From Kushneria konosiri (GTDB lineage Bacteria; Pseudomonadota; Gammaproteobacteria; Pseudomonadales; Halomonadaceae), in contig NZ_CP021323.1 in assembly GCF_002155145.1 (NCBI RefSeq), forward strand, positions 248,001-312,000: 64,000 bases of DNA. The letters run 5' to 3'. Shown piece after piece: positions 1 to 64,000 of the stretch. The notes below the pieces were generated by a model. It ran no database searches. It was given only the letters and a program-made list of their open reading frames with translations, and was not told where the DNA came from. Every line of letters starts with the position of its first letter. Position 1 is the first letter of the stretch. Made by a program: the position numbers and the translations under genes.

Positions 1-728
1 TTGGCATAGGCCGCCCCCAGCGTCAGATCATCCGTGAGGCGCCAGCGAAAGCCCAGCGAGCCACCGCTGCGGCGGCGATAATCATAGGGGCCGTCCAGGT
101 GCAGCTCGTCATCGGGAAACAGCCAGCCGGCAAAGACCGTAAAGTCTTCAGTGCCATTGGAATAGCGCAGGCTTTTACGCGCGCGATAGGAGCCGTCGTA
201 GCTGCCATTCACGCCAACGCCCGGGGCCTGGGCAAACTGGTTGTAATCCCATACGTCCGTACTGACCCCAACGGTGTCGTAGTAGACGCTATTTTGCTTG
301 CCAGCCGTCAGTCGACCATAACGATCGCTTTCAAAACCGAAATAGACCTGGCGACGGTTGGTCGCGCTATCGGCGCTCTCCTGATCGTAGTGATCATGCC
401 AGCCCATGGCTTTTGCCATGTCCACACCCAGCTCGCCATAGCTTAAAAGCGTCAGGTCGTCATTGACGTGGTAATTGACGTGCAGACGAAATCGCGTGCC
501 CCCGTCATAGCCGCGATGCTTGTAGCTGCCGTTATCGCTGCCCCCCATCTCATTGAAATACTGTGGCCTGATGCTGCCGCCGACCTTGACCTCAACGCGA
601 TCAAGTACCGTGCGCGGCGGCTCGGCAGGCGATAACAGCGTGACCTCTGCCCGTACAGCGCCTGCCGATAAAAGCAGCAGACCACCCGTGGCCACCAGCA
701 GCGCGCGCCTTCCCCTTGCGATATTCAT
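1..728 (-). CDS. Outer-membrane porin, Gram-negative trimeric type (3' end cut by the window edge)
   Basis: The reading frame is open from an ATG at 728 to the left edge, giving 242 residues. An N-terminal signal peptide (basic MNIARGRR, then a Leu/Ala core ending near VRA) is followed by alternating beta-strand sequence with many Tyr, Gly and Asp residues. Motifs typical of gammaproteobacterial general porins are visible: VGGSIRPQYF as the first strand, RQVYFGFES, YGRLTAGKQ (normally the strand leading to constriction loop L3) and SLRYSN. It would form a passive channel in the outer membrane. GGGATAACATC before the ATG can act as the ribosome site. It belongs to the same broad family as the porin at 33619-34806 but differs clearly in sequence. 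The C-terminal strand and its final Phe lie outside the window. Confidence 0.85.
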   Translation of the reverse strand, partial: MNIARGRRALLVATGGLLLLSAGAVRAEVTLLSPAEPPRTVLDRVEVKVGGSIRPQYFNEMGGSDNGSYKHRGYDGGTRFRLHVNYHVNDDLTLLSYGELGVDMAKAMGWHDHYDQESADSATNRRQVYFGFESDRYGRLTAGKQNSVYYDTVGVSTDVWDYNQFAQAPGVGVNGSYDGSYRARKSLRYSNGTEDFTVFAGWLFPDDELHLDGPYDYRRRSGGSLGFRWRLTDDLTLGAAYA

Positions 729-885
729 GATGTTATCCCGTTGGTCACGATAAAAACGTCGCGCAGGACAGGGCGCACGCTGTCTGACGACGTAAAAGGC
801 GGTGCGAGTATAGTGAGGACGCAAAAGGATTTGAAACCCCACAAAATGACCTGTCGGCCAGGCGTCAGTCTCGGAAAGGGACGAT

Positions 886-914
886 ACAAAAACGCCCGGC
901 ACATGGCCGGGCGT
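886..914 (-). terminator. Intrinsic terminator of cysDN
   Basis: ACGCCCGGC (892-900) and GCCGGGCGT (906-914) form a 9-bp stem with a 5-base loop. On the minus strand a run of T follows (plus-strand A at 888-892). It lies 20 bases past the cysN stop. Confidence 0.85.
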
Positions 915-934
915 GGTTCGATCAGCAGATGATT

Positions 935-2359
935 TCAGCGCTTGAAGATATCGCGCACATCTTTCGCTTCCCAGTGCGGGAAGTGACGGCGGATCAGGTC
1001 GTTGAGTTCAACCTCAAAGGCCTGCCAGTCGACGGCGCCACCGTTGTCGGTGCTGTCAGCAGCCTGGCGGATCATGCCGGCGCCGACCGTCAGGTTGGTC
1101 AGACGATCAATGACGATAAAGCTGCCGGTTCCGGGGCTGGTGTCATAGGCATCCACCGGGACAGGCTGGGTCAGGGTGACCTGACAGCGCCCGATTTCAT
1201 TGAGACCGAGCTGCGCGGCGTCGTGATGTTCCAGCGTATTGACGTCAATGCCGTAATCGATGGCGCTGATCTGACCGCTGACATCACGCGTGGCCAGCTT
1301 GAAGTCATAACCGCGGCCGGGCGTCATCTCACGTTCGTTCATCCAGACGATGTCGGCCGTAAACGCGTTGGACATCGGCAGCTCGGTATCGGCGGCCACC
1401 AGCCAGTCACCGCGCGAGATATCGACCTCGTCGGCCAGCGTCACCGTAATGGCCTGACCGGGCCGGGCTTCATCAAGATCGCCATCAAAGGTCACGAGTC
1501 GCTCAACCGTTGAGACCTTGCCGGAGGGCAGCACCTTGACCTGCTGGCCGGGGCGCAGGACACCCGCGGCCAGCGTGCCGGCGTAACCGCGAAAATCCAG
1601 ATTGGGCCGGTTGACGTACTGCACCGGAAAGCGCAGATCGGTCAGGTTCTGGTCACGCGAAATCTCGACGTTTTCCAGCTGTTCCAGCAGCGGCACCCCA
1701 TCATGCCAGGGCATGTTGGCGCTTTTGTTGACGACGTTGTCGCCTTCCAGGGCCGACATGGGCACGAAGGTGATATCGCGGGCCTTGAGGTTTTCGGCAA
1801 ACCCCAGGTAGTCGCGCTTGATCTCTTCAAAACGCGCCTGCGAATAGTCCACCAGGTCCATCTTGTTGACCGCAATCACCAGATGCTGGATGCCCAGCAG
1901 ATCGGCGATGAAGCTGTGACGACGCGTCTGGACCTGCACACCGTAGCGCGCATCGATCAGAATAACCGCCAGGCTTGCGGTGGAAGCACCGGTCGCCATG
2001 TTACGGGTGTACTGCTCGTGCCCGGGCGTGTCGGCGATGATGAACTTGCGCTTGTCGGTCGAGAAGAAGCGATAGGCAACATCGATGGTGATGCCCTGCT
2101 CACGCTCGGACTGAAGTCCATCCACCAGCAGCGCCAGATCCACGCGTTCACCGGTGGTGCCGCGGGTTTTAGAGTCTCGCGTCAGGGCTGCCAGCTGATC
2201 TTCATAGATCATTTTGGAGTCGTGCAGCAGTCGCCCGATCAGGGTCGACTTGCCGTCATCGACGCTCCCGCAGGTAATGAAGCGCAGCAGATCCTTGGCT
2301 TCATGCTCCTTGAGATACGCCTCGATGTTTTCGGCTATCAGGGATGATTGGTGTGCCAT
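935..2359 (-). CDS. cysN: Sulfate adenylyltransferase subunit 1 (GTPase subunit)
   Basis: This is the regulatory GTPase of ATP sulfurylase; with CysD it makes adenosine 5'-phosphosulfate from sulfate and ATP in the cytoplasm, driven by GTP hydrolysis. The P-loop GSVDDGKS is at residues 31-38, [12 protein letters not shown] is the G3 region and AVNKMDLVD is the G4 motif. EF-Tu-like beta-barrel domains follow. At 474 residues it is a stand-alone CysN with no CysC kinase fused. The start is the ATG at 2359, seven bases after cysD; the frame runs open further upstream but only through the end of cysD. It shares an operon with cysD and ends at a clear terminator. Confidence 0.97.
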
Positions 2360-2366
2360 ATGCGCC

Positions 2367-3278
2367 TCAGAAGTAACCTTCGCGTTTCTTGCGTTCCATG
2401 GAACCGGCCTGATCGTGATCGATGGCACGTCCGGAACGTTCACTGGTACGGGTCAGGAGCATTTCCTGAATGATATCGGGGAGCGTGGCCGCCTCGGACT
2501 CGACGGCGCCGGTCAGCGGATAGCAGCCCAGCGTTCGAAACCGCACGGATTTCATGTCGGGCACCTCGCCCTCTTCCAGCGGCATGCGCTCGTCATCGAC
2601 CATGATCAGCGTACCGTCACGCTCGACCACCGGCCGTTTGGCGGCGTAATACAGCGGCACGATCGGGATCGATTCGAGATAGATGTACTGCCAGATGTCC
2701 AGCTCGGTCCAGTTGGACAGCGGGAAGACACGAATCGACTCGCCCTTGTTGACGTGGCCGTTGTACAGGTTCCAGAGCTCCGGACGCTGATTTTTCGGAT
2801 CCCAGCGATGGTACTTGTCACGAAACGAGTAGACACGCTCCTTGGCACGCGAGGCTTCTTCGTCACGACGCGCACCGCCGAAGGCGGCATCGAAGCCGTA
2901 CTTGTCCAGCGCCTGCTTGAGCGACTGGGTCTTCATGATATCGGTGTACTTGGAGCTGCCGTGATCAAACGGGTTGATGCCCGCCTCACGACCTTCCTCG
3001 TTGATGTGCTCGATCAACTCCATGCCGGTCTCGGCCGCCATGCGGTCGCGAAACTCGATCATTTCCTTGAACTTCCACGTGGTGTTGACGTGCATCAGCG
3101 GAAACGGCGGTGTACCGGGGTAGAACGCCTTGCGGGCCAGATGCAGCATGACCGAGGAGTCCTTGCCGATCGAATAGAGCATGACGGGATTGCGAAACTC
3201 GGCCGCCACCTCGCGAATGATATGAATCGACTCGGCTTCGAGCTGTTTCAGATGTGTTTGCCGCTCGGGAGAAAGCAT
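2367..3278 (-). CDS. cysD: Sulfate adenylyltransferase subunit 2
   Basis: This is the catalytic subunit of ATP sulfurylase, the first step of assimilatory sulfate reduction. The PP-loop-type motif SIGKDSS is at residues 36-42. [19 protein letters not shown]-like (here [10 protein letters not shown]) and the C-terminal [10 protein letters not shown] are signature blocks of CysD. At 303 residues it has the family length. I start at the ATG at 3278 because it gives the usual N-terminus; a GTG three codons upstream (3287) is also possible and sits almost on the GAGAGG ribosome-site-like sequence. It is followed at once by cysN. The roughly 200-base upstream region is AT-rich near 3420-3450 and presumably holds the promoter. 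Confidence 0.97.
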
Positions 3279-3483
3279 GCGTATCACAACCTCTCATGAC
3301 CAAACGTCATCACCAGACGGCGATGACGCTATAAACGGGGGTTCTCGCGATAAAACGTCACGAGCAGATAAAGATGCGCTCACGTTAGCGAGCCGCCTTC
3401 ATAACGTCAAAGAATCAACTTTTCTTCCTTTAGACGTTTAAGCTATAAAAATCGACCGCCGACCGCTTTGCCGATTTGGGCCA

Positions 3484-4221
3484 TCAGACCGGCACGTACT
3501 CTACCCGGGTGGATAATCGAGGCTGTCGCATGCCCTCCATGGACAGTCGAATCAGCCGAAAGCCGCCCGGAGCGCATGCATCGACAGCAAAATCGGGCCG
3601 ATCAGGCACGAACTGCGCGGCAATGGCCGGCACCGACATGACCGGTACGCCCCGATGCAGACAGGTCATTTCATGATGAATATGCCCGCACAGCACGGCC
3701 TGCACATGATCATATCGGCCAAGAACCGCCCAGAAGGCCTCACGGTCTTCAAGGCCGATCTCGTTCATCCAGTCGGTGTCCACGCTCACCGGTGGATGAT
3801 GCAGCACAATCAGCGCCGGTGACGTGTCACTGGCGAGCTGCGCCTCCAGCTGTGCACGTTGCGCCTCACCCAGCCGACCGCCCTCTTCACCCTCAATCCA
3901 GGTGTTGAGCAGCAGGATCTGCCAGCCGCTGGAATGGATGACAGACTCGAGCGCGCGCACCTGTGACATGGTAGCGGGATGGTCATGATTGCCCGGCAGC
4001 CAGACCCATGGGCAACCCAGTGCATCAAAAGACGCCGCCGCCCTTTGATAGGAGGCAGACGAGCCGTCATCGCTGACATCACCGCTGACCACGATCAGAT
4101 CCGGCTGATAACGTGATACCCGCGCCAGCATCGACGTCAGTCGTGTATCCGCGTCGACGTCGCGATATCGCCGGGTGGGGTCGGCGCTCAGATGGCTGTC
4201 CGAGAGCTGAACGATCAGCAT
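3484..4221 (-). CDS. cpdA: 3',5'-cyclic-AMP phosphodiesterase
   Basis: This is a calcineurin-like metallophosphoesterase of 245 residues that hydrolyses cAMP to AMP. All metal-site blocks are present: QLSDSHL (D8, H10), GDVSDDG (D48), GNHD (77-80), LHHPP and CGHIHHE. It is the third gene of a nudF-yqiB-cpdA run that has the same order in E. coli, which supports cAMP rather than another phosphoester as substrate. A good ribosome site (AAAGGA, eight bases before the ATG) fixes the start. About 90 bases separate it from yqiB, so it may also have its own promoter. Confidence 0.93.
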   Translation of the reverse strand: MLIVQLSDSHLSADPTRRYRDVDADTRLTSMLARVSRYQPDLIVVSGDVSDDGSSASYQRAAASFDALGCPWVWLPGNHDHPATMSQVRALESVIHSSGWQILLLNTWIEGEEGGRLGEAQRAQLEAQLASDTSPALIVLHHPPVSVDTDWMNEIGLEDREAFWAVLGRYDHVQAVLCGHIHHEMTCLHRGVPVMSVPAIAAQFVPDRPDFAVDACAPGGFRLIRLSMEGMRQPRLSTRVEYVPV

Positions 4222-4312
4222 GGCACTTTCCTTTCAAGGGGATTTGACAACCCTGGGGCGTTACGGCGAAGCGACACGGCGGGGCCCTGACAGAAACAGG
4301 GCGATGCCCGGA

Positions 4313-4762
4313 TCAGGGCGTTTCAAAGATGCGGGTATCGTGGCCATGGGCCAGACCGTGCTCGAGCCATTCGCCCAGAAAGCGATTGAGCTGAAGCTTC
4401 TCATCCGGCTGATGCATATGGGCATTGGGATAGCGATAGCGCCCTTCGAAGTGACGCTTGCGCTGAAAGTCGGTGACCTCGGCCATCTGCACATCGTGAT
4501 AAAGATGCACCACCATGCGCGGCGCATCGATCATGTCATCCAGTACGCCACTCTGGAAAACGCGCACCACCGTGGTATAGGGCGCGCGTTCGACCACCTC
4601 GAGATGCAGGGTGCCAAAGCGTGTGGTGTGGCTTGCCAGCGGCAGCTCCACCCGCTCGCCGGCGACCGTATCGCCCAGCAGCCGGTCAAGACGCACGAAG
4701 TTGGCCGTACATTCGGCCTGTAGCGTCCTGAGATCGGTAACGTAAGCGGCTCTATTGCTCAA
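4313..4762 (-). CDS. yqiB: DUF1249 protein YqiB
   Basis: This is a 149-residue cytoplasmic protein of the YqiB/DUF1249 family, whose function is not known. Recognisable blocks are YVTDLRTLQAECTANFVRLDRLL at the N-terminus (first part), RMVVHLYHDVQMAEV and the C-terminal QLNRFLGEWLEHGL. The start is taken as TTG at 4762 (reading LSNRAAYV), because AAGGAG lies eight bases upstream and the longer in-frame ATG would begin inside nudF. It starts four bases after the nudF stop, so the two are almost certainly translated from one message. Confidence 0.88.
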   Translation of the reverse strand: MSNRAAYVTDLRTLQAECTANFVRLDRLLGDTVAGERVELPLASHTTRFGTLHLEVVERAPYTTVVRVFQSGVLDDMIDAPRMVVHLYHDVQMAEVTDFQRKRHFEGRYRYPNAHMHQPDEKLQLNRFLGEWLEHGLAHGHDTRIFETP

Positions 4763-4766
4763 AAGA

Positions 4767-5393
4767 CTATCTCCTTGCTCTGAGGGCCGGGCGCTCACGA
4801 GCCAGCCAGTACAGCGCAATCAATAACATGGCATTGTTGATGGTACCGTTTTCCAGCATGCCCCAGGCGTCACGAAAGGGTAGCACACGCACCATGATGT
4901 CCTCGTGCTCCTCTTCCAGCCCGTGCACGCCACCGACATCGCTTGAATCCACCAGCGCGCAATAGAGCGTGATGTATTCGTCACAGGCTCCGGGACTGGG
5001 GAAATAGCGGTGAATCTCCATCAACTGCTCGGTGTGGCATCCCGTTTCTTCTCGCACCTCGCGCCGCGCCACATCCTCCGGTGATTCGCTGGAATCGATC
5101 AGACCGGCGGCAGGCTCCAGCAGCCAGGGGCTGAAGGCGCGCCCCATGGCCCCGGCGCGAAACTGTTCGACCAGAACGACGGCGTCACGTTCCACGTCAT
5201 ATAACAGAACGCCCACGGCATCGTGATGACGAAAGACCTCACGCGAGACCGTCTCGCTCCAGCCACCCTGATACTGGCGGTAGCGCACATCCACGCGGTC
5301 AAGATTGAAAAACCCGCGATGCAGCGGTGCGTCCTGGATATGCTCGACATCACTGCCATCAAAGCGTGGCAGGGACTTCGTATCCGTAGTCAT
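4767..5393 (-). CDS. nudF: ADP-ribose pyrophosphatase (Nudix)
   Basis: This enzyme hydrolyses ADP-ribose to AMP and ribose 5-phosphate. The full Nudix box is present at residues 97-119 (G97, E103, R111-E112, E115-E116, G118). The N-terminal half has the ADP-ribose-binding beta-strand region of the NudF subfamily. The ATG at 5393 is preceded by AAGGA at seven bases and gives 208 residues, the same length as the E. coli enzyme; upstream in-frame ATGs lack this. It is first in the nudF-yqiB-cpdA operon and is divergent from greB across a 231-base gap. Confidence 0.95.
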   Translation of the reverse strand: MTTDTKSLPRFDGSDVEHIQDAPLHRGFFNLDRVDVRYRQYQGGWSETVSREVFRHHDAVGVLLYDVERDAVVLVEQFRAGAMGRAFSPWLLEPAAGLIDSSESPEDVARREVREETGCHTEQLMEIHRYFPSPGACDEYITLYCALVDSSDVGGVHGLEEEHEDIMVRVLPFRDAWGMLENGTINNAMLLIALYWLARERPALRARR

Positions 5394-5624
5394 CGGCTTT
5401 TCCTTCAAATACATGAGCATGGCCGCCAAATAAAGAAGGCGGGCAACCTCTGGGAACAGGAAGACGAAATGCGCCGGTTATAAAGGGAGTGTGGGCCTGT
5501 TTATGGGCACTGTGCCAGAAACTTTCAAGCCTGCGGCTGCAGTCGGCCTTGGCAGCACAATACGAGGCGATTATGGTAATTGTCCTACTGTCACAGGGTT
5601 ATCGCCTGCATGAAAGGACGCAAC

Positions 5625-6146
5625 ATGACGCGCTGGCGCGATCCCGCCAAGGACCCGCGCCAGGAGAAAAAGACCGACCTGATCACCCCGGAAGGCTACG
5701 CCTCAATGCAGAGCCTGCTCGATCATCTGGTGCGCGTGCGTCGCCCCGAGCAGTCACGCAAGACCGGTGAAGCGGCCGCTCAGGGTGATCGCAGTGAAAA
5801 CGCGGATTACACCTACAACAAGAAGGCCCTGAACGGCACCATCGCCCGGATTGCCTATCTGCAAAAGCGCCTCGATGCCCTGACCGTGGTCGACCGCCTG
5901 CCGGCTGACCGCGACCGGGTCTTTTTCAGTGCCTGGGTGACGCTTGAAGATGACGACGGCGAAGAGATGCGCATCCGCATTGTCGGTCCCGACGAGACCG
6001 ACAACAAAAAACACTGGATCAGCGTGGATGCTCCGCTGGCGCGCGCCCTGCTCGGCAAGTCGCTGGATGCAGAAGTCACCGTCGACGCCCCGGGCGGCGA
6101 GACCAGTTACATCATTACCGACATTGCCTACGCCGAGCGCTCATGA
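5625..6146 (+). CDS. greB: Transcription elongation factor GreB
   Basis: This is a 173-residue GreA/GreB-family factor that enters the RNA polymerase secondary channel and stimulates cleavage of backtracked transcripts. The N-terminal coiled coil carries the acidic tip DRSENADYTYNKK, and a C-terminal FKBP-like domain contains RIVGPDETD and SPLARALLGK-like sequence (APLARALLGK). The start RWRDP-type N-terminus and the basic tail mark GreB rather than GreA. The ATG at 5625 has AAAGGA six bases upstream; two earlier in-frame ATGs lack a ribosome site. Confidence 0.95.
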   Translation: MTRWRDPAKDPRQEKKTDLITPEGYASMQSLLDHLVRVRRPEQSRKTGEAAAQGDRSENADYTYNKKALNGTIARIAYLQKRLDALTVVDRLPADRDRVFFSAWVTLEDDDGEEMRIRIVGPDETDNKKHWISVDAPLARALLGKSLDAEVTVDAPGGETSYIITDIAYAERS

Positions 6147-6170
6147 ACCCTGCCTGGCGCAGGCCGCCGT

Positions 6171-7145
6171 TCAACGTCGGCTACAGCGGTAGACCCGAAA
6201 GCGGCTGCTTTCCGCCAGCACATCGACCCGTCCAAAGTGCTTTTTCATCAGGCCCATATAGGGCAGAAAGCTGTTGGCGACAATATACAGCGCGCCTTTC
6301 GGGGTCAGCTTTTTGCTGGCCTGCTCGATCAGCTTGCGGGCCGGGTCGATCGAGACATGGCGCTCCTGATGAAAGGCCGGATTGCTGATGATCGCGTCAA
6401 AGGGGCCCTCGACGGCGTCCAGCATATCGCTGGCAAGCACCTCGCCCTTCAGGCCATTGGCCTCAAGCGTTCGCCGCGTGGCTTCCAGCGCCAGGTGATT
6501 GATGTCCACGGCCGTCACGTTTGCGCCCTGACGCGCCAGCCAGGCACTGATCACACCATCGCCACAGCCGGCATCGAGCACACGCCCTTCCTGCGCCGGC
6601 AAAACGTCCAGCAGCATACGGGTACCATCATCCAGCCGGCCATGGCCGAAAATGCCCGGGTGACTGACCAGCGTCAGATCCAGCGCCTCGAACGTGGACC
6701 AGTGATCCCCCGCTTCACCGGCAATGGTGGCTGCTTCATACAGCGAGCAGCGCCGTGCGTTGTCGAGACGCTGATGCGTCATGCCGCGCGTTTTCAATTC
6801 ACCAGGTACCCGCTTGCCACCACCATGATGCTCGCCGACGATGCGCAGCGTGCTGCCTGATGCACAGTGGGCGTTGAGCTGATCCAGCCACCAGCGGCCC
6901 AGATCCATCGTCTTGGGCCAGAACAGCAGTGCCACCGTCATGCCTTCCGGCGGTGTCAGTCCTTCAACCACTTCATGACCATGCTTGCGCCAGACCTCTG
7001 CAATCAGATGGTCCAGACTCCATATGCGGTGTTTCGCACCGTTTAACAGCCCCTCATCCAGCGGCGGCGCGATCAGCCACTCATTGTCTCTAATGGCGGG
7101 TGTCTGACGGTCCAGCAACTGCCCCATGGGCGTGGAAAAGCTCAT
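6171..7145 (-). CDS. rsmC: 16S rRNA (guanine-1207 N2)-methyltransferase
   Basis: This is a two-domain methyltransferase of 324 residues that methylates G1207 of 16S rRNA. The N-terminal half is the degenerate methyltransferase-like domain of RsmC. The C-terminal half has the SAM motif VLDAGCGDG (189-197) and acidic motif VDIN. The catalytic motif, normally NPPFH, reads NPAFH (255-259), with Ala for the second Pro. A ribosome site (AGGGG) precedes the ATG. It is convergent with greB, with 24 bases between the stops. Confidence 0.9.
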   Translation of the reverse strand: MSFSTPMGQLLDRQTPAIRDNEWLIAPPLDEGLLNGAKHRIWSLDHLIAEVWRKHGHEVVEGLTPPEGMTVALLFWPKTMDLGRWWLDQLNAHCASGSTLRIVGEHHGGGKRVPGELKTRGMTHQRLDNARRCSLYEAATIAGEAGDHWSTFEALDLTLVSHPGIFGHGRLDDGTRMLLDVLPAQEGRVLDAGCGDGVISAWLARQGANVTAVDINHLALEATRRTLEANGLKGEVLASDMLDAVEGPFDAIISNPAFHQERHVSIDPARKLIEQASKKLTPKGALYIVANSFLPYMGLMKKHFGRVDVLAESSRFRVYRCSRR

Positions 7146-7259
7146 GAATCCCCTGCTCTACTTAAATAATGACAGGCCTGCCCTGTGGCATGACCAAAAA
7201 AGGATAACGGTATATCGACGGATTGATGCGGCAACACACCTCGAATGGGGTGAAGAATA

Positions 7260-8030
7260 TCAGCCTGGGCGATAAACACTGTAATGAAGATAGCGACCCA
7301 GCCGCCAATAGGGTTCCTGTCGGCAATAGCGATGCTCGAGCTCAAACAGCCTTTCCAGCGTAGCCTCATCCGGGTCGCGCTCACGCAGATAGTCGTGAAA
7401 GACACGAATGCCCGTGACGGCATGCACTTCAAGCCCTGCCTCATTCAGCCAGCGCACGATATCGTCATGGCGCAGCGGTGAGATGGGCGTCAGGCGCTTG
7501 CGCTTGCCAAAACCTGCCAGCTGATCATCAAGTACCTTTTGCAGGTTGCCCTTCACCACGTTGGAGAAGCGCAACGCATCCTCGTTGAACACCATCAGCG
7601 ATAGCCAACCATCAGGTGCCAGCTGCTCGGCCAGTCGATGAACCGCTGCTTCGGGATCGATCAGCCACTCCAGCACCGCATGGCAGAACATCAAAGGCCA
7701 TGGCCCGGGCGCCACCTCGGACAGATTCTGCAGATCACACTGATAAAAACGGGCGTCATGCCCCTCCAGACGCTCGCGTGCCGCGGCAAGCATATCTTCC
7801 GCCGGCTCCAGCAGCGTCACTGGATGGCCCTTTTCTGCGGCCCAGTGTGCCATCTGGCCCAGCCCCGCACCGACATCCAACAGAGACTGTCCGGCCAGTG
7901 GGATGGAGGACTCGATGGCCCGTGTCAGCAGCGACAGGCGCAGCCGTCCGCGAGAGTGGTTATACAGGGCGTGTTCGAACTTCTCGGCCATGCCGTTGAA
8001 GTGGCGATCTGTCGTGATGCGTTCTTTCAT
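7260..8030 (-). CDS. cmoM: tRNA 5-carboxymethoxyuridine methyltransferase
   Basis: This class I SAM methyltransferase of 256 residues makes the methyl ester of cmo5U at the tRNA wobble position. The SAM loop LLDVGAGLGQ is at 50-59. The fingerprints FHAVLEW (here CHAVLEW), GIRVFHDYLRE and ELEHRYCRQEPYWRLGRY match CmoM (formerly SmtA) over its length. It lies upstream of rsmC with about 115 bases between, so co-transcription is possible but not shown. The ribosome site before the ATG is weak. Confidence 0.92.
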   Translation of the reverse strand: MKERITTDRHFNGMAEKFEHALYNHSRGRLRLSLLTRAIESSIPLAGQSLLDVGAGLGQMAHWAAEKGHPVTLLEPAEDMLAAARERLEGHDARFYQCDLQNLSEVAPGPWPLMFCHAVLEWLIDPEAAVHRLAEQLAPDGWLSLMVFNEDALRFSNVVKGNLQKVLDDQLAGFGKRKRLTPISPLRHDDIVRWLNEAGLEVHAVTGIRVFHDYLRERDPDEATLERLFELEHRYCRQEPYWRLGRYLHYSVYRPG

Positions 8031-8104
8031 GCGAACTCGATGGGCGGCGTTAATTCGTCAGGGTTTCACTATACGCATGAAATCCCTATAATGGCGCCCG
8101 CTTC

Positions 8105-8181
8105 GCCCCCGTAGCTCAGCTGGATAGAGCGTCCCCCTCCTAAGGGGAAGGTCTCAGGTTCGAATCCTGACGGGGGCGCCA
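8105..8181 (+). tRNA. tRNA-Arg, anticodon CCT
   Basis: The 77-base cloverleaf has acceptor strands GCCCCCG (8105-8111) and CGGGGGC (8171-8177), discriminator G and an encoded CCA (8179-8181). The D arm contains AGCTCAGCTGGATAGAG, the T loop is TTCGAAT, and the anticodon loop CTCCTAA gives anticodon CCT, which reads AGG. Confidence 0.98.
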
Positions 8182-8203
8182 GCCCTTCCCTCCTGTCATA
8201 TAT

Positions 8204-8626
8204 CTAATCGTCTTCGATAAGCCGCTTGCCCATCGTTACGACCTCGTTTTCCTCAAATCCCATCGCACGATAATACGCCTCCAGTTCTGGCTGACCGCGA
8301 CGCACCATCAGCATGATCTTCGGGCACCCCCGCTCAATCAAAAGCCGTTCCGCCTGCTCGATCAGCGCCCGACCGTGACCTCGTCGCTGCTCATCGGGAT
8401 CAACCGCCAGGTAATAGAGCCAGCCACGGTGGCCGTCAAACCCCACCATGGCGGAGGCCATGACACGATTTTTCTCATCGATGCCGACCAGAAACAGCAC
8501 CGGGTCTTCACTGCATTTACGCTCAATGTCCAAAGCGGGATCGTTCCATGGGCGCGTCAGGCCGCAGCGCTGCCAGAGCGCGATGACGGCTTTCTGGTCC
8601 TCGGGCCTGAAGGTTCGAATCTGCAT
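8204..8626 (-). CDS. ypeA: GNAT acetyltransferase, YpeA family
   Basis: This is a 140-residue single-domain GNAT N-acetyltransferase. The block RPWNDPALDIERK near the N-terminus, GFDGHRGWLYYLAVDPDEQRRGHG (the acetyl-CoA pyrophosphate loop) and C-terminal GKRLIEDD are specific to YpeA. The substrate of this family is not established. AAGGG before the ATG at 8626 decides the start; a longer in-frame ATG at 8677 has no ribosome site and would touch the LysR stop. Confidence 0.88.
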   Translation of the reverse strand: MQIRTFRPEDQKAVIALWQRCGLTRPWNDPALDIERKCSEDPVLFLVGIDEKNRVMASAMVGFDGHRGWLYYLAVDPDEQRRGHGRALIEQAERLLIERGCPKIMLMVRRGQPELEAYYRAMGFEENEVVTMGKRLIEDD

Positions 8627-8676
8627 GCTGTCGCCCTTTTGAATGAGAGATGTGGTGGGCAGGTTTATCCAAGCCA

Positions 8677-9603
8677 CTATCCGGGAATGGAAGGCTCGGT
8701 GGTTTCACCATCCGGCGTTCGCCACTGTGACAGCAGGGTTTCAACAAAACGCTCTGCTGCCGGTGACAAATGACTGTTGCGATGACGCACCAGACCCAGC
8801 GTTCTGCGAATCACGGGGTCGATCAACGGGCGCTGTATGAGCGTTGCGTGCTCCTGCCTTGGCATGGCCAGACGCGGCACGGCAGCGACCCCCAGCCCGG
8901 CCTCGACCATGCCCAGCGACGTGGAAAGATGCTGCACTTCAAAAAACCAGGTGGGCCTGTTTTCAAGCGAGGCCAGCTCATGGTCTATCAGTGTTCGGTT
9001 GCCACTGGCACGCCCGACACCAATCATCCGATGCCGGCTTAATTCACTCCAGCGCACCTGCTTGCGTGAGGCAAACTCATGATCGGACCGACAGGCCAGT
9101 ACAAAGGGCTCTACTACCAGCGGCGTGAACTCGATATCCGGATGCTGCCCACTCAGCATGTTGATGCCGACATCGGCCTCACCGCTGAGCACGGCTTCAA
9201 GCCCCTCATTGGCGCTTAAATCCAGTAGACGAATACGAATGTTGGGGTACTGCGCGTTGAAGTCGCGGATGACCGAGGGCAGAAAATAAAAGGCCGCCGT
9301 AGGAATGCAGGCCAGCGTGATCTGCCCGATCCGGTGCTCTGCCAGCGCCTTGATATTGAAGACAGCATGATCGAAATCGTCGATCAGGCGGCGGGCCTGA
9401 GGATAGAAATCCCGGCCTACGGCGGTCATGCCGACATGTCGTGTGGTTCTTGACAGCAGCGATGTCCCCAGCGCCTGCTCAAGTTTCTGGATACGCCTGC
9501 TCAGCGCCGGCTGTGACACGTTGAGCGCCTCAGCCGCCGCGTGAAAGCTTTCCAGCTCCACCACCTTCAAAAAGGCCAGAATGTGTTGCAGTTCGTAATG
9601 CAT
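8677..9603 (-). CDS. LysR-family transcriptional regulator
   Basis: This 308-residue protein has an N-terminal winged helix-turn-helix (residues about 1-60, with SQPALSRRIQKLEQALG as recognition region) and a periplasmic-binding-like effector domain (about 90-295). It is transcribed away from the tautomerase/Tct genes at 9787-14347 with a 183-base gap holding an ATGAG-N7-CTCAT inverted repeat. That layout is typical of a LysR protein controlling its divergent neighbour with a pathway metabolite as co-inducer. The effector is unknown; a tricarboxylate or oxalomesaconate-like acid is an inference from the neighbours. Confidence 0.9.
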   Translation of the reverse strand: MHYELQHILAFLKVVELESFHAAAEALNVSQPALSRRIQKLEQALGTSLLSRTTRHVGMTAVGRDFYPQARRLIDDFDHAVFNIKALAEHRIGQITLACIPTAAFYFLPSVIRDFNAQYPNIRIRLLDLSANEGLEAVLSGEADVGINMLSGQHPDIEFTPLVVEPFVLACRSDHEFASRKQVRWSELSRHRMIGVGRASGNRTLIDHELASLENRPTWFFEVQHLSTSLGMVEAGLGVAAVPRLAMPRQEHATLIQRPLIDPVIRRTLGLVRHRNSHLSPAAERFVETLLSQWRTPDGETTEPSIPG

Positions 9604-9638
9604 TCCCTGCCCTCCCGGAAAAATATCGAGTTTTGATA

Positions 9639-9655
9639 ATGAGCTTATGCCTCAT
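9639..9655. promoter_or_regulatory. Candidate LysR operator
   Basis: ATGAG (9639-9643) and CTCAT (9651-9655) form an inverted repeat with a 7-base spacer, 36 bases upstream of the lysR start and about 130 before the divergent gene. The position fits a LysR site; this is inference. Confidence 0.4.
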
Positions 9656-9786
9656 CACATAGCGACCTTACCGTTTTGATTCTCTACACGCATCAATAAC
9701 GCAAACAGTTGCATTGGAACAATAAAAACAGGCGTGCGATTTTCAGTGCCATCCGAAGCCGAGCCTTTGCTGGAAGGAAGTTACTG

Positions 9787-10851
9787 ATGCATGCCATTCC
9801 CTGTGTCTTGATGCGTGGCGGGACCTCAAAGGGGCCCTTTTTTCTGGCAGGAGATCTCCCTGATGACGAAAATGCGCGCAACGAACTGCTGCTGCAGTTG
9901 ATGGGTTCGGGCAATGAGCTTGAAATAGATGGCATCGGTGGTGGGTATCCCCAAACCAGCAAGGTTGCCATTGTGGGGCCGTCGTCAACCGAAGGCGTCG
10001 ATGTCGACTACCTGTTCGTACAGGTCATGGTCGAACAGCGACGTGTCGATGTTTCCCCCAACTGCGGCAACATGCTGAGTGCCGTTGGGCCGTTTGCCAT
10101 CGAAAAAGGGTTGGTTAAACCGTCAGGCGATACCACCTGCGTGCGTATTCGCAACGTCAATACCGATACGCTGATAGAGGCCACTGTTCAGACCCCCAAC
10201 GGGCAGGTTCGCTACGATGGCGATGCCGCCATTGATGGCGTCCCCGGCACGGCCGCTCCCATTCATCTGACGTTTCTCAACGCCATCGGTGCGCGCACCG
10301 GCAAGCTGTATCCGACCGGGCAGAGCCGGGACACCTTTGACGGTGTTGAAGTGAGCTGCGTGGATGCGGCCATGCCGATGGTGCTGATCCATGCCTCATC
10401 AATGGGAAAGCGGGGGGATGAAACGCCCGCCGAGCTCGATGATGACAAGGTCTTCATGGCACGGCTGGAGCTGATTCGATGCCAGGCCGGACTAGCGATG
10501 GGATTTGGAGATGTCAGTGAGAAGGTCATTCCCAAGCCGGTGCTTGTCAGTAATGGCCACCCTGATGCCCCGCTGACCGTGCGCTATTTCATGCCACATC
10601 GCTGCCACAAGGCGCTCGCCATTACCGGCGCCGTGGGACTTGCCATTGCCTGCAGCAACGGCGAAAGCCTGATTCGCGATCTGATTGACCCACAGACTCT
10701 CAAGGGAGAAATGGATATAGCACACCCCAGCGGTCGACTGAGCGTGGCCATGACGACTGATGAGTCCGGGCAGGCACCGATCTGCTCGCTGCTTCGTACA
10801 GCCAGGCGCCTTTTTAGTGGCGAAGTATTCGTTTCTGCCGCCAACAATTAA
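9787..10851 (+). CDS. PrpF/GalD-type isomerase, likely 4-oxalomesaconate tautomerase
   Basis: This protein of 354 residues has the two-lobed diaminopimelate-epimerase-like fold of the PrpF family. LMRGGTSKG at 8-16 and the NCGN block at 92-95 are the family hallmarks, and GDGDAAIDGVPGT-like sequence is also present. The length fits 4-oxalomesaconate tautomerase (GalD), somewhat shorter than PrpF aconitate isomerase (about 390). It would interconvert keto/enol or cis/trans forms of a tricarboxylic acid. It is followed by TctC and TctAB transport genes, which fits handling of an imported tricarboxylate. The ATG at 9787 has GGAAGG upstream. No other gallate-pathway genes are in the window, so the exact substrate is open. 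Confidence 0.8.
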   Translation: MHAIPCVLMRGGTSKGPFFLAGDLPDDENARNELLLQLMGSGNELEIDGIGGGYPQTSKVAIVGPSSTEGVDVDYLFVQVMVEQRRVDVSPNCGNMLSAVGPFAIEKGLVKPSGDTTCVRIRNVNTDTLIEATVQTPNGQVRYDGDAAIDGVPGTAAPIHLTFLNAIGARTGKLYPTGQSRDTFDGVEVSCVDAAMPMVLIHASSMGKRGDETPAELDDDKVFMARLELIRCQAGLAMGFGDVSEKVIPKPVLVSNGHPDAPLTVRYFMPHRCHKALAITGAVGLAIACSNGESLIRDLIDPQTLKGEMDIAHPSGRLSVAMTTDESGQAPICSLLRTARRLFSGEVFVSAANN

Positions 10852-11212
10852 CGATCCCCCTTGCTGCATCATCTTCAAGCGCCCTCTCAAGGGCGCTTTT
10901 TTATATCAGTTCTCAAGGTTCTCGAGCACCGCCCTGCCGTGATCAGGGCAAATTTCCCGGATTGCCTGTTAAACATTGGTATATAGCCGGCCTGAAAATT
11001 GGAAACACGAAATTTCCCTCCCTTCGCGCCAGGCCCTGATCTGACGGGGCCGATTGAAACCTTTCGCCCATTAATGCAATAGAGACATCAAAACAGCCGA
11101 TTGAATGCATTGGAATGATCGATGACAACTATGCGAGCTTGTCGCCTAACCACTGCGCCGGGCCTACGCCGTCAGCGCAGAACCCATTAAAAAACCGTGC
11201 ATGAGGTGAGCG
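10852..11212. other. Intergenic region between tautomerase and TctC genes
   Basis: The 361 bases hold the terminator at 10877-10902 and then an AT-leaning stretch (10940-11130) that presumably carries the tctC promoter. I see no convincing gene in it. Confidence 0.6.
10877..10902 (+). terminator. Intrinsic terminator after the tautomerase gene
   Basis: AAGCGCCC (10877-10884) pairs with GGGCGCTT (10891-10898) around a 6-base loop, followed by a T run. It suggests that the transport genes downstream have their own promoter. Confidence 0.88.
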
Positions 11213-12331
11213 ATGTTTGGACGCAAAAAACATCACCCGGGGAAGTTTGGACGAGTGCTGATGCTGGCCCTGGTAACGGCAATGGCATTTCAATCATCGC
11301 AGGCTTCGGAAACGGCCAAAACGCCAGTGCCTGACACCCTGACGTGGACGGTACCTTTTGGCGTCGGTGGCGGTACCGATGTCTGGGCACGGTTCATGTC
11401 CCACTGGGTGGGCGAGTCGCTTGAGAATCATCCGGCCATTGTCATCAACAATGTGCCGGGTGGCGGCTCGATTACCGGCGCGAATCTTTTCTATAGCCGC
11501 GCACGCAGCAATGGCGCCGAAATGATCGTCACCTCGGCCTCAACCCAATACCCGGCCATGCTGAAAGACCCCAGGGTTCGGTTCGACTACAGTCGCTGGA
11601 CGCCCATTATTGCGGCCCCCACCGGTGGGGTAGTGTATGCCCAGTCCAGCATGGGCGAGGACCCCAAAAAGATCATGGAGCACCTGCGCCAGCATGAGAC
11701 CAAGTTCGGCGCCCAGACCCCGACCGGTCTGGAACTGCCGATTCTGCTGGCCTTTGACATGCTGGGACTACAGGTCGACCCGGTGTTTGGCATGCGCAGC
11801 CGCGGCGAAGGACGCCTGGCCTTTGAACGAGGCGAGGCCGGCATCGATTTTCAGACAACCTCGGCCTACTTCAGTAGCGTCACCCCACTGGTCAAATCAG
11901 GTCAGGCCGTTCCCCTGTTTTCACTGGGCGTCATGAACGATGACAACATCATCGTGCGCGACCCTGCCTTCCCGGACCTGCCGACCTTCAGCGAGCTCTA
12001 TCTCGCCCAGCCAGACACCAGCCGTGACGACATGGCCTATCAGGTCTATCACAAGTTTTTCGCCTCGGGATATGCCCTCCAGAAGCTGCTGCTGGTCCCC
12101 AGGGATATCGATGCCTCACTGCTTGCGACCTATCTTGATGCCGCCCGGAAGCTGGCCAAAAACCCCGAGTTTCTGGAAGCCGCGCGTCAGCGCATCGGGC
12201 CCTATGACCCGGTCACAGGCGAGGTCGCGGCCCGTCAGCTTGAAGCGGCCATGCAGATGAGTCAGGAGCGCCGTCAATGGATCGTCGATTGGCTCAAGCA
12301 AAGGCACGACATTCGTGTGGTGACGCAATGA
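11213..12331 (+). CDS. Tripartite tricarboxylate transporter substrate-binding protein (TctC/Bug family)
   Basis: This is a periplasmic solute-binding protein of 372 residues with a signal peptide (basic start, hydrophobic VLMLALVTAMAF, cleavage near SQA). The mature part shows the Bug-family N-terminal motif TWTVPFGVGGGTDVWAR, which binds a carboxylate, and GGGSITGANLFY. It would hand a di- or tricarboxylate to the TctAB permease encoded 54 bases downstream. GAGGTGAG precedes the ATG. The ligand cannot be read from sequence; neighbouring PrpF/GalD suggests a tricarboxylate. Confidence 0.9.
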   Translation: MFGRKKHHPGKFGRVLMLALVTAMAFQSSQASETAKTPVPDTLTWTVPFGVGGGTDVWARFMSHWVGESLENHPAIVINNVPGGGSITGANLFYSRARSNGAEMIVTSASTQYPAMLKDPRVRFDYSRWTPIIAAPTGGVVYAQSSMGEDPKKIMEHLRQHETKFGAQTPTGLELPILLAFDMLGLQVDPVFGMRSRGEGRLAFERGEAGIDFQTTSAYFSSVTPLVKSGQAVPLFSLGVMNDDNIIVRDPAFPDLPTFSELYLAQPDTSRDDMAYQVYHKFFASGYALQKLLLVPRDIDASLLATYLDAARKLAKNPEFLEAARQRIGPYDPVTGEVAARQLEAAMQMSQERRQWIVDWLKQRHDIRVVTQ

Positions 12332-12385
12332 ATTTGAGCCTTCCTGAAACAATCGCATCACATCAGGTAATCGAGGACCTGCATC

Positions 12386-14347
12386 ATGTTTGAATCAATG
12401 GTCTCAGGGATCGGTCAGATCCTGACGGTCTCCCATCTTTTATATATGTGCCTTGGCGTCTCGGTAGGGCTGCTGGTCGGTATCATTCCGGGCCTGGGCG
12501 GAATTGCCGGAATGGCGCTGCTGCTTCCCTTCCTTTATGGCATGGACCCCGGCCTGGCCCTGGGTATGCTGATGGGCATGGTGGCGGTCATTCCCACCGG
12601 AGATACCTTCGCCTCGGTTCTGATGGGCATCCCCGGTTCGAGCTCCTCTCAGGCCACCGTCATGGACGGCTTTCCGCTGGCCAAAAAGGGGCAGGCTGCC
12701 CGCGCCCTTTCAAGTGCCTTTCTGTCATCACTGTGTGGCGGGGTCATTGGTGCGCTGATCCTGACCATTTTCATCCTGATGGCTCGACCGCTGGTCCTGG
12801 GCTTTTCCTCATCAGAGCTTTTTGTTCTGACCATGCTGGGTCTGGCCATGGTGGCGGTACTCTCCGGCGGTCAGCTCTTCAAGGGCATTGCCGCCTGCGG
12901 CCTGGGGCTACTGGTTGGCGCCATGGGGACGGCACCGGCCACGGGCGAATTTCGTCTTAACATGGGTATCGAGTATCTGTTTGACGGTATCCCGCTGGTC
13001 GTCGTGGGTCTGGGTATTTTTGCCATCCCGGAAATCATCGAGCTGATGATTCAGAAAAGCAGCATCGCACGGGATCAGGCCGGACTGGGCAAGGGCTGGA
13101 AACGCGGCGTTCTGGATGTCTGGCAAAATCGTGGACTGGTCGCTCGCTGCGCCGGGATCGGCAGTATCATCGGCACCATCCCCGGGCTTGCCGGCTCGGT
13201 GGTCGACTGGCTGACCTACGGCTATGCCAGCCGAACGGTCAAGGGTGAAAAGCATTTTGGTCAGGGCGACATTCGTGGCGTCATTGCGCCTGAATCTGCC
13301 AATAACGCCTGTGCCTGCGGTGCCATGGTGCCGACGCTGCTGTTTGGTGTGCCCGGCTCGGGTACAGCCGCCATTTTCCTGGGCGGCCTGCTGCTGCTGG
13401 GGCTTGAGCCCGGTGTCAGCATGATCACCACGCATCTGGATCTGACCTACAACATTATCTGGTCGCTGGCGCTGGCCAACATTCTGGGCGCCGCCTTTTG
13501 CCTGATGCTGGCAAGACCCGTGGCACAGCTGACGCGCGTCCCGTTTGCCCTGATCGCGCCCGTCATCACGATGCTGGTGCTGTTTGCCGCCTATCAGGCA
13601 ACGCGCTCGCTGGGAGACTGGTACTCCCTGATTGCCATAGGCGCCATTGGCCTGATGTTCAAGCAGGCCGGCTGGTCCAGACCGGCCTTTCTAATCGGAT
13701 TTGTACTGGCGCCCGGCGCTGAAACGTATTTCTATCAGAGCATTCAGTTCAATGGTCTGGCCGGGTTTATGCGCCCGGGGGTTCTGATCATCCTGTCGAT
13801 CACTGCACTGGCACTGCTCTACCCGCTGGGCAGAAAGCTGCTGGCACGTCGCCGAAATACGGCCTCTGACAAGACAGCGGCAACCACCGTCGTTGAAAAG
13901 ACCCAGGCAACATGGGGCGTTGTGGACATGATCCTGGTCGTGGGCATGCTGCTGGTCGCGGCCCTGTCCTGGTACGACGTCCGTGACATCTCCTTTATCG
14001 CCCATGTCTTCCCGATGCTCTCCATTGTCTTTCTGGGCGGTGGTGCTCTGGCGGTCGCCATTCAGATTCGAACGGAAGGCGCCATTCGTGTCGAGCAGCC
14101 GGCTCTTCAGGGCCTGTGCTGGCTGGCCGGTCTTCTGATGGTTGTTGTCGTGGCCTCTGTACTGGGATTTGTCAGCACTGCTGCCCTGGGCAGTCTTCTT
14201 TTCCTGACATTTGTGGCAAGGGCACACTGGCTGACCATCGTATTGATCACGCTGGGGATCGTGGCCTTTTTGCTCGGCATGCAATCGCTCCTTTCACTCC
14301 AATATCCTTCAGGCCTGCTGGACGGTCTGATTCTTCCCTCCAGTTGA
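12386..14347 (+). CDS. Fused TctA-TctB permease of a tripartite tricarboxylate transporter
   Basis: This is a 653-residue inner-membrane protein. Residues 1 to about 490 are a TctA domain: PGLGGIAGMALLLPF, GIPGSSSSQATVMDG, a second internal half with GVPGSGTAAIFLGGLLLLGLEPG, and about 12 membrane segments. From about 505 to the end there are four further hydrophobic segments (VDMILVVGMLLVAALSW, AHVFPMLSIVFLGGGAL, LCWLAGLLMVVVVASVLGF, WLTIVLITLGIVAFLLG) as in TctB. The two subunits, usually separate, are therefore one chain here. It works with the TctC protein just upstream as a proton- or sodium-driven carboxylate importer. Confidence 0.9.
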   Translation: MFESMVSGIGQILTVSHLLYMCLGVSVGLLVGIIPGLGGIAGMALLLPFLYGMDPGLALGMLMGMVAVIPTGDTFASVLMGIPGSSSSQATVMDGFPLAKKGQAARALSSAFLSSLCGGVIGALILTIFILMARPLVLGFSSSELFVLTMLGLAMVAVLSGGQLFKGIAACGLGLLVGAMGTAPATGEFRLNMGIEYLFDGIPLVVVGLGIFAIPEIIELMIQKSSIARDQAGLGKGWKRGVLDVWQNRGLVARCAGIGSIIGTIPGLAGSVVDWLTYGYASRTVKGEKHFGQGDIRGVIAPESANNACACGAMVPTLLFGVPGSGTAAIFLGGLLLLGLEPGVSMITTHLDLTYNIIWSLALANILGAAFCLMLARPVAQLTRVPFALIAPVITMLVLFAAYQATRSLGDWYSLIAIGAIGLMFKQAGWSRPAFLIGFVLAPGAETYFYQSIQFNGLAGFMRPGVLIILSITALALLYPLGRKLLARRRNTASDKTAATTVVEKTQATWGVVDMILVVGMLLVAALSWYDVRDISFIAHVFPMLSIVFLGGGALAVAIQIRTEGAIRVEQPALQGLCWLAGLLMVVVVASVLGFVSTAALGSLLFLTFVARAHWLTIVLITLGIVAFLLGMQSLLSLQYPSGLLDGLILPSS

Positions 14348-14367
14348 AACAAGTGACGACGCAAACA

Positions 14368-14393
14368 AGCCCCGCCATGTGCGGGGCTTTTTT
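14368..14393 (+). terminator. Intrinsic terminator of the Tct operon
   Basis: AGCCCCGC (14368-14375) pairs with GCGGGGCT (14381-14388), followed by TTTTTT. Confidence 0.92.
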
Positions 14394-14594
14394 ACGCGAC
14401 GAACAGGCATCATCAGTGTCCACGGTACTCATCAAGCCAGAGCTTGCGAGGCCGCAATGGCGCCTTAACAGAGCACGACCCACACAACCACAAGATATAA
14501 GAATCCACTTAAAAAAACGTAATGCATACATGAATACACACAATCTCATCTAATATAGCCGCTCCTACCAAAGCACTACAAAAGACGATTATTT

Positions 14595-15653
14595 ATGACA
14601 CGCAGCGCACAGCGCATCGATTGGATCGATGCGGCCAAGGGGGCCTGTATTCTCGCGGTGGTGGTGTACCACTTCGATATTTTCATCTATCAGGGCATGC
14701 ATGGCGGGCATCCCATTGTCGCCTTGTGGGATGGTGTCATTTCGGCGCTCAGGCCGTTGCGCATGCCGCTTTTCTTTTTGATTTCGGGCTATCTGGCCAG
14801 TACCAGCATCAGCCGTCGCAGCTGGGCGCAGATACGAACCAAAAAGATTGCCTCACTACTCTGGGTATATGTTCTCTGGGCGGTCATCTACTGGGTCATC
14901 GTGGTTCATATCCTGCCCGGAAATCCCTGGTTTGAAAGCAGCTTCAATCAGGATATGACCATGAAGGATTTTATCCGACGCATGGTGACGGCCAACATTT
15001 CCCTCTGGTATCTGTACGCGCTGGTTCTCTATTTCATGGCGGCCAAGCTGATGCGCTCTGCCACCATCGCCATCGGCCTTGGCATCGTGGCCAATATTGC
15101 CACGTACCTTGTGTTTGATCCTTCCAACTGGGGCATGCGCAGTCTGGTCGGCTATTTCGTGTTTTTTGCGATCGGCGCCTACGCCAGGGATTTCATCACC
15201 ACACATTACGCCGCCTTCAACCTCAAGCGCTTTACGGCAACTCTGGCATTGACGTTGCTGGGCTTGGCCATTGCCGGTCATTTCAGTCTGCTGGGCGCGC
15301 CCGGCGTTGAGATGCTGCTGGGTGTGGTGATGGTCTCAACAACCATCGACGCCTTTGCACTGGCCTGTCGCCACATGAATCTGCACTACCTGTGCCTGAT
15401 TGGCCGTCAGACCCTGCCAATTTACGTGATGCACCGCATCGTGCTGCATTTCATGTCGCCCTATATGCCAGAGACCACCAACAGCTTTTTGATCGCCATT
15501 GAGCCCGTGATCGCGACGCTTGCCATCACGGTCGCCTGTCTGATGCTCTATCATGGCCTGCTGCACTCCAGCACCAAGGCGCGCGGCCTGTTTGCCATGC
15601 CGCACACCGTGCGTCGCGTCGCGTATCGCGCTGGCGTCTTGAAGCCGGTGTAA
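14595..15653 (+). CDS. Membrane acyltransferase, acyltransferase-3 family
   Basis: This 352-residue integral membrane protein has about ten hydrophobic segments. The N-terminal RIDWIDAAKGACILAVVVYHF carries the family-typical Asp/Lys and His used in acyl transfer, and PLFFLISGYL is the second hallmark. Such proteins acetylate or otherwise acylate surface sugars or lipids. A family member also occurs at 41316-42350, but the two are not close copies. The upstream 200 bases are AT-rich (14500-14590) and differ from the surrounding sequence. No clear ribosome site precedes the ATG. The acceptor is unknown. Confidence 0.85.
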   Translation: MTRSAQRIDWIDAAKGACILAVVVYHFDIFIYQGMHGGHPIVALWDGVISALRPLRMPLFFLISGYLASTSISRRSWAQIRTKKIASLLWVYVLWAVIYWVIVVHILPGNPWFESSFNQDMTMKDFIRRMVTANISLWYLYALVLYFMAAKLMRSATIAIGLGIVANIATYLVFDPSNWGMRSLVGYFVFFAIGAYARDFITTHYAAFNLKRFTATLALTLLGLAIAGHFSLLGAPGVEMLLGVVMVSTTIDAFALACRHMNLHYLCLIGRQTLPIYVMHRIVLHFMSPYMPETTNSFLIAIEPVIATLAITVACLMLYHGLLHSSTKARGLFAMPHTVRRVAYRAGVLKPV

Positions 15654-15658
15654 CCAAC

Positions 15659-15694
15659 CCGGGCCCCTGCCGATGTGATTCGACAGGGGCCCGG
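15659..15694. terminator. Terminator-like hairpin between convergent genes
   Basis: CCGGGCCCCTG (15659-15669) and CAGGGGCCCGG (15684-15694) form an 11-bp stem with a 14-base loop. No strong T run follows on either strand, so it may be a weak or Rho-assisted shared terminator. Confidence 0.6.
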
Positions 15695-15738
15695 TGGATT
15701 TATAGTGAAGGGCCGTACTAGCGTGGATATCCGCCGTA

Positions 15739-16094
15739 CTATCCATCCCGCCCGTCAAAGCCATCCTGCCCGTCAGCGCCATCCTGTCCGTCGATACCCT
15801 TACCGCCGTCGCCGCCATCGCCTCCCGGGCCACCATCGCCGCCGTCACCGCCTCGGCCGCCATTTCCTCCTTTACCTCCGGCACCGCCCTTGCCACCGTT
15901 GCCCCATCTATACCGGCCACGCCTGCCCCACCGTGACCGCCCTGCGGACAGGCCGTCGTGCCGTGTTTACCGTCTTCGCCCGGCGCACCGTTGAGCTGGC
16001 GACAGTCCGTGGGATTGTCGCCAGCGAGTACCGGGCCGGATGCTGACGTCAGCAGCATGGCGCCTGTCAGAAGGATTGTTTTGGCAATGCGCAT
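15739..16094 (-). pseudogene. Secreted collagen-like Gly-X-Y protein, interrupted by a one-base frameshift
   Basis: The gene starts at an ATG at 16094 with an excellent ribosome site (AAAGGAGG, five bases away). It encodes a signal peptide (MRIAKTILLTGAMLL..., cleavage near VLA), a Cys-containing segment with DCRQLNGAPGEDG and ACPQGG, and then Gly-X-Y repeats ending GID at codon 63. At the GGGG run (15902-15905) the frame changes; as written the protein would go on in an Ala/Glu-rich frame to 15336, deep into the opposite-strand acyltransferase. Adding one G restores Gly-X-Y in register for about 18 more triplets (GGN, GGK, GGA ... GID, GQD, GAD, GQD, GFD, GRD) to a TAG at 15739. The restored protein is about 118 residues. 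This could be a real mutation, a variable homopolymer or a sequencing error. The function of the family here is unknown. Confidence 0.75.
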
Positions 16095-16240
16095 TGAAGC
16101 CTCCTTTGACGTTGCAGGACCTGTCCATGGTTTGGTCAGCCCCATGACGTTCCCTTCAACTGAAGAAATCTTCAAGACGACTCTACCAACTTCGTTCGGA
16201 CGTGCCACCATGACAGTATCTTTCTGACCATGGGTGTTTC

Positions 16241-16846
16241 ATGACCATCGCTTCTCTCAACGACTGCCGCCACTGGGTCTTCGATATGGATGGCACACTG
16301 ACCGTGGGCATTCATGACTTTGCGTTCATTCGACGTGAGCTTGAAGTGCCGGATGACAGCGACATTCTCGAACATCTCGAATCGCTGCCAGAGGCCGAGC
16401 GCCGGGCCAGCCACGAATGGCTGATGGCGCATGAGCGCGAACTGGCGGCGCGCTCGACGCCTGCAGACGGCGCCATGGCACTGATCCGGGAGCTGTGTGA
16501 GCGCGATGTTCGATTGGGCATTCTGACGCGCAATGCACGTGAGCTGGCGCACATCACGCTGGAGGTGATCGGACTGGCGCAGTGCTTTGATCGCGCTGAT
16601 GTGCTGGGTCGCGAAGACGCTGCGCCCAAGCCGCATCCGGAGGGGCTTGAGCACTTCATCAAACGCTGGGGCGTGGCGCCCTCGGAGATCGTGATGGTCG
16701 GCGATAGCCCGCTGGACATGCAGTGCGGGCGCGCAGCGGGCACCCGTACCGTGCTGGTCAATGTGCCGGAGAATGCCTGTCCCGAGGCCACCGACCATCA
16801 CCTGGCCGATTGTCATGCGCTGATGGCCGCGCTGCGCCGGTCATGA
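16241..16846 (+). CDS. HAD-superfamily phosphatase (phosphoglycolate-phosphatase-like)
   Basis: This 201-residue HAD hydrolase has motif I VFDMDGTLT (nucleophile Asp and acid Asp), motif II ILTRNA, the Lys of motif III in DAAPKPHPEG and motif IV MVGDSPLDMQCG. A helical cap lies between motifs I and II, placing it in subfamily IA near phosphoglycolate phosphatases. The true substrate cannot be assigned from sequence. It stands alone, between the collagen-like gene (divergent) and the exporter gene (convergent). Confidence 0.85.
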   Translation: MTIASLNDCRHWVFDMDGTLTVGIHDFAFIRRELEVPDDSDILEHLESLPEAERRASHEWLMAHERELAARSTPADGAMALIRELCERDVRLGILTRNARELAHITLEVIGLAQCFDRADVLGREDAAPKPHPEGLEHFIKRWGVAPSEIVMVGDSPLDMQCGRAAGTRTVLVNVPENACPEATDHHLADCHALMAALRRS

Positions 16847-16878
16847 TGCGGCCTGCATACAGGGAACCGGACAAGAGC

Positions 16879-18123
16879 TCAGTTGCAGACCGAACGCTCG
16901 GTGTCACAGGCCTTCAGGTCGATGTCCACCGGTTGCGTGCGTACCCCGGCCACTACCAGCGCCGCACCGGCCAACAGCATCGTGCTGGCCGTGGCGCAGA
17001 CGGCGAGTACACCGCCGATGCCAAAGACAACGCCTCCCGCGGCCGCCCCCAGGGCGATGGCCAGCTGAATCGATGCGACGATCAAGCCGCCGCCGCTTTC
17101 GGCTTCATCCGGCACGACACGAGTGATCCAGGTCGACCAGGCCACCGGCACGGCGCCAAAGGCGAACCCCCACAGTGCGACCATGAGCGCATCAGTCCCC
17201 ATTGAGTAGCCGCCCAGCGTCGCCAGCAACCAGCCCAGCAGACCCATGATCAACGGCATTAGCAGCAACGTTAGACGCAAGCTGCGCTCAAGCAGGTATC
17301 CCGCGGCCAGAGTCCCGACGAAGTTTGCCACTCCGAACGCCAGCAGGGTCGATGACAGCGCATTGATGCCCATGTGCGACACGCCTTCGAGAAACGGACG
17401 GACATAGGTAAAGAAAGCGAAATGACCGCAGAACACGAGCAGGATGGCCACGAAGCCGACCATCATGCCCGGCCGCTTCATAACGCTCACCAGCGTACCT
17501 GGCGGCGAAGGCCGCTCCGGCGTCATGCGCGGCAGGGTGGCATACTGAAACATCAGCGTCAGCACCGATATGGCCGTCGTGAGCAGAAACACGTTACGCC
17601 AGCCGACCAGCTCGCCGAGATAGCTGCCCAGTGCCGCGGCACTGATGGTGGCAATGGGAACGCCGGCAAACAGTATCGATAGTGCGCGGGGCACGTCGTG
17701 CTCCGGCACCAGTCGCATGACGGTAGCGGCGGAGAGTGCCCAGAATCCGCCCAGCGCCACGCCCAGCAGCATCCGCCCGGCCAGCAGCCAGATCAGATCC
17801 GGCGCATAGGCGACCAGTAGATTGGCGGAAATCATCAGTAGCGAAAACGCCAGCAGCACGTGGCGACGGTCGAGCCGCTGGGTGACAGAGGTCACCAACA
17901 GCCCCGACAGTAACGCCACCACCGCTGTCACCGTGACGGCCTGTCCCGCCTGGCCCTCGCTGATCGCCAGCGAGTTCGCCATTGGCGTCAGCAAACTCGC
18001 CGGTAGAAACTCGGCCATCACCAGGCTGAACACGCCCAGCGTCAACGAGAAAACAGCGCGCCAGGCGCCTCGTGACGCGCCCGGTGCAGGCGAATCGTGC
18101 AGGTCATTCGTCATGTGGGACAT
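16879..18123 (-). CDS. nepI: MFS exporter, purine ribonucleoside efflux type (NepI-like)
   Basis: This is a 12-segment major facilitator exporter. The stretches AEFLPASLLTPMA, ISEGQAGQAVTVTA, LALGGFWA-like GVALGGFWALSA, MRLVPEHDVPRALS and LGELVGWRNVF, plus VAWSTWITRVVPDEAES near the end, match NepI closely. It would pump purine ribonucleosides or analogues out by proton antiport. Start choice is uncertain: ATGs at 18147, 18123 and 18114 are all in frame and none has a strong ribosome site; the later ones give the usual N-terminal length. Confidence 0.85.
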   Translation of the reverse strand: MSHMTNDLHDSPAPGASRGAWRAVFSLTLGVFSLVMAEFLPASLLTPMANSLAISEGQAGQAVTVTAVVALLSGLLVTSVTQRLDRRHVLLAFSLLMISANLLVAYAPDLIWLLAGRMLLGVALGGFWALSAATVMRLVPEHDVPRALSILFAGVPIATISAAALGSYLGELVGWRNVFLLTTAISVLTLMFQYATLPRMTPERPSPPGTLVSVMKRPGMMVGFVAILLVFCGHFAFFTYVRPFLEGVSHMGINALSSTLLAFGVANFVGTLAAGYLLERSLRLTLLLMPLIMGLLGWLLATLGGYSMGTDALMVALWGFAFGAVPVAWSTWITRVVPDEAESGGGLIVASIQLAIALGAAAGGVVFGIGGVLAVCATASTMLLAGAALVVAGVRTQPVDIDLKACDTERSVCN

Positions 18124-18490
18124 CCATTGATCATCGAGATGCCGCATAGACTAAAGTAGCACCCCGGAACCGACCATCATTAAAGCTCTAAAATCCTCGA
18201 TCAAAGTGATAAAACCCTCAATGTCTCAGCTGGCCACCCTACGCCCGCGCGTAACCTTCGACCGGCCGATGCTGCCGGAGTCCTGTCGCGATATGCAGAC
18301 GTGATGGGCGCCAGCATTGTCCATGGCTGAGTCAAATGTGACGGCACAGAGACCCGCGGTATAAACCACGCGCACAACAATGGTGAGGAACAGGCATTTG
18401 ACTGCGACGACCGATCGCACAACCGCTATCCTGATCCATCGCTCTGCCCCAGAATGGGGCACTTTTTTGTTTTGAAGGGAATGTTGTGGC
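18124..18490. other. Divergent region between two MFS exporters
   Basis: The 367 bases separate nepI (minus) from the CynX/NimT-type exporter (plus). Near its right end is a perfect terminator-like hairpin (18445-18468). A 31-codon open frame beginning ATG at 18380 runs through that hairpin and ends at 18475, but has no ribosome site. Otherwise I see nothing assignable. Confidence 0.5.
18445..18468 (+). terminator. Terminator-like hairpin upstream of the CynX/NimT-type gene (possible attenuator)
   Basis: TGCCCC (18445-18450) pairs with GGGGCA (18456-18461), followed by TTTTTT (18463-18468). It ends 22 bases before the ATG at 18491, with no obvious plus-strand gene upstream to terminate. A leader or attenuation role is an inference. 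Confidence 0.65.
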
Positions 18491-19687
18491 ATGTCATCGG
18501 TGAGCTATACGAACAAGGGATCTCGGGCGGCACTGGCGCTGGCAGGCCTGTTGCTGGTGGCCATCAACCTGAGACCGGCGCTGACCAGCGTCTCGCCGGT
18601 ACTTAAAAATATCGCCGAGGGGCTGTCGCTATCACCGGCCGCACAGGGGGTTCTGACCACGCTGCCAGTGATCTGTCTCGGACTGGCTGCGCCGCTGGCG
18701 CCTAAAATGTCACGACGCATCGGGCCCGAGCGCACCATTTTCATCATTTTGATCCTGCTGGCCGTGACGCTGCTGGTGCGCCCCTTCAGCGGTATGCTGG
18801 GGCTTTTCGTATTCACCGCACTGGCCGGGGCCTGCATCGGCATCATGAACGTCCTGCTGCCGGGCATCGTCAAGCGCGACTTCCCGACCCGGGTCAGTCT
18901 CATGACCGGCCTTTATACCGTGGCGCTCAATCTGGGCGCTTCGATGGCCGCCGGCGCTACCGAGCCGCTGCGTCAGGCCTTTGGTCATCAGTGGGCGCCC
19001 TCGCTCGCCTTCTGGCTGGTACCGGCCGTCATTGCCGCGCTGATCTGGATTCCCCAGCTTCGTGTCACGCATACCGTTCGCGTGCGCCCACGGGATGGTC
19101 ATTCTCTCTATCGCAATGGACTGGCCTGGCAGGTGACGCTCTTCATGGGGCTGCAGTCATCACTGGCCTACACGGTGTTCGGCTGGCTGCCGACCATTTT
19201 GCAGGACCGTGGCGTGGCACCGGTAACGGCAGGCCTGGCGCTATCGGTCTCGATTCTGTGTCAGGTGATCACCGCCATTGTGGCCCCGCTGATTGGCGGG
19301 CGAATGAAGGATCAGCGCGCGGTATTGATCAGTGTGATGCTGCTCACCCTCTGTGGTCTGGCGGGCTGCCTGTACGCCCCCATACAGAGCGTCTGGCTGT
19401 GGGTGGTGATTCTGGGGCTGGGCCAGGGCGGTACGTTCAGCATGGCGCTGACGCTACTGGCCCTTCGCGCGCCGGATGCCGACACCGCCGCCGAACTGTC
19501 CGGGATGGCGCAGGGGTTTGGTTACGTGCTGGCCGCCTTCGGCCCGCTGCTGGTCGGGCTTTTGCACGACTGGTCCGGCGGATGGGATGTGGTGGGCATT
19601 TTGCTGGGTCTGATCGGACTGAGCGCCATGATCGTGGCGTTGGGCGCCGGTCGAGACCGTCTGGTCAGGCAGCACGATACAACCTGA
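18491..19687 (+). CDS. MFS transporter, CynX/NimT family
   Basis: This is a 398-residue transporter with 12 membrane segments. The N-terminal LLLVAINLRPALTSVSPVL and PVICLGLAAPLAPKMSRRIG blocks are typical of the CynX/NimT branch (cyanate transporter CynX, 2-nitroimidazole exporter NimT). It is not possible to tell export of a toxic compound from uptake. It is preceded by a terminator-like hairpin and by GAAGGGA, spaced rather far (about 10 bases) from the ATG. The gene is convergent with nspC. Confidence 0.87.
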   Translation: MSSVSYTNKGSRAALALAGLLLVAINLRPALTSVSPVLKNIAEGLSLSPAAQGVLTTLPVICLGLAAPLAPKMSRRIGPERTIFIILILLAVTLLVRPFSGMLGLFVFTALAGACIGIMNVLLPGIVKRDFPTRVSLMTGLYTVALNLGASMAAGATEPLRQAFGHQWAPSLAFWLVPAVIAALIWIPQLRVTHTVRVRPRDGHSLYRNGLAWQVTLFMGLQSSLAYTVFGWLPTILQDRGVAPVTAGLALSVSILCQVITAIVAPLIGGRMKDQRAVLISVMLLTLCGLAGCLYAPIQSVWLWVVILGLGQGGTFSMALTLLALRAPDADTAAELSGMAQGFGYVLAAFGPLLVGLLHDWSGGWDVVGILLGLIGLSAMIVALGAGRDRLVRQHDTT

Positions 19688-19733
19688 TCAACTCGATCGC
19701 TGCCCTCCGGTATTCGGAACCTGGCTGTCCCAT

Positions 19734-19760
19734 AAAAAACGCCCCGCTTGTGCGGGGCGT
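19734..19760 (-). terminator. Intrinsic terminator of the carboxynorspermidine operon
   Basis: ACGCCCCGC (19739-19747) pairs with GCGGGGCGT (19752-19760); on the minus strand a T run follows (plus-strand A 19734-19739). Confidence 0.92.
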
Positions 19761-19786
19761 CAGACTTGATCATGACAGCGACAGAA

Positions 19787-20944
19787 TCAGCTCAAACGCT
19801 GCATGTAATCGACGTAGCCGAAGGTTCTGACCGTTCGAATCTCGCGGCTGGTTTCATCGACCCGGCAGATCGAGGGCAGTCGAATGCCATTGAAGGTGGT
19901 GGTCTTGACCATGGTGTAGTGCGCCATGTCGGTAAAGACCAGCCGATCGCCGATGTTGAGTGGGGCATCGAAGGCGTAGTCACCGATGACGTCACCGGCC
20001 AGACAGGTCATGCCGCCCAGTCGATAGGTATACGCCTTCTCTCCCGGGTGTGCACCGCCGATGATCTCGGGGCGATACGGCATCTCCAGCACGTCCGGCA
20101 TGTGGGCGGTGGCAGAGGTATCGAGAATCGCGATCGGTCCATTGTTGTCGATGATATCCAGTACGGTGGTCACCAGATAGCCGGTATTGAGCGCGATTGC
20201 CTCGCCCGGTTCCAGATAAACCTCCAGATGCGGATAGCGCTCGCGGAACTCACGAATCACGCGTACCAGCCGTGTTACGTCATAGTCTTCACGCGTGATG
20301 TGGTGTCCGCCGCCGAAGTTGACCCAGCGCATTTCACTCAGATACTGGCCGAACTTCTGCTCGAACGCCGCCAGCGTCTCTTCCAGCGCATCACTGTTTT
20401 GCTCACACAGGGTGTGAAAGTGAAGCCCTTCGAGACCCTCAAGGTCGCCCGGAGCAAGATCGCCTGCGCGGGTGCCCAGTCGTGAGCCGGCCGCACAGGG
20501 ATCATAAAGCGCCACGGCGCCAGTGGAGTGTTCGGGATTGACCCGCAGCCCACAGGAGATGCGCCGCGGCGCTGCCGTGACCGTGTCGCGATGGCGCCGC
20601 CACTGACCTGGTGAGTTGAAGCTCAGGTGATCGGCGTAGCGCAGCACTTCCGCTATCTCGGCCTCGTTAAAGGCCGGCGAATAGACATGCACCTCGCCGC
20701 CAAAGGTCTCGGCACCCAGCCGCGCTTCATCCTGACCGCTGGCCGTGGTGCCTACCAGATACTCTCGCACCAGCGGAAAGCTGTCCCAAAGGGCAAAGCC
20801 CTTCAGGGCCAGCAGGATTTTCGCCCCGCTGTCCTTTTGCACCTGCCCAAGCCGCTCGAGATTGCGTCTGAGCAGCGCGTCATCAACCACATAGGCCGGC
20901 GACGGGCAGGCGTGGATGTCGAAGTCGATACGGTGATCGCTCAT
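19787..20944 (-). CDS. nspC: Carboxynorspermidine/carboxyspermidine decarboxylase
   Basis: This PLP-dependent alanine-racemase-fold decarboxylase of 385 residues makes norspermidine or spermidine from the carboxylated precursor. The PLP Lys is K48 in LLALKGFA. Further blocks are GLRVNPEHSTG, GLHFHTLCEQ, WVNFGGGHHITR, EPGEAIALNTGY and, near the end, CLAGDVIGDY with the catalytic Cys. Its start lies six bases after the stop of the carboxynorspermidine synthase gene, so the two steps are encoded as one operon. The ATG at 20944 is preferred over the adjoining TTG at 20947. Confidence 0.95.
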   Translation of the reverse strand: MSDHRIDFDIHACPSPAYVVDDALLRRNLERLGQVQKDSGAKILLALKGFALWDSFPLVREYLVGTTASGQDEARLGAETFGGEVHVYSPAFNEAEIAEVLRYADHLSFNSPGQWRRHRDTVTAAPRRISCGLRVNPEHSTGAVALYDPCAAGSRLGTRAGDLAPGDLEGLEGLHFHTLCEQNSDALEETLAAFEQKFGQYLSEMRWVNFGGGHHITREDYDVTRLVRVIREFRERYPHLEVYLEPGEAIALNTGYLVTTVLDIIDNNGPIAILDTSATAHMPDVLEMPYRPEIIGGAHPGEKAYTYRLGGMTCLAGDVIGDYAFDAPLNIGDRLVFTDMAHYTMVKTTTFNGIRLPSICRVDETSREIRTVRTFGYVDYMQRLS

Positions 20945-20950
20945 CAACGC

Positions 20951-22150
20951 TCAGCCCAGCGGGTCATGGTCGGGATCGAGCTCGATCATCTGCCAGGGCA
21001 GGCCCATGTCGCCGATGCGTTCCATGAAGGGGTTAGGATCGAGCTGCTCGACGTTGAAGACGCCGTCACCCTTCCAGAGCCCTTCCAGCATCAGCATGGC
21101 GCCGGTCACTGCCGGCACGCCGGTGGTAAAGGAGATCGCCTGGGACTGGACTTCCTCATAGCACTTCTCGTGGTCGCAGATGTTGTAGATGTACACCTTG
21201 CGACGCTTGCCATCCTTGATGCCATCGAGAATGACGCCGATGTTGGTCTTGCCCTTGGTGCGCGGGCCAAGCGATGCCGGGTCCGGCAGGACGGATTTCA
21301 GAAACTGCAGCGGCGAAATTTCACAGCCGTTGACGTTGATCGGCTCGATGCTGGTCATGCCGACATTTTCCAGCACCTTCAGATGCGTCAGATACTTCTC
21401 GGAGAAGGTCATCCAGAAGCGAATGCGCTCGATGCCCTTGATGTTCTGCGCCAGTGATTCCAGCTCTTCGTGATAGAGCAGGTACATGTCCTTTTCGCCG
21501 ATGCCGTCGAAATCAAAGGTGCGCTTTTCCGCCAGCGGCGCGGTCTCGACCCAATCGCCCTTCTCCCAGTAGCGACCGTTCGCGGTGATTTCGCGAATGT
21601 TGATTTCCGGGTTGAAGTTGGTGGCAAACGGGTAGCCGTGATCGCCGCCGTTGGCATCGAGAATGTCGATGCGGTGGATCTCGTCGAACAGGTTCTTCTG
21701 ACCATAGGCACAGTAGATGTTGGTCATGCCCGGGTCGAAGCCACAGCCGAGCGTGGCCATGTTGCCCGCGTTCACATAGCGGTCCTGGAAGGCCCACTGC
21801 TCCTTGTACTCGAACTTCGCCTCGTCGGGATGTTCGTAGTTGGCCGTGTCCAGATAGGGCACGCCGGTACGCAGGCAGGCTTCCATGATGGTCAGATCCT
21901 GATAGGGCAGTGCCACATGAATCAGGATATCCGGCTTGAAGGATTCAATCAGCGCGACCAGCGCTTCGACGTCGTCAGCGTCAACCTGAGCGGTCTGGAT
22001 GGGGCGCGACAGCTGGTCGGCAATTGCCCTGCACTTTGCTTCGTTGCGACTGGCCAGACAGATCTCGCCAAATACTTCAGGGTGTTGTGCACACTTGTGG
22101 GTCACAACGCCACCGACGCCACCGGCGCCAATAATCAGGACTTTGCTCAT
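20951..22150 (-). CDS. Carboxynorspermidine/carboxyspermidine synthase (saccharopine-dehydrogenase family)
   Basis: This NAD(P)H-dependent enzyme of 399 residues reductively condenses L-aspartate semialdehyde with diaminopropane or putrescine. The Rossmann loop GAGGVGG is at 8-14. YLDTANYEHPDEA, LGCGFDPGMTNIYCAY and NGGDHGYPFATNFNPEINIREI are characteristic of the polyamine branch rather than lysine metabolism. The direct link to nspC confirms the pathway. The ATG at 22150 is chosen because the protein then begins just before the Rossmann strand; a longer frame to 22207 adds residues not usual in the family. This route replaces S-adenosylmethionine-dependent spermidine synthesis in many bacteria. 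Confidence 0.92.
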   Translation of the reverse strand: MSKVLIIGAGGVGGVVTHKCAQHPEVFGEICLASRNEAKCRAIADQLSRPIQTAQVDADDVEALVALIESFKPDILIHVALPYQDLTIMEACLRTGVPYLDTANYEHPDEAKFEYKEQWAFQDRYVNAGNMATLGCGFDPGMTNIYCAYGQKNLFDEIHRIDILDANGGDHGYPFATNFNPEINIREITANGRYWEKGDWVETAPLAEKRTFDFDGIGEKDMYLLYHEELESLAQNIKGIERIRFWMTFSEKYLTHLKVLENVGMTSIEPINVNGCEISPLQFLKSVLPDPASLGPRTKGKTNIGVILDGIKDGKRRKVYIYNICDHEKCYEEVQSQAISFTTGVPAVTGAMLMLEGLWKGDGVFNVEQLDPNPFMERIGDMGLPWQMIELDPDHDPLG

Positions 22151-22488
22151 GAATTCGATTCCAGATCGGGAAAAGTCAACAGTGAAGGTCTTATCGGTAG
22201 TGGGCAACTCATCTGTCAGGCAGATTCAGCGCACCCCGACCCGATGCCACCCCGGTCGTGGTCTCACCGGCCCGATGGGCACCATGGCGAGAAGGCGCCG
22301 ATGATGGCCCCGCCGGCCGCCGGTCTCAAGTGTTTTTATATGAATATCTGACCATCATGGGTGTTTTTCTGGCTCATGACGAAAATTGTTCTGTCTTCGG
22401 TGGGTCGATCATGAGTGGTATTCAACAGGGATGCATCTCGAGCAAAATGGTTTTACCATACTGGGGTACAGTATATTGAGACGTTGCC
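22151..22488. other. Divergent region between polyamine operon and frmRA
   Basis: The 338 bases carry the promoter of the polyamine genes on the minus strand and, at the right, the frmRA promoter with its operator (22458-22474). Short open frames are present but none looks like a protein. Confidence 0.55.
22458..22474. promoter_or_regulatory. Predicted FrmR operator
   Basis: ATACTGGGGTACAGTAT is an inverted repeat (ATACT/AGTAT) around a G-tract, 14 bases before the frmR start. The TACT-G-tract-AGTA design is that of CsoR/RcnR/FrmR-family sites, so autorepression relieved by formaldehyde is expected. Confidence 0.7.
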
Positions 22489-23923
<1,435 letters not shown>

Positions 23924-23936
23924 TCGACCTAGATCC

Positions 23937-23956
23937 ATCGATCACCCGTGATCGAT
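23937..23956. repeat. Near-perfect 20-base inverted repeat downstream of frmA
   Basis: ATCGATCAC (23937-23945) and GTGATCGAT (23948-23956) are perfect 9-base arms separated by CC. No T run follows, so it is not an intrinsic terminator; its role is unknown. Confidence 0.6.
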
Positions 23957-23971
23957 AGCGCTTGAACGCGC

Positions 23972-24008
23972 AAGGGGCGGAACAGCCAGAGTGCTGTCCC
24001 GCCCCTTT
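23972..24008 (+). terminator. Intrinsic terminator of frmRA
   Basis: A stem of about 15 bp with one mismatch (AAGGGGCGG...CAGC at 23972-23986 with GCTG...CCGCCCCTT to 24007), followed by a short T run. Confidence 0.8.
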
Positions 24009-24091
24009 CATGTCTGCCGCATGCGTGCGCGGCACATGACGCGCTTATCACCCATCAAGACCTGGCACCGCCAGAGCCCCGCGCCCACCGA

Positions 24092-26419
24092 TCAGGCGCA
24101 CCCGCCCGCATTGTGATCCGGCGCCGACCATGGCGTCAGTCGGGGCAGCGCCGAGCGCGCACCGGCAGGGGCGTCTGCCCGCTTTGCCAGTAAAAGGGCA
24201 ATCTGGTCCGGCGTCATCGGGCGTGACAGGAAGTATCCCTGCGCCAGTGGACAGCCAAGGCGCTGGAGCATTTGTAGCTGCTCAAGGGTTTCCACCCCTT
24301 CTGCCACGATATCAAGCTCCAGGGTTTTTCCCAGCCAAAGAAGACTCTGCATGATCGCCAGCGAGCGACGATGCATCACCATACGCAATACAAAGGCGCG
24401 ATCCACCTTGATGGCATCAATCTCGTATTGATCGATATAGCTCAGTGCCGAATACCCGGTCCCGAAATCATCCAGCGCGACGCTGACGCCAAGTGCGCGA
24501 ATATCGTGCAATACCTGACCGATGATGTCGGGATGATGACGGAAAACGCCTTCATTGATCTCGAGCTGCAGCAGATGCGCAGGCACGCCACTGCTTTCCA
24601 GCGCAGAGACAAGATCACTCTTGAAACTGTGATGCTTGAGCTCCTGCGCTGACACGTTGATGTTAAGCGTTAAATGCTCACAGAGCTGCGGATAAGCCTG
24701 ACGCCATGTCGCCAGCTGCTGACAGGCTTCATGAATGACCCAGTGGCCGATGTCGCGCAGAATGCCCAGCTCCTCGGCCATGCCAATAAAGAGTTCCGGC
24801 GCCACGCTGCCGCGTTTGGGATGTTGCCAGGTCAACAGGGCCTCGATGCCCATGATCGTTCGCGAGTGCGGCTCATGAATGGGCTGATAGCACAGCGTAA
24901 ACTCATCACGCTTCATGGCATGGCGCAGGTCATTTTGCAGCGCCAGCGTTTCTACCACGTTTTCGCGCATTGACGGGGTAAAGAAGACATAGCGCCCGAC
25001 ACCCTCCTCCTTGGCCACGTACATGGCGGTATCGGCATCACGCAGGAGTTCCTCGGGCGTGTGATAATGCGCCTCCAGCAGCACGATCCCGATGCTGCTG
25101 GAAGAAAAGATGTTCTGCCCCTGGATTCTAAAGGGCTTTTGCAGACACTGGGCGATGCGATGCGCCACCTCCCCTGCGGCACGCTCTGGTGTGTCGTCCT
25201 CGATCAATACCACGAACTCATCACCCCCCACCCGGGCCAGGGTATCGGCGCTGCGCAGGCAGGACTCGAGTCGCCGGGCCATGTCGGTCAGCAGCTGGTC
25301 TCCCGCGCGATGGCCGAGACTGTCGTTGACGAGCTTGAAGCGATCCAGATCCATGAACAGCACGGCCGCCTTAGGCTGCGATGGCGGCGTTCTGGAAAGC
25401 AGATCGCGCAGCCGGCCCATGATCCAGGCCCGATTGTAGAGTTCGGTCAGGTTGTCGTGGGTCGCCGCCCAGGACAGCTCCTTTTCGATGCGCTGTCGCT
25501 CAAGCAGACGCGCCTCCAGTGCCAGGTTCTCTGCCTGTGCCCGACGCGCCTGCTGCTCGATCTCTTCCGCCCGCTTGCGTTCGCTGATGTCGCGCTGCAC
25601 CGAGATCCAGTGAGTGAACCACCCTTTCTCGTTGGCGACCGGAACAATGCTCAGCTCAACCCAGAACCGGGTGCCATCACGGCGGGAGTTCAACAGCTCG
25701 ACCTCTACGGGCTGCCACTTTTCCAGCGCCGCTCTCAGGCGATCCAGGGTGGCACGATCGGTCTGGCTGTTTTGCAGAATACGTGGCGTCTTGCCAATGA
25801 TATCGGCCTCGCTGTACCCGGTGGCTCGGGTAAAGGCAGCGTTGCAATACACAATACGCGGACCCGGCCGATCAAGCGGCTCGGCCTCGGTAATCAGGAT
25901 CGCGTCATTGGCATGCACGACCACCGACTCCAGCAGTCTGAGCCGGTCGCTGCCACTGACATTGGCAATGGCGAACGGTTCGCGCACCTGCCGACAGTCA
26001 TGATAATGAGCGATTTGTGCCGCATGGGTATGGAGCACGTAGCGCTGGGCAGTACTCAAATCTCGTCGCGACTGTCTGTCGCAGACCACAAGCAGCCCCA
26101 GCAGCTCACCGGAAAGGCTTTTTACAACCGTCAGGACTGTAAAGACCATACCTTCCGGCCAGGGAATATCCGACAGGGAGGCCTCGGTTCTATGTACCTC
26201 TTCAAGGCAAAGATAGTCTTCGCCGCTACTGTTGATCAGGTGACAGAGCACCGCGATCTGATCGCGTGACAGGGGGCCCGCCGTCTCGCCGCCATAATTC
26301 GCCATGATGTCGCCGCCAGTGCCGTAAAAAACGCTACAGGCGCAGTCAGTGGCATGCGCCGCGCTGCGCAGCAACTGTTGTAATTCAGGGGCACCCTTGC
26401 GGTCGTAGAATACGGTCAT
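24092..26419 (-). CDS. GAF-PAS-GGDEF-EAL cyclic-di-GMP turnover protein
   Basis: This is a 775-residue soluble protein. Residues about 15-160 resemble a GAF sensor, 165-285 a PAS domain (NDAILITEAEP, YCNAAFTRATGYSEADIIGKTPR), 285-325 a linking helix, 325-480 a GGDEF domain and 505-745 an EAL domain. GGDEF is intact and has the inhibitory RxxD (RSAD) five residues before it. The EAL domain keeps IEALLTW, NINVSAQE, LEINE, DDFGTGYS, KVDRAF and EGVET, so both cyclase and phosphodiesterase could be active. No membrane segment is seen. It is divergent from the chemoreceptor at 26602, which suggests a shared role in motility or attachment. Confidence 0.93.
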   Translation of the reverse strand: MTVFYDRKGAPELQQLLRSAAHATDCACSVFYGTGGDIMANYGGETAGPLSRDQIAVLCHLINSSGEDYLCLEEVHRTEASLSDIPWPEGMVFTVLTVVKSLSGELLGLLVVCDRQSRRDLSTAQRYVLHTHAAQIAHYHDCRQVREPFAIANVSGSDRLRLLESVVVHANDAILITEAEPLDRPGPRIVYCNAAFTRATGYSEADIIGKTPRILQNSQTDRATLDRLRAALEKWQPVEVELLNSRRDGTRFWVELSIVPVANEKGWFTHWISVQRDISERKRAEEIEQQARRAQAENLALEARLLERQRIEKELSWAATHDNLTELYNRAWIMGRLRDLLSRTPPSQPKAAVLFMDLDRFKLVNDSLGHRAGDQLLTDMARRLESCLRSADTLARVGGDEFVVLIEDDTPERAAGEVAHRIAQCLQKPFRIQGQNIFSSSSIGIVLLEAHYHTPEELLRDADTAMYVAKEEGVGRYVFFTPSMRENVVETLALQNDLRHAMKRDEFTLCYQPIHEPHSRTIMGIEALLTWQHPKRGSVAPELFIGMAEELGILRDIGHWVIHEACQQLATWRQAYPQLCEHLTLNINVSAQELKHHSFKSDLVSALESSGVPAHLLQLEINEGVFRHHPDIIGQVLHDIRALGVSVALDDFGTGYSALSYIDQYEIDAIKVDRAFVLRMVMHRRSLAIMQSLLWLGKTLELDIVAEGVETLEQLQMLQRLGCPLAQGYFLSRPMTPDQIALLLAKRADAPAGARSALPRLTPWSAPDHNAGGCA

Positions 26420-26601
26420 GGTTGATCAATCATCTCTTTGGAGCCTGCCTCGTTGATAACGGCTCCGATGCATTTTCCTGAAGTCCTTGCCACACATTGT
26501 TACACGCCTTCTAAAAGCCGGCTTCAGTTTCATCAGTGACCGCCGATAAAACGACATCATCAGATACTCCTTCGACTTCCAGAAAAAGGCGCAGATCGAA
26601 C

Positions 26602-28032
26602 ATGAAGCTGATTGATGACATGACCGTCAAAACAAGCTGGACACTGGTGATTGCCGTTTTCATGGTGTTGATCATGGGTGTCAGTGCGATCGGTCTTTAT
26701 GGCCTTCATCATGGTGAAGGCATCTTTTTGGAACTTGCTGCCGACAGTGGCAATCGGGCCGATCAACTAAGGGCCGATTTTGAAACCACGGCCTCTCTTC
26801 TAAGAACGATCATGGTCGCGGCAATCGTGATGGCGATCATGGTCAGCGCTGTTGTGATGTGGGGCGTCACGGTCAACGTCATCAACCCGCTCAAGCGGCT
26901 GGTTGTCCACTTTGAGCGCATGGCGAAGGGCGATCTTTCACAGGACGCAGAGAAACGCGGCGATAATGAAATCGGCAGATTGTTCAACGCGCTTTCGGCA
27001 ACCCAGCGTAGTCTCTCACACACGGTCAATACTGTACGCTCAGGCAGTCACCGTATTAACGATAATGCGCAGTCGATTGCCCGTGACAACACTGATCTTT
27101 CAGCCCGTACCGAACAACAGGCCGCCTCGCTCGAACAAACGGCCGCCAGCATGGAACAGCTGACGGCGACGGTTTCGCAAAATGCCGAAAATTCCCGCCA
27201 GGCCAGCCAGTTGGCTCAGGAGGCGTCGCACCAGGCGCAGCGCGGTGGCGAGGTCATTGTCGAAGTCAAGCAGACCATGGAGGGCATCAGTCAGAGCTCG
27301 CAACAAATGGGCGATATCATTGCCCTCATCGACTCGATTGCCTTTCAGACCAACATTCTGGCGCTCAACGCCTCCGTTGAGGCGGCACGCGCCGGTGAAC
27401 AGGGCAAGGGCTTTGCCGTGGTGGCGGGTGAAGTGCGAGCACTGGCCGGACGCTCGGCCAGCGCCGCCGGCGACATTCGCGAACTGATCGACAACTCTCT
27501 CAAAAGGGTCAACAGTGGCTCGACACTGGTCGAGCAGGCCAGCACGACCATGCAGGGCATTGTCGAGTCCGTACAGCGCGCCACCGGTCTTATCAGTGAG
27601 ATTGCCTCGGCCTCGCAGGAGCAAAGCAGCGGTATCGGCCAGGTCAATCAGGCCATTTCACAGATCGATCAGGTCACGCAGCAAAACGCCGAGCTGGTAC
27701 AAAATGCCGCACAGGCTGCCAGCGAGCTGGAGCGTCAGGCCCATGCCCTGCGTGACTCGGTGGATTTATTCCTGCTGCCAGAAAACGTTGATACAGACGA
27801 TAAGGCGCCCGCCTCTCCGCTGAACGCGCCTGAACCAATCACCAGGACAGGCTCGGCGACGAAAGGAGGCACCCACCGACCCAATGTCACCAGCGCCGAC
27901 GAGAGCGCTCACGCGAAGACACCCACGCCAGCAAGCACAGCCGCTTCATCGAAGCACTCGGCTGCTGCGCCTGCGGTGCCAACAAGGGGCAATCGTGTCA
28001 CCAGTGATGAAAACGAGTGGGAAACCTTTTAG
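26602..28032 (+). CDS. Methyl-accepting chemotaxis protein with a very short sensor loop
   Basis: This is a 476-residue chemoreceptor. Two membrane segments (about 13-35 and 68-92) enclose only about 33 periplasmic residues, far fewer than the 120-160 of a four-helix sensor. A HAMP domain (92-145) and the full signalling hairpin follow, with IDSIAFQTNILALNASVEAARAG at the tip region. A 100-residue Ser/Thr/Pro/Ala-rich tail ends in EWETF, close to the NWETF pentapeptide that tethers CheR and CheB in enteric receptors. The ATG at 26602 gives a normal MCP N-terminus; a GTG at 26536 is in frame but has no ribosome site. With no ligand domain it may sense membrane state, pH, energy or a partner protein. 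Confidence 0.93.
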   Translation: MKLIDDMTVKTSWTLVIAVFMVLIMGVSAIGLYGLHHGEGIFLELAADSGNRADQLRADFETTASLLRTIMVAAIVMAIMVSAVVMWGVTVNVINPLKRLVVHFERMAKGDLSQDAEKRGDNEIGRLFNALSATQRSLSHTVNTVRSGSHRINDNAQSIARDNTDLSARTEQQAASLEQTAASMEQLTATVSQNAENSRQASQLAQEASHQAQRGGEVIVEVKQTMEGISQSSQQMGDIIALIDSIAFQTNILALNASVEAARAGEQGKGFAVVAGEVRALAGRSASAAGDIRELIDNSLKRVNSGSTLVEQASTTMQGIVESVQRATGLISEIASASQEQSSGIGQVNQAISQIDQVTQQNAELVQNAAQAASELERQAHALRDSVDLFLLPENVDTDDKAPASPLNAPEPITRTGSATKGGTHRPNVTSADESAHAKTPTPASTAASSKHSAAAPAVPTRGNRVTSDENEWETF

Positions 28033-28090
28033 CACACTCTTTGAAATCGCATCGAAGACAGGCCGCAGCAAGACATGCCCTGTTGCCAAA

Positions 28091-28114
28091 AGGACCGCCG
28101 CGGCGGTCCTTTTT
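28091..28114. terminator. Bidirectional terminator between the MCP gene and chaC
   Basis: AGGACCGCCG and CGGCGGTCCT (28091-28110) form a perfect palindrome, followed by T on the plus strand and preceded by A. Confidence 0.85.
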
Positions 28115-28151
28115 ACGTATCGATCGGCCAGCATGGCACAGCCCTGATAGC

Positions 28152-28727
28152 TCATTCGCTCCTGGCTTCAAGCGCCAGCAGTGCCTGTTCAATGGCCTCG
28201 ACATGCGCATCGTCATGGCCCATCTCACGTATCGAATCGGCCAGCATCAGCAGATAGTCGCGATTGGGGCCGCTGGGGCCGACCGCTGTCGAAATCTGCT
28301 GCGCAATCTCCAGCTCGGAGGCTTCCCCCAGCCAGGCCTCGTTGCCTTCGGTCGCCATATAGACCAGCGCCTCGCCACGCTCGCCATCATCAAAATAAAG
28401 GTCGGTTACAACGCGCAAATAACCATTCTTCTCGCGGACATCGAGCCCTTCAAGCACATCAGGCGTGATCAGATAGGCCATGCCATGACAAACGGCCTCC
28501 TCTCGGGGAACAAGAGTGGCTACCCGACCCGGCGCCTCAAGCGTGCCGCGATGGTCGTGTGAGCCCTGCCAGAAACGCCGTGCCCACCCCTTGATGCTGG
28601 CAGGGCGGCGCCTCCTGAAGGCAAAGCCGGTCTTGTAGATCAGCGACCCGTAGCCAAACAGCCACAGCGGCGTGTCGGATTGACCCGGGCAGGTCTCGGT
28701 GCTTGAAGAAGTTGGGATCTCGGACAT
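28152..28727 (-). CDS. chaC: Glutathione-specific gamma-glutamylcyclotransferase
   Basis: This 191-residue ChaC-family enzyme cleaves glutathione to 5-oxoproline and Cys-Gly. The fold signature FGYGSLIYK is at 24-32, GYxWRF-like RRFWQGSHDHRGT follows, and the catalytic Glu is E99 in REKNGYLRV. The start is taken as the ATG at 28727; the frame extends upstream to 28964 through the end of the preceding gene, which is not credible protein. It lies 61 bases downstream of the unrecognised gene at 28789-29151 on the same strand. Confidence 0.9.
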   Translation of the reverse strand: MSEIPTSSSTETCPGQSDTPLWLFGYGSLIYKTGFAFRRRRPASIKGWARRFWQGSHDHRGTLEAPGRVATLVPREEAVCHGMAYLITPDVLEGLDVREKNGYLRVVTDLYFDDGERGEALVYMATEGNEAWLGEASELEIAQQISTAVGPSGPNRDYLLMLADSIREMGHDDAHVEAIEQALLALEARSE

Positions 28728-28788
28728 AAGGGCCATCAAGGAATTGAAGGTCGAAAGTGCGAAATGAAGAGCGCCGTGGACATCATGA

Positions 28789-29151
28789 TTAACCGGTACT
28801 CTCCACGTCATCTTCATCATTGTCTGCCACCAGCGCATGAGTACGGGCCAGAAGCTGTTCAACCTCAGGACTGCCGGGGGCCTCGATGGCGTCATCAGGG
28901 GCCAGCAGGTGATCCACATCATCGATGGTACATAACATGCCATCAACAACGACGAAGGGAACACTGCCGCGCTTTTGAACCTGTCGCACCAGTTTCATGG
29001 AGGCCGACACACACTGCAGCAGCGGGTTTGTCTGCCACGCCTGCGGAACGCCGGCCATGGCCTCACGCTCATCACGGCCGGCCGCCACAATGTGCTCACC
29101 TTCAAGCACCACGACACCTGTAGCAACCACGCCTGTAGAAGGATCATCCAT
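28789..29151 (-). CDS. Uncharacterised 120-residue protein upstream of chaC
   Basis: I do not recognise this protein. It begins MDDPSTGVVATGVVVLEGEH, has a central basic stretch (SMKLVRQVQKRGSVPFVVVDG) and an acidic C-terminus (DNDEDDVESTG). There is no signal peptide or membrane segment, so it is probably a small cytoplasmic protein. GAGGA eight bases before the ATG at 29151 supports translation. It is probably co-transcribed with chaC. The pattern of alternating hydrophobic strands suggests a compact alpha/beta domain, but no function can be given. Confidence 0.7.
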   Translation of the reverse strand: MDDPSTGVVATGVVVLEGEHIVAAGRDEREAMAGVPQAWQTNPLLQCVSASMKLVRQVQKRGSVPFVVVDGMLCTIDDVDHLLAPDDAIEAPGSPEVEQLLARTHALVADNDEDDVESTG

Positions 29152-29480
29152 GGATTTATTCCTCAAGTGCCGGATAAAAATGACTATTCTAAACGGCCGG
29201 AACCCAATCATCATCTTTCGATAAAACCTTAAGGTGCCTTTCCGGCCGTAACGCCATTCTGGCGTATGAGCATCCCTGCCTCGCCCTGGCGATGTTCGGC
29301 AGTCATGGTGTACTGGCATTTTCGCCGTACCCGGCTGAAGGAAGACCGCCGTGCCAATATGGTAAAAGACGTTGAAGAATATGCTCCCGACCGCCATATC
29401 CACGAGGGGTAATGGCCCGCAATGTTCTAGACTCAAGACAATGCATGTCGATCATCCCCTGATAACGATGGAGTGTACTC
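29152..29480. other. Divergent intergenic region
   Basis: The 329 bases separate the chaC pair (minus) from the acidic-protein gene (plus). An inverted repeat ACGCCA/TGGCGT lies at about 29250-29264. A 48-codon frame (29266-29412, plus) ending YAPDRHIHEG looks somewhat protein-like but lacks a ribosome site, so I do not call it a gene. Confidence 0.45.
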
Positions 29481-29870
29481 ATGGATGAGGAAAAGAAAGG
29501 CCCCAGCGACCAGCGACCGGCACGTGATGGCAGAGACGTGACTGCCGCCACGCCGGAAACGGACGCCTGGACCCATGATCTGGAAGACCTCAATGATGGT
29601 ACGGGTTCCACGGAGAACGCCTCCGTTTTGCCCGACGAAAACGATGAGTACGCCGATCTGGTCGAAACCGGCGTGCTGGATGCCGATGAGCGTCTTCTGG
29701 ATGCCAAGGATGCCGAGCTCGAAAACGAGCTGGAAGTCACCGAAGCCGACGAGGAAGGAGTTGAGGCCAATATCAAGGCGCTTGACTTTGAAGAGCCCGA
29801 CGGCGGCGACCACGTTGATCCACAGCGTACGCGACCCGACATGGAAAGCCGCGACCCGGATGAGCTTTAG
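29481..29870 (+). CDS. Uncharacterised highly acidic protein
   Basis: This 129-residue protein is made largely of Asp, Glu, Thr and Gly, with almost no aromatic or hydrophobic core and no Cys. It has no signal peptide. A repeated pattern of acidic clusters separated by Leu/Ala (DADERLLDAKDAELENELEV) might form an amphipathic helix; the rest looks disordered. GGAG seven bases before the ATG supports translation and a bidirectional terminator follows. Strong acidity fits a halophile's cytoplasm. I do not recognise a family. Confidence 0.75.
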   Translation: MDEEKKGPSDQRPARDGRDVTAATPETDAWTHDLEDLNDGTGSTENASVLPDENDEYADLVETGVLDADERLLDAKDAELENELEVTEADEEGVEANIKALDFEEPDGGDHVDPQRTRPDMESRDPDEL

Positions 29871-29932
29871 TGGCTGACCGATCCGGCCGAACCGGCGGAA
29901 AAGCGTAGTCTGCAGAACCTGTCACACATTAA

Positions 29933-29962
29933 AAAGGCGGTGCCCCAACAGGCACCGCCTTT
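29933..29962. terminator. Bidirectional terminator between the acidic-protein gene and the efflux operon
   Basis: AAAGGCGGTGCC (29933-29944) pairs with GGCACCGCCTTT (29951-29962), with A and T runs at the two sides. Confidence 0.93.
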
Positions 29963-29986
29963 ATCAACGGTTCATTAATACGCTTT

Positions 29987-32083
29987 TCAGGATGCCTGCT
30001 CCAGAACGTCGCTGATATCGCGCTGATCCCGGCTACTGCTCATTTTCGCAAAGCGATGCAGCGTAAGATCCAGGCGCCTGACCATCCCTTCGATGAGTTC
30101 GATCTGTTCATCATCCATTTCGCCGGCTTCACGCAGACGTTTCAAAAGCGCCTGACTGGCATCGGTAAAACGTTCATCAAAATCGCCCCATGCGCAGGCC
30201 TGATAGGCATGGGCCAGCGCTGTCTGCCACTGCCTGAGGGCTTCACGCGTGTCCGGCGTGTTATCCAGGCTGGTGACACGGCGGTAGTTGGCCAGAATCA
30301 GATGCCCAAAATTCATGCCAGTCATCCCCAGGTCCAGCAGATAACGTTCCTCTTCAGGCAGTTGACTGTCAAAGTTGGCAAGACGCTGTACACGCTCGAC
30401 CATGCGACCGTTGAACCAGTCAGAAGCTCTTTCCCGTGATTGCCGACAGGAACGTTCCCATAGCTGCAGCATGTCATCGGTCGTGGCACGAATGACACGA
30501 CGACGCAGGACCAGTGCGTTGGGAGAAGGCACAATTCGAAAAACCGTGTAGAGAATGATCAGCCCCAGGGCAATGGCCAGCGTGCGATCCATGAAACTGC
30601 TGATATTGAAGCTCATGTTGTTACTGGGCATGGTCAGGATGATATAGAGAATACAAAAACCCAGACCATTGGCCAGAACCGCACGATTATTGATCGCCAT
30701 CAGCCCCAGGAAAAGCGGCCCTCCAAACACCACCACCAGCATGATGTACTCATGCGCCGCCTGAGCCAGCAGAATATTGCCAAAGATCAAGGCCGCAAAA
30801 ATTCCGACAAGTCCTCCCTTCATGACGTTTTTTAACATGGCATTGGGCGAAGGAAACGAGGCAAACATGGTGCCAAAAATTACCGGCATCACCATCATCA
30901 GCACACCGGAGCTCCACTGGGTCGAGACATAGATGATGGCGCCGATGGCAAACAACAGACTGGAACGGATACCGATGGTCAGTGCCGGCATGTAATCACG
31001 ATGGCGCGACAGCCGAGGGGCCTTGAGCCGGGTATTCTCGGCATCGTTGATGGCGTGATGCGCCTCGATCATGACGCTGGCATACCCCAGCAGGATCATC
31101 AATCCCTGCGCCATGCGTCTTGCCAGCGGCGTACCATGACGCTGTAGTTCAGCCTTCTGTATCCGCTGTCGAAGCCCGTTGATCTCCCGTTTTCGTTCGC
31201 TGTAGGTCTGACGCGAGCGTATGCGCTCCATGGTGTCGCGAATATCCTTGAGCGCATCCTCGAAGGCTTCGCTGGCAAGCGTCGGATGTTCCCGTACCAG
31301 ACGCCCATAGGTCTGCATCTCGGCCATCATCGACAGTGCACGCTGGGATAAAAGATAAGCCGCACGAGCACGCCCGGGTCCATGCGGCCCCTCATAGACG
31401 ACAGCGCTGCTGTCGTTGTTGAGCGTCAGTGCCTGGCCCAGCGCAGACATGATCTGCTGGCGCGCGTCATTCATTGAGATATTGGCATCAAGATGCATGG
31501 TCAGCGCCTTGAAGGTCTCATCAATGACCGTATTGGCATGCCCGTGAATGATATATCTGACCCGATCGGGCCAGAGCAGCATGCTGACCAACGTGGCACA
31601 GGTCGCGCCCAGCACGATCTCGCTGACACGAGCCACGGCGATATCAAAAACGCCCTGACTTGAATTGTTGTTCACAATGGTGAGCACCACGACAAGGATG
31701 GCCGTGGCCGCCCCCATCGCAAAGCCGTAGGTCAGATTGAAATTGCGAGTCAGTGATGACGAGGTGGCACAGATAAAGACCCAGACCATCAGCATCATCA
31801 GCGCAATGGCCGGCATCTGCATGCTCAATGCCATGATCAGTACGCCCAGGCCGCCACCGATGATGGTACCGCCGATCTGGCACAGTCCCTTCTCGATCAC
31901 CAGCCCGCTTTGAGGACGTATCTGCAGGAATACGGCCGATATCAGGGCCCAATAGGGGCGATCCAGCTGCATTTCCATGGCCAGATAAAGCGACAGGGTC
32001 ATGGCCACCAGACCCTTGGTCGCAAACTTCAGGGTATTGATATCAGGCGTGAGATAAACACGCCCCCAGGTGCCGAGCGCCAC
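29987..32083 (-). CDS. aaeB: FUSC/AaeB-type aromatic-acid efflux inner-membrane protein
   Basis: This is a 698-residue FUSC-family protein with two sets of about six membrane segments (residues about 20-175 and 365-520), separated by and followed by cytoplasmic helical domains. RPYWALISAVFLQIRPQSG is the family N-terminal block. With the periplasmic adaptor encoded just upstream and a small DUF1656 protein it forms an AaeXAB-type system, known in E. coli for export of p-hydroxybenzoate and related aromatic acids. GTG at 32083 begins two bases after the adaptor stop. The real substrate here is not known. Confidence 0.88.
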   Translation of the reverse strand: MALGTWGRVYLTPDINTLKFATKGLVAMTLSLYLAMEMQLDRPYWALISAVFLQIRPQSGLVIEKGLCQIGGTIIGGGLGVLIMALSMQMPAIALMMLMVWVFICATSSSLTRNFNLTYGFAMGAATAILVVVLTIVNNNSSQGVFDIAVARVSEIVLGATCATLVSMLLWPDRVRYIIHGHANTVIDETFKALTMHLDANISMNDARQQIMSALGQALTLNNDSSAVVYEGPHGPGRARAAYLLSQRALSMMAEMQTYGRLVREHPTLASEAFEDALKDIRDTMERIRSRQTYSERKREINGLRQRIQKAELQRHGTPLARRMAQGLMILLGYASVMIEAHHAINDAENTRLKAPRLSRHRDYMPALTIGIRSSLLFAIGAIIYVSTQWSSGVLMMVMPVIFGTMFASFPSPNAMLKNVMKGGLVGIFAALIFGNILLAQAAHEYIMLVVVFGGPLFLGLMAINNRAVLANGLGFCILYIILTMPSNNMSFNISSFMDRTLAIALGLIILYTVFRIVPSPNALVLRRRVIRATTDDMLQLWERSCRQSRERASDWFNGRMVERVQRLANFDSQLPEEERYLLDLGMTGMNFGHLILANYRRVTSLDNTPDTREALRQWQTALAHAYQACAWGDFDERFTDASQALLKRLREAGEMDDEQIELIEGMVRRLDLTLHRFAKMSSSRDQRDISDVLEQAS

Positions 32084-32085
32084 GG

Positions 32086-33063
32086 TCAGGGTGCCTGCTG
32101 TCCGGCACCTTCGGTGGTGGCCGGCGAAATATCGGGGGCACTGGCCTGATCGCTGCCATTACCCATGCCCTGTGGGCGCACGCCATCCACGCCATCATCC
32201 TTGCGGTGCTGGTCGTCAATGCGCACGCTGGCGGTCATGCCTGAACTCAGATAAACGCCGTCAGGAATATGGTCGATGGCAATGTCCACGGGAATACGCT
32301 GGGAAAGGCGTACCCAGGTAAAGGTCTGTTGTACCTGCGGCAGAAGCTGCCCGTTGGGCGAGGTATTGGTATTGGCAATCCCGCGACCAATGCTGGCCAC
32401 ATGCCCCTGCATTTTCTGATCGCCTCCCATCAACCAGATACTGGCCTGGTCGCCGATATCGATCGAAGGAATCTTGGTCTCTTCGAAATAGGCCGTGATA
32501 TAGAAGGAGCCTTCGCGCACGATCGACATCTGGGCATTGCCCTGAGTGACGTAATTGCCCTCGCGCAGCTGGAGATTGATCACGGAACCATCGACCGGCG
32601 CCCTGACCACGCTGCGTTCAAGATCAATACGGGCACTGTCGAGCTGCGCCTGAGCAAGATCACGCTGGGCCTTGGCAATCTGTGCATTGAGTCTTGCGGT
32701 CTCGCGATCCTCGGTGCTGATAGCGTTGCTGCCCAGGTGACGACGGCGCTCATATTCATGTTCGTTGAGCTGGTAAGCGTATTCCCGGTTGGCAAGCGTT
32801 GCCTCGGCCTGACGCGCGGCTGCCTCATAGCGCTTGTGATTGATCGTAAAGAGGACGTCGCCGGCCGCCACGCGCTGGTTGTCATGAGCTTCAAGGTTCA
32901 TGACCCAGCCGGAAACATCAGACGCGATGGTAACGATATCGGCACGAACACGAGCATCTCGCGTCCAGGGCGTATACATGTAGTACTGCCATAACCAGAC
33001 CCCCAGTGCGATGGCAATCGCGGCCAGCACCAGCGTAATGAAGACTCTAATAATCGTGCGCAT
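32086..33063 (-). CDS. aaeA: Periplasmic adaptor (HlyD/AaeA family)
   Basis: This 325-residue membrane-fusion protein has one N-terminal membrane anchor (about 5-25), then YTPWTRDARVRADIVTIASDVSGWV, which is the typical start of EmrA/AaeA-type adaptors. A split lipoyl-like domain (VRAPVDGSVINLQLREGNYV) flanks a coiled-coil hairpin (about 75-140), followed by a beta-barrel domain. The Gln/Gly/Asp-rich C-terminal 40 residues are disordered. It links the FUSC pump to an outer-membrane channel. It lies 13 bases after the DUF1656 gene. Confidence 0.9.
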   Translation of the reverse strand: MRTIIRVFITLVLAAIAIALGVWLWQYYMYTPWTRDARVRADIVTIASDVSGWVMNLEAHDNQRVAAGDVLFTINHKRYEAAARQAEATLANREYAYQLNEHEYERRRHLGSNAISTEDRETARLNAQIAKAQRDLAQAQLDSARIDLERSVVRAPVDGSVINLQLREGNYVTQGNAQMSIVREGSFYITAYFEETKIPSIDIGDQASIWLMGGDQKMQGHVASIGRGIANTNTSPNGQLLPQVQQTFTWVRLSQRIPVDIAIDHIPDGVYLSSGMTASVRIDDQHRKDDGVDGVRPQGMGNGSDQASAPDISPATTEGAGQQAP

Positions 33064-33076
33064 TCAGGTTTCGCTT

Positions 33077-33286
33077 CTACAACACATGACTTGAAAGATA
33101 GGTCACCACGGCCAGCACAATCACGAACAGACTGACGTCAAACCATGCTTCCTGCCATACCCAGCGTGTCAGACCTGCCTTGTGCATCATGGTTCGCAAC
33201 AACGCCGAAATCACCAGGGACACCAGCGCAAACAGCAGCATTGGACTGATGAAGACACCACCAATGGAAAGTTCACGCAGTAACAC
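33077..33286 (-). CDS. aaeX: DUF1656 small membrane protein (AaeX-like)
   Basis: This 69-residue protein has two membrane segments (about 10-32 and 47-66) and the DUF1656 start LRELSIGGVFISPML. It is the usual first gene of aaeXAB-type operons; its role in the pump is not defined. The start is a GTG at 33286 with AGGAG six bases upstream. Confidence 0.9.
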   Translation of the reverse strand: MLLRELSIGGVFISPMLLFALVSLVISALLRTMMHKAGLTRWVWQEAWFDVSLFVIVLAVVTYLSSHVL

Positions 33287-33618
33287 GCCCTTCTCCTGTT
33301 TCTATTGCATCAAATGCCTTCACCCTGCAGGGAGCACTCATGATGGCAGGTCCTCTGGCGTGAAGTGCCTAAAGCATAGTGCAGCCCCGTCAATCCGGCC
33401 CCGCTGAAAAGTCCGTTTTCGACACATCACCCGGGGGTAGTCGCAGCATTGTACGCCTCATGACCCGGGAAGGCATTGCAGAAAAAGAGAGATACGATGC
33501 GTCATGCTCGGCTCTGGTGACGATGGATTCCAAGCGGCAAGCGCAAAAAAACCGGCCTCCCATGGGAGGCCGGTTCATTGTGAGTCTTGAGCGTCACAGG
33601 GACGATCAGATCAGAGAT
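33287..33618. other. Intergenic region between efflux operon and porin
   Basis: The 332 bases must hold the efflux-operon promoter (minus strand) and contain the porin terminator at 33545-33575. I see no gene. Confidence 0.55.
33545..33575 (-). terminator. Intrinsic terminator of the porin gene
   Basis: AACCGGCCTCC (33550-33560) pairs with GGAGGCCGGTT (33565-33575) around CATG; six A on the plus strand give the minus-strand T run. Confidence 0.95.
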
Positions 33619-34806
33619 TTAGAAGCTGTAAGCGATACCGGTGGCAACACCATCACCAATGTCTTCTTCGCGGTCAAATTTACCACCTTCCAGCCACACA
33701 TACATTTGGCTGCTCAGATTGTAGGTCGCGCCAAGAATGAACTCGTTGTAGCTTTCATCTCCACCTTGGTCGATTCCGCTAAACGCATTTGGATCTGTGA
33801 GCGCAGTCGCATTGCGCTCAGCGTCAACATATTGATAAGAACCGTAGACATCGCCCATGCCATAGCTGTAGCGAGCACCAATGCCATAGCGGTTAACATC
33901 AGCGTCATCCGCCCACTGGCCGTGCAGCTGTTCCCACTTGGCGGACACGCGTAGATCGTCGCTCATCTGCCAGGTCGCGTTCAGGCCGAACTGCTGGCCA
34001 TAATCGCGATCATCGCCAGTGGCATCGTCAATATATTTAAAGTTTTTCAGATCATCATAGACAGCGGCCAAAGTCCAGTCGCCGACCATATAACGCAAGC
34101 CACCAAACAGAGAAGCGCTACCGTCATCATCTGTTTGGAACTCACCGCCGAGATTTGCGCCATTTACGACTTCATCTTGGAAGTCTTGAGTAGCCTCAGC
34201 ATCCCCATAGTAGCGCGTACCAATAGCAAACTGCAGACCGCCGGTAACCGGTGAGGTATAGGTGATCTTGTTACCTTCGCGATAAGAAGTGCCGCCTACA
34301 TCCGCGCTACTATCAGTGTTATCAAAGTATTCGTTGTTGGAGACCGGATCGAGAACCCAGTCGTCCAGCAGATCATCCCAGGAACCGATACGCAGGTCAC
34401 CGAAATCACCGGTCAGACCAAGGTAGGCCTGGTCACCGGTAGAAAGGCCTGAATTACCGGATTTGCTGGAACTCTGGCTGTAATAACCTTTCTGGCGATC
34501 AGCGTTGAACTCGAACTCGGCGCGGAAATAACCGGTCAGGTCCGGATTGATAATGTGCTCACCGCGGAACCCGATGGTCGAACCGTTATCGAAAATATCA
34601 TCCTGATTTTCAGAGCCAACGAAAACAGGGTCGCCATTCACATTATCTTCGGTTTGAGCGTTTTTGATATTACGCCAACCAATTTGAACGTTACCGTAAA
34701 CGTCCAGTTTGGAACCGTCCTGATTGTAAACCGTGGCCGCCTGGGCACCAGCTGCCATCGTGCCGATTGCGCCGGCAATCGCAGTCGCTAAGAGCGTCTT
34801 TTTCAT
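33619..34806 (-). CDS. Outer-membrane porin, Gram-negative trimeric type
   Basis: This is a 395-residue porin with a signal peptide (MKKTLLATAIAGAIGTMAAGAQA, cleaved after AQA). Mature N-terminal TVYNQDGSKLDVYGNVQIGWRN, GSTIGFRGEHIINPDLTGYFRAEFEF and DLRIGSWDD (the strand before loop L3) are classic, and the chain ends in Phe as outer-membrane beta-barrels do. Loops are very rich in Asp, as expected in a halophile. It has its own promoter, a leader of roughly 95 bases, AAGGA before the ATG and a strong terminator, so it is a single-gene, probably highly expressed unit. Its DNA is noticeably less GC-rich than its neighbours. Confidence 0.95.
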   Translation of the reverse strand: MKKTLLATAIAGAIGTMAAGAQAATVYNQDGSKLDVYGNVQIGWRNIKNAQTEDNVNGDPVFVGSENQDDIFDNGSTIGFRGEHIINPDLTGYFRAEFEFNADRQKGYYSQSSSKSGNSGLSTGDQAYLGLTGDFGDLRIGSWDDLLDDWVLDPVSNNEYFDNTDSSADVGGTSYREGNKITYTSPVTGGLQFAIGTRYYGDAEATQDFQDEVVNGANLGGEFQTDDDGSASLFGGLRYMVGDWTLAAVYDDLKNFKYIDDATGDDRDYGQQFGLNATWQMSDDLRVSAKWEQLHGQWADDADVNRYGIGARYSYGMGDVYGSYQYVDAERNATALTDPNAFSGIDQGGDESYNEFILGATYNLSSQMYVWLEGGKFDREEDIGDGVATGIAYSF

Positions 34807-34908
34807 CTTGATTTTCCTTAACTGGCTAACTGTTCGATTGTCTGCCGCAGCAGATGCCCGACGCCGGTGGCGTTCGAGCTTTTTTTATTTGTTGCTCGCC
34901 GGGCTACC

Positions 34909-34937
34909 TTATAACGGCGTTTTCACTAACGCAACAA
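34909..34937 (-). promoter_or_regulatory. Predicted sigma-70 promoter of the porin gene
   Basis: On the minus strand TTGTTG (34937-34932) and TTATAA (34914-34909) are separated by exactly 17 bases, in an AT-rich setting. Transcription would start near 34900, giving a leader of about 95 bases. Confidence 0.65.
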
Positions 34938-35046
34938 GAAAAAAACAGCGTTTTCGATCTTTTTACTATTGGACTAGAACACCGCTCCAAGGCCGGCATT
35001 CTGCGTAAAAATCATGACTTTTCCATGACACGCCTGAAAATAAAAT

Positions 35047-35079
35047 CAAAAAAAGAGCGCCCTTTTGGGTCGCTCTTTT
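35047..35079. terminator. Terminator downstream of the ProQ-domain gene
   Basis: AAAAGAGCGCCC pairs with GGG-CGCTCTTTT (one bulged base) between 35051 and 35079, with a seven-base T run on the minus strand. Confidence 0.8.
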
Positions 35080-35185
35080 ATTAAAAACAAAAAACATCAA
35101 AGCGTTACATCATACGATTAAACTCTGGCAAAACACGTGCCATTTCGTTTGCAGATTAACGATTAAAGCGCTCCGTTCCAACCGG

Positions 35186-35968
35186 CTACCGTTGATGCCG
35201 GTGCGCCAGCTCGGACATTTTTTGTGCCAATCTAAGCTTTTGCTTTTCAGCTTCCCGCTCCTGCTGACGGTCCTGCAAGCGCTTGAGCTGCTCTTTCGCA
35301 TGCCGCGCGTCTTCTTCCTCGACCCTGCCGGCCTCCTGGCCTTCGAGATCAATGCGCGGTGCATTGACCCGTACCGACTTGAGATAACGCGGCAGATTGA
35401 CGTAACCCGCCAGCGCCCGACGAATCAGCTTTTCGCTGTAGGGCTCGCGGGCCGCAAGCGCCTCGTGAATACCGATGGCCAGCGGGCGAGTATGACGCTC
35501 GAAAAAGGTTTTGGGATAGCGCTTGTACCACTGCTTGAGAAGTGCCTGGGGAGAGATGTCTTCCTGGACGGGATCAAGCGGTGCTGTTTCAACAACTTCG
35601 GACATGTTCTGCTCTGTAGGCGTGGATGATTCTTCTGGCACCGGCGGCAACTCATCGGACGCCACGGGCCTGTCCGGAACAAACGAAAGGGAGACGTCGC
35701 TGTCGTCGCTAGTGGCCATACTGCCGGCTTCGGCACCTTCAAACGCCACCGGCACGGCTTCCGGAACGTCATCCGATGGCGAAGCTGATACAGGGGAGTG
35801 TCCACCATCGGCACCCGACATCTGCTGAATACGGGTCAGACGCGCTACCAGCTCCTGATTGGTGCTTTCAAGTTCGCGAATGCGGGATCTCGCACTTTCC
35901 AGACGCGCTGTCAGATCGCTTGCCTGCTGCTCAAGCGCACTGAACACTTCATCAAAACGGTCGCTCAC
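35186..35968 (-). CDS. proQ: ProQ/FinO-domain RNA-binding protein with N-terminal coiled coil
   Basis: This is a 260-residue protein. Residues about 1-45 form a heptad-like coiled coil (DRFDEVFSALEQQASDLTARLES), 50-135 an acidic Ser/Pro/Glu-rich linker, 138-225 a ProQ/FINO domain (LLKQWYKRYPKTFFERHTRPLAIGIHEAL, IRRALAGYV, YLKSVRVNAPRIDL) and the rest a charged helix. The FINO domain binds structured small RNAs and mRNA 3' ends in known members. I start at GTG 35968, because the only good ribosome site (GGGAG) is adjacent to the ATG at 35974 and correctly spaced for the GTG. The N-terminal coiled coil is not part of E. coli ProQ. Confidence 0.85.
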   Translation of the reverse strand: MSDRFDEVFSALEQQASDLTARLESARSRIRELESTNQELVARLTRIQQMSGADGGHSPVSASPSDDVPEAVPVAFEGAEAGSMATSDDSDVSLSFVPDRPVASDELPPVPEESSTPTEQNMSEVVETAPLDPVQEDISPQALLKQWYKRYPKTFFERHTRPLAIGIHEALAAREPYSEKLIRRALAGYVNLPRYLKSVRVNAPRIDLEGQEAGRVEEEDARHAKEQLKRLQDRQQEREAEKQKLRLAQKMSELAHRHQR

Positions 35969-36068
35969 GCCCATCTCCCAAGGCTTTCGTGATGATGCCT
36001 GTTATCGGCATCACCAAACCATACATTATTTTATGGCGCCTGCAGCCAACCTCCAGCGCCGCAAAGCC

Positions 36069-36596
36069 TCACGCCTGCGCTGCGCCTTCTCTTTCGTAGC
36101 GCACAAAATCGTAGCCGGGTTGACCCTCGGAAGGCGAGCCTGCTACCCGCTCAACTTCCTGCCAGTCCTCATCCAGCGAAGGAAAGAAGGTATCCCCCGC
36201 CACCTCGACATCAATTTCTGTCAGATAAAGCCTTGAGGCGAAAGACAGGGCCTGCCGATAAATTTCGCCGCCGCCGATGACCATGATCTCCTCATTACCT
36301 TCGATCATGGCCTGATCGTCAGCCAGTGCCAGCGCGCTTTCCAGGTCATGACATACCCGTACTCCGGGATGCTCAAAGCCTGTATCGCGAGTGACCACGA
36401 TGTTGAGGCGATTGGGTAAAGGCTTGCCAATGGATTCAAAGGTAGCGCGTCCCATCACCAGTGGCTTGTGTAATGTGACTGCCTTGAAAAATTTCAGATC
36501 CTCGGGCAGATACCAGGGCAGCTTGCCCTCAATGCCGATGGCGCGATTGCGCGACACAGCGGCAATCATGGCAATGGGTACCAGGGTTTCCTGCAT
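36069..36596 (-). CDS. folA: Dihydrofolate reductase
   Basis: This enzyme of 175 residues reduces dihydrofolate to tetrahydrofolate with NADPH. IAAVSRNRAIGIEGKLPWYLPEDLKFF contains the substrate-binding region with the catalytic acid, VMGRATFESIGKPLPNR the cofactor loop and VIGGGEIY the second cofactor motif. It pairs with thyA immediately upstream. The ATG at 36596 has GGAGAG at seven to nine bases; an in-frame ATG at 36617 overlaps the thyA stop (TGATG) and would allow translational coupling. Either start is plausible. Confidence 0.96.
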   Translation of the reverse strand: MQETLVPIAMIAAVSRNRAIGIEGKLPWYLPEDLKFFKAVTLHKPLVMGRATFESIGKPLPNRLNIVVTRDTGFEHPGVRVCHDLESALALADDQAMIEGNEEIMVIGGGEIYRQALSFASRLYLTEIDVEVAGDTFFPSLDEDWQEVERVAGSPSEGQPGYDFVRYEREGAAQA

Positions 36597-36616
36597 TGTC
36601 GTGCTCTCCGGTCGCA

Positions 36617-37411
36617 TCAGACAGCCACCTGGGCGCGAATGTGCGGATGGGGGGCGTAGTCTTCGATGGCAATGTCTTCAAAGCGAAAGGCAAAAATATC
36701 CTTTACGTCAGGATTGAGCCTGAGCGTTGGTCGCGGTTTTGTCGTACGCGACAACTGAAGGCGTGCCTGTTCGATGTGGTTGCTGTAGAGGTGTGCATCC
36801 CCCAGCGTATGGATGAACTCTCCTGGTGTCAGATCGCATACCTGAGCCACCATATGGGTCAACAGCGCATAGCTGGCAATATTGAAGGGCACGCCCAGAA
36901 AGATATCGCCACTGCGCTGATAAAGCTGGCAGGAGAGTTTGCCATCTGCCACAAAGAACTGAAACAGCGCATGACAGGGCGGCAGCGCCATCTCATCGAC
37001 CAGCGCCGGATTCCAGGCCGACACGATCAGGCGCCGGGAATCGGGGTTGACCTTGATCTGCTCGATGACCCGGCTGATCTGATCGACATGGCCACCGTCT
37101 GGCGCCGGCCAGCTACGCCACTGATAGCCATACACCGGGCCCAGCTCACCGTCCTCATCGGCCCAGGCATCCCAGATGGACACCCCGTTGTCCTTGAGAT
37201 AGCCGATATTGGTATCACCGCTTAAAAACCAGAGCAGCTCGTGAATGATCGAGCGAAGATGCAGTTTCTTGGTGGTCAGCAGTGGAAAACCCTGCGAAAG
37301 ATCAAAACGCATCTGATGGCCAAAAATGGCGCGCGTCCCCACGCCCGTACGATCATGTTTTTCCACACCATGATCGAGTACCTGCTGCATGAGTTCGAGA
37401 TAGGGCTGCAT
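36617..37411 (-). CDS. thyA: Thymidylate synthase
   Basis: This enzyme makes dTMP from dUMP using methylene-tetrahydrofolate. It has 264 residues, the E. coli length, with the nucleophile C146 in [11 protein letters not shown], Arg of [11 protein letters not shown], and [20 protein letters not shown]. It is placed between lgt and folA, a common order (lgt-thyA-folA), with 13 bases to lgt and an overlap with the alternative folA start. Confidence 0.98.
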
Positions 37412-37424
37412 TTACTTGAACCGT

Positions 37425-38228
37425 TTATACCTGAGAAGAAGAACGCGCATCGTCAATGCCCTGGCGACGCGACCAGATAATCAGTACCACGCCCAGAAGC
37501 AGCATGGGGACACACAACAGTTGTCCCATGGTCAGCCAGTCGAAGGCGATAAAACCAAGCTGCGGGTCCGGGCGGCGAAAGAATTCGACAAAAAACCGAA
37601 AGGCACCATAAAGAATCAGAAACAGCCCCGAGATCAGGCCGCGCTGTCGCGGCTTTCTGGAAACCGTCCAGAGAATGCAAAAAAGCACTACGCCTTCAAG
37701 GGCAAACTCATAAAGCTCGGAAGGATGACGCGGCTCGGGACCGTAGAGGGGATACACCATGCCCCAGGGAACATCCGTCACACGACCGGGAAGCTCCTGA
37801 TTGATGAAGTTGCCCAGACGACCGGCCCCCAGACCAATGGGCACCATGGGGGCAATAAAATCGGTCAGCTGGAAGAAGGTCAGTTGATGACGACGGGCAA
37901 AAAGCAGCGATGCAATGAGAACACCGATGAGCCCGCCATGAAAGCTCATGCCACCTTCCCAGACCTTGAAAATCCAGAGCGGATTGGCCAGAAACTGCTC
38001 CCAGCCGTAAAAGATCGCGTAGCCGATACGTCCACCCAGCACGACTCCGAGGGCGCCGTAAAAGATCATGTCGCCGACCTGATCCTTCGTTAGACCAAGC
38101 CGTTCGGCGCGCACGCGGGCCAGCCACCAGGCACCCACGAAGCCCACGACATACATCAGGCCATACCAGTGAATGGCCAACGGCCCAAGCGAGACCGCCA
38201 CCGGATCAAACTGCGGATGATGAAACAT
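37425..38228 (-). CDS. lgt: Phosphatidylglycerol-prolipoprotein diacylglyceryl transferase
   Basis: This 267-residue inner-membrane enzyme adds diacylglycerol to the lipobox Cys of prolipoproteins. About seven membrane segments are visible. The family motifs include [20 protein letters not shown] (essential His, H97) and the signature [14 protein letters not shown] (136-149, essential Arg). It is first in the lgt-thyA-folA run and divergent from the histidine kinase gene. Confidence 0.97.
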
Positions 38229-38385
38229 GCAACCTTCCCTGCACAGGAGCCTATCGGACCCGACAACATCCTCCCTTGCGGAGAGATGCCAACGACAGCG
38301 GCGAGTCTATCACGAAGCCACCAAACCTTGCGCCTTCAGGGCAATGCTCGTCTGCTCGCACGGGGCACGTTAAGGTAGCAGCCCC

Positions 38386-39945
38386 ATGATCAAAAGAACC
38401 GCCATGAGACTGCGTACCACCATCCTGCTGACCATCATCTGCCCCCTGCTGCTAACGTTAATCACGTTCAGCGCAGTGGGGCTGTGGGTACTGGAAGACA
38501 ACATGCAAAAGCGTCAGCAGGAAGAGGTGCGACTGATTGCCCATGGGATACGCCTGCCCCTGACGCAGGCACTGACCCATCAAAACATACAGGCCCTGCA
38601 GGAAGGGTTGAGTACCACCTTTTCTCTTTCAAGGCTTTACGGCGCCTTCATCCTGTCCCCCTCGGGACAGCAGATTGCCGGCGTCGGCCTCGCCGGGGGC
38701 CTGCAGGACAAAAAGATGCTGCAGGGAGCCATCAGTAATGCCCGGGAGGCCGAAGGCTATTCGCAGCAGGGCGGGCAGAATTTTTATACCTATCTACTGC
38801 CGATGACAGATGCCGAGGGCAAGGTACTGGGCGTTTTGCAGATTAACCGTCTGGCCACCGGTATCGAGCGCTATATGAGCCTCATCACCACCGCGGCCCT
38901 GCTGCTGGCCGCTTTTGTAAGCATTCTGGTGGTGCTGTTGGTGTGGTGGGGATTTCACCGCTACGTGGACCGCCCGGTCAATCGGCTCTATCGCAGCATG
39001 AAGGCCGTTCAGGGTGGCAACCGCCGCCACCGCATGACACCCGGCGGCGCCCGGGAATTTCACGAACTTGGCGAGGCCTTCAACGCCATGCTTGACGCCA
39101 TGGCCAGCAAGGAGCGGGAAGCTCACGAACAGCAACACCAGCAGCTCGCGCTGGAGCGCAGCTTGAAGAAATCGCGACGGCTGGCTGAAATCGGCGTGCT
39201 GGCCGCAGGCGTGGCACATGAACTCGGCTCACCGCTGACGGTCATCGATGGACAGGTTCAGCGCCTGCAGCGCCGCGACGACCTGCCTGACGACGCTCGC
39301 CAGCGTCTGGTACGCATTCGCCGTGAAACCCGACGCATGGAGTTGACCATTCGCCAGCTGATGGACATGGGCCGGCGTCATACACTGCAGCCGCGTCAGC
39401 ACTCGCTGCAACACATGATCGATGAGGCCGAGCGGCTGGCGCGCGAGGCCCTGAATCTTGAACATGCGCACCCTCTGCTTGAAACGCATCTTCCGGAAAA
39501 GGATGCCCTTACCGTCGATCGACAGCGCTTTCAGCAGCTGCTCGACAATCTGATCAAAAATGCCTTTCAGGCCGGCAGCCAAAAGGTCGTCATTTCAGCG
39601 CAATACTCGGCCACAGGCGTGGTACTTCGCATAGAAGACGACGGCCCGGGCGTTGAGGCTGAACACCACAGTCAGCTTTTCGACCCCTTCTACACCACGA
39701 AAGGCGCCGGCAAGGGGAGCGGTATGGGACTCACCATTGTTCACCGTGCGGTCGAAGATCATGGCGGTCATATCACACTGGAGGAGAGCTCGTCCGGCGG
39801 TGCAGCCTTTATCGTTACCCTGCCGCCCGAGACGCTGTTACCCCCTGACTCCATGACTGGCGATAGCGAAACGTCAAGGGGTATCGGTATGGAAGACTCA
39901 GACACCATGGAGGATGTCTTGCCACGGAAACACGGCCATGACTGA
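38386..39945 (+). CDS. Sensor histidine kinase
   Basis: This is a 519-residue membrane kinase. A membrane segment at about 9-33 and another at 165-190 enclose a periplasmic sensor of about 130 residues. HAMP (191-245), a dimerisation domain with phospho-accepting H278 in AHELGSPLT, and an ATPase domain with NLIKNAFQAG, EDDGPGV and GKGSGMGLTI follow. The last 35 residues are an acidic tail. Its stop overlaps the start of the response regulator (ATGACTGA), so the two form a cognate pair. The signal is unknown. The convergent acyltransferase is the best target candidate from its promoter. Confidence 0.93.
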   Translation: MIKRTAMRLRTTILLTIICPLLLTLITFSAVGLWVLEDNMQKRQQEEVRLIAHGIRLPLTQALTHQNIQALQEGLSTTFSLSRLYGAFILSPSGQQIAGVGLAGGLQDKKMLQGAISNAREAEGYSQQGGQNFYTYLLPMTDAEGKVLGVLQINRLATGIERYMSLITTAALLLAAFVSILVVLLVWWGFHRYVDRPVNRLYRSMKAVQGGNRRHRMTPGGAREFHELGEAFNAMLDAMASKEREAHEQQHQQLALERSLKKSRRLAEIGVLAAGVAHELGSPLTVIDGQVQRLQRRDDLPDDARQRLVRIRRETRRMELTIRQLMDMGRRHTLQPRQHSLQHMIDEAERLAREALNLEHAHPLLETHLPEKDALTVDRQRFQQLLDNLIKNAFQAGSQKVVISAQYSATGVVLRIEDDGPGVEAEHHSQLFDPFYTTKGAGKGSGMGLTIVHRAVEDHGGHITLEESSSGGAAFIVTLPPETLLPPDSMTGDSETSRGIGMEDSDTMEDVLPRKHGHD

Positions 39946-41287
39946 TCAAATTCTGATTGTCGAGGATGATGCGGCCATTCTGGAGCTGCTTGTCGAGGAA
40001 CTCGAGGAAGCCGGCCACACTGTCACAGGCGTCGACAGCGCCGAGCAGGCCCTGACGCTGTCTGAGACAACGGCTTTTGATGTCATCATCAGCGATATTC
40101 GCCTGCCCGGCATGGATGGCATGACGCTGTTGGACACGCTGGCACAACAGCCCGACCACCCCGCCATGATCATCATTACCGCCTTTGGCAGTATCGAACA
40201 GGCCGTGGACGCGCTTCAGCGCGGCGCAGATGATTTCCTGACCAAGCCGCTGGACCTGGATCAGGTTCGTGCCAGCGTCGCCCGACTGGGCCGGCGTCGT
40301 GCATTAAAAACGCGCCAGCAGGCCAGCGAAACCCGCGACATCTTCCAGCTGGACGACATGACCAGCTGCACGCCGGCCATGTCCACCCTTTTTGACCAAG
40401 CCCGGCGCCTTGCCACACAGCAGGCCGCCGTATTGATTCAGGGCGAAAGCGGTACCGGTAAGGAGCTGATGGCCCGGGCCCTGCATCGGGAAAGCGCTCG
40501 CAGGGCAGGCCCGTTTGTGGCCGTCAATTGCGCCAGCATTGCGCCGGATGTCATGGAAAGCGAATGCTTCGGTCATGTCAGAGGGGCCTTTACAGGTGCC
40601 GTTGCGCATCGTCGCGGCCTATTCCAGCAGGCCCATGGCGGCACGCTCTTTCTCGACGAGATCGGTGACATGCCGCTCGCCCTGCAGGCCAAACTGCTGC
40701 GCGTACTGCAAACACACTGCGTCCGGCCTGTGGGCAGTGAAGAGGAACAACAGGTCGATATTCGTATCGTGGCGGCGACCAACCGCCCCCTTTTGGAACT
40801 CATCGAGGCGGGGCTTTTCCGCGAAGACCTGTTCTACCGGCTTGAAACCTTCAGCCTGACGTTGCCACCACTACGGGAGCGCCCCGACGACATCGCCCTG
40901 CTGGCCGAGCACTTTATCGAGCGCTACCGCCGAGAGCAAAGACGAGACATCATGATCCTGTCGCCGTCAGCGCTATCGCTGCTATGGGCCTATCCCTTCC
41001 CCGGCAATGTGCGGGAACTGGACAATGCCATTTTGCGCGCCGTTACCCTGGCGCGAACGGACGCTCTCGAACCCGACGATTTTCCCGAACGCTTTCGACA
41101 GACCGTGACTGCCAGAGAGAGCCATGACACCCAGGCGCAGGCGTGGCTCAGCCTCGAGCAGATGGAGCAGCGCTATATCCGGCGTGTGCTTGACGCCGTC
41201 GACGGCAACAAGCGACGTGCCGCCGAGATACTGGGGATCGGCCGCAAGACGCTTTATCGTCGTCTGGAAGAGCGCGAGTCGCCCTGA
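39938..41287 (+). CDS. NtrC-family sigma-54-dependent response regulator
   Basis: This 449-residue regulator has a receiver domain (phospho-acceptor D53 in ISDIRLPGMDG, K103 in TKPLD), an AAA+ domain (Walker A GESGTGKE 169-176, the sigma-54 contact loop GAFTGA 216-221, GTLFLDEIGDMP, RLETFSLTLPPLRER, FPGNVREL) and a C-terminal Fis-type helix-turn-helix (NKRRAAEILGIGRKTLYRRL). All parts needed to drive sigma-54 promoters are intact. It overlaps the kinase gene by eight bases. Its stop lies 28 bases from the stop of the convergent acyltransferase, whose promoter region carries a sigma-54 site and three inverted repeats. Confidence 0.95.
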   Translation: MTDQILIVEDDAAILELLVEELEEAGHTVTGVDSAEQALTLSETTAFDVIISDIRLPGMDGMTLLDTLAQQPDHPAMIIITAFGSIEQAVDALQRGADDFLTKPLDLDQVRASVARLGRRRALKTRQQASETRDIFQLDDMTSCTPAMSTLFDQARRLATQQAAVLIQGESGTGKELMARALHRESARRAGPFVAVNCASIAPDVMESECFGHVRGAFTGAVAHRRGLFQQAHGGTLFLDEIGDMPLALQAKLLRVLQTHCVRPVGSEEEQQVDIRIVAATNRPLLELIEAGLFREDLFYRLETFSLTLPPLRERPDDIALLAEHFIERYRREQRRDIMILSPSALSLLWAYPFPGNVRELDNAILRAVTLARTDALEPDDFPERFRQTVTARESHDTQAQAWLSLEQMEQRYIRRVLDAVDGNKRRAAEILGIGRKTLYRRLEERESP

Positions 41288-41315
41288 CGCATCACCGTGA
41301 TTACAGGACACGTCA

Positions 41316-42350
41316 TCAGGACCAGCTGGAGGCCAGCGCAGGATCCTTTTGGCGTTTCTCGCAGCGTCTGGCACGCCGCTCGGAAAGCACGGCGGGGTCT
41401 CCCAGACACAGGAGCCTTGTCCAGCCGTTGTGACGCACCAGCAGATAAAACAGAACCGGCAGCGCCGTCATCAAAAGCCAGCGTGGCGCCAGCGCCTCCA
41501 GCAGCCCATGATGGTCAAGCGTGACCTGAATGCTCAGATGCAAAAACATGATCACCATTGACGCCTCTCCCACCAGCCCCACGACTCTGGCCACTATCGG
41601 CATACGCGCCAGCTGATGCGATAGCGCCATAAGTACCAGTGTGACGGCAAACGCTGCCAGCAGACTCAATACCGGCATTCCGTAATCGGCATACTTCATG
41701 TCCATGGTGAAATGTGGATAGCCGTGTACACACCACATCGCCAGCACGCTGGCCCCGGCACTCAGCAGCAGCACACGCGGTCTTTCCACATCGATCCGAT
41801 AATGAGCGACCAGATACCCCAGATAGAAACAGGGCGCGGCCATGAGCACCACGTTGAGGTTACCGATCAGCCAGAGCTCACTGAAAAGGGACTGATTCAC
41901 TGCCGCAAGCCCCAGCATGCTCAGCATGATAGTGCTTGTGGTTCGCAACGACAGTCGCGTCAGCAGCACATTGACCAGCTGCTGTGTAGCCCAGAAGCAG
42001 GTCACGAACCAGAACGGTGACAGGTTTGAAATCAGATCGCGCCCGCCTAGCACCATGGCCATTAACGCACTGGAAAGCGATGTTTCATTGCCCAGCGCCT
42101 GATAGAGGGTTGGCGCGTACAAAAGCGCCATGAAAAAACCATAGGGCACCAGCAGGTGAAGGCTCTTGCGGCGAAGGTAGGCCCCGAGATCGACGTTGGG
42201 CCTGAAAAGATAGCCGGCAATGATAAAAAAAAGTGGCATGTGAAAAAGAAAGAAAAAATCCCGAACGAATCCGGACGTCATGTGGGCGTACACCACCATC
42301 ATGATGCCGAGTCCTTTCAGAATGTTGATCCATTCAAGCTTTTTAACCAT
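41316..42350 (-). CDS. Membrane acyltransferase, acyltransferase-3 family, predicted sigma-54-dependent
   Basis: This 344-residue protein has about ten membrane segments. The N-terminal WINILKGLGIMMVVYAHM holds the family Lys/His region and MPLFFIIAGYLF the second hallmark. It probably transfers an acyl (often acetyl) group to a cell-surface sugar or lipid; the acceptor is unknown. The C-terminal 30 residues are basic and cytoplasmic. It is convergent with the two-component pair, and its upstream region has a -24/-12 promoter at 42389-42405 and activator-type repeats at 42501-42561. The ATG lacks a well-placed ribosome site, which could limit translation. Confidence 0.85.
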   Translation of the reverse strand: MVKKLEWINILKGLGIMMVVYAHMTSGFVRDFFFLFHMPLFFIIAGYLFRPNVDLGAYLRRKSLHLLVPYGFFMALLYAPTLYQALGNETSLSSALMAMVLGGRDLISNLSPFWFVTCFWATQQLVNVLLTRLSLRTTSTIMLSMLGLAAVNQSLFSELWLIGNLNVVLMAAPCFYLGYLVAHYRIDVERPRVLLLSAGASVLAMWCVHGYPHFTMDMKYADYGMPVLSLLAAFAVTLVLMALSHQLARMPIVARVVGLVGEASMVIMFLHLSIQVTLDHHGLLEALAPRWLLMTALPVLFYLLVRHNGWTRLLCLGDPAVLSERRARRCEKRQKDPALASSWS

Positions 42351-42388
42351 GGGCAGTCGCTGTCCGTTGTCGTCCTTTTACAGACAGG

Positions 42389-42405
42389 AGCAACTAACAT
42401 GCCAA
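42389..42405 (-). promoter_or_regulatory. Predicted sigma-54 (-24/-12) promoter
   Basis: The minus strand reads TTGGCATGTTAGTTGCT. GG and GC are separated by the required ten bases, and it agrees with TTGGCACG-N4-TTGCT at all but one of the specified bases. Transcription would start near 42378, 28 bases before the acyltransferase ATG. An NtrC-type activator is encoded next to that gene. Confidence 0.75.
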
Positions 42406-42421
42406 CACGAACCACCGCGAC

Positions 42422-42454
42422 AAAAAAATTCAAGCTTTTGTTTTTTAAAAGCTT
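42422..42454. promoter_or_regulatory. AT-rich tract: ptsP terminator and/or bend between enhancer and promoter
   Basis: AAGCTTTT (42432-42439) and AAAAGCTT (42447-42454) form an 8-bp stem followed on the minus strand by seven T, so it may end ptsP transcription. The same tract contains ATTCAAGCTTTTG (42428-42440), one mismatch from an IHF site, and sits midway between the sigma-54 promoter and the repeats at 42501-42561, where bending is expected. Confidence 0.5.
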
Positions 42455-42500
42455 TTCCAAAACAGCCATCGCACTGATAGAACTGTCAGCAGGCAGGAAG

Positions 42501-42561
42501 ATGTGTCATGGAGACACATGGGTCACCATGACACACGAGTGGCAGGGGTCAAAACGACACA
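42501..42561. promoter_or_regulatory. Three tandem inverted repeats, predicted enhancer for the NtrC-type regulator
   Basis: Copy 1 is ATGTGTC-N5-GACACAT (42501-42519, perfect). Copy 2 is TGGGTC-N5-GACACA (42519-42535, one mismatch). Copy 3 is GGGGTC-N5-GACACA (42545-42561, two mismatches). All keep a five-base spacer. They lie about 100-170 bases upstream of the sigma-54 promoter, a normal enhancer distance. Confidence 0.7.
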
Positions 42562-42576
42562 CGTGAGTGCCCGCCA

Positions 42577-44838
42577 TCAGTCCCTGGGCGGCAATAGATG
42601 AGCCAGTTCCCACTCTTTCATGCGCTGATACACGAGCTCACGCGTTTCGGTCAGCGAATGCAGCGCCAGCACATCACTGACCAGATTCTGTGCACCTTCC
42701 ATCGATACGCGGCGGATGGCGGCGCGTACACGCGACAGATTGGGGGCATTCATCGACAGCACTCGATAGCCCATGCCCATCAATAAAAGCGCACCAATCG
42801 GGTCGCCCGCCAGCTCGCCACAGACCGAGGCGGACACGTTCAGACGCCGGCTTTCCCGTGCAATATGATCCAGCGCCCTGAGCACTGCCGGCTGACAGGC
42901 ATCATAAAGGCCGGAAACACGCGCGTTGTTGCGATCCACCGCCAGCAGATACTGGATCAGATCATTGCTGCCGACCGAGAAGAAATCCACGCGTGAGGCG
43001 AGCGCCTCAAGCTGATAGATCACGGCCGGCACTTCCAGCATCACGCCCAAAAGCGGACGCTCGACCTGAATGCCATCATCACGCAGCTCCTGGATAGCGC
43101 GATCCAGAAGACGGCAGACCGTATCGACCTCTTCAACACTGGTGACCATCGGCAGCAGAATCCGAAGATTATCCAGCCCCTCGGCTGCCCTGAGCATGGC
43201 CCGCAGCTGTACCATCAGCACTTCGGGATGATCCAGCGTCACCCGAATGCCACGCCAGCCCAGAAACGGGTTTTCTTCCTCGATGGGGAAATAGGGCAAG
43301 GATTTATCACCACCGATATCCAGCGTACGCATGACCACCGGCAGCGGCGCGAACCCCTGAAGCTGCTCGCGATAGATGCGCGTCTGTTCCTTCTCGCTGG
43401 GAAAACGCTGATGCATCATGAAGGGCACTTCGGTGCGATAGAGCCCTACACCGTCAATGCGCGCGGCAGGCGAGCCGCTCATTTCCACGGCAAGCCCCGT
43501 GTTGATCATCAGACGGATACGAAAGCCGTCGCTGGTTTCACTGGGCAGCGACTGCTCGCTTTCAAGCATCGAGGTAAGCGCTTCCTCCTCCTCGATCATG
43601 CTTTCGTAACGCACCAGCAGATCCGGCTGCGGGCGCAGAATCAGCCGCCCGCGATAGCCATCGACGATCATGGGGGTGCCCGCCAGCCGTGAGATGGGCA
43701 GATCATTCATGCCCATGACGGCAGGAATGCCCATCGCGCGCGCCAGAATTGCCACATGAGAGGTGCTCGAGCCACGCAGCGCTACCAGTCCCGCCAGTTT
43801 CTCGCGCGGGATTTCACCCAGCTGCGCGGCGCTGATCTCGTCCCCGACCAGAATGGTACGTTCGGGATAAACCGGCTTGCGAGTATCACTGTCCTTTTGC
43901 AGGTGGGCCAGCACGCGACGCCCAAGGTCGCGAATATCCGCGGCACGCTCGCGCAGGTAGTTATCATCCACGCGTTCGAGATAGTTGACGTGACGCTGCA
44001 CCACCCGTGCCAGCGCATAAGGCGCCCACTGCCCTTCCCGGATTCGCTTTTCGACTTCATTGCCCAGCGCAGCATCTCCCAGCATCTGCTGGTAGACATC
44101 AAACAGCGCCTGCTCCTGCGCCGAGATACGACTGGCCAGGCGCTCTGCGGCCTGTCGAATGTCATGACGCACGCAGTCGATGGCCTCACGCAGCCGCAGA
44201 ACCTCGGCCTCGATATCGTCGGGCACACGCTCGGGCACGGCCTCCAGGTTGGCCGAAGGCACCACCACAAAGGCTTCACCAATGGCCATCCCGGGCGCGG
44301 CCGCAATGCCGCTAAGCATGGCCTGGGTGCCGGGGTCGCTCAGTCGCGCCAGCGCACCGGTCGACAGGGCATGCACCAGCACACCAGCCAACTGGGCCGC
44401 CATGGTAATCAGAAAGGCTTCTTCACCTTCGCCGAACTGGCGTTTTTCACGCTGCTGTACGACCAGAACACCCAGCACGCGGCGCTGATGAATGATGGGA
44501 ACGCCAAGAAAGCTTGAATAGCGCTCCTCGCCGGTCTCGGCGAAGTAGCGAAAGTGGGAATGTGACGGTGCCTCCTCGATATTAAGAGGCTCTTCGCGCT
44601 GCCCGACAAGACCCACCAGTCCTTCCCCGGGCTTCAGGGTCACCTGACCAATGGCCGAGGCATTCAGACCAATGGTATCCATCAGGATAAAGCAGTCACG
44701 CTCGTCATCGCGCAGATAGACCGAGCAAACGTCGGTCTGCATTGCCTTGCGGATGCGCCGCACAATGATTGATAGCGCCGCATCCAGACTGCGGGCGCCG
44801 TTCACCTCCTGAACGATGCGGCGAAGAATCTCGAGCAT
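42577..44838 (-). CDS. ptsP: Phosphoenolpyruvate-protein phosphotransferase of the nitrogen PTS (EI-Ntr)
   Basis: This is a 753-residue enzyme. Residues 1-165 are a GAF domain, and the rest is PTS enzyme I: linker and HPr-like-binding helices, the phospho-His domain with H361 in LRGSSTSHVAIL, and a PEP-binding barrel (GLYRTEVPFM, RTLDIGGDKSLPYF, FFSVGSNDLIQYLLAVDR). It passes phosphate from PEP to NPr and then EIIA-Ntr, a signalling rather than sugar-transport route. It is downstream of rppH on the same strand with 79 bases between, as in many gammaproteobacteria. Confidence 0.97.
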   Translation of the reverse strand: MLEILRRIVQEVNGARSLDAALSIIVRRIRKAMQTDVCSVYLRDDERDCFILMDTIGLNASAIGQVTLKPGEGLVGLVGQREEPLNIEEAPSHSHFRYFAETGEERYSSFLGVPIIHQRRVLGVLVVQQREKRQFGEGEEAFLITMAAQLAGVLVHALSTGALARLSDPGTQAMLSGIAAAPGMAIGEAFVVVPSANLEAVPERVPDDIEAEVLRLREAIDCVRHDIRQAAERLASRISAQEQALFDVYQQMLGDAALGNEVEKRIREGQWAPYALARVVQRHVNYLERVDDNYLRERAADIRDLGRRVLAHLQKDSDTRKPVYPERTILVGDEISAAQLGEIPREKLAGLVALRGSSTSHVAILARAMGIPAVMGMNDLPISRLAGTPMIVDGYRGRLILRPQPDLLVRYESMIEEEEALTSMLESEQSLPSETSDGFRIRLMINTGLAVEMSGSPAARIDGVGLYRTEVPFMMHQRFPSEKEQTRIYREQLQGFAPLPVVMRTLDIGGDKSLPYFPIEEENPFLGWRGIRVTLDHPEVLMVQLRAMLRAAEGLDNLRILLPMVTSVEEVDTVCRLLDRAIQELRDDGIQVERPLLGVMLEVPAVIYQLEALASRVDFFSVGSNDLIQYLLAVDRNNARVSGLYDACQPAVLRALDHIARESRRLNVSASVCGELAGDPIGALLLMGMGYRVLSMNAPNLSRVRAAIRRVSMEGAQNLVSDVLALHSLTETRELVYQRMKEWELAHLLPPRD

Positions 44839-44917
44839 GGCGTTATATTTTCATCCCTGTATATCTGCCATGCCCGGTGGCCTGTCATGGTCAGGCCACC
44901 GGACACGTCAATGGCCG

Positions 44918-45418
44918 CTATTGGCCGGCCGCATCCACCGGATTCTCTCCGGGCAGACGCGGCGCCAGCTCTCGCAGGGCGCGCCGATAGACGTCACGCT
45001 TGAAAGACACTACCTGACCCAGAGGGTACCAGTAACTAACCCATCGCCAGCCGTCAAACTCCGGCTTGGGCGTGGTATCCACACAAATACTGGATTCCTG
45101 GCACCGCATACGCAACAGGAACCACTTCTGCTTCTGGCCAATACAAAGCGGGCGCGAATGGGTACGAATCAGTCCCTTTGGCAATCGGTATCTGAGCCAG
45201 CCACGCGTGCAGGCCAATATATCGACGTCATCGGGATGCAGGCCGATCTCCTCTTTCAGTTCTCGATACAAGGCGTCATGAGGTGTCTCATCTTCCTTGA
45301 TACCACCCTGTGGAAATTGCCATGCATTCTGTCCTACCCGTCGTGCCCACAGTACCTGGCCACCGCAGTTGGCAATAATGATGCCAACGTTGGGCCGGAA
45401 ACCGTCGGGATCGATCAC
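44918..45418 (-). CDS. rppH: RNA pyrophosphohydrolase
   Basis: This Nudix hydrolase of 166 residues removes pyrophosphate from 5'-triphosphorylated mRNA and so starts RNase E-dependent decay. [14 protein letters not shown] is the family start and the Nudix box ([23 protein letters not shown]) is at 38-60. A GTG at 45418 with AAGGTGG upstream is the start. The rppH-ptsP pairing is conserved in gammaproteobacteria. Confidence 0.97.
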
Positions 45419-45590
45419 GACTTGCCACCTTTTAAAAATAGATTACAGGCATTCTTCCACAAAGCGCGAAAGCGCATCAATATGCAGCGCGCAGGCAGTC
45501 GAGTTGTTGCACGCGCATATTAAAGCGTGGCCATCTTTGTAATAATGAAATTAAACAAACCGACCCTTGCCTTTGATGGGAGCCTTCCCC

Positions 45591-46271
45591 TTGACGCTGG
45601 CCATTTTTGATCTGGACAACACCCTGCTTGGCGGCGACAGCGATCACGCCTGGAACGATTTTCTGGTAGAACAGGGCATTGTTGATCGTGACCATTTTCG
45701 CCGTGAAAACGATCGATTCCATCGTGCCTATGATGCCGGTACGCTGGATATTCATGAATATCTCGCCTTTGCCCTTGCACCACTGACACGTCACACCAGA
45801 GAAGAACTCGACGAGCTGCATCGAAAGTTCATGGCTGAGCGCATCGAGCCCATCATCCTGTCTCAGGGCGAGGCGCTGCTGGAAAGCCATCGCGCTCGCG
45901 GTGACCGGATTCTGATCATTACGGCCACCAACCGCTTTGTGACCGGCCCCATTGCTCAGAGACTGGGCGTCGAGCACCTGATTGCCGTAGAGCCCGAAAT
46001 GGAAAACGACCGCTATACCGGGCGCATCACGGGCACCCCCAGTTTTCGCGAAGGCAAGATTACCCGTCTGGAGCATTGGCTCAAGGCAAATGACGTCTCG
46101 CTTGAAGGCGCCTTTTTCTACAGCGACTCTCAAAATGACCTGCCACTGCTTGAACGGGTCGATCGTCCTGTTGCGGTCGATCCCGACCCGGTACTGGCCG
46201 ACATTGCCAGGCAGCGGAACTGGCAAATCATTACCCTTCGGGATCGCGACGAACGTCTTGATTCCCTATAA
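45591..46271 (+). CDS. HAD-IB phosphatase (SerB-like)
   Basis: This 226-residue HAD hydrolase has motif I AIFDLDNTLLGGDSDHAW, motif II IITATNRFVT, motif III Lys in FREGKITRLEHW and motif IV FYSDSQNDLPLLE. This is the IB subfamily, near phosphoserine phosphatase, and the same protein is found divergent from rppH in pseudomonads. The substrate is not established. I choose TTG at 45591 as the start: GGGAG lies eight bases upstream, and the protein then begins three residues before the first strand. Upstream in-frame ATG (45576) and TTG (45567) lack a ribosome site. Confidence 0.85.
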   Translation: MTLAIFDLDNTLLGGDSDHAWNDFLVEQGIVDRDHFRRENDRFHRAYDAGTLDIHEYLAFALAPLTRHTREELDELHRKFMAERIEPIILSQGEALLESHRARGDRILIITATNRFVTGPIAQRLGVEHLIAVEPEMENDRYTGRITGTPSFREGKITRLEHWLKANDVSLEGAFFYSDSQNDLPLLERVDRPVAVDPDPVLADIARQRNWQIITLRDRDERLDSL

Positions 46272-46291
46272 TCGACATATCCATCGCGGAG

Positions 46292-46308
46292 TGTGTCACT
46301 TTGACACC
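46292..46308. promoter_or_regulatory. Solitary TGTGTC-N5-GACACC inverted repeat
   Basis: TGTGTC (46292-46297), five bases, then GACACC (46303-46308) has the same design as the repeats at 42501-42561, here about 210 bases upstream of mqo. No sigma-54 promoter is visible between it and mqo. It may be a second target or chance. Confidence 0.35.
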
Positions 46309-46514
46309 TTTGGTTGAGCCGTACGGGTATTCACAAGGCCTTCCCGATCGGAGCCTTCCCCTCGGCCAATCCATGGAAGTGCCGTATGACCCAGCGTGTC
46401 CTGTTTGTTATCTATCCATCTGCGACAATGACCCTTCGGCGTGTAAAGACCCCTAGTCATGTCAGGCTGGCAGATCAGGACGCAAATCTCGCATCAAACC
46501 GAGCGTGAGAAGCC

Positions 46515-47984
46515 ATGGCAGCAACGACGTATGATGTCCTTATCGTGGGTGGCGGCGTATCCGGCACTGCCCTTTTGTATGAACTGGCTCGATATACCGA
46601 TGTCAACGCCATCGGTCTACTCGAGAAGTATGACAAGGTTGCCATCGTCAATTCGCATGGTCGCAACAATAGCCAGACCATCCACTGCGGCGATATAGAG
46701 ACCAACTACACGCTGGACAAGGCGCGCACTACCAAGCGCACCGCCGGCATGGTGATCAACTTCGGCACCAAGCTTGAGCCTGCAGAGCGCGACAACATCA
46801 TCTATCGCTATCCCAAGATGGTGTTGGGTGTCGGCGACAAGCAGTGCGATTTTCTGCGCAAGCGTTTTGACACCTTCAAGGAACTCTTCCCCAGAATGCG
46901 CCTTCTGGAACGCGACGACATCGCCGCCCAGGAACCCAAGGTGGTGGAAGGTCGCGATCCTTCCGAAAAGATTCTGGCACTGGGGTCGGCGGACGAATAC
47001 ACGGCCGTCAACTACACCACGCTGTCTGAAGCCTTTGTGAAATATGCCGAACAGGATGCTGCAAAAAAGGGCATGACCTGTGATCTGCATCTTTCCACGC
47101 CGGTTCACAAGATCGAAAAGGAAGGGGATCTTTTCAAGATCACTACGCCCAACAAGGGCACCCTTCAGGCGCGCTATGTCGTCGTTGCCGCGGGTGGCCA
47201 TTCCCTGCTGTTTGCCCACCAGATGGGTTACGGCCTGGACAAGTCCTGCCTGCCGATGGCCGGGTCGTTTTACTTCACGCCCAAAGTACTCAACGGCAAG
47301 GTCTATACCATCCAGAACGAGAACCTGCCCTTCGCTGCCGTACACGGCGATCCGGACGTACTGGTAGACGGCAAGACCCGCTTTGGCCCGACAGCCCTGA
47401 TGCTGCCGCTGCTTGAGCGCTATAACAGCAAGACCTTCACGGAGTTTCTGCGCGTATTCCGCTTTGATGGCAGCGTCGCGAAGGTCTTCTGGGATCTGCT
47501 CAAGGTTCGCGACATTCGCAACTACGTGTTCAAGAACTTCATGTACGAAGTGCCGGTGCTGCGAGAAAAGCTTTTCCATCAGAGTATCAAGAGCATCGTT
47601 CCCAGCCTTCGCGCCGAGGATGTCGAGTTTGCCAAGGGGTTTGGTGGCGTTCGACCACAGCTGATCGACAAGACCGCCAAAAAGCTGGTCATGGGCGAGG
47701 CCAAGATCGATCCCGGTACCGGTATCGTATTCAACATGACGCCTTCACCCGGTGGCACCAGCTGTCTGGGTAACGCAGAAAAGGATCTATATCTGGCGCA
47801 GAAGTTCCTTGGCTTCAACATCGACAAGGAAGCTTTCGAACGTGATCTTCTGATGGGTGAAGTTGAACTTCGCGGCCTTGATGAGGCGCCCCAGATGTCG
47901 CCCGAGAAATCTTCTCACGGTGAAAATCTCGACAATGAGCGGGAGAAGGAAAAGGAAGATAAAAGCGTCGGACCGGGCGCCTGA
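46515..47984 (+). CDS. mqo: Malate:quinone oxidoreductase (FAD)
   Basis: This peripheral-membrane flavoprotein of 489 residues oxidises malate to oxaloacetate and passes electrons to quinone. The FAD-binding loop VGGGVSGTALLYELA is at 11-25, SHGRNNSQTIHCGDIETNY and VVAAGGHSLLFAHQMGYG follow, and a second FAD block lies near SPGGTSCLGNAEKD. The Lys/Glu-rich tail (about 465-489) is extra. It resembles the branch of Mqo seen in epsilonproteobacteria and halomonads; a related FAD oxidase is less likely. It is a single-gene unit with its own terminator. Confidence 0.85.
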   Translation: MAATTYDVLIVGGGVSGTALLYELARYTDVNAIGLLEKYDKVAIVNSHGRNNSQTIHCGDIETNYTLDKARTTKRTAGMVINFGTKLEPAERDNIIYRYPKMVLGVGDKQCDFLRKRFDTFKELFPRMRLLERDDIAAQEPKVVEGRDPSEKILALGSADEYTAVNYTTLSEAFVKYAEQDAAKKGMTCDLHLSTPVHKIEKEGDLFKITTPNKGTLQARYVVVAAGGHSLLFAHQMGYGLDKSCLPMAGSFYFTPKVLNGKVYTIQNENLPFAAVHGDPDVLVDGKTRFGPTALMLPLLERYNSKTFTEFLRVFRFDGSVAKVFWDLLKVRDIRNYVFKNFMYEVPVLREKLFHQSIKSIVPSLRAEDVEFAKGFGGVRPQLIDKTAKKLVMGEAKIDPGTGIVFNMTPSPGGTSCLGNAEKDLYLAQKFLGFNIDKEAFERDLLMGEVELRGLDEAPQMSPEKSSHGENLDNEREKEKEDKSVGPGA

Positions 47985-48010
47985 TCTTATTTAAACGTCA
48001 GGAAGTAACA

Positions 48011-48040
48011 AAAAAAGGCACCCCGATGGGTGCCTTTTTT
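48011..48040. terminator. Bidirectional terminator between mqo and dsbB
   Basis: AAAAAAGGCACCC (48011-48023) pairs with GGGTGCCTTTTTT (48028-48040) around a four-base loop; T runs occur on both strands. Confidence 0.96.
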
Positions 48041-48092
48041 GTGTTGTTTCAGTCGAGGTCTTTTTGTCAGTAAAGACCTCTTGTGAACAATA

Positions 48093-48623
48093 TTATCGAC
48101 TGTGAGCGGTCGAGCGCTGACGACTGATGGCACTGATGATCAGGCCCAGCGTCATCAGGGCAAGCACGACAAATCCGAGCAGCGTCCAGCCGGGCAGGGA
48201 GATCCCCAAAAAGCTACCCTCAATCTCGGCACACTCACCTGAAGAGCTCAGCACGGTGGCGATCACACTCTTCAGGGGCAGCACGTCCATCATGTAATCC
48301 AGCCCCGGACCACAACTGGGCACCTGATCAGCCGGAAGATGTTGCAGCCAGACATGCCGTCCTGCCAGAAAGATACCGGCACCGGCACCGATGAGCGCCA
48401 ACAATCCATAAACGCTGCCGCCCCAGCCGCGCGGGTTGTGCAACGCACCAACGATCAGGGGGACCAGCGCTGCAAGCACGGCCACTCGCTGGAAAGTGCA
48501 CAGCGGGCAGGGTTCAAGCCCGAAACCGTACTGGAGCACCAGCGCAAAGGCCAGCATGGCAATACAAAAGGCACTGCCCACAAGACACCATTGGCGTGCC
48601 GACCGGTTCAACAGATTCGTCAT
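48093..48623 (-). CDS. dsbB: Disulfide bond formation protein DsbB
   Basis: This four-helix inner-membrane protein of 176 residues reoxidises DsbA with quinone. The redox pairs are C39/C42 (EPCPLC) and C104/C131 (PSCGPGLDY, GECAEI), all conserved. It starts 32 bases after the gshA stop on the same strand, so a thiol-related two-gene operon is likely. The bidirectional terminator at 48011-48040 ends it. Confidence 0.95.
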   Translation of the reverse strand: MTNLLNRSARQWCLVGSAFCIAMLAFALVLQYGFGLEPCPLCTFQRVAVLAALVPLIVGALHNPRGWGGSVYGLLALIGAGAGIFLAGRHVWLQHLPADQVPSCGPGLDYMMDVLPLKSVIATVLSSSGECAEIEGSFLGISLPGWTLLGFVVLALMTLGLIISAISRQRSTAHSR

Positions 48624-48655
48624 GCGTCATTCCACCGATTTACATTGTCATTTCG

Positions 48656-50257
48656 TTATTGAGCGCCACTATTGACCTTCAATCGACGCGCATGTTCGAA
48701 GTAACGCTGCAAAAAGGTCGAAAAGTCGATGTCATCACCCTCTTCGGTTTCACGCTGCTGCTGATGGGAAGTCTCCACCAGCTGACCAAGCAGAGTGTCA
48801 CGCGCAGGGTCCATCGGCGTATCAGCAAACCACCTGGCGTGTTCACGCGCCCGTTCCAGCGACCAGGTCACAAAGTCGCTACCACTGTCGCGCATCTGCT
48901 GATGCATGCGACCGGCCGGGGTTTTCTCGGGATGATGAATCAGCTCGCGCAGACCGGCCAGCGACTTTTGATGAGCGCCATCATCATCGGCACTGTCCAT
49001 CAGCTCGGCGATGGGTGCCATGGCCTCAAAAATCTCCTCCAGACACTCCGCCAGAGGACGATCCCCCTGAGCAAAGGAAAGCTTCAGTGACGCATCACGC
49101 CCGCTGCGCACCACATGCGCACGGTTGTCATCGAGGCGGTCACACTCCTTATCGCTGATCCAGGGACTGGGGGACAGAAGACACCAGACGAGGAACGTAT
49201 CGATAAAGTGAATCTGCTGCTCGTCGATCCCCAACGGCGTGAACGGATTGATGTCCAGACAGCGCACCTCGATGTATTCTACACCGCGCGACTCCATGGC
49301 CTGGGTTGGCGTCTCATCGTGACGGGCCACCCGCTTGGGGCGAATGTCGCTGTAGTACTCGTTTTCGATCTGCAGCATGTTGGCATTGAGCTGCCGCCAC
49401 TGTCCGTCGACCTCAACACCTTCACGCTCATAATCGGGCCATGGCGTCACAATGGCATGGCGCAGGGTACCGATATAGTTTTCAAGCGAATTGAAGCAGA
49501 TGCGCAGCTGCGACTGCACCTTGTTCTGATAACCCAGATCGCTCATGCGCAGCGTGGACGCGGTATCAGACAGCAGGGTCTGCTTTCCGTGAGGCAGTAA
49601 TCCGGCATCGCGTCCTTCGAGGAAACTGCGATCCACGGCAGGAGATGCGCCAAACAGATACATCAGCACCCAGCTGTTACGGCGGAAATTACGGATCAGG
49701 TCAAAATAGGCCCGCGATCGAAATGCCTGCGGCGAGACGTCCTGCTGACCGTCAATCTCCTGAAGATGCGTCCAGAGCTCGTCGGGCAGCGAAAAATTGT
49801 AATGGATACCGGCAATGGACTGCATGATGCGCCCATAGCGCATGTCCAGACCATTACGGTAAACCCGCTTCATGGTGCCCACGTTGGAGTTGCCATAATC
49901 GGCAATCGGGACGCTATCGTTGCCATCGAGTTCAGCGGGCATGCTCGAGGGCCAGATCAGTTCCTGCCCCAGGTAGCGATAGCTGTAACGATGAAGGTCG
50001 CCCAGAAAGGCGAGCGCATCCGAGGGTCGCGAGAACACCGGCGTGATGTACTCCAGCAGCGACTCGGAATAATCGGTCGTGATATAGGGATGGGTCAGCT
50101 TCGAGCCCAGAGCATGTGGATGAGGCGTGGCCACAATGCGCCCCTGAGAATCCACGCGCAGCCCTTCCTTTTCAATGCCACGGCGAATGCGGCCAAAAAG
50201 GCCCTGCTGCGCCGGTGCGCTCAATCCATCGATGCGGCGAGTGAATTGCTCGGACAA
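48656..50257 (-). CDS. gshA: Glutamate-cysteine ligase
   Basis: This is the 533-residue gammaproteobacterial-type ligase, the first step of glutathione synthesis. RRGIEKEGLRVDSQGRI and ITTDYSESLLEYITP are the N-terminal ATP/Glu-site blocks; KRVYRNGLDMRYGRIMQSIAGIHYNFS and YIEVRCLDINPFTPLGI are further hallmarks. The start is TTG at 50257 with AGAAGG nine bases upstream. It is upstream of dsbB. The enzyme supplies glutathione used by FrmA and degraded by ChaC elsewhere in this window. Confidence 0.96.
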   Translation of the reverse strand: MSEQFTRRIDGLSAPAQQGLFGRIRRGIEKEGLRVDSQGRIVATPHPHALGSKLTHPYITTDYSESLLEYITPVFSRPSDALAFLGDLHRYSYRYLGQELIWPSSMPAELDGNDSVPIADYGNSNVGTMKRVYRNGLDMRYGRIMQSIAGIHYNFSLPDELWTHLQEIDGQQDVSPQAFRSRAYFDLIRNFRRNSWVLMYLFGASPAVDRSFLEGRDAGLLPHGKQTLLSDTASTLRMSDLGYQNKVQSQLRICFNSLENYIGTLRHAIVTPWPDYEREGVEVDGQWRQLNANMLQIENEYYSDIRPKRVARHDETPTQAMESRGVEYIEVRCLDINPFTPLGIDEQQIHFIDTFLVWCLLSPSPWISDKECDRLDDNRAHVVRSGRDASLKLSFAQGDRPLAECLEEIFEAMAPIAELMDSADDDGAHQKSLAGLRELIHHPEKTPAGRMHQQMRDSGSDFVTWSLERAREHARWFADTPMDPARDTLLGQLVETSHQQQRETEEGDDIDFSTFLQRYFEHARRLKVNSGAQ

Positions 50258-50470
50258 GGTTGAACACCTTCTCTTGCGGGAGCCCGCGCGCCGTCATTCG
50301 GACACGCATGCCGGCAGATTGCCTGGGCAGGACTCCGGAACTGTTTTCATCGACCGGCACCTGCTGACCCTGCGTCAGCCAGGCACCAAATCTGCCAATT
50401 ATGCGCTCATTATGGAGCGCCACCTGACCCTTTCAAGCGCCAAAGTGTGCATGCTAACGAATTTATCACA

Positions 50471-52828
50471 TTAGCGCTTGCGTGGTTTGCCGGCGCCTGC
50501 CTTGAGCAGCGCCGCCCCCAACGCACCGACCGGCTCCTGTGAAGCAGCAGCCTCACTGCTGCGCTTTCGGGGCTTGCCACGGTCACGATTGACGGCACCT
50601 TCGGGCCGACTGCTGCCCTGCTCGGCTTCCGGGGTATCATCAAGGCGCATGGACAGCGCAATGCGCTGGCGCGGTTGGTCCACGCTCATGACCTTGACCT
50701 TCACCACGTCACCGGCCTTGACCACCGATCGCGGATCCTGCACGAACTGATGCGACAGCGCCGAGATGTGCACCAGCCCATCCTGATGAACCCCAACATC
50801 CACAAACGCGCCAAAGTGCGTGACGTTGGTGATCACGCCTTCAAGAATCATGCCAGCCACCAGATCGCTGACCTTCTCGATACCTTCCTGAAACTGCGCC
50901 GCGCGAAATTCTGGCCGCGGATCACGCCCTGGTTTTTGCAGCTCCTTTAATAGATCGCTGACCGTTGGCAGCCCAAAACGCTCATCAACGTAATCCACTG
51001 CACGCACGCTGCGCAGAAAATCGCTGTCGCCAACTAACGCCTGCAGATTGCGGCGACTGGCCTGGGCGATACGCTCGGCCAGTGGATAGGCCTCAGGGTG
51101 CACTGCCGAGGCATCCAGCGGATTGCTGCCACCGTTGATGCGCAAAAAGCCCGCACACTGCTCAAAGGTCTTCGGCCCCAGACGAGCGACCTCAAGGATC
51201 TGGCGACGGTTGTCAAAGGCGCCATGACGATCACGCCAGGCCACGATATTGTCGGCCAGAGTATTGTTAAGCCCTGATACGCGAGCCAACAGCGCCGATG
51301 AGGCAGTATTGAGATCCACCCCCACGGCGTTAACGCAATCCTCGACCACGGCATCCAGCGAGCGCGCCAGCATCAGCTGTGAAACATCATGCTGATACTG
51401 CCCTACCCCGATCGATTTCGGGTCGATCTTGACCAGCTCGGCCAGCGGGTCCTGAAGCCGTCGGGCGATCGACACGGCACCGCGGATGGTGACGTCCAGC
51501 TCCGGCAGCTCGCGCGAGGCGAACTCGGAGGCGGAATACACCGAGGCGCCGGCCTCGCTGACCATGACCCTGGCAATATCCTGACCCTTGAGTCGATCCA
51601 GCAGGTCAGCGGCCAGCCGGTCGGTTTCACGACTGGCGGTGCCGTTACCAATGGCCACCAGCCCGACATCATGTTTTTTACACAGCTCGGTCAGCGTGAC
51701 CAGCGAGGCTTCCCACTGATTGCGCGGTGCGTGGGGATAAATAGCCGTGTGATCCACCACCTTGCCGGTGGCATCCACCACGGCCACCTTGACGCCGGTA
51801 CGAAGCCCTGGATCAAGCCCCAGCGTGGCACGCGCACCGGCAGGCGCTGCCAGCAGCAGATCCTTCAGGTTATCGGCAAACACGCCAATGGCTGTAGCTT
51901 CTGCCTGTTCACGCAGCTGACCCAGCAGCTCGGTTTCCAGATGCGTATAGAGCTTGACCCGCCAGGTCCAGCGCACCACTTCCTTCAGCCAGCGATCGGC
52001 AGGCCGGGCATGATCACTGATGCCAAACTCGCGCGCGATCTCGACTTCACAGGGATGAACGGGGGCCTCATCTTCATCGGGCAGCTTGAGGGCCAGCCCC
52101 AGCACGCCTTCCTGACGGCCACGAAACATGGCCAGCGCCCGATGTGAGGGCGTTCTGGAGAGCTTTTCACGATGATCAAAATAGTCCGAGAATTTGGCGC
52201 CGCTGCTTTCCTGACCGGCGAGCATCGTGGACACCAGCTCGGCCTCCTGCCAGAGACGCTCACGCAGCCGACCCACCAGGGCCGGAGACTCGGCAAAACG
52301 CTCCATCAGGATCTGCCGGGCACCATCCAGTGCGGTGCGGGCATCCGTAATGCCCTGCGCCTCATCAAGATAATCGGTGGCCAGCGCCTCGGGCACCAGT
52401 GAGGGATCGTTCAACAGCGCATCGGCCAGCGGTTCGAGTCCTGCCTCTCGAGCAATCTGTGCCTTGGTGCGCCGCTTCTTGCGATAAGGCAGATAAAGGT
52501 CTTCCAGCCGCTGCTTGGTATCGGCGGCCAGAATGCTGGCCCGCAGAGCATCATCGAGCTTGCCCTGCTCCTCGATCGAAGCCAGCACCGTCGCACGGCG
52601 CTCATCGAGCTCGCGCAGGTAGCGCAGCCGGGTTTCAAGAAGGCGTAGCTGGCTATCATCAAGGCTACCGGTGGCTTCCTTGCGATAACGAGAGATGAAC
52701 GGCACCGTGGCCCCTTCATCAAGCAGGGCGATGGTGGCCTCGATCTGGGCTGGACGAACAGCAGTCGCGCCGGCAGCTTCGGAAAGCTCTGCTGCCAGAC
52801 GCGCTGCCATCGAAGAAATCTGTGTCAT
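50471..52828 (-). CDS. tex: Tex-family RNA-binding protein
   Basis: This is a 785-residue protein of the Tex/Spt6-like family: an N-terminal helical domain, a YqgF-like RNase H fold ([32 protein letters not shown]), helix-hairpin-helix domains ([16 protein letters not shown]) and a C-terminal S1 domain ([31 protein letters not shown]). The final 60 residues are Arg/Lys-rich. Tex proteins bind nucleic acid and affect transcription and stress tolerance; the exact role is unsettled. The 213 bases to gshA suggest a separate promoter. Confidence 0.95.
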
Positions 52829-52923
52829 GAAAACGCATTCCCTTCCGAACAGGGCGCCAGGGTATCACAAACCATGAACCGACGGGACAACACCAAAATC
52901 GAGAAGATCCTTACAAGGACATG

Positions 52924-52945
52924 GCGACAGCCAGAAGGCTGTCGC
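52924..52945. terminator. Hairpin downstream of pckA
   Basis: GCGACAGCC (52924-52932) and GGCTGTCGC (52937-52945) form a strong 9-bp stem with loop AGAA. No proper T run follows on the minus strand, so termination is uncertain. Confidence 0.5.
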
Positions 52946-53027
52946 GATGAGGGTCTGCCTATCAGCAGAAGGGGCAGGAGACATCGGGGCTATATTCAAG
53001 CCAGACGCGTTTTAAACCAGGCTCCCT

Positions 53028-54578
53028 TCAAACCAGGCTGGGCCCGGCCCGGGTAATGGCGTCATCCACGCCATTAAAACGGCTGAAATTATCGATGAAC
53101 TTCTCGATCAGAAGCCGTGATTGCTCCTCGAAGGCCGCCTGATCCTGCCAGGCTTTGCGCGGATCCAACAGTGTTGCATCCACACCCTCCACGGCAACAG
53201 GCACCGACAGATTGAGCCCGGGCAGCGTGACCGTTTCAGTATCCTTGAGCGCGCCACTCTGGATGGCACTGATGATGGCGCGGGTCGTGGGAATACTGAA
53301 ACGCTCTCCGCCCTGTCCGTAGGCACCGCCGGTCCAGCCCGTATTGACCAGATAAACCCGGGAGTCGAAAGCCTCGATGCGCTTGATCAAGAGCTCGGCA
53401 TACTCATGGGCCGGACGGGGGAAAAACGGGGCGCCAAAGCAGGTAGAGAAGGTAGCTTCCAGAGCACTGCCGGCGCCAATCTCGGTCGACCCGACCCGCG
53501 CGGTATAGCCGGAGAGAAAATGATAGGCGGCCGCTTCGCGTGACAGGATCGAAACCGGTGGCAGTACGCCGCTCATGTCACAGGTCAAAAAGACAATGGC
53601 ACTCGGTTCACCGGCCCGATTGTCCGCTGTCCGCTTGTCGACGTGCTCCAGCGGGTAGGCGGCCCGGGCATTCTGGGTCAGTGAGGCATCTTCATAAACG
53701 GGCTGTCGGGTGTCATCCAGCACGACATTTTCAAGCACGGCCGGAAAGCGAATGGCCCGATAGATGATGGGCTCGTTTTTTTCGCTCAGATCAACGGTCT
53801 TGGCATAACAGCCGCCCTCGAGATTGAAGACGGTCCCCTCACCCCAGCCATGCTCGTCATCACCGATCAGATAGCGCGACGGATCAGCAGAAAGCGTGGT
53901 CTTGCCAGTGCCGGAAAGCCCGAAAAAAAGCGTTGTCTCGCCATTGTCACCCACATTGGCGCTGCAATGCATGGGCAGCACGTCCTTTTCCGGCAGCAGA
54001 AAGTTCTGCACCGTAAACATGGCCTTTTTCATCTCTCCGGCGTAATGCATCCCGGCAATCAACACGCGGCGGCGGGCGAAATTGATGATCACCGTACCGT
54101 CGGAGTGGGTGTGATCACGCTCGGGCTGACAGACAAACTCTGGCGCACTCATGATCTGCCATTCATGCTTGTCGCGCGGATTGAAGGGCTGTGCTCGCAC
54201 GAAGAGATTGCGCGCAAAAAGCGTATGCCAGGCATACTGGGCCATGACACGAATCGGCAGATAGTGTTCCGGATCGGCGCCGACGTGCAACTCGGTCTCG
54301 AACGCGCCCTTGTCGGCCAGAAATTCTTCGACACGCTCCCACAGCGCATCAAAATGCTCCCCGGCAAAGGGGCGATTCACGCTTCCCCATTCAATCTCGT
54401 GGCTGGTGGAAGGCTCATCAACAATGTAGCGATCCGCCGGTGAACGTCCGGTACGACGTCCGGTTTCTGCCACCAGTGCTCCGTTGGACGCAAGCCTTGC
54501 TTCCCCCCGGGCAATGGCATATTCAACCAGCTCGGCGGCACTTGCATTGATACGTGGGGTGCTCATCTTCGTTGTCAT
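53028..54578 (-). CDS. pckA: Phosphoenolpyruvate carboxykinase (ATP)
   Basis: This gluconeogenic enzyme of 516 residues converts oxaloacetate to [17 protein letters not shown] is the substrate-side Arg region, [28 protein letters not shown] contains the P-loop, and [22 protein letters not shown] the metal-binding Asp residues. I start at ATG 54578 with GGGA five bases upstream; ATGs at 54593 and 54566 are also in frame. As in enterics it lies downstream of hslR-hslO, with about 220 bases between. With Mqo it links malate oxidation to PEP. Confidence 0.96.
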
Positions 54579-54802
54579 GTCTATCCCGGGCATAAGCCGT
54601 TCTCTCTCGTTAAGCGGATGGGCACTTGTCGTATGCCTCTCGCATTATATTTCCGCATATCTCTGACACCGCTCCGGGCGATGCCGGGTCATACGGCAAG
54701 GCATATTATGCCTAAACTACTACCAACGGAGAATGTATCACGACGGCATTACGCGCAAAGGCACAACAAATGGCCTGTCGACCCCGCCCCGGACACACAT
54801 TT

Positions 54803-55690
54803 TCAGTGCAGTGTTGGCGAAGGCGCATCAGGTGATTCGATCAGTGCTTCGATGTCGGCAGCGCTGAACGTGTAATCCGTATTGCAGAAATGACAGTTGG
54901 TACTCAACTTGCCTTGCTCCTCAACGACCGAGCGCAACTCATCAGAGCCAAGCTGATGCAGGGCACTGGCAAAGCGCTCGCGCGAGCAGGTGCAACCAAA
55001 CCCGATGGGGTCGGGATCAAAAACCCGAATCTGCTCTTCATGGAACAGGCGTACCAGCACTTCGCGAGCCGGCAGTTCCAGAAGCTCTTCGGGCTTGAGG
55101 GTGTCGGCCAGCATGTTGAGTCTTGGCCAGGCATCAATGTCCTTGAGACTTTCATCCTCGGGCAGCTTTTGAAGCATCAAACCGGCGGCCTGCTCTGTCG
55201 AAGCAGAAAGCCACAGGCGACTGGGCAGCTGCTCGGAGTGCTCAAAATAGCTTTCAAGGCATTGCGCCAGCGTCTGCGCCTCCATGGCCACGATCCCCTG
55301 ATAGCGCTTTCCTTCACGAGGATCGAGCGTCATGACGATATGCCCCTCTCCCATCAATGTCTGAAGCGACGCGTCTTCTTCAGGCAGCGGCTGATTTTCG
55401 TCAAGACGAGCAATGGCCCGCAGTTGCTGCCCCCTCTCGTCATGGCCAGGGTTGGACTCTGCCATTAAAAGGCTGACCGGGCCATTACCCTTGACCTCAA
55501 GCGTCAATACACCATCGAGCTTGATGGTCGCCGTCAACAGCGCCACAGCCGCCAGCATTTCGCCAAGCTGGCGATTGACCACCTCGGGGTAGTTGTGGCG
55601 ACCGGTAATGTCCTGACAGGTAGTGTCCGCCTTGACCAGCTCGCCGCGAACATTGGTATCGTCAAAGATAAATCGTTGAATATGGTCCAT
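54803..55690 (-). CDS. hslO: Redox-regulated chaperone Hsp33
   Basis: This 295-residue holdase is inactive when its four cysteines bind zinc and is activated by oxidation plus unfolding. The zinc ligands are C233, C235 ([10 protein letters not shown]), C266 and C269 (NCHFCNTDY). The N-terminal GELVKADTT and [14 protein letters not shown] blocks are typical. It follows hslR on the same strand with about 80 bases between. Confidence 0.96.
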
Positions 55691-55771
55691 GAGTCATCCA
55701 GAAGGGAAAAAGGTACCCGGCGCGGCAGGCAGAAAAATGCATGAGTCGATCATTGAAGCGCCGTCAAAACG

Positions 55772-56164
55772 TCAGGAGTCGTCGTGCTGATGACGCTGAA
55801 AGTTCTGGATATCGCGTCGGGCCCGACGATCCGGTCGCCCCTTTGGGGGCTGCATGCTTTTATCCATGCGGCGAATCTCGGCTTCACGGGTACGACGCTC
55901 GATACTTTCAGGCGTCTCGCGGTAAAGCATCTGGGCCTCGGCAGCCCCTCGACGCTTGTCGCTGATATCGATGATTTCCACCTCGATGCGATCCCAGCCC
56001 TGAGGCAATACCAACAGCGCACCCGGCTCAACAATCTTGCTGACCTTGGTGCGCGCGCCATTGTAGTGAACCTTGCCGCCATCAATGGCCTTCTGCGCCA
56101 GCCCGCGCGTCTTGAAAAACCGAGCTGCCCAGAGCCACTTGTCGAGTCGAACCTGTTCGCTCAT
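55772..56164 (-). CDS. hslR: Heat-shock protein 15, S4-domain ribosome-associated protein
   Basis: This 130-residue S4-domain RNA-binding protein recovers stalled 50S subunits carrying nascent tRNA. VRLDKWLWAARFFKTRGLAQKAIDGGKVHYNGARTKVSK is the S4 core, and the C-terminus (PPKGRPDRRARRDIQNFQRH) is strongly basic. The ATG at 56164 has GGAG at seven bases and gives the family N-terminus; the frame runs open much further but overlaps the nudE promoter region. Operon order hslR-hslO is conserved. Confidence 0.95.
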   Translation of the reverse strand: MSEQVRLDKWLWAARFFKTRGLAQKAIDGGKVHYNGARTKVSKIVEPGALLVLPQGWDRIEVEIIDISDKRRGAAEAQMLYRETPESIERRTREAEIRRMDKSMQPPKGRPDRRARRDIQNFQRHQHDDS

Positions 56165-56344
56165 ATCATGTCTCCACGCCGTTTCTGAATGCCAATATGG
56201 GGGCAAAAACCAGGCTCTCAAGGCTATACCATGACGACGCCGGACAGATGCTGTCCACCCTGCAATGCGATAACCTGTCCTGCCGGCATCGACGTCGTAT
56301 CGCATCCGCCACTCCCGTTTTTTGAAGCCTCCGGAGGTAGAGAC

Positions 56345-56929
56345 ATGTCCCCATCAGGAAAGCCCGAAATTGGACGGCGGCGCAGTATCGCCCGGAGCCG
56401 GCTTTTTGCAGTAGAAGCGCTGGAAATCGAGTTTTCCAATGGCGAACAACGCACCTTTGAGCGTCTGACCAGCAATGGACAGGGTGCAGGTGCCGTCATG
56501 ATTGTGGCCATGCCAGACCCGGATCATGTTTTACTGATTCAGGAATACGCAGCCGGTATCGAGGAGTACGCGCTTACCCTTCCAAAGGGAGTGATCGACC
56601 CTGGCGAAGATATTGTTACGGCCGCCAATCGCGAACTCCGTGAGGAATGTGGCTATGGCGCCCGTGTGATCGAGCCACTGATTGAACTGACGCTGGCGCC
56701 CAACTATATGACCCACCGTATTCACGTGGTCATGGCCACCCAGCTTTATGAAGAACGCCTGCCCGGCGATGAGCCCGAGCCCTTGACTGTCGAAAGGCAT
56801 GCCATCGAAGACATCGATGCCCTGCTGTCGCGAGGTGATTTTCATGAAGGCCGTGCCATTGCTGCACTATTTATTGCCAGAGAACGACTCCGCGAGCGAC
56901 AGGCCTCTCCCGACCCCATGTTCTGGTAA
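56345..56929 (+). CDS. nudE: ADP compounds hydrolase (Nudix)
   Basis: This 194-residue Nudix enzyme hydrolyses NADH, ADP-ribose and diadenosine polyphosphates. The Nudix box is GVIDPGEDIVTAANRELREECGYG, and GAGAVMIVAMPDPDHVLLIQEYAAGIEEYALTLPKG matches NudE. The ATG at 56345 follows a perfect CGGAGG. In E. coli nudE is divergent from igaA-yrfG-hslR-hslO; here it is divergent directly from hslR, so igaA and yrfG are missing from this place. Confidence 0.94.
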   Translation: MSPSGKPEIGRRRSIARSRLFAVEALEIEFSNGEQRTFERLTSNGQGAGAVMIVAMPDPDHVLLIQEYAAGIEEYALTLPKGVIDPGEDIVTAANRELREECGYGARVIEPLIELTLAPNYMTHRIHVVMATQLYEERLPGDEPEPLTVERHAIEDIDALLSRGDFHEGRAIAALFIARERLRERQASPDPMFW

Positions 56930-56977
56930 AAAAGCCCTATGCCATCAACCCCCTCGCCATGATCGAGCCCGCAACGT

Positions 56978-57007
56978 AAAAGGCCCGGCAACTCGAGTTG
57001 CCGGGCC
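56978..57007 (-). terminator. Terminator between nudE and the repeat-protein gene
   Basis: A 26-base perfect palindrome (56982-57007, GGCCCGGCAACTC and its complement, centred on CTCGAG) precedes a T run on the minus strand (plus-strand A 56978-56981). Confidence 0.88.
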
Positions 57008-57043
57008 ACTGACAGTATATAAAGCTTATGCTTTGAAGATGGA

Positions 57044-57466
57044 TCAATTACTGGACGGGCTGGCGCCGTGCTCGGTTTTATCACCATCCTGCATCGGCTC
57101 GGTAGATTCCATCTGAGCGGAGTGCCCCTGACGACCGGTCATGGTTTCATCAGCATTCTCGACACTGGTGCTGTCCATCGAGCCGTGAGTGGAATCATCC
57201 ATGCCCTTCATGTCGCTCATCTGTGCCGAGCCACTTTTTGTCTGGCCGGTATGGGTTACATCGGCATTCTCGACATTGGCATTGTCCATCGAACCCTGGT
57301 TTGAGTCACTCATGCCCTGCATGTCTTCCATCTGAGCCGAGCCACTGTTTGTCTGACCGGTATGGGTCACATCAGCACTGTCATGCGTCGCTTCGGATGA
57401 GGCCATGGCGGACATGGCAGGCAAAACGAAAGCGGCGCAAAAAACAGTAGCGATCAGTTTCTTCAT
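57044..57466 (-). CDS. Secreted Met/His-rich protein with 37-residue tandem repeats
   Basis: This 140-residue protein has a signal peptide (MKKLIATVFCAAFVLPAMSAMA, cleavage near AMA/SS). The mature chain is two copies of a 37-residue unit (31-67 and 68-104) plus a decayed third copy. Each unit carries THTGQT, SGSAQM, MxGM and GSMD, so Met and His recur, and acidic residues are common; there is no Cys after the signal peptide. It is probably periplasmic and intrinsically disordered. Met/His richness suggests metal (copper or silver) handling, but this is inference. GGAGGAAG before the ATG is a strong ribosome site. I do not recognise a family. Confidence 0.8.
   Translation of the reverse strand: MKKLIATVFCAAFVLPAMSAMASSEATHDSADVTHTGQTNSGSAQMEDMQGMSDSNQGSMDNANVENADVTHTGQTKSGSAQMSDMKGMDDSTHGSMDSTSVENADETMTGRQGHSAQMESTEPMQDGDKTEHGASPSSN
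57155..57376 (-). repeat. Two tandem 111-bp repeats inside the Met/His-rich gene
   Basis: 57266-57376 and 57155-57265 encode the two full 37-residue units; 57047-57154 is a diverged, shortened third copy. Confidence 0.8.
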
Positions 57467-57768
57467 GGTACTTCCTCCAGGACTCTGATTTTAATGTCGG
57501 CGCGCAAGTACGTCCTGCGACCTGCAACTCCGAGTACACAGATACTTCCTGCAACAAGCATCGAGCGGTATTGCAGCCTGCCCGTTCAGATCATGTCAGG
57601 CAGTCACAGCGGCACTCTGCAGGGCACCACTGAGTAAGTAAGCGTAAAGTTAGGGCACAAAAAGTCGTCTGTCAAAGTGCTGTACAATGAAAAGTAAAGG
57701 CTGGATAAAGAAACCAGTTTACTTCGAGGATCGCTTTGTCAGCGTCAACCAAGTCGTTATGTAAAGTT
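57467..57768. other. Intergenic region upstream of the Met/His-rich gene
   Basis: These 302 bases become AT-rich to the right, towards the GT8 gene. A 25-codon frame (57687-57764, plus) has no ribosome site and is not called. The Met/His-rich gene's promoter must lie at the left. Confidence 0.5.
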
Positions 57769-58713
57769 TTATTTAACCGGGTCATAAAAAATTTTTTTCG
57801 AACGACGAATCCTTCGTTGATTTTTTAGAGCTTTGCCAAAGCTAGTCAGCTTTTTAAGATTTTCCTTAAATGAAACATCTTTGTAGAATGTTTGTTTAGG
57901 AAATATTGTTTCAAACAAACTTTTATAAACTTCTTTATAAGGGTGAAATACCATGTAATTCCATGGTTTGCTTTTTGCAAGAAAGTGTATAGCGCCCGGC
58001 TTCTCCAGCGCCAAAAAATAGTCTTCTTTCTTATAACCAGTAATATTCCATTTGGATTTTTCAATTTTCGACCAAAAACTTGGCTGGATATTCCATCTAA
58101 GGGGAAGACGAGACCACGAATACTTGAAGATGGTGTTCAACGCATCTTGATCAAGATAACGATATTTATCGCCAGCTTTTTTCATCACCGTAATTAGCTT
58201 GTCATCGGTCCCTTTTTCACGCCACTGGTACATGTCAATCAGCAATACTCCAGCATTAAAATATTGCTGTCTCTCAAGATTGAGAGAGGGAGAAGCAATC
58301 CCCAGATTTTCGACCGCACCTAAAACATGGCCACTCAGATCATGCTCCCAAAGACATTTCAGATCATCAGCAATTAAAAGATCACAATCAAGATAAATGA
58401 CTTTACTTACATGCTGTGGCAGAAGCTGTCCAAGCAAAAGCCTATAGTAGGTAGCAATTCCATATCGTTTGATCGGAAGCCCTTGAAGACTTTCGCCACA
58501 TGGAGTAATCCACTGAACGCTTGACTGGTAACTTCCAGCCATCTTTTCTATTTTATCTTTATTGTCTTTACTTATCCCGCCATCGATCACATAAAAACAC
58601 ATGTTTTTTTTCGAGAGATTTTTTTCAAGACAAGAAAACATCACAACCCCCATCCATAGGGCATAATTATCGTCACTTGCCAGCACTACGTTAAGTTGAT
58701 CTGCTTTCATCAT
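57769..58713 (-). CDS. Glycosyltransferase family 8 (LPS-type)
   Basis: This 314-residue GT-A enzyme has the N-terminal NVVLASDDNYALWMGV, the metal-binding DCD (109-111, in VIYLDCDLLIADDL), FNAGVLLIDMYQW, LDQDALN and HFLAKSKPW blocks of the GT8 family, which transfers glucose or galactose to LPS core or other glycans. The base composition is strikingly AT-rich (many AAA, TTT, ATA codons) against its neighbours, a sign of horizontal transfer, common for surface-glycan genes. The basic C-terminus may bind membrane. Several ATGs near 58710-58731 are possible starts, none with a clear ribosome site. Confidence 0.88.
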   Translation of the reverse strand: MMKADQLNVVLASDDNYALWMGVVMFSCLEKNLSKKNMCFYVIDGGISKDNKDKIEKMAGSYQSSVQWITPCGESLQGLPIKRYGIATYYRLLLGQLLPQHVSKVIYLDCDLLIADDLKCLWEHDLSGHVLGAVENLGIASPSLNLERQQYFNAGVLLIDMYQWREKGTDDKLITVMKKAGDKYRYLDQDALNTIFKYSWSRLPLRWNIQPSFWSKIEKSKWNITGYKKEDYFLALEKPGAIHFLAKSKPWNYMVFHPYKEVYKSLFETIFPKQTFYKDVSFKENLKKLTSFGKALKNQRRIRRSKKIFYDPVK

Positions 58714-58798
58714 TAAAAGACCAAAAACCATTAAATTTTATGCAAAATATGCGATAATCTTACTATCAAAATATAAAGCTTTCACCACGAATTCTGTC

Positions 58799-59947
58799 AT
58801 GAAACAAAGAATACTTTTAATAGTTCGCAAGCTAAACATTGGTGGCATCCAGCGTGTCACCATCAATCTTGCCAACGTGTTGCATCGCGCCGGGCATGAC
58901 GTTCATGTGCTTGTTCTCAAGGGAGGCGATGAGCTTCTGCCCGATCCCGGTGTTACCCTGCATTACGAAGACTTTGACAAGGCCTTTCGTCGTACCGGTA
59001 TTGGCCTTGCTTACGACCTGCTCACTCGTGGACTTCTCAAACCTGCAGTGCCCGGATCCGGCTTTCTCTGGCGAGGCTATTACGGTGGACGCTATCTCAA
59101 GCAATTTGTTGAACGGCTGGAGCGGGACTACGGCCCGGTAGATCGCATCATCGCTCGTGGTCAGGGTGCCTTCGAGACAGTCTGGTCCTGGCGGGATTCC
59201 CGTTTCTGGCAGGTCACCGTGTCATGGCCGGGCGATTATGGCAGTCGACTCAAGGGGGCTTATTTAAAGCGCCTCTATGACGGCAAGCGCGTGGTCTGCA
59301 ATACGCCAAACGTACGCGAACAGCTGGAAAAACAGCTTGGTCACTACAATATTGTGCCCTCTCACTGGGCTACGGTCGGCAACCCCTGCGATATAGAAGC
59401 CATTAGAGCCATGGCTGATGAAATGCCTGATGACCTGCCTGCCAGACCCTATGTGGTTCATGTCTGCAGGCTGTCCAGAGTCAAGCGCCAAGATTTTCTG
59501 ATTCGCGCTTATCTGAAGTCAGGCATTGAAGAAGATCTGGTGATTGTGGGCGATGGCCCCATGCGCGATAGTGTCGAACAGCTTGTTGATGAACTGGGAG
59601 TACGCGACCGTGTCCATGTTATCGGCAGTCGCACCAACCCCTACCCGTGGATGAAGCATGGTCGTCTTTTTGTTCTTAGCTCCATGAGCGAAGCCTTTGG
59701 CATTGTACTGGCTGAGAGCATGATCTGCGGCACCCCCTGCGTCGCCGTGGATGCGCCCGGCGGCATCCGAAATGTGCTGATCAACGATCAGCGCCGGCTC
59801 ATCGTCGACAATACCATTGATGGACTGGCCGAAGGCATTCGAGAAGGACTCAGGCATCCGCCGGCCCTCGAGCAGGACCCGGAGTTGATCGAGCGCTATC
59901 GTGATACCCGCATCATGCAGCAGTTCCTCGAGCTCCCCACAACCTGA
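58799..59947 (+). CDS. Glycosyltransferase family 4-type (GT-B)
   Basis: This 382-residue retaining GT-B glycosyltransferase starts ILLIVRKLNIGGIQRVTINLANVL, the acceptor-side loop of the family, and has VVHVCRLSRVKRQDFLIRAY, VIVGDGPMRD and the E-x7-E motif in SEAFGIVLAES. The donor and acceptor sugars cannot be assigned. It is divergent from the GT8 gene across an AT-rich 85 bases, and is followed by the unrecognised gene at 60030. Its composition is nearer the window average than that of GT8. Confidence 0.88.
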   Translation: MKQRILLIVRKLNIGGIQRVTINLANVLHRAGHDVHVLVLKGGDELLPDPGVTLHYEDFDKAFRRTGIGLAYDLLTRGLLKPAVPGSGFLWRGYYGGRYLKQFVERLERDYGPVDRIIARGQGAFETVWSWRDSRFWQVTVSWPGDYGSRLKGAYLKRLYDGKRVVCNTPNVREQLEKQLGHYNIVPSHWATVGNPCDIEAIRAMADEMPDDLPARPYVVHVCRLSRVKRQDFLIRAYLKSGIEEDLVIVGDGPMRDSVEQLVDELGVRDRVHVIGSRTNPYPWMKHGRLFVLSSMSEAFGIVLAESMICGTPCVAVDAPGGIRNVLINDQRRLIVDNTIDGLAEGIREGLRHPPALEQDPELIERYRDTRIMQQFLELPTT

Positions 59948-60029
59948 GCATCTGCCCGTCCTGTGAGCAGAGACGGGCATGGTAAACTGACCGTTTCATG
60001 TGCTCTGGCTCGGGTTACTGGTTTCCCTC

Positions 60030-60938
60030 ATGTCTTCAAGGTCTTCACATCCCTCTACGTCTGCACAGGACAACGATGTCTTTGCAAGCCTTTATAGCGA
60101 GCGTCTTCGCTGGCCGATGCAGCGCGTTCGCCTGCAGGAATGGCTTAAATTGTCGTTTCAGCAACGGGTCGGCATTCCGTTTGAAGAGTTCTGGTTTCAG
60201 CGCTGGCTCCAGGGTCTGCCCGGCGGCACCCGGGTTGAGAAGGCAGGATTACCCCGACGCTCCATAGAGAAACGTCTTGGAGATCGGCTGATCGTTCACA
60301 TGCATCCACGCGACATGATCCGTGATGTCAATTTCAAGGGCGTCGGTGGCAAACGCCCCTCCTCTTCAGCCTTTCTCTGGGACGGTGAGTGGGATGAGAG
60401 CCGCGGCGATCTTCGCCATGGCTCGCGCTATCAATTCATTGCCGACCTTGACGAACATCGTGACGACCTCACACAAACGCAGCGCTTTCAAGAACATGCC
60501 GCGCGCCTGAAGGCAGGAAAGCCCTGGGCTTCGGCGCATGAAGGCATTCTGCTCGACAGTGAAGAAAAGATTCTGGCCTACCTGCAGATCTATCTGGATT
60601 TTCTGGATGACATGGCCTGTCATGGCTTTGACACTGAACGTGGCAAGGACACCCTTGGCGTGGTGGTGACACGCGAAGGCCACCTGCTCAAGATCAACCG
60701 TGGCCTTCACCGCTTGGCCATGGCGCAGCGCCTGGGCCTTGCTTCGATACCGGTGACGGTCATGGCCGTCCATCGACAGTGGTGGGAAAAGGTGACCGCC
60801 GGAACCACCGGACAGGCCGCCCTGAACAGGCTGGCCCTTGCACTCGGGGACTGCCCCCCCGAAAAACGCCCGGGACGTCTGGACCCGGGCAAGGACCAGG
60901 GTCCGATTCAATGGCCGCCCGCCATCGACCAGAAATAG
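60030..60938 (+). CDS. Uncharacterised protein with ParB/sulfiredoxin-like segment, in the glycosyltransferase patch
   Basis: I do not recognise this 302-residue protein as a named family. The N-terminal half is rich in Arg, Trp and Phe (WLKLSFQQRVGIPFEEFWFQRWLQGLPGG). The C-terminal half has GVVVTREGHLLKINRGLHRLAMAQRLGLASIPVTVMAVHRQWW, reminiscent of the G-x-HR-x2-A-x3-G-x-IPV core of ParB/sulfiredoxin-fold domains. Such proteins sometimes occur among polysaccharide genes. The Pro-rich tail is disordered. Neither the ATG at 60030 nor the upstream GTG at 60000 has a ribosome site, so the start is open. Confidence 0.7.
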   Translation: MSSRSSHPSTSAQDNDVFASLYSERLRWPMQRVRLQEWLKLSFQQRVGIPFEEFWFQRWLQGLPGGTRVEKAGLPRRSIEKRLGDRLIVHMHPRDMIRDVNFKGVGGKRPSSSAFLWDGEWDESRGDLRHGSRYQFIADLDEHRDDLTQTQRFQEHAARLKAGKPWASAHEGILLDSEEKILAYLQIYLDFLDDMACHGFDTERGKDTLGVVVTREGHLLKINRGLHRLAMAQRLGLASIPVTVMAVHRQWWEKVTAGTTGQAALNRLALALGDCPPEKRPGRLDPGKDQGPIQWPPAIDQK

Positions 60939-60988
60939 CCGCCACGGCTGTCAAAATGGCAACAGAATCTCCTGAACCCTCTACGCTG

Positions 60989-61014
60989 AAAGGGCCCTCT
61001 TAAAGGAGCCCTTT
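60989..61014 (+). promoter_or_regulatory. Stem enclosing the ribosome site of the DHA kinase gene
   Basis: AAAGGGC (60989-60995) pairs with GCCCTTT (61008-61014), placing AAGGAG (61003-61008) in the loop and stem edge directly before the ATG at 61015. It could modulate translation. Confidence 0.35.
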
Positions 61015-62655
61015 ATGCATCATTTTTACAACGCACCGGAACATCTGGTCAGCGAACTGCTGGAAGGACTGGCCATGACAGCCAGTGTCACCCTTTCCGA
61101 TCATCGAGACGCCCGCATCGTGATGCGTGCCGACTGGCAGCCCGATCGTGAGGGTCGCCAGCAGGTCGCACTGATCTCGGGTGGCGGTTCGGGGCATGAA
61201 CCGGCCCATGCAGGCTTCGTGGGCCAGGGAATGCTGACTGCAGCGGTGGCCGGCGATGTTTTCGCCTCTCCGGGCGTGGAAGCCATCCTCGCCGGCATTC
61301 GTGCCTGCTGCGGCGATGCCGGCTGCCTCTTGATCATCAAGAACTATACCGGTGACCGGCTCAACTTTGGCCTGGCCGCCGAGCGCGCACGAGAAGAAGG
61401 CTATCGGGTGGAAACGGTCATCGTGGCCGATGACATGGCCCTGCCCGAGACCCCTCAGCCTCGCGGGCTGGCTGGAACGCTGCTGGTCCACAAGATGGCC
61501 GGTTACTGCGCCAACCGTGGCGATGATCTCGAAGCGGTTCACCAGGCGGCTCGACATATGATCGAACGCGTACGCTCAATGGGTATGGCGCTTTCCAGTG
61601 CCACGCTGCCCGGACAGGAAGCGTCCTCCCGCAAGACGCCAGAGCTGGGACTGGGCATCCATAACGAGCCCGGCGTCCGTCAGGTCACTCCCGAAAACGC
61701 TGATGATGCCGTATCGCAGGTGCTCGAGGCGCTGGGACGCCCCGACAGCGGGCCCTGGGTAGTGCTGCTCAACAATCTGGGCAGCTGCTCGCCGCAGGAG
61801 ATGCAGGTAATCAAACGCGCCTGCCTTGATCAGCTCGGACGCGCCAACGTGGCACTACTACTGGGGCCTGCCCCGCTGATGACCTCGCTGGACATGCATG
61901 GGTTCTCCATCACGCTGGCGCCCGCAGACGACACAATACTTGAGGCGCTGAGTGCACCGGTACAGGCACCTGCCTGGCCCACGGCACAGAAAGTGCACGA
62001 TATCGAGACCTTCTCGCCACGCTTCAGTCAACAGCCACCAGCGGGAGAAGGCCGCCATGATGAGGCACGAGAGCAGCTGATCGCGCGGCTGGCGACCACC
62101 CTCAAGAAAAGCGAAAAGGCGCTGGATGAGCTTGATGCCAAAGTCGGTGATGGCGATGCCGGCGCCACCTTCGCCGCGGGCGCGAATGCCGTGCTGAAGG
62201 CACTGGATGAAGGCCGGCTGTCTACCGGTGAAGACGCGCTTTTGGCCAGTGAGCTGGGGCATCTCTTTGCTACCGCCATGGGCGGGTCCAGCGGTGTCCT
62301 GCTGTCGATTTTGATGACCAGTGCCGCTCAGGAACTTGAAGAAAGCGCCGGCTGGCCCAGGGCACTGCAGGCGGGCATCGAGCGAATGCAGCACTACGGC
62401 GGCGCAGAACAGGGCGATCGCACCATGCTGGATGCCCTGATCCCGGCCATTGAAACGCTGGCCAACGGCAACTCGACTGACGCCGCGGCCCAGGCCGCCC
62501 GCGCTGGCGCTGAAGAGACCGGGCGCATGCGCAAGGCAGGCGCAGGGCGCTCTTCACTGGTGCCCGAGCAGGCGCTTGACGGCGTCATTGACCCGGGCGC
62601 CGAAGCCGTGGCTCGTCTATTTGAAACGCTGGCCGGGCGCGACGCCAAGGACTAA
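61015..62655 (+). CDS. ATP-dependent dihydroxyacetone kinase (DhaK-DhaL fusion)
   Basis: This 546-residue enzyme joins both kinase domains in one chain. Residues 1 to about 330 are DhaK, with SGGGSGHEPAHAGFVG, the substrate-site KNYTGDRLNFG and the His that binds dihydroxyacetone as a hemiaminal in LGIHNEPG. Residues about 345-546 are DhaL, with ATP/Mg-binding DAKVGDGDAG and MGGSSGVLLS. Such fused enzymes use ATP, unlike PTS-dependent DhaKLM. It would phosphorylate dihydroxyacetone or glyceraldehyde. A good AAAGGAG ribosome site lies inside a small stem. No glycerol dehydrogenase gene is seen nearby. Confidence 0.94.
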   Translation: MHHFYNAPEHLVSELLEGLAMTASVTLSDHRDARIVMRADWQPDREGRQQVALISGGGSGHEPAHAGFVGQGMLTAAVAGDVFASPGVEAILAGIRACCGDAGCLLIIKNYTGDRLNFGLAAERAREEGYRVETVIVADDMALPETPQPRGLAGTLLVHKMAGYCANRGDDLEAVHQAARHMIERVRSMGMALSSATLPGQEASSRKTPELGLGIHNEPGVRQVTPENADDAVSQVLEALGRPDSGPWVVLLNNLGSCSPQEMQVIKRACLDQLGRANVALLLGPAPLMTSLDMHGFSITLAPADDTILEALSAPVQAPAWPTAQKVHDIETFSPRFSQQPPAGEGRHDEAREQLIARLATTLKKSEKALDELDAKVGDGDAGATFAAGANAVLKALDEGRLSTGEDALLASELGHLFATAMGGSSGVLLSILMTSAAQELEESAGWPRALQAGIERMQHYGGAEQGDRTMLDALIPAIETLANGNSTDAAAQAARAGAEETGRMRKAGAGRSSLVPEQALDGVIDPGAEAVARLFETLAGRDAKD

Positions 62656-62678
62656 GCGCGCGCGCAGCACTTCAGCAA

Positions 62679-62707
62679 AAAAAGCCGCCCTGAATGGGCG
62701 GCTTTTT
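62679..62707. terminator. Bidirectional terminator between DHA kinase and lon
   Basis: AAAAAGCCGCCC (62679-62690) pairs with GGGCGGCTTTTT (62696-62707) around TGAAT. Confidence 0.95.
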
Positions 62708-62728
62708 CATTTACGCCTGGGCATCGAA

Positions 62729-64000
62729 TCAGTCAAATACCACCTTGGCCACATCCTGGTAGGTACGGGCAAAGTTCACGGTCATGCCCTCTTTCAGGAA
62801 ATCCGGCAGCTCATCAAAATCACGCTGATTGGCCTGTGGGAGGATCAGCTCATAAATGGCGCTGCGTCGGGCCGCGATGACCTTTTCACGAATACCGCCG
62901 ACCGGTAGCACCTGACCTGTCAGGGTGATTTCCCCCGTCATGGCCAGCGGCCGATTGATGTCCTGTCCACGGGCCAGCGACAAAAGCGCCGTGGTCATGG
63001 TGACCCCCGCTGACGGGCCATCCTTGGGCGTGGCGCCTTCCGGCACGTGCAGGTGAATAAAGGCCTGGTCAAAATAGCCGGGCTGAGCCCCGAACTCCTG
63101 CAAATGCCCCAGCACAAAGCTATAGGCGAGGTTGGCAGACTCCTGCATGACATCGCCCAGCTTGCCGGTCAGCTTGATGCCGCGCTGCAGCCCGTGAACC
63201 CGCGTGGCCTCGATGGGCAGGGTCGCTCCGCCCATGGCCGTCCAGGCAAGGCCCGTTACCACGCCCACACCCTTGAGCACCTTCTCCTTGCGGAAAATCG
63301 GTGCGCCCAGAAACTCCTCAAGGTTATTGACCGACACCTTGACCGTCTCGATATCCTCTTCCAGCAGTTTGACGGCCGCCTTGCGCACGATGCGGTGCAG
63401 CTGCTTTTCAAGCTGTCGGACACCCGATTCACGCGCGTAACCCTCAATGACGTGCTTGAGCGCAGCATCGGTAAGATTGATACGCTTTTTGGGGATGCGA
63501 TCACGCTCCAGGAGCCTCGGCCAGAGGTGGTGTTTGGCAATCGCCACCTTTTCCTCGGCGATGTAGCCGGCCAGTCGAATCTGCTCCATGCGATCCAGCA
63601 GCGGCCCGGGGATCGTATCAAGCTGGTTGGCCGTGCAGACAAACAGCACCTTGGAGAGGTCCATGCGCACGTTGAGATAGTGATCCAGGAAATCGACGTT
63701 CTGCTCCGGGTCGAGCACCTCCAGCAGCGCCGAGGCCGGATCTCCCTGGAAAGACTGCCCGAGCTTGTCGATCTCATCGAGCATGATGACCGGATTTTCG
63801 ACATCGACCTCCTTCATCGCCTGTACCAGCTTGCCGGGCATGGCGCCAATGTAGGTACGACGGTGTCCCTTGATCTCGGCCTCATCACGCATGCCACCGA
63901 CCGAGAAGCGATAGAATTTGCGCCCCAGCGCCTCGGCGATCGATCGGCCAACGGAGGTCTTGCCCACCCCGGGCGGGCCGACCAGCAGCAGAATCGAGCC
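62729..64000 (-). CDS. lon: ATP-dependent protease Lon (5' part outside the window)
   Basis: The frame is open to the right edge and covers the last 423 residues. It begins in the Walker A loop (GPPGVGKT), then DEIDKLG (Walker B), the sensor region and AAA+ lid, and the C-terminal Ser-Lys protease domain with the nucleophile Ser in PKDGPSAGVT and Lys in REKVIAARR. Lon degrades misfolded and regulatory proteins. The N-terminal substrate-binding part is not in the window. The end of the protein is normal and a strong terminator follows. Confidence 0.98.
   Translation of the reverse strand, partial: GSILLLVGPPGVGKTSVGRSIAEALGRKFYRFSVGGMRDEAEIKGHRRTYIGAMPGKLVQAMKEVDVENPVIMLDEIDKLGQSFQGDPASALLEVLDPEQNVDFLDHYLNVRMDLSKVLFVCTANQLDTIPGPLLDRMEQIRLAGYIAEEKVAIAKHHLWPRLLERDRIPKKRINLTDAALKHVIEGYARESGVRQLEKQLHRIVRKAAVKLLEEDIETVKVSVNNLEEFLGAPIFRKEKVLKGVGVVTGLAWTAMGGATLPIEATRVHGLQRGIKLTGKLGDVMQESANLAYSFVLGHLQEFGAQPGYFDQAFIHLHVPEGATPKDGPSAGVTMTTALLSLARGQDINRPLAMTGEITLTGQVLPVGGIREKVIAARRSAIYELILPQANQRDFDELPDFLKEGMTVNFARTYQDVAKVVFD

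Follow-up and report, generated by a model that had tools for sequence, protein, structure and literature searches.

Organization of the locus and its predicted proteins

The window analysed here, a stretch of 64,000 nucleotides from Kushneria konosiri (contig NZ_CP021323.1, positions 248,001 to 312,000), contains genes for a sensor histidine kinase and an NtrC-type regulator, and an acyltransferase gene that is convergent to both. The features of the locus, in window coordinates, are the following.

38386-39945, plus strand: sensor histidine kinase; two membrane helices flanking a putative Cache/PAS-like periplasmic domain, then HAMP, HisKA and HATPase_c
39938-41287, plus strand: NtrC-type sigma-54 activator; receiver, AAA+ domain with GAFTGA, Fis-type helix-turn-helix (HTH)
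41316-42350, minus strand: divergent AT3 (PF01757) integral-membrane acyltransferase with K12-X10-H23 and without RXXR; proposed output gene
42389-42405, minus strand: -24/-12 sigma-54 promoter box TTGGCATGTTAGTTGCT, an exact consensus match, with a predicted start at about 42378
42420-42465, unstranded: AT-rich tract between promoter and operators, partly conserved
42502-42518, unstranded: predicted activator site 1, exact TGTGTC-N5-GACACA
42519-42535, unstranded: predicted activator site 2, one mismatch, abutting site 1
42545-42561, unstranded: predicted activator site 3, two mismatches, least conserved of the three
46292-46308, unstranded: further operator-like palindrome upstream of mqo, just downstream of TATAAT; candidate second target

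The kinase retains intact H, N, G1 and G2 boxes. The regulator, for which an alternative upstream ATG is listed at 39914, exceeds the Pfam cut-offs for PF00072, PF00158 and PF02954, and its GAFTGA motif (residue 216) and Fis-type DNA-binding end are intact, as the initial annotation had stated, together with Walker A and B and the phospho-acceptor region. Identity with NtrC, AtoC, ZraR or GlrR is rejected on the NCBIfam equivalog cut-offs, since the regulator scores 441.5 of 714 for AtoC, 413.5 of 558.6 for NtrC, 348.8 of 760 for ZraR and 363.9 of 763 for GlrR; none of the matches listed (25 of the 123 matched families) reached its cut-off. A model of the kinase periplasmic part, built from six near-identical Kushneria sequences and of modest confidence (mean pLDDT 68.3; 70-88 by block over residues 41-160), found its best crystal-structure matches in domains of KinD, WalK and CitA (E from 1.7e-6, TMt 0.41-0.78). 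The kinase has no match to a Pfam Cache domain, and the model suggests, with the same modest confidence, a Cache/PAS-like domain.

The product of the convergent gene matches the AT3 profile PF01757 with 73.2 bits against a cut-off of 31 (E 2.7e-20). Published accounts link AT3 proteins to the acylation of exported glycans (PMC9558356, PMC9833829) and give as their canonical motifs R-X10-H in the first transmembrane helix (TMH1) and RXXR at the cytoplasmic face of TMH3 (PMC9833829). Because of what is known of AT3 proteins, the acceptor is most likely an exported envelope glycan, acylated from acyl-CoA, a reading weakened by altered motifs. The proteins of Kushneria and of genome G003 carry K12-X10-H23 in place of R-X10-H, which is present in the relative from genome G017, and no RXXR was seen by eye around the RKSLHLLVPY stretch, where the assignment to TMH3 is presumed. 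These changes, along with the absence of an NCBIfam match at E 0.001 and of a related solved structure by sequence search (one unrelated match at E 0.8), would fit a circuit that operates as proposed on a membrane protein that uses another substrate or has lost AT3 chemistry. We consider this unlikely, given a profile match above the cut-off and a TMH1 histidine that is invariant in all nine aligned sequences, in which the basic residue is either K or R. The earlier prediction of surface acylation is supported only in part: the profile assigns the protein to AT3, but two canonical motifs are altered. No SGNH domain was found by Pfam, and the structure model of the protein (mean pLDDT 44.5) is too poor for a structure search or for judging the ten-helix AT3 fold.

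The control region and its conservation

The GG-N10-GC box reported before the acyltransferase gene was borne out: TTGGCATGTTAGTTGCT is an exact match to TGGCAYRNNNNTTGCW, the only one in the window. The 3,584,631-bp one-contig genome, which has one rpoN gene, holds eight exact matches to the box, and a reversed-pattern control gave 0 on the forward and 2 on the reverse strand. The three palindromes are located 97-156 bp beyond the box, upstream of the acyltransferase gene, and the distance from the centre of site 1 to the GG of the -24 element is 107 bp; the intervening AT-rich tract is, by the IHF consensus, a candidate IHF bend. The initial annotation described three TGTGTC-N5-GACACA repeats, of which one (42502-42518) is exact and the others carry one and two mismatches.

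When this gap was aligned between K. konosiri and the six further Kushneria genomes with the genes, the mean share of the commonest base was 94% for site 1, 92% for site 2, 86% for site 3 and 95% for the box, against 68% for the remaining 159 columns. Both the box and the repeats are therefore conserved where the three genes are kept, as would follow from the circuit first proposed. Site 1 is exact in six of the seven genomes and has one mismatch in G015; site 2 has one mismatch in five and two in the remaining ones; and site 3 has two to three wherever it is cleanly aligned (three in three of the other Kushneria), the alignment placing an insertion within it in G015, where a direct scan gives a two-mismatch site.

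This conservation also bears on whether the acyltransferase might be expressed mainly by read-through from nudH-ptsP, with the sigma-54 box adding little. The gene order is compatible with such an arrangement, in that ptsP lies on the same strand, ends 226 bp upstream and is separated from the acyltransferase gene by no terminator pattern (nor was one found anywhere in 42300-42700). Read-through is nevertheless distinctly improbable, as operators and box stand out at 86-95% from the 68% of their surroundings, no sigma-70-like promoter pattern was found in 42300-42700, and the same cassette precedes other genes at four loci where no ptsP was found (L055, L057, L058 and L063).

Degenerate matches to the palindrome occur at chance frequency: with up to two or three mismatches there are 24 in the window against 24.2 expected, and 64 in the genome against 61 in the control. 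Matches with up to one mismatch are equally uninformative in the K. konosiri genome because 4 were found against 5 in a backwards-pattern control. The signal is instead local: the genome has one exact match, and this abuts one of its three one-mismatch matches. An exact palindrome occurs once per genome, always upstream of the acyltransferase gene, in six of the seven kinase-positive Kushneria and in 0/3 of the kinase-negative ones, and G015 has one-mismatch copies only. Counts of matches with up to one mismatch over control were 4/5, 4/2, 7/1, 7/4, 8/3, 6/1 and 6/3 in the kinase-positive genomes, beginning with that of K. konosiri, while the kinase-negative ones gave 2/2, 1/4 and 2/0. Chance as the origin of the repeats was rejected: degenerate matches are no more frequent than expected, but the exact copy has no second occurrence in the genome and is conserved. 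Elsewhere in the genome, the listed operator matches, which reach to about 2.9 Mb, include none near the other exact sigma-54 boxes, seven in number, of which the one at 3522151 lies beyond that range. A palindrome at 2229398 extends into the beginning of a permease gene, and no sigma-54-like sequence with up to two mismatches was found close to it.

Distribution of the pair, its operator and its output genes

The acyltransferase is present in 9 of 201 family genomes, comprising 7 of 10 Kushneria, G003 and G017. The sensor half of the kinase is found in 86 of the 201, including the same seven Kushneria and G003, and gave no match in G017 or the other three Kushneria. In these three, the interval from lgt to ptsP contains none of the genes for kinase, regulator and acyltransferase; the search for the regulator was restricted to this interval. 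All five named loci with the acyltransferase are from Kushneria (79-84% identity). G003, the sole carrier among 18 genomes of its genus, shares the convergent layout; its acyltransferase gene is closely preceded by an exact box, and a high-scoring operator is present as well. At E 1e-15, relatives of the acyltransferase were confined to Kushneria and G003 (4 genomes) among 293 genomes of the order and to the window's own among 369 of the class. Since G017 has a relative of the acyltransferase but no kinase match, this family of enzymes can occur apart from the circuit.

Nineteen genomes from other families of the order have a kinase match, and twelve of these loci were fetched. The small genes next to the pair resembled one another across the twelve loci; their proteins, chosen by eye, exceeded the Pfam cut-off for DUF4168 in 9/9 cases, drawn from 9 of the 12 loci (the neighbours at L128, L133 and L138 were outside the Pfam set); the DUF4168 protein has a signal-peptide-like start. 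A search that presupposed no motif was made in the 260 bp upstream of the nine DUF4168 genes, covering 4096 six-base half-sites at 11 spacings (2-12). The best half-sites were TGTGCC and TGTGTC with N5, at 16 summed mismatches, tied with GTGCCA and N3, which describes the identical site starting one base further in; the minima of 20 mononucleotide-shuffled sets were 28-30. The operator is thus recovered beside relatives of the same pair in other families, in the form TGTG(T/C)C-N5-G(A/G)CACA. A matrix built from the nine sites, which unlike the search itself were placed via a degenerate pattern, ranked position 46292 first, 42502 second, 42519 third and 42545 seventh among about 64,000 window positions. 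The distance from operator centre to promoter was 75-119 bp in the source loci, compared with 107 here.

These observations suggest that the operator very probably belongs to the adjacent regulator, and they support the circuit of kinase, NtrC-type regulator and acyltransferase put forward at the outset. That a real sigma-54 promoter is served by another enhancer-binding protein of the genome is highly improbable: a 17-bp palindrome with N5 spacing does fit the NtrC class of sites, whose geometry sigma-54 activators often have in common, but the motif tracks relatives of the adjacent regulator in other families and its exact form is missing from all three Kushneria that lack the kinase.

The HTH recognition region reads NKRR..A..LGI(G/A/S)R(K/R)TLYR in most of 45 rows from across the families, a set that leaves out G416, G239 and G307. 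As a hint only, LGVTRRTLYR occurs in two regulators, both with the oddest sites: G455, whose best operator carries three mismatches, and G378 (TGTATC-N5-GATACA). The regulator of G259 has LGVNRRTLYR and a site with two mismatches.

Within the family, 78 genomes other than Kushneria and G003 have a kinase match, and 31 of their loci were read. No relative of the acyltransferase stands beside the pair in any of the 31; a convergent small gene encoding a lipobox and an acidic-looking tail is present in 23. Of the remaining eight loci, L061 has a lipobox open reading frame (ORF) for a different protein, L057 and L081 have a signal-peptide-like acidic ORF that lacks a lipobox, L068, L073 and L076 had no such gene flagged, and the sequences of L093 and L094 stop close to the regulator. 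Twenty loci of this set were aligned, and 20/20 contain ATGTGTC or ATGTGCC, followed downstream by a -24/-12-like box whose -12 part is weak in genus g11. Scored with the other-family matrix, 26 of the 31 loci have one of their three best sites at a distance of 91-141 bp from a correctly oriented box-like sequence, by patterns that are loose and have no shuffled control. No operator-promoter pair was found at five loci: L061, L083, L085 and the two that stop close to the regulator, L093 and L094.

From similarity, gene order and the kinase tree, the pairs of these lineages are probably orthologues; in that tree the branching order of Kushneria, G003 and the lipoprotein-linked group, with support of 94/77 and long branches, is tentative. 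The switch looks old and its output variable because the same operator stands beside related pairs with other neighbour genes. The output looks to be a DUF4168 protein in other families, usually an acidic lipoprotein in other genera of this family, and an AT3 acyltransferase in Kushneria and G003. With moderate confidence, we propose that several families of the order have inherited one regulator-operator-promoter cassette, behind which the output has been exchanged between unrelated envelope proteins. DUF4168 genes also occur in 10/10 Kushneria (18 matches). A role as further targets is not supported for them, since no conserved operator-promoter pair was seen in the ten loci read, L140-L149, which represent the top match of each genome and thus 10 of the 18.

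The initial annotation called the circuit self-contained. Its local part is supported, but the palindrome before mqo has the highest operator score in the window, above the acyltransferase sites, and is conserved in 7/7 kinase-positive Kushneria, one copy having two mismatches. In the three kinase-negative Kushneria no palindrome with up to two mismatches was found between the HAD gene and mqo, and the TATAAT is present there as well. Because the site lies just past TATAAT and no sigma-54 box was seen at it, mqo may have a sigma-70 promoter that the regulator blocks or tunes. Shared ancestry could also account for the distribution of the site, as the kinase-negative species are more distant: their ptsP is 78-86% identical, compared with 98-99% in two kinase-positive relatives.

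Taken together, sequence comparison leads us to favour, with a probability of roughly 0.77, the reading in which the pair activates the acyltransferase gene through three sites and the sigma-54 box, within a cassette that looks older than this target. We infer that the Cache-like domain of the kinase would sense a signal outside the inner membrane, leading to phosphotransfer to the regulator. The phosphorylated regulator would bind the three TGTGTC-N5-GACACA-type sites, and looping of the DNA over the AT-rich tract would bring it into contact with sigma-54 RNA polymerase at the -24/-12 box. Transcription of the acyltransferase gene would then start at this box in an RpoN-dependent manner, and the enzyme, made on demand, would use acyl-CoA to acylate, most likely, an exported glycan of the envelope.

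Relation to known systems

A two-component pair that acts with sigma-54 on a neighbouring target is of a known kind, and the mechanism as such has precedents. The novelty lies in a defined predicted operator for a regulator that reaches no named equivalog among the matches listed, in an AT3 acyltransferase as the proposed target of such a regulator, and in a DNA switch preserved in front of different genes, which makes it possible to ask what signal is shared. The initial annotation knew of no description of the arrangement, and searches of open-access literature showed none among the papers listed; the word DUF4168 was in none of them. The DUF4168 genes of other families acquire a testable regulator. 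If the exchange of outputs is true, the sensed condition would be the conserved part of the system and the response the replaceable one, and DUF4168 would gain an inducing signal as well as a regulator.

The control region resembles that of NtrB-NtrC in having 17-bp N5 palindromes and, some 100 bp downstream of them, a -24/-12 box. The half-site of the NtrC enhancer differs from the TGTGTC/TGTGCC found here, and the NtrC equivalog cut-off is not reached. As in ZraS-ZraR-ZraP of Escherichia coli, an NtrC-type pair would switch a cell-envelope gene through sigma-54. The zraP and zraSR genes are divergent, whereas those described here are convergent; the output here is an acyltransferase rather than a chaperone, and the regulator falls far below the cut-offs for ZraR, AtoC, NtrC and GlrR. 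The direct targets of ZraSR are reported to be very few, namely zraSR, zraP and mgtA (PMC7657598). With AT3 acyltransferases such as OafB and NolL the protein shares the PF01757 profile and the invariant TMH1 histidine; it differs from OafB in the SGNH domain, which Pfam does not find here, and from the AT3 canon in its lysine for the conserved arginine and in lacking RXXR. Francke et al. (2011; PMC3162934) have argued that sigma-54 governs the exterior of bacteria; the words acyltransferase, acetyltransferase and Chromohalobacter were not found in the main text of their paper. The three kinds of output described here, an acyltransferase, a lipoprotein and a DUF4168 protein, all look envelope-like and fit that thesis.

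Palindromes outside the module

Two further sites resemble the TGTGTC-N5-GACACA operator, the proposed target of the NtrC-type regulator.

Window 46292-46308: operator-like palindrome upstream of mqo, predicted from sequence, TGTGTCACTTTGACACC
L004 1501-1517 (locus around position 2229398 of the same genome): palindrome with one mismatch; it overlaps a permease gene at its start codon

The palindrome upstream of mqo, which is immediately preceded by TATAAT, is kept in all seven kinase-positive Kushneria genomes and was not found in the HAD-to-mqo interval searched in the three kinase-negative ones (3/3). Sequences resembling the permease-gene palindrome were found, among the matches listed, in three genomes (G097, G050 and G061), a likeness at the level of sequence, genes aside.

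The lgt-ptsP interval

At three Kushneria loci the module is missing from its place between lgt and ptsP; two of these (L089 and L090) hold approximately 0.9-1.0 kb of other sequence there, and in L088 the gap is just ~135 bp.

Genes beside related kinase-regulator pairs

In Halomonas-like loci (L058-L087), the kinase-regulator pair faces convergent small lipoproteins that are acidic and Met/Pro-rich, three of which (from L058, L063 and L064) gave nothing above the cut-off in Pfam. In other families of the order, DUF4168 genes adjoin related pairs (L129-L132, L134-L137 and L139), and most of these genes are accompanied by an operator and a sigma-54-like box.
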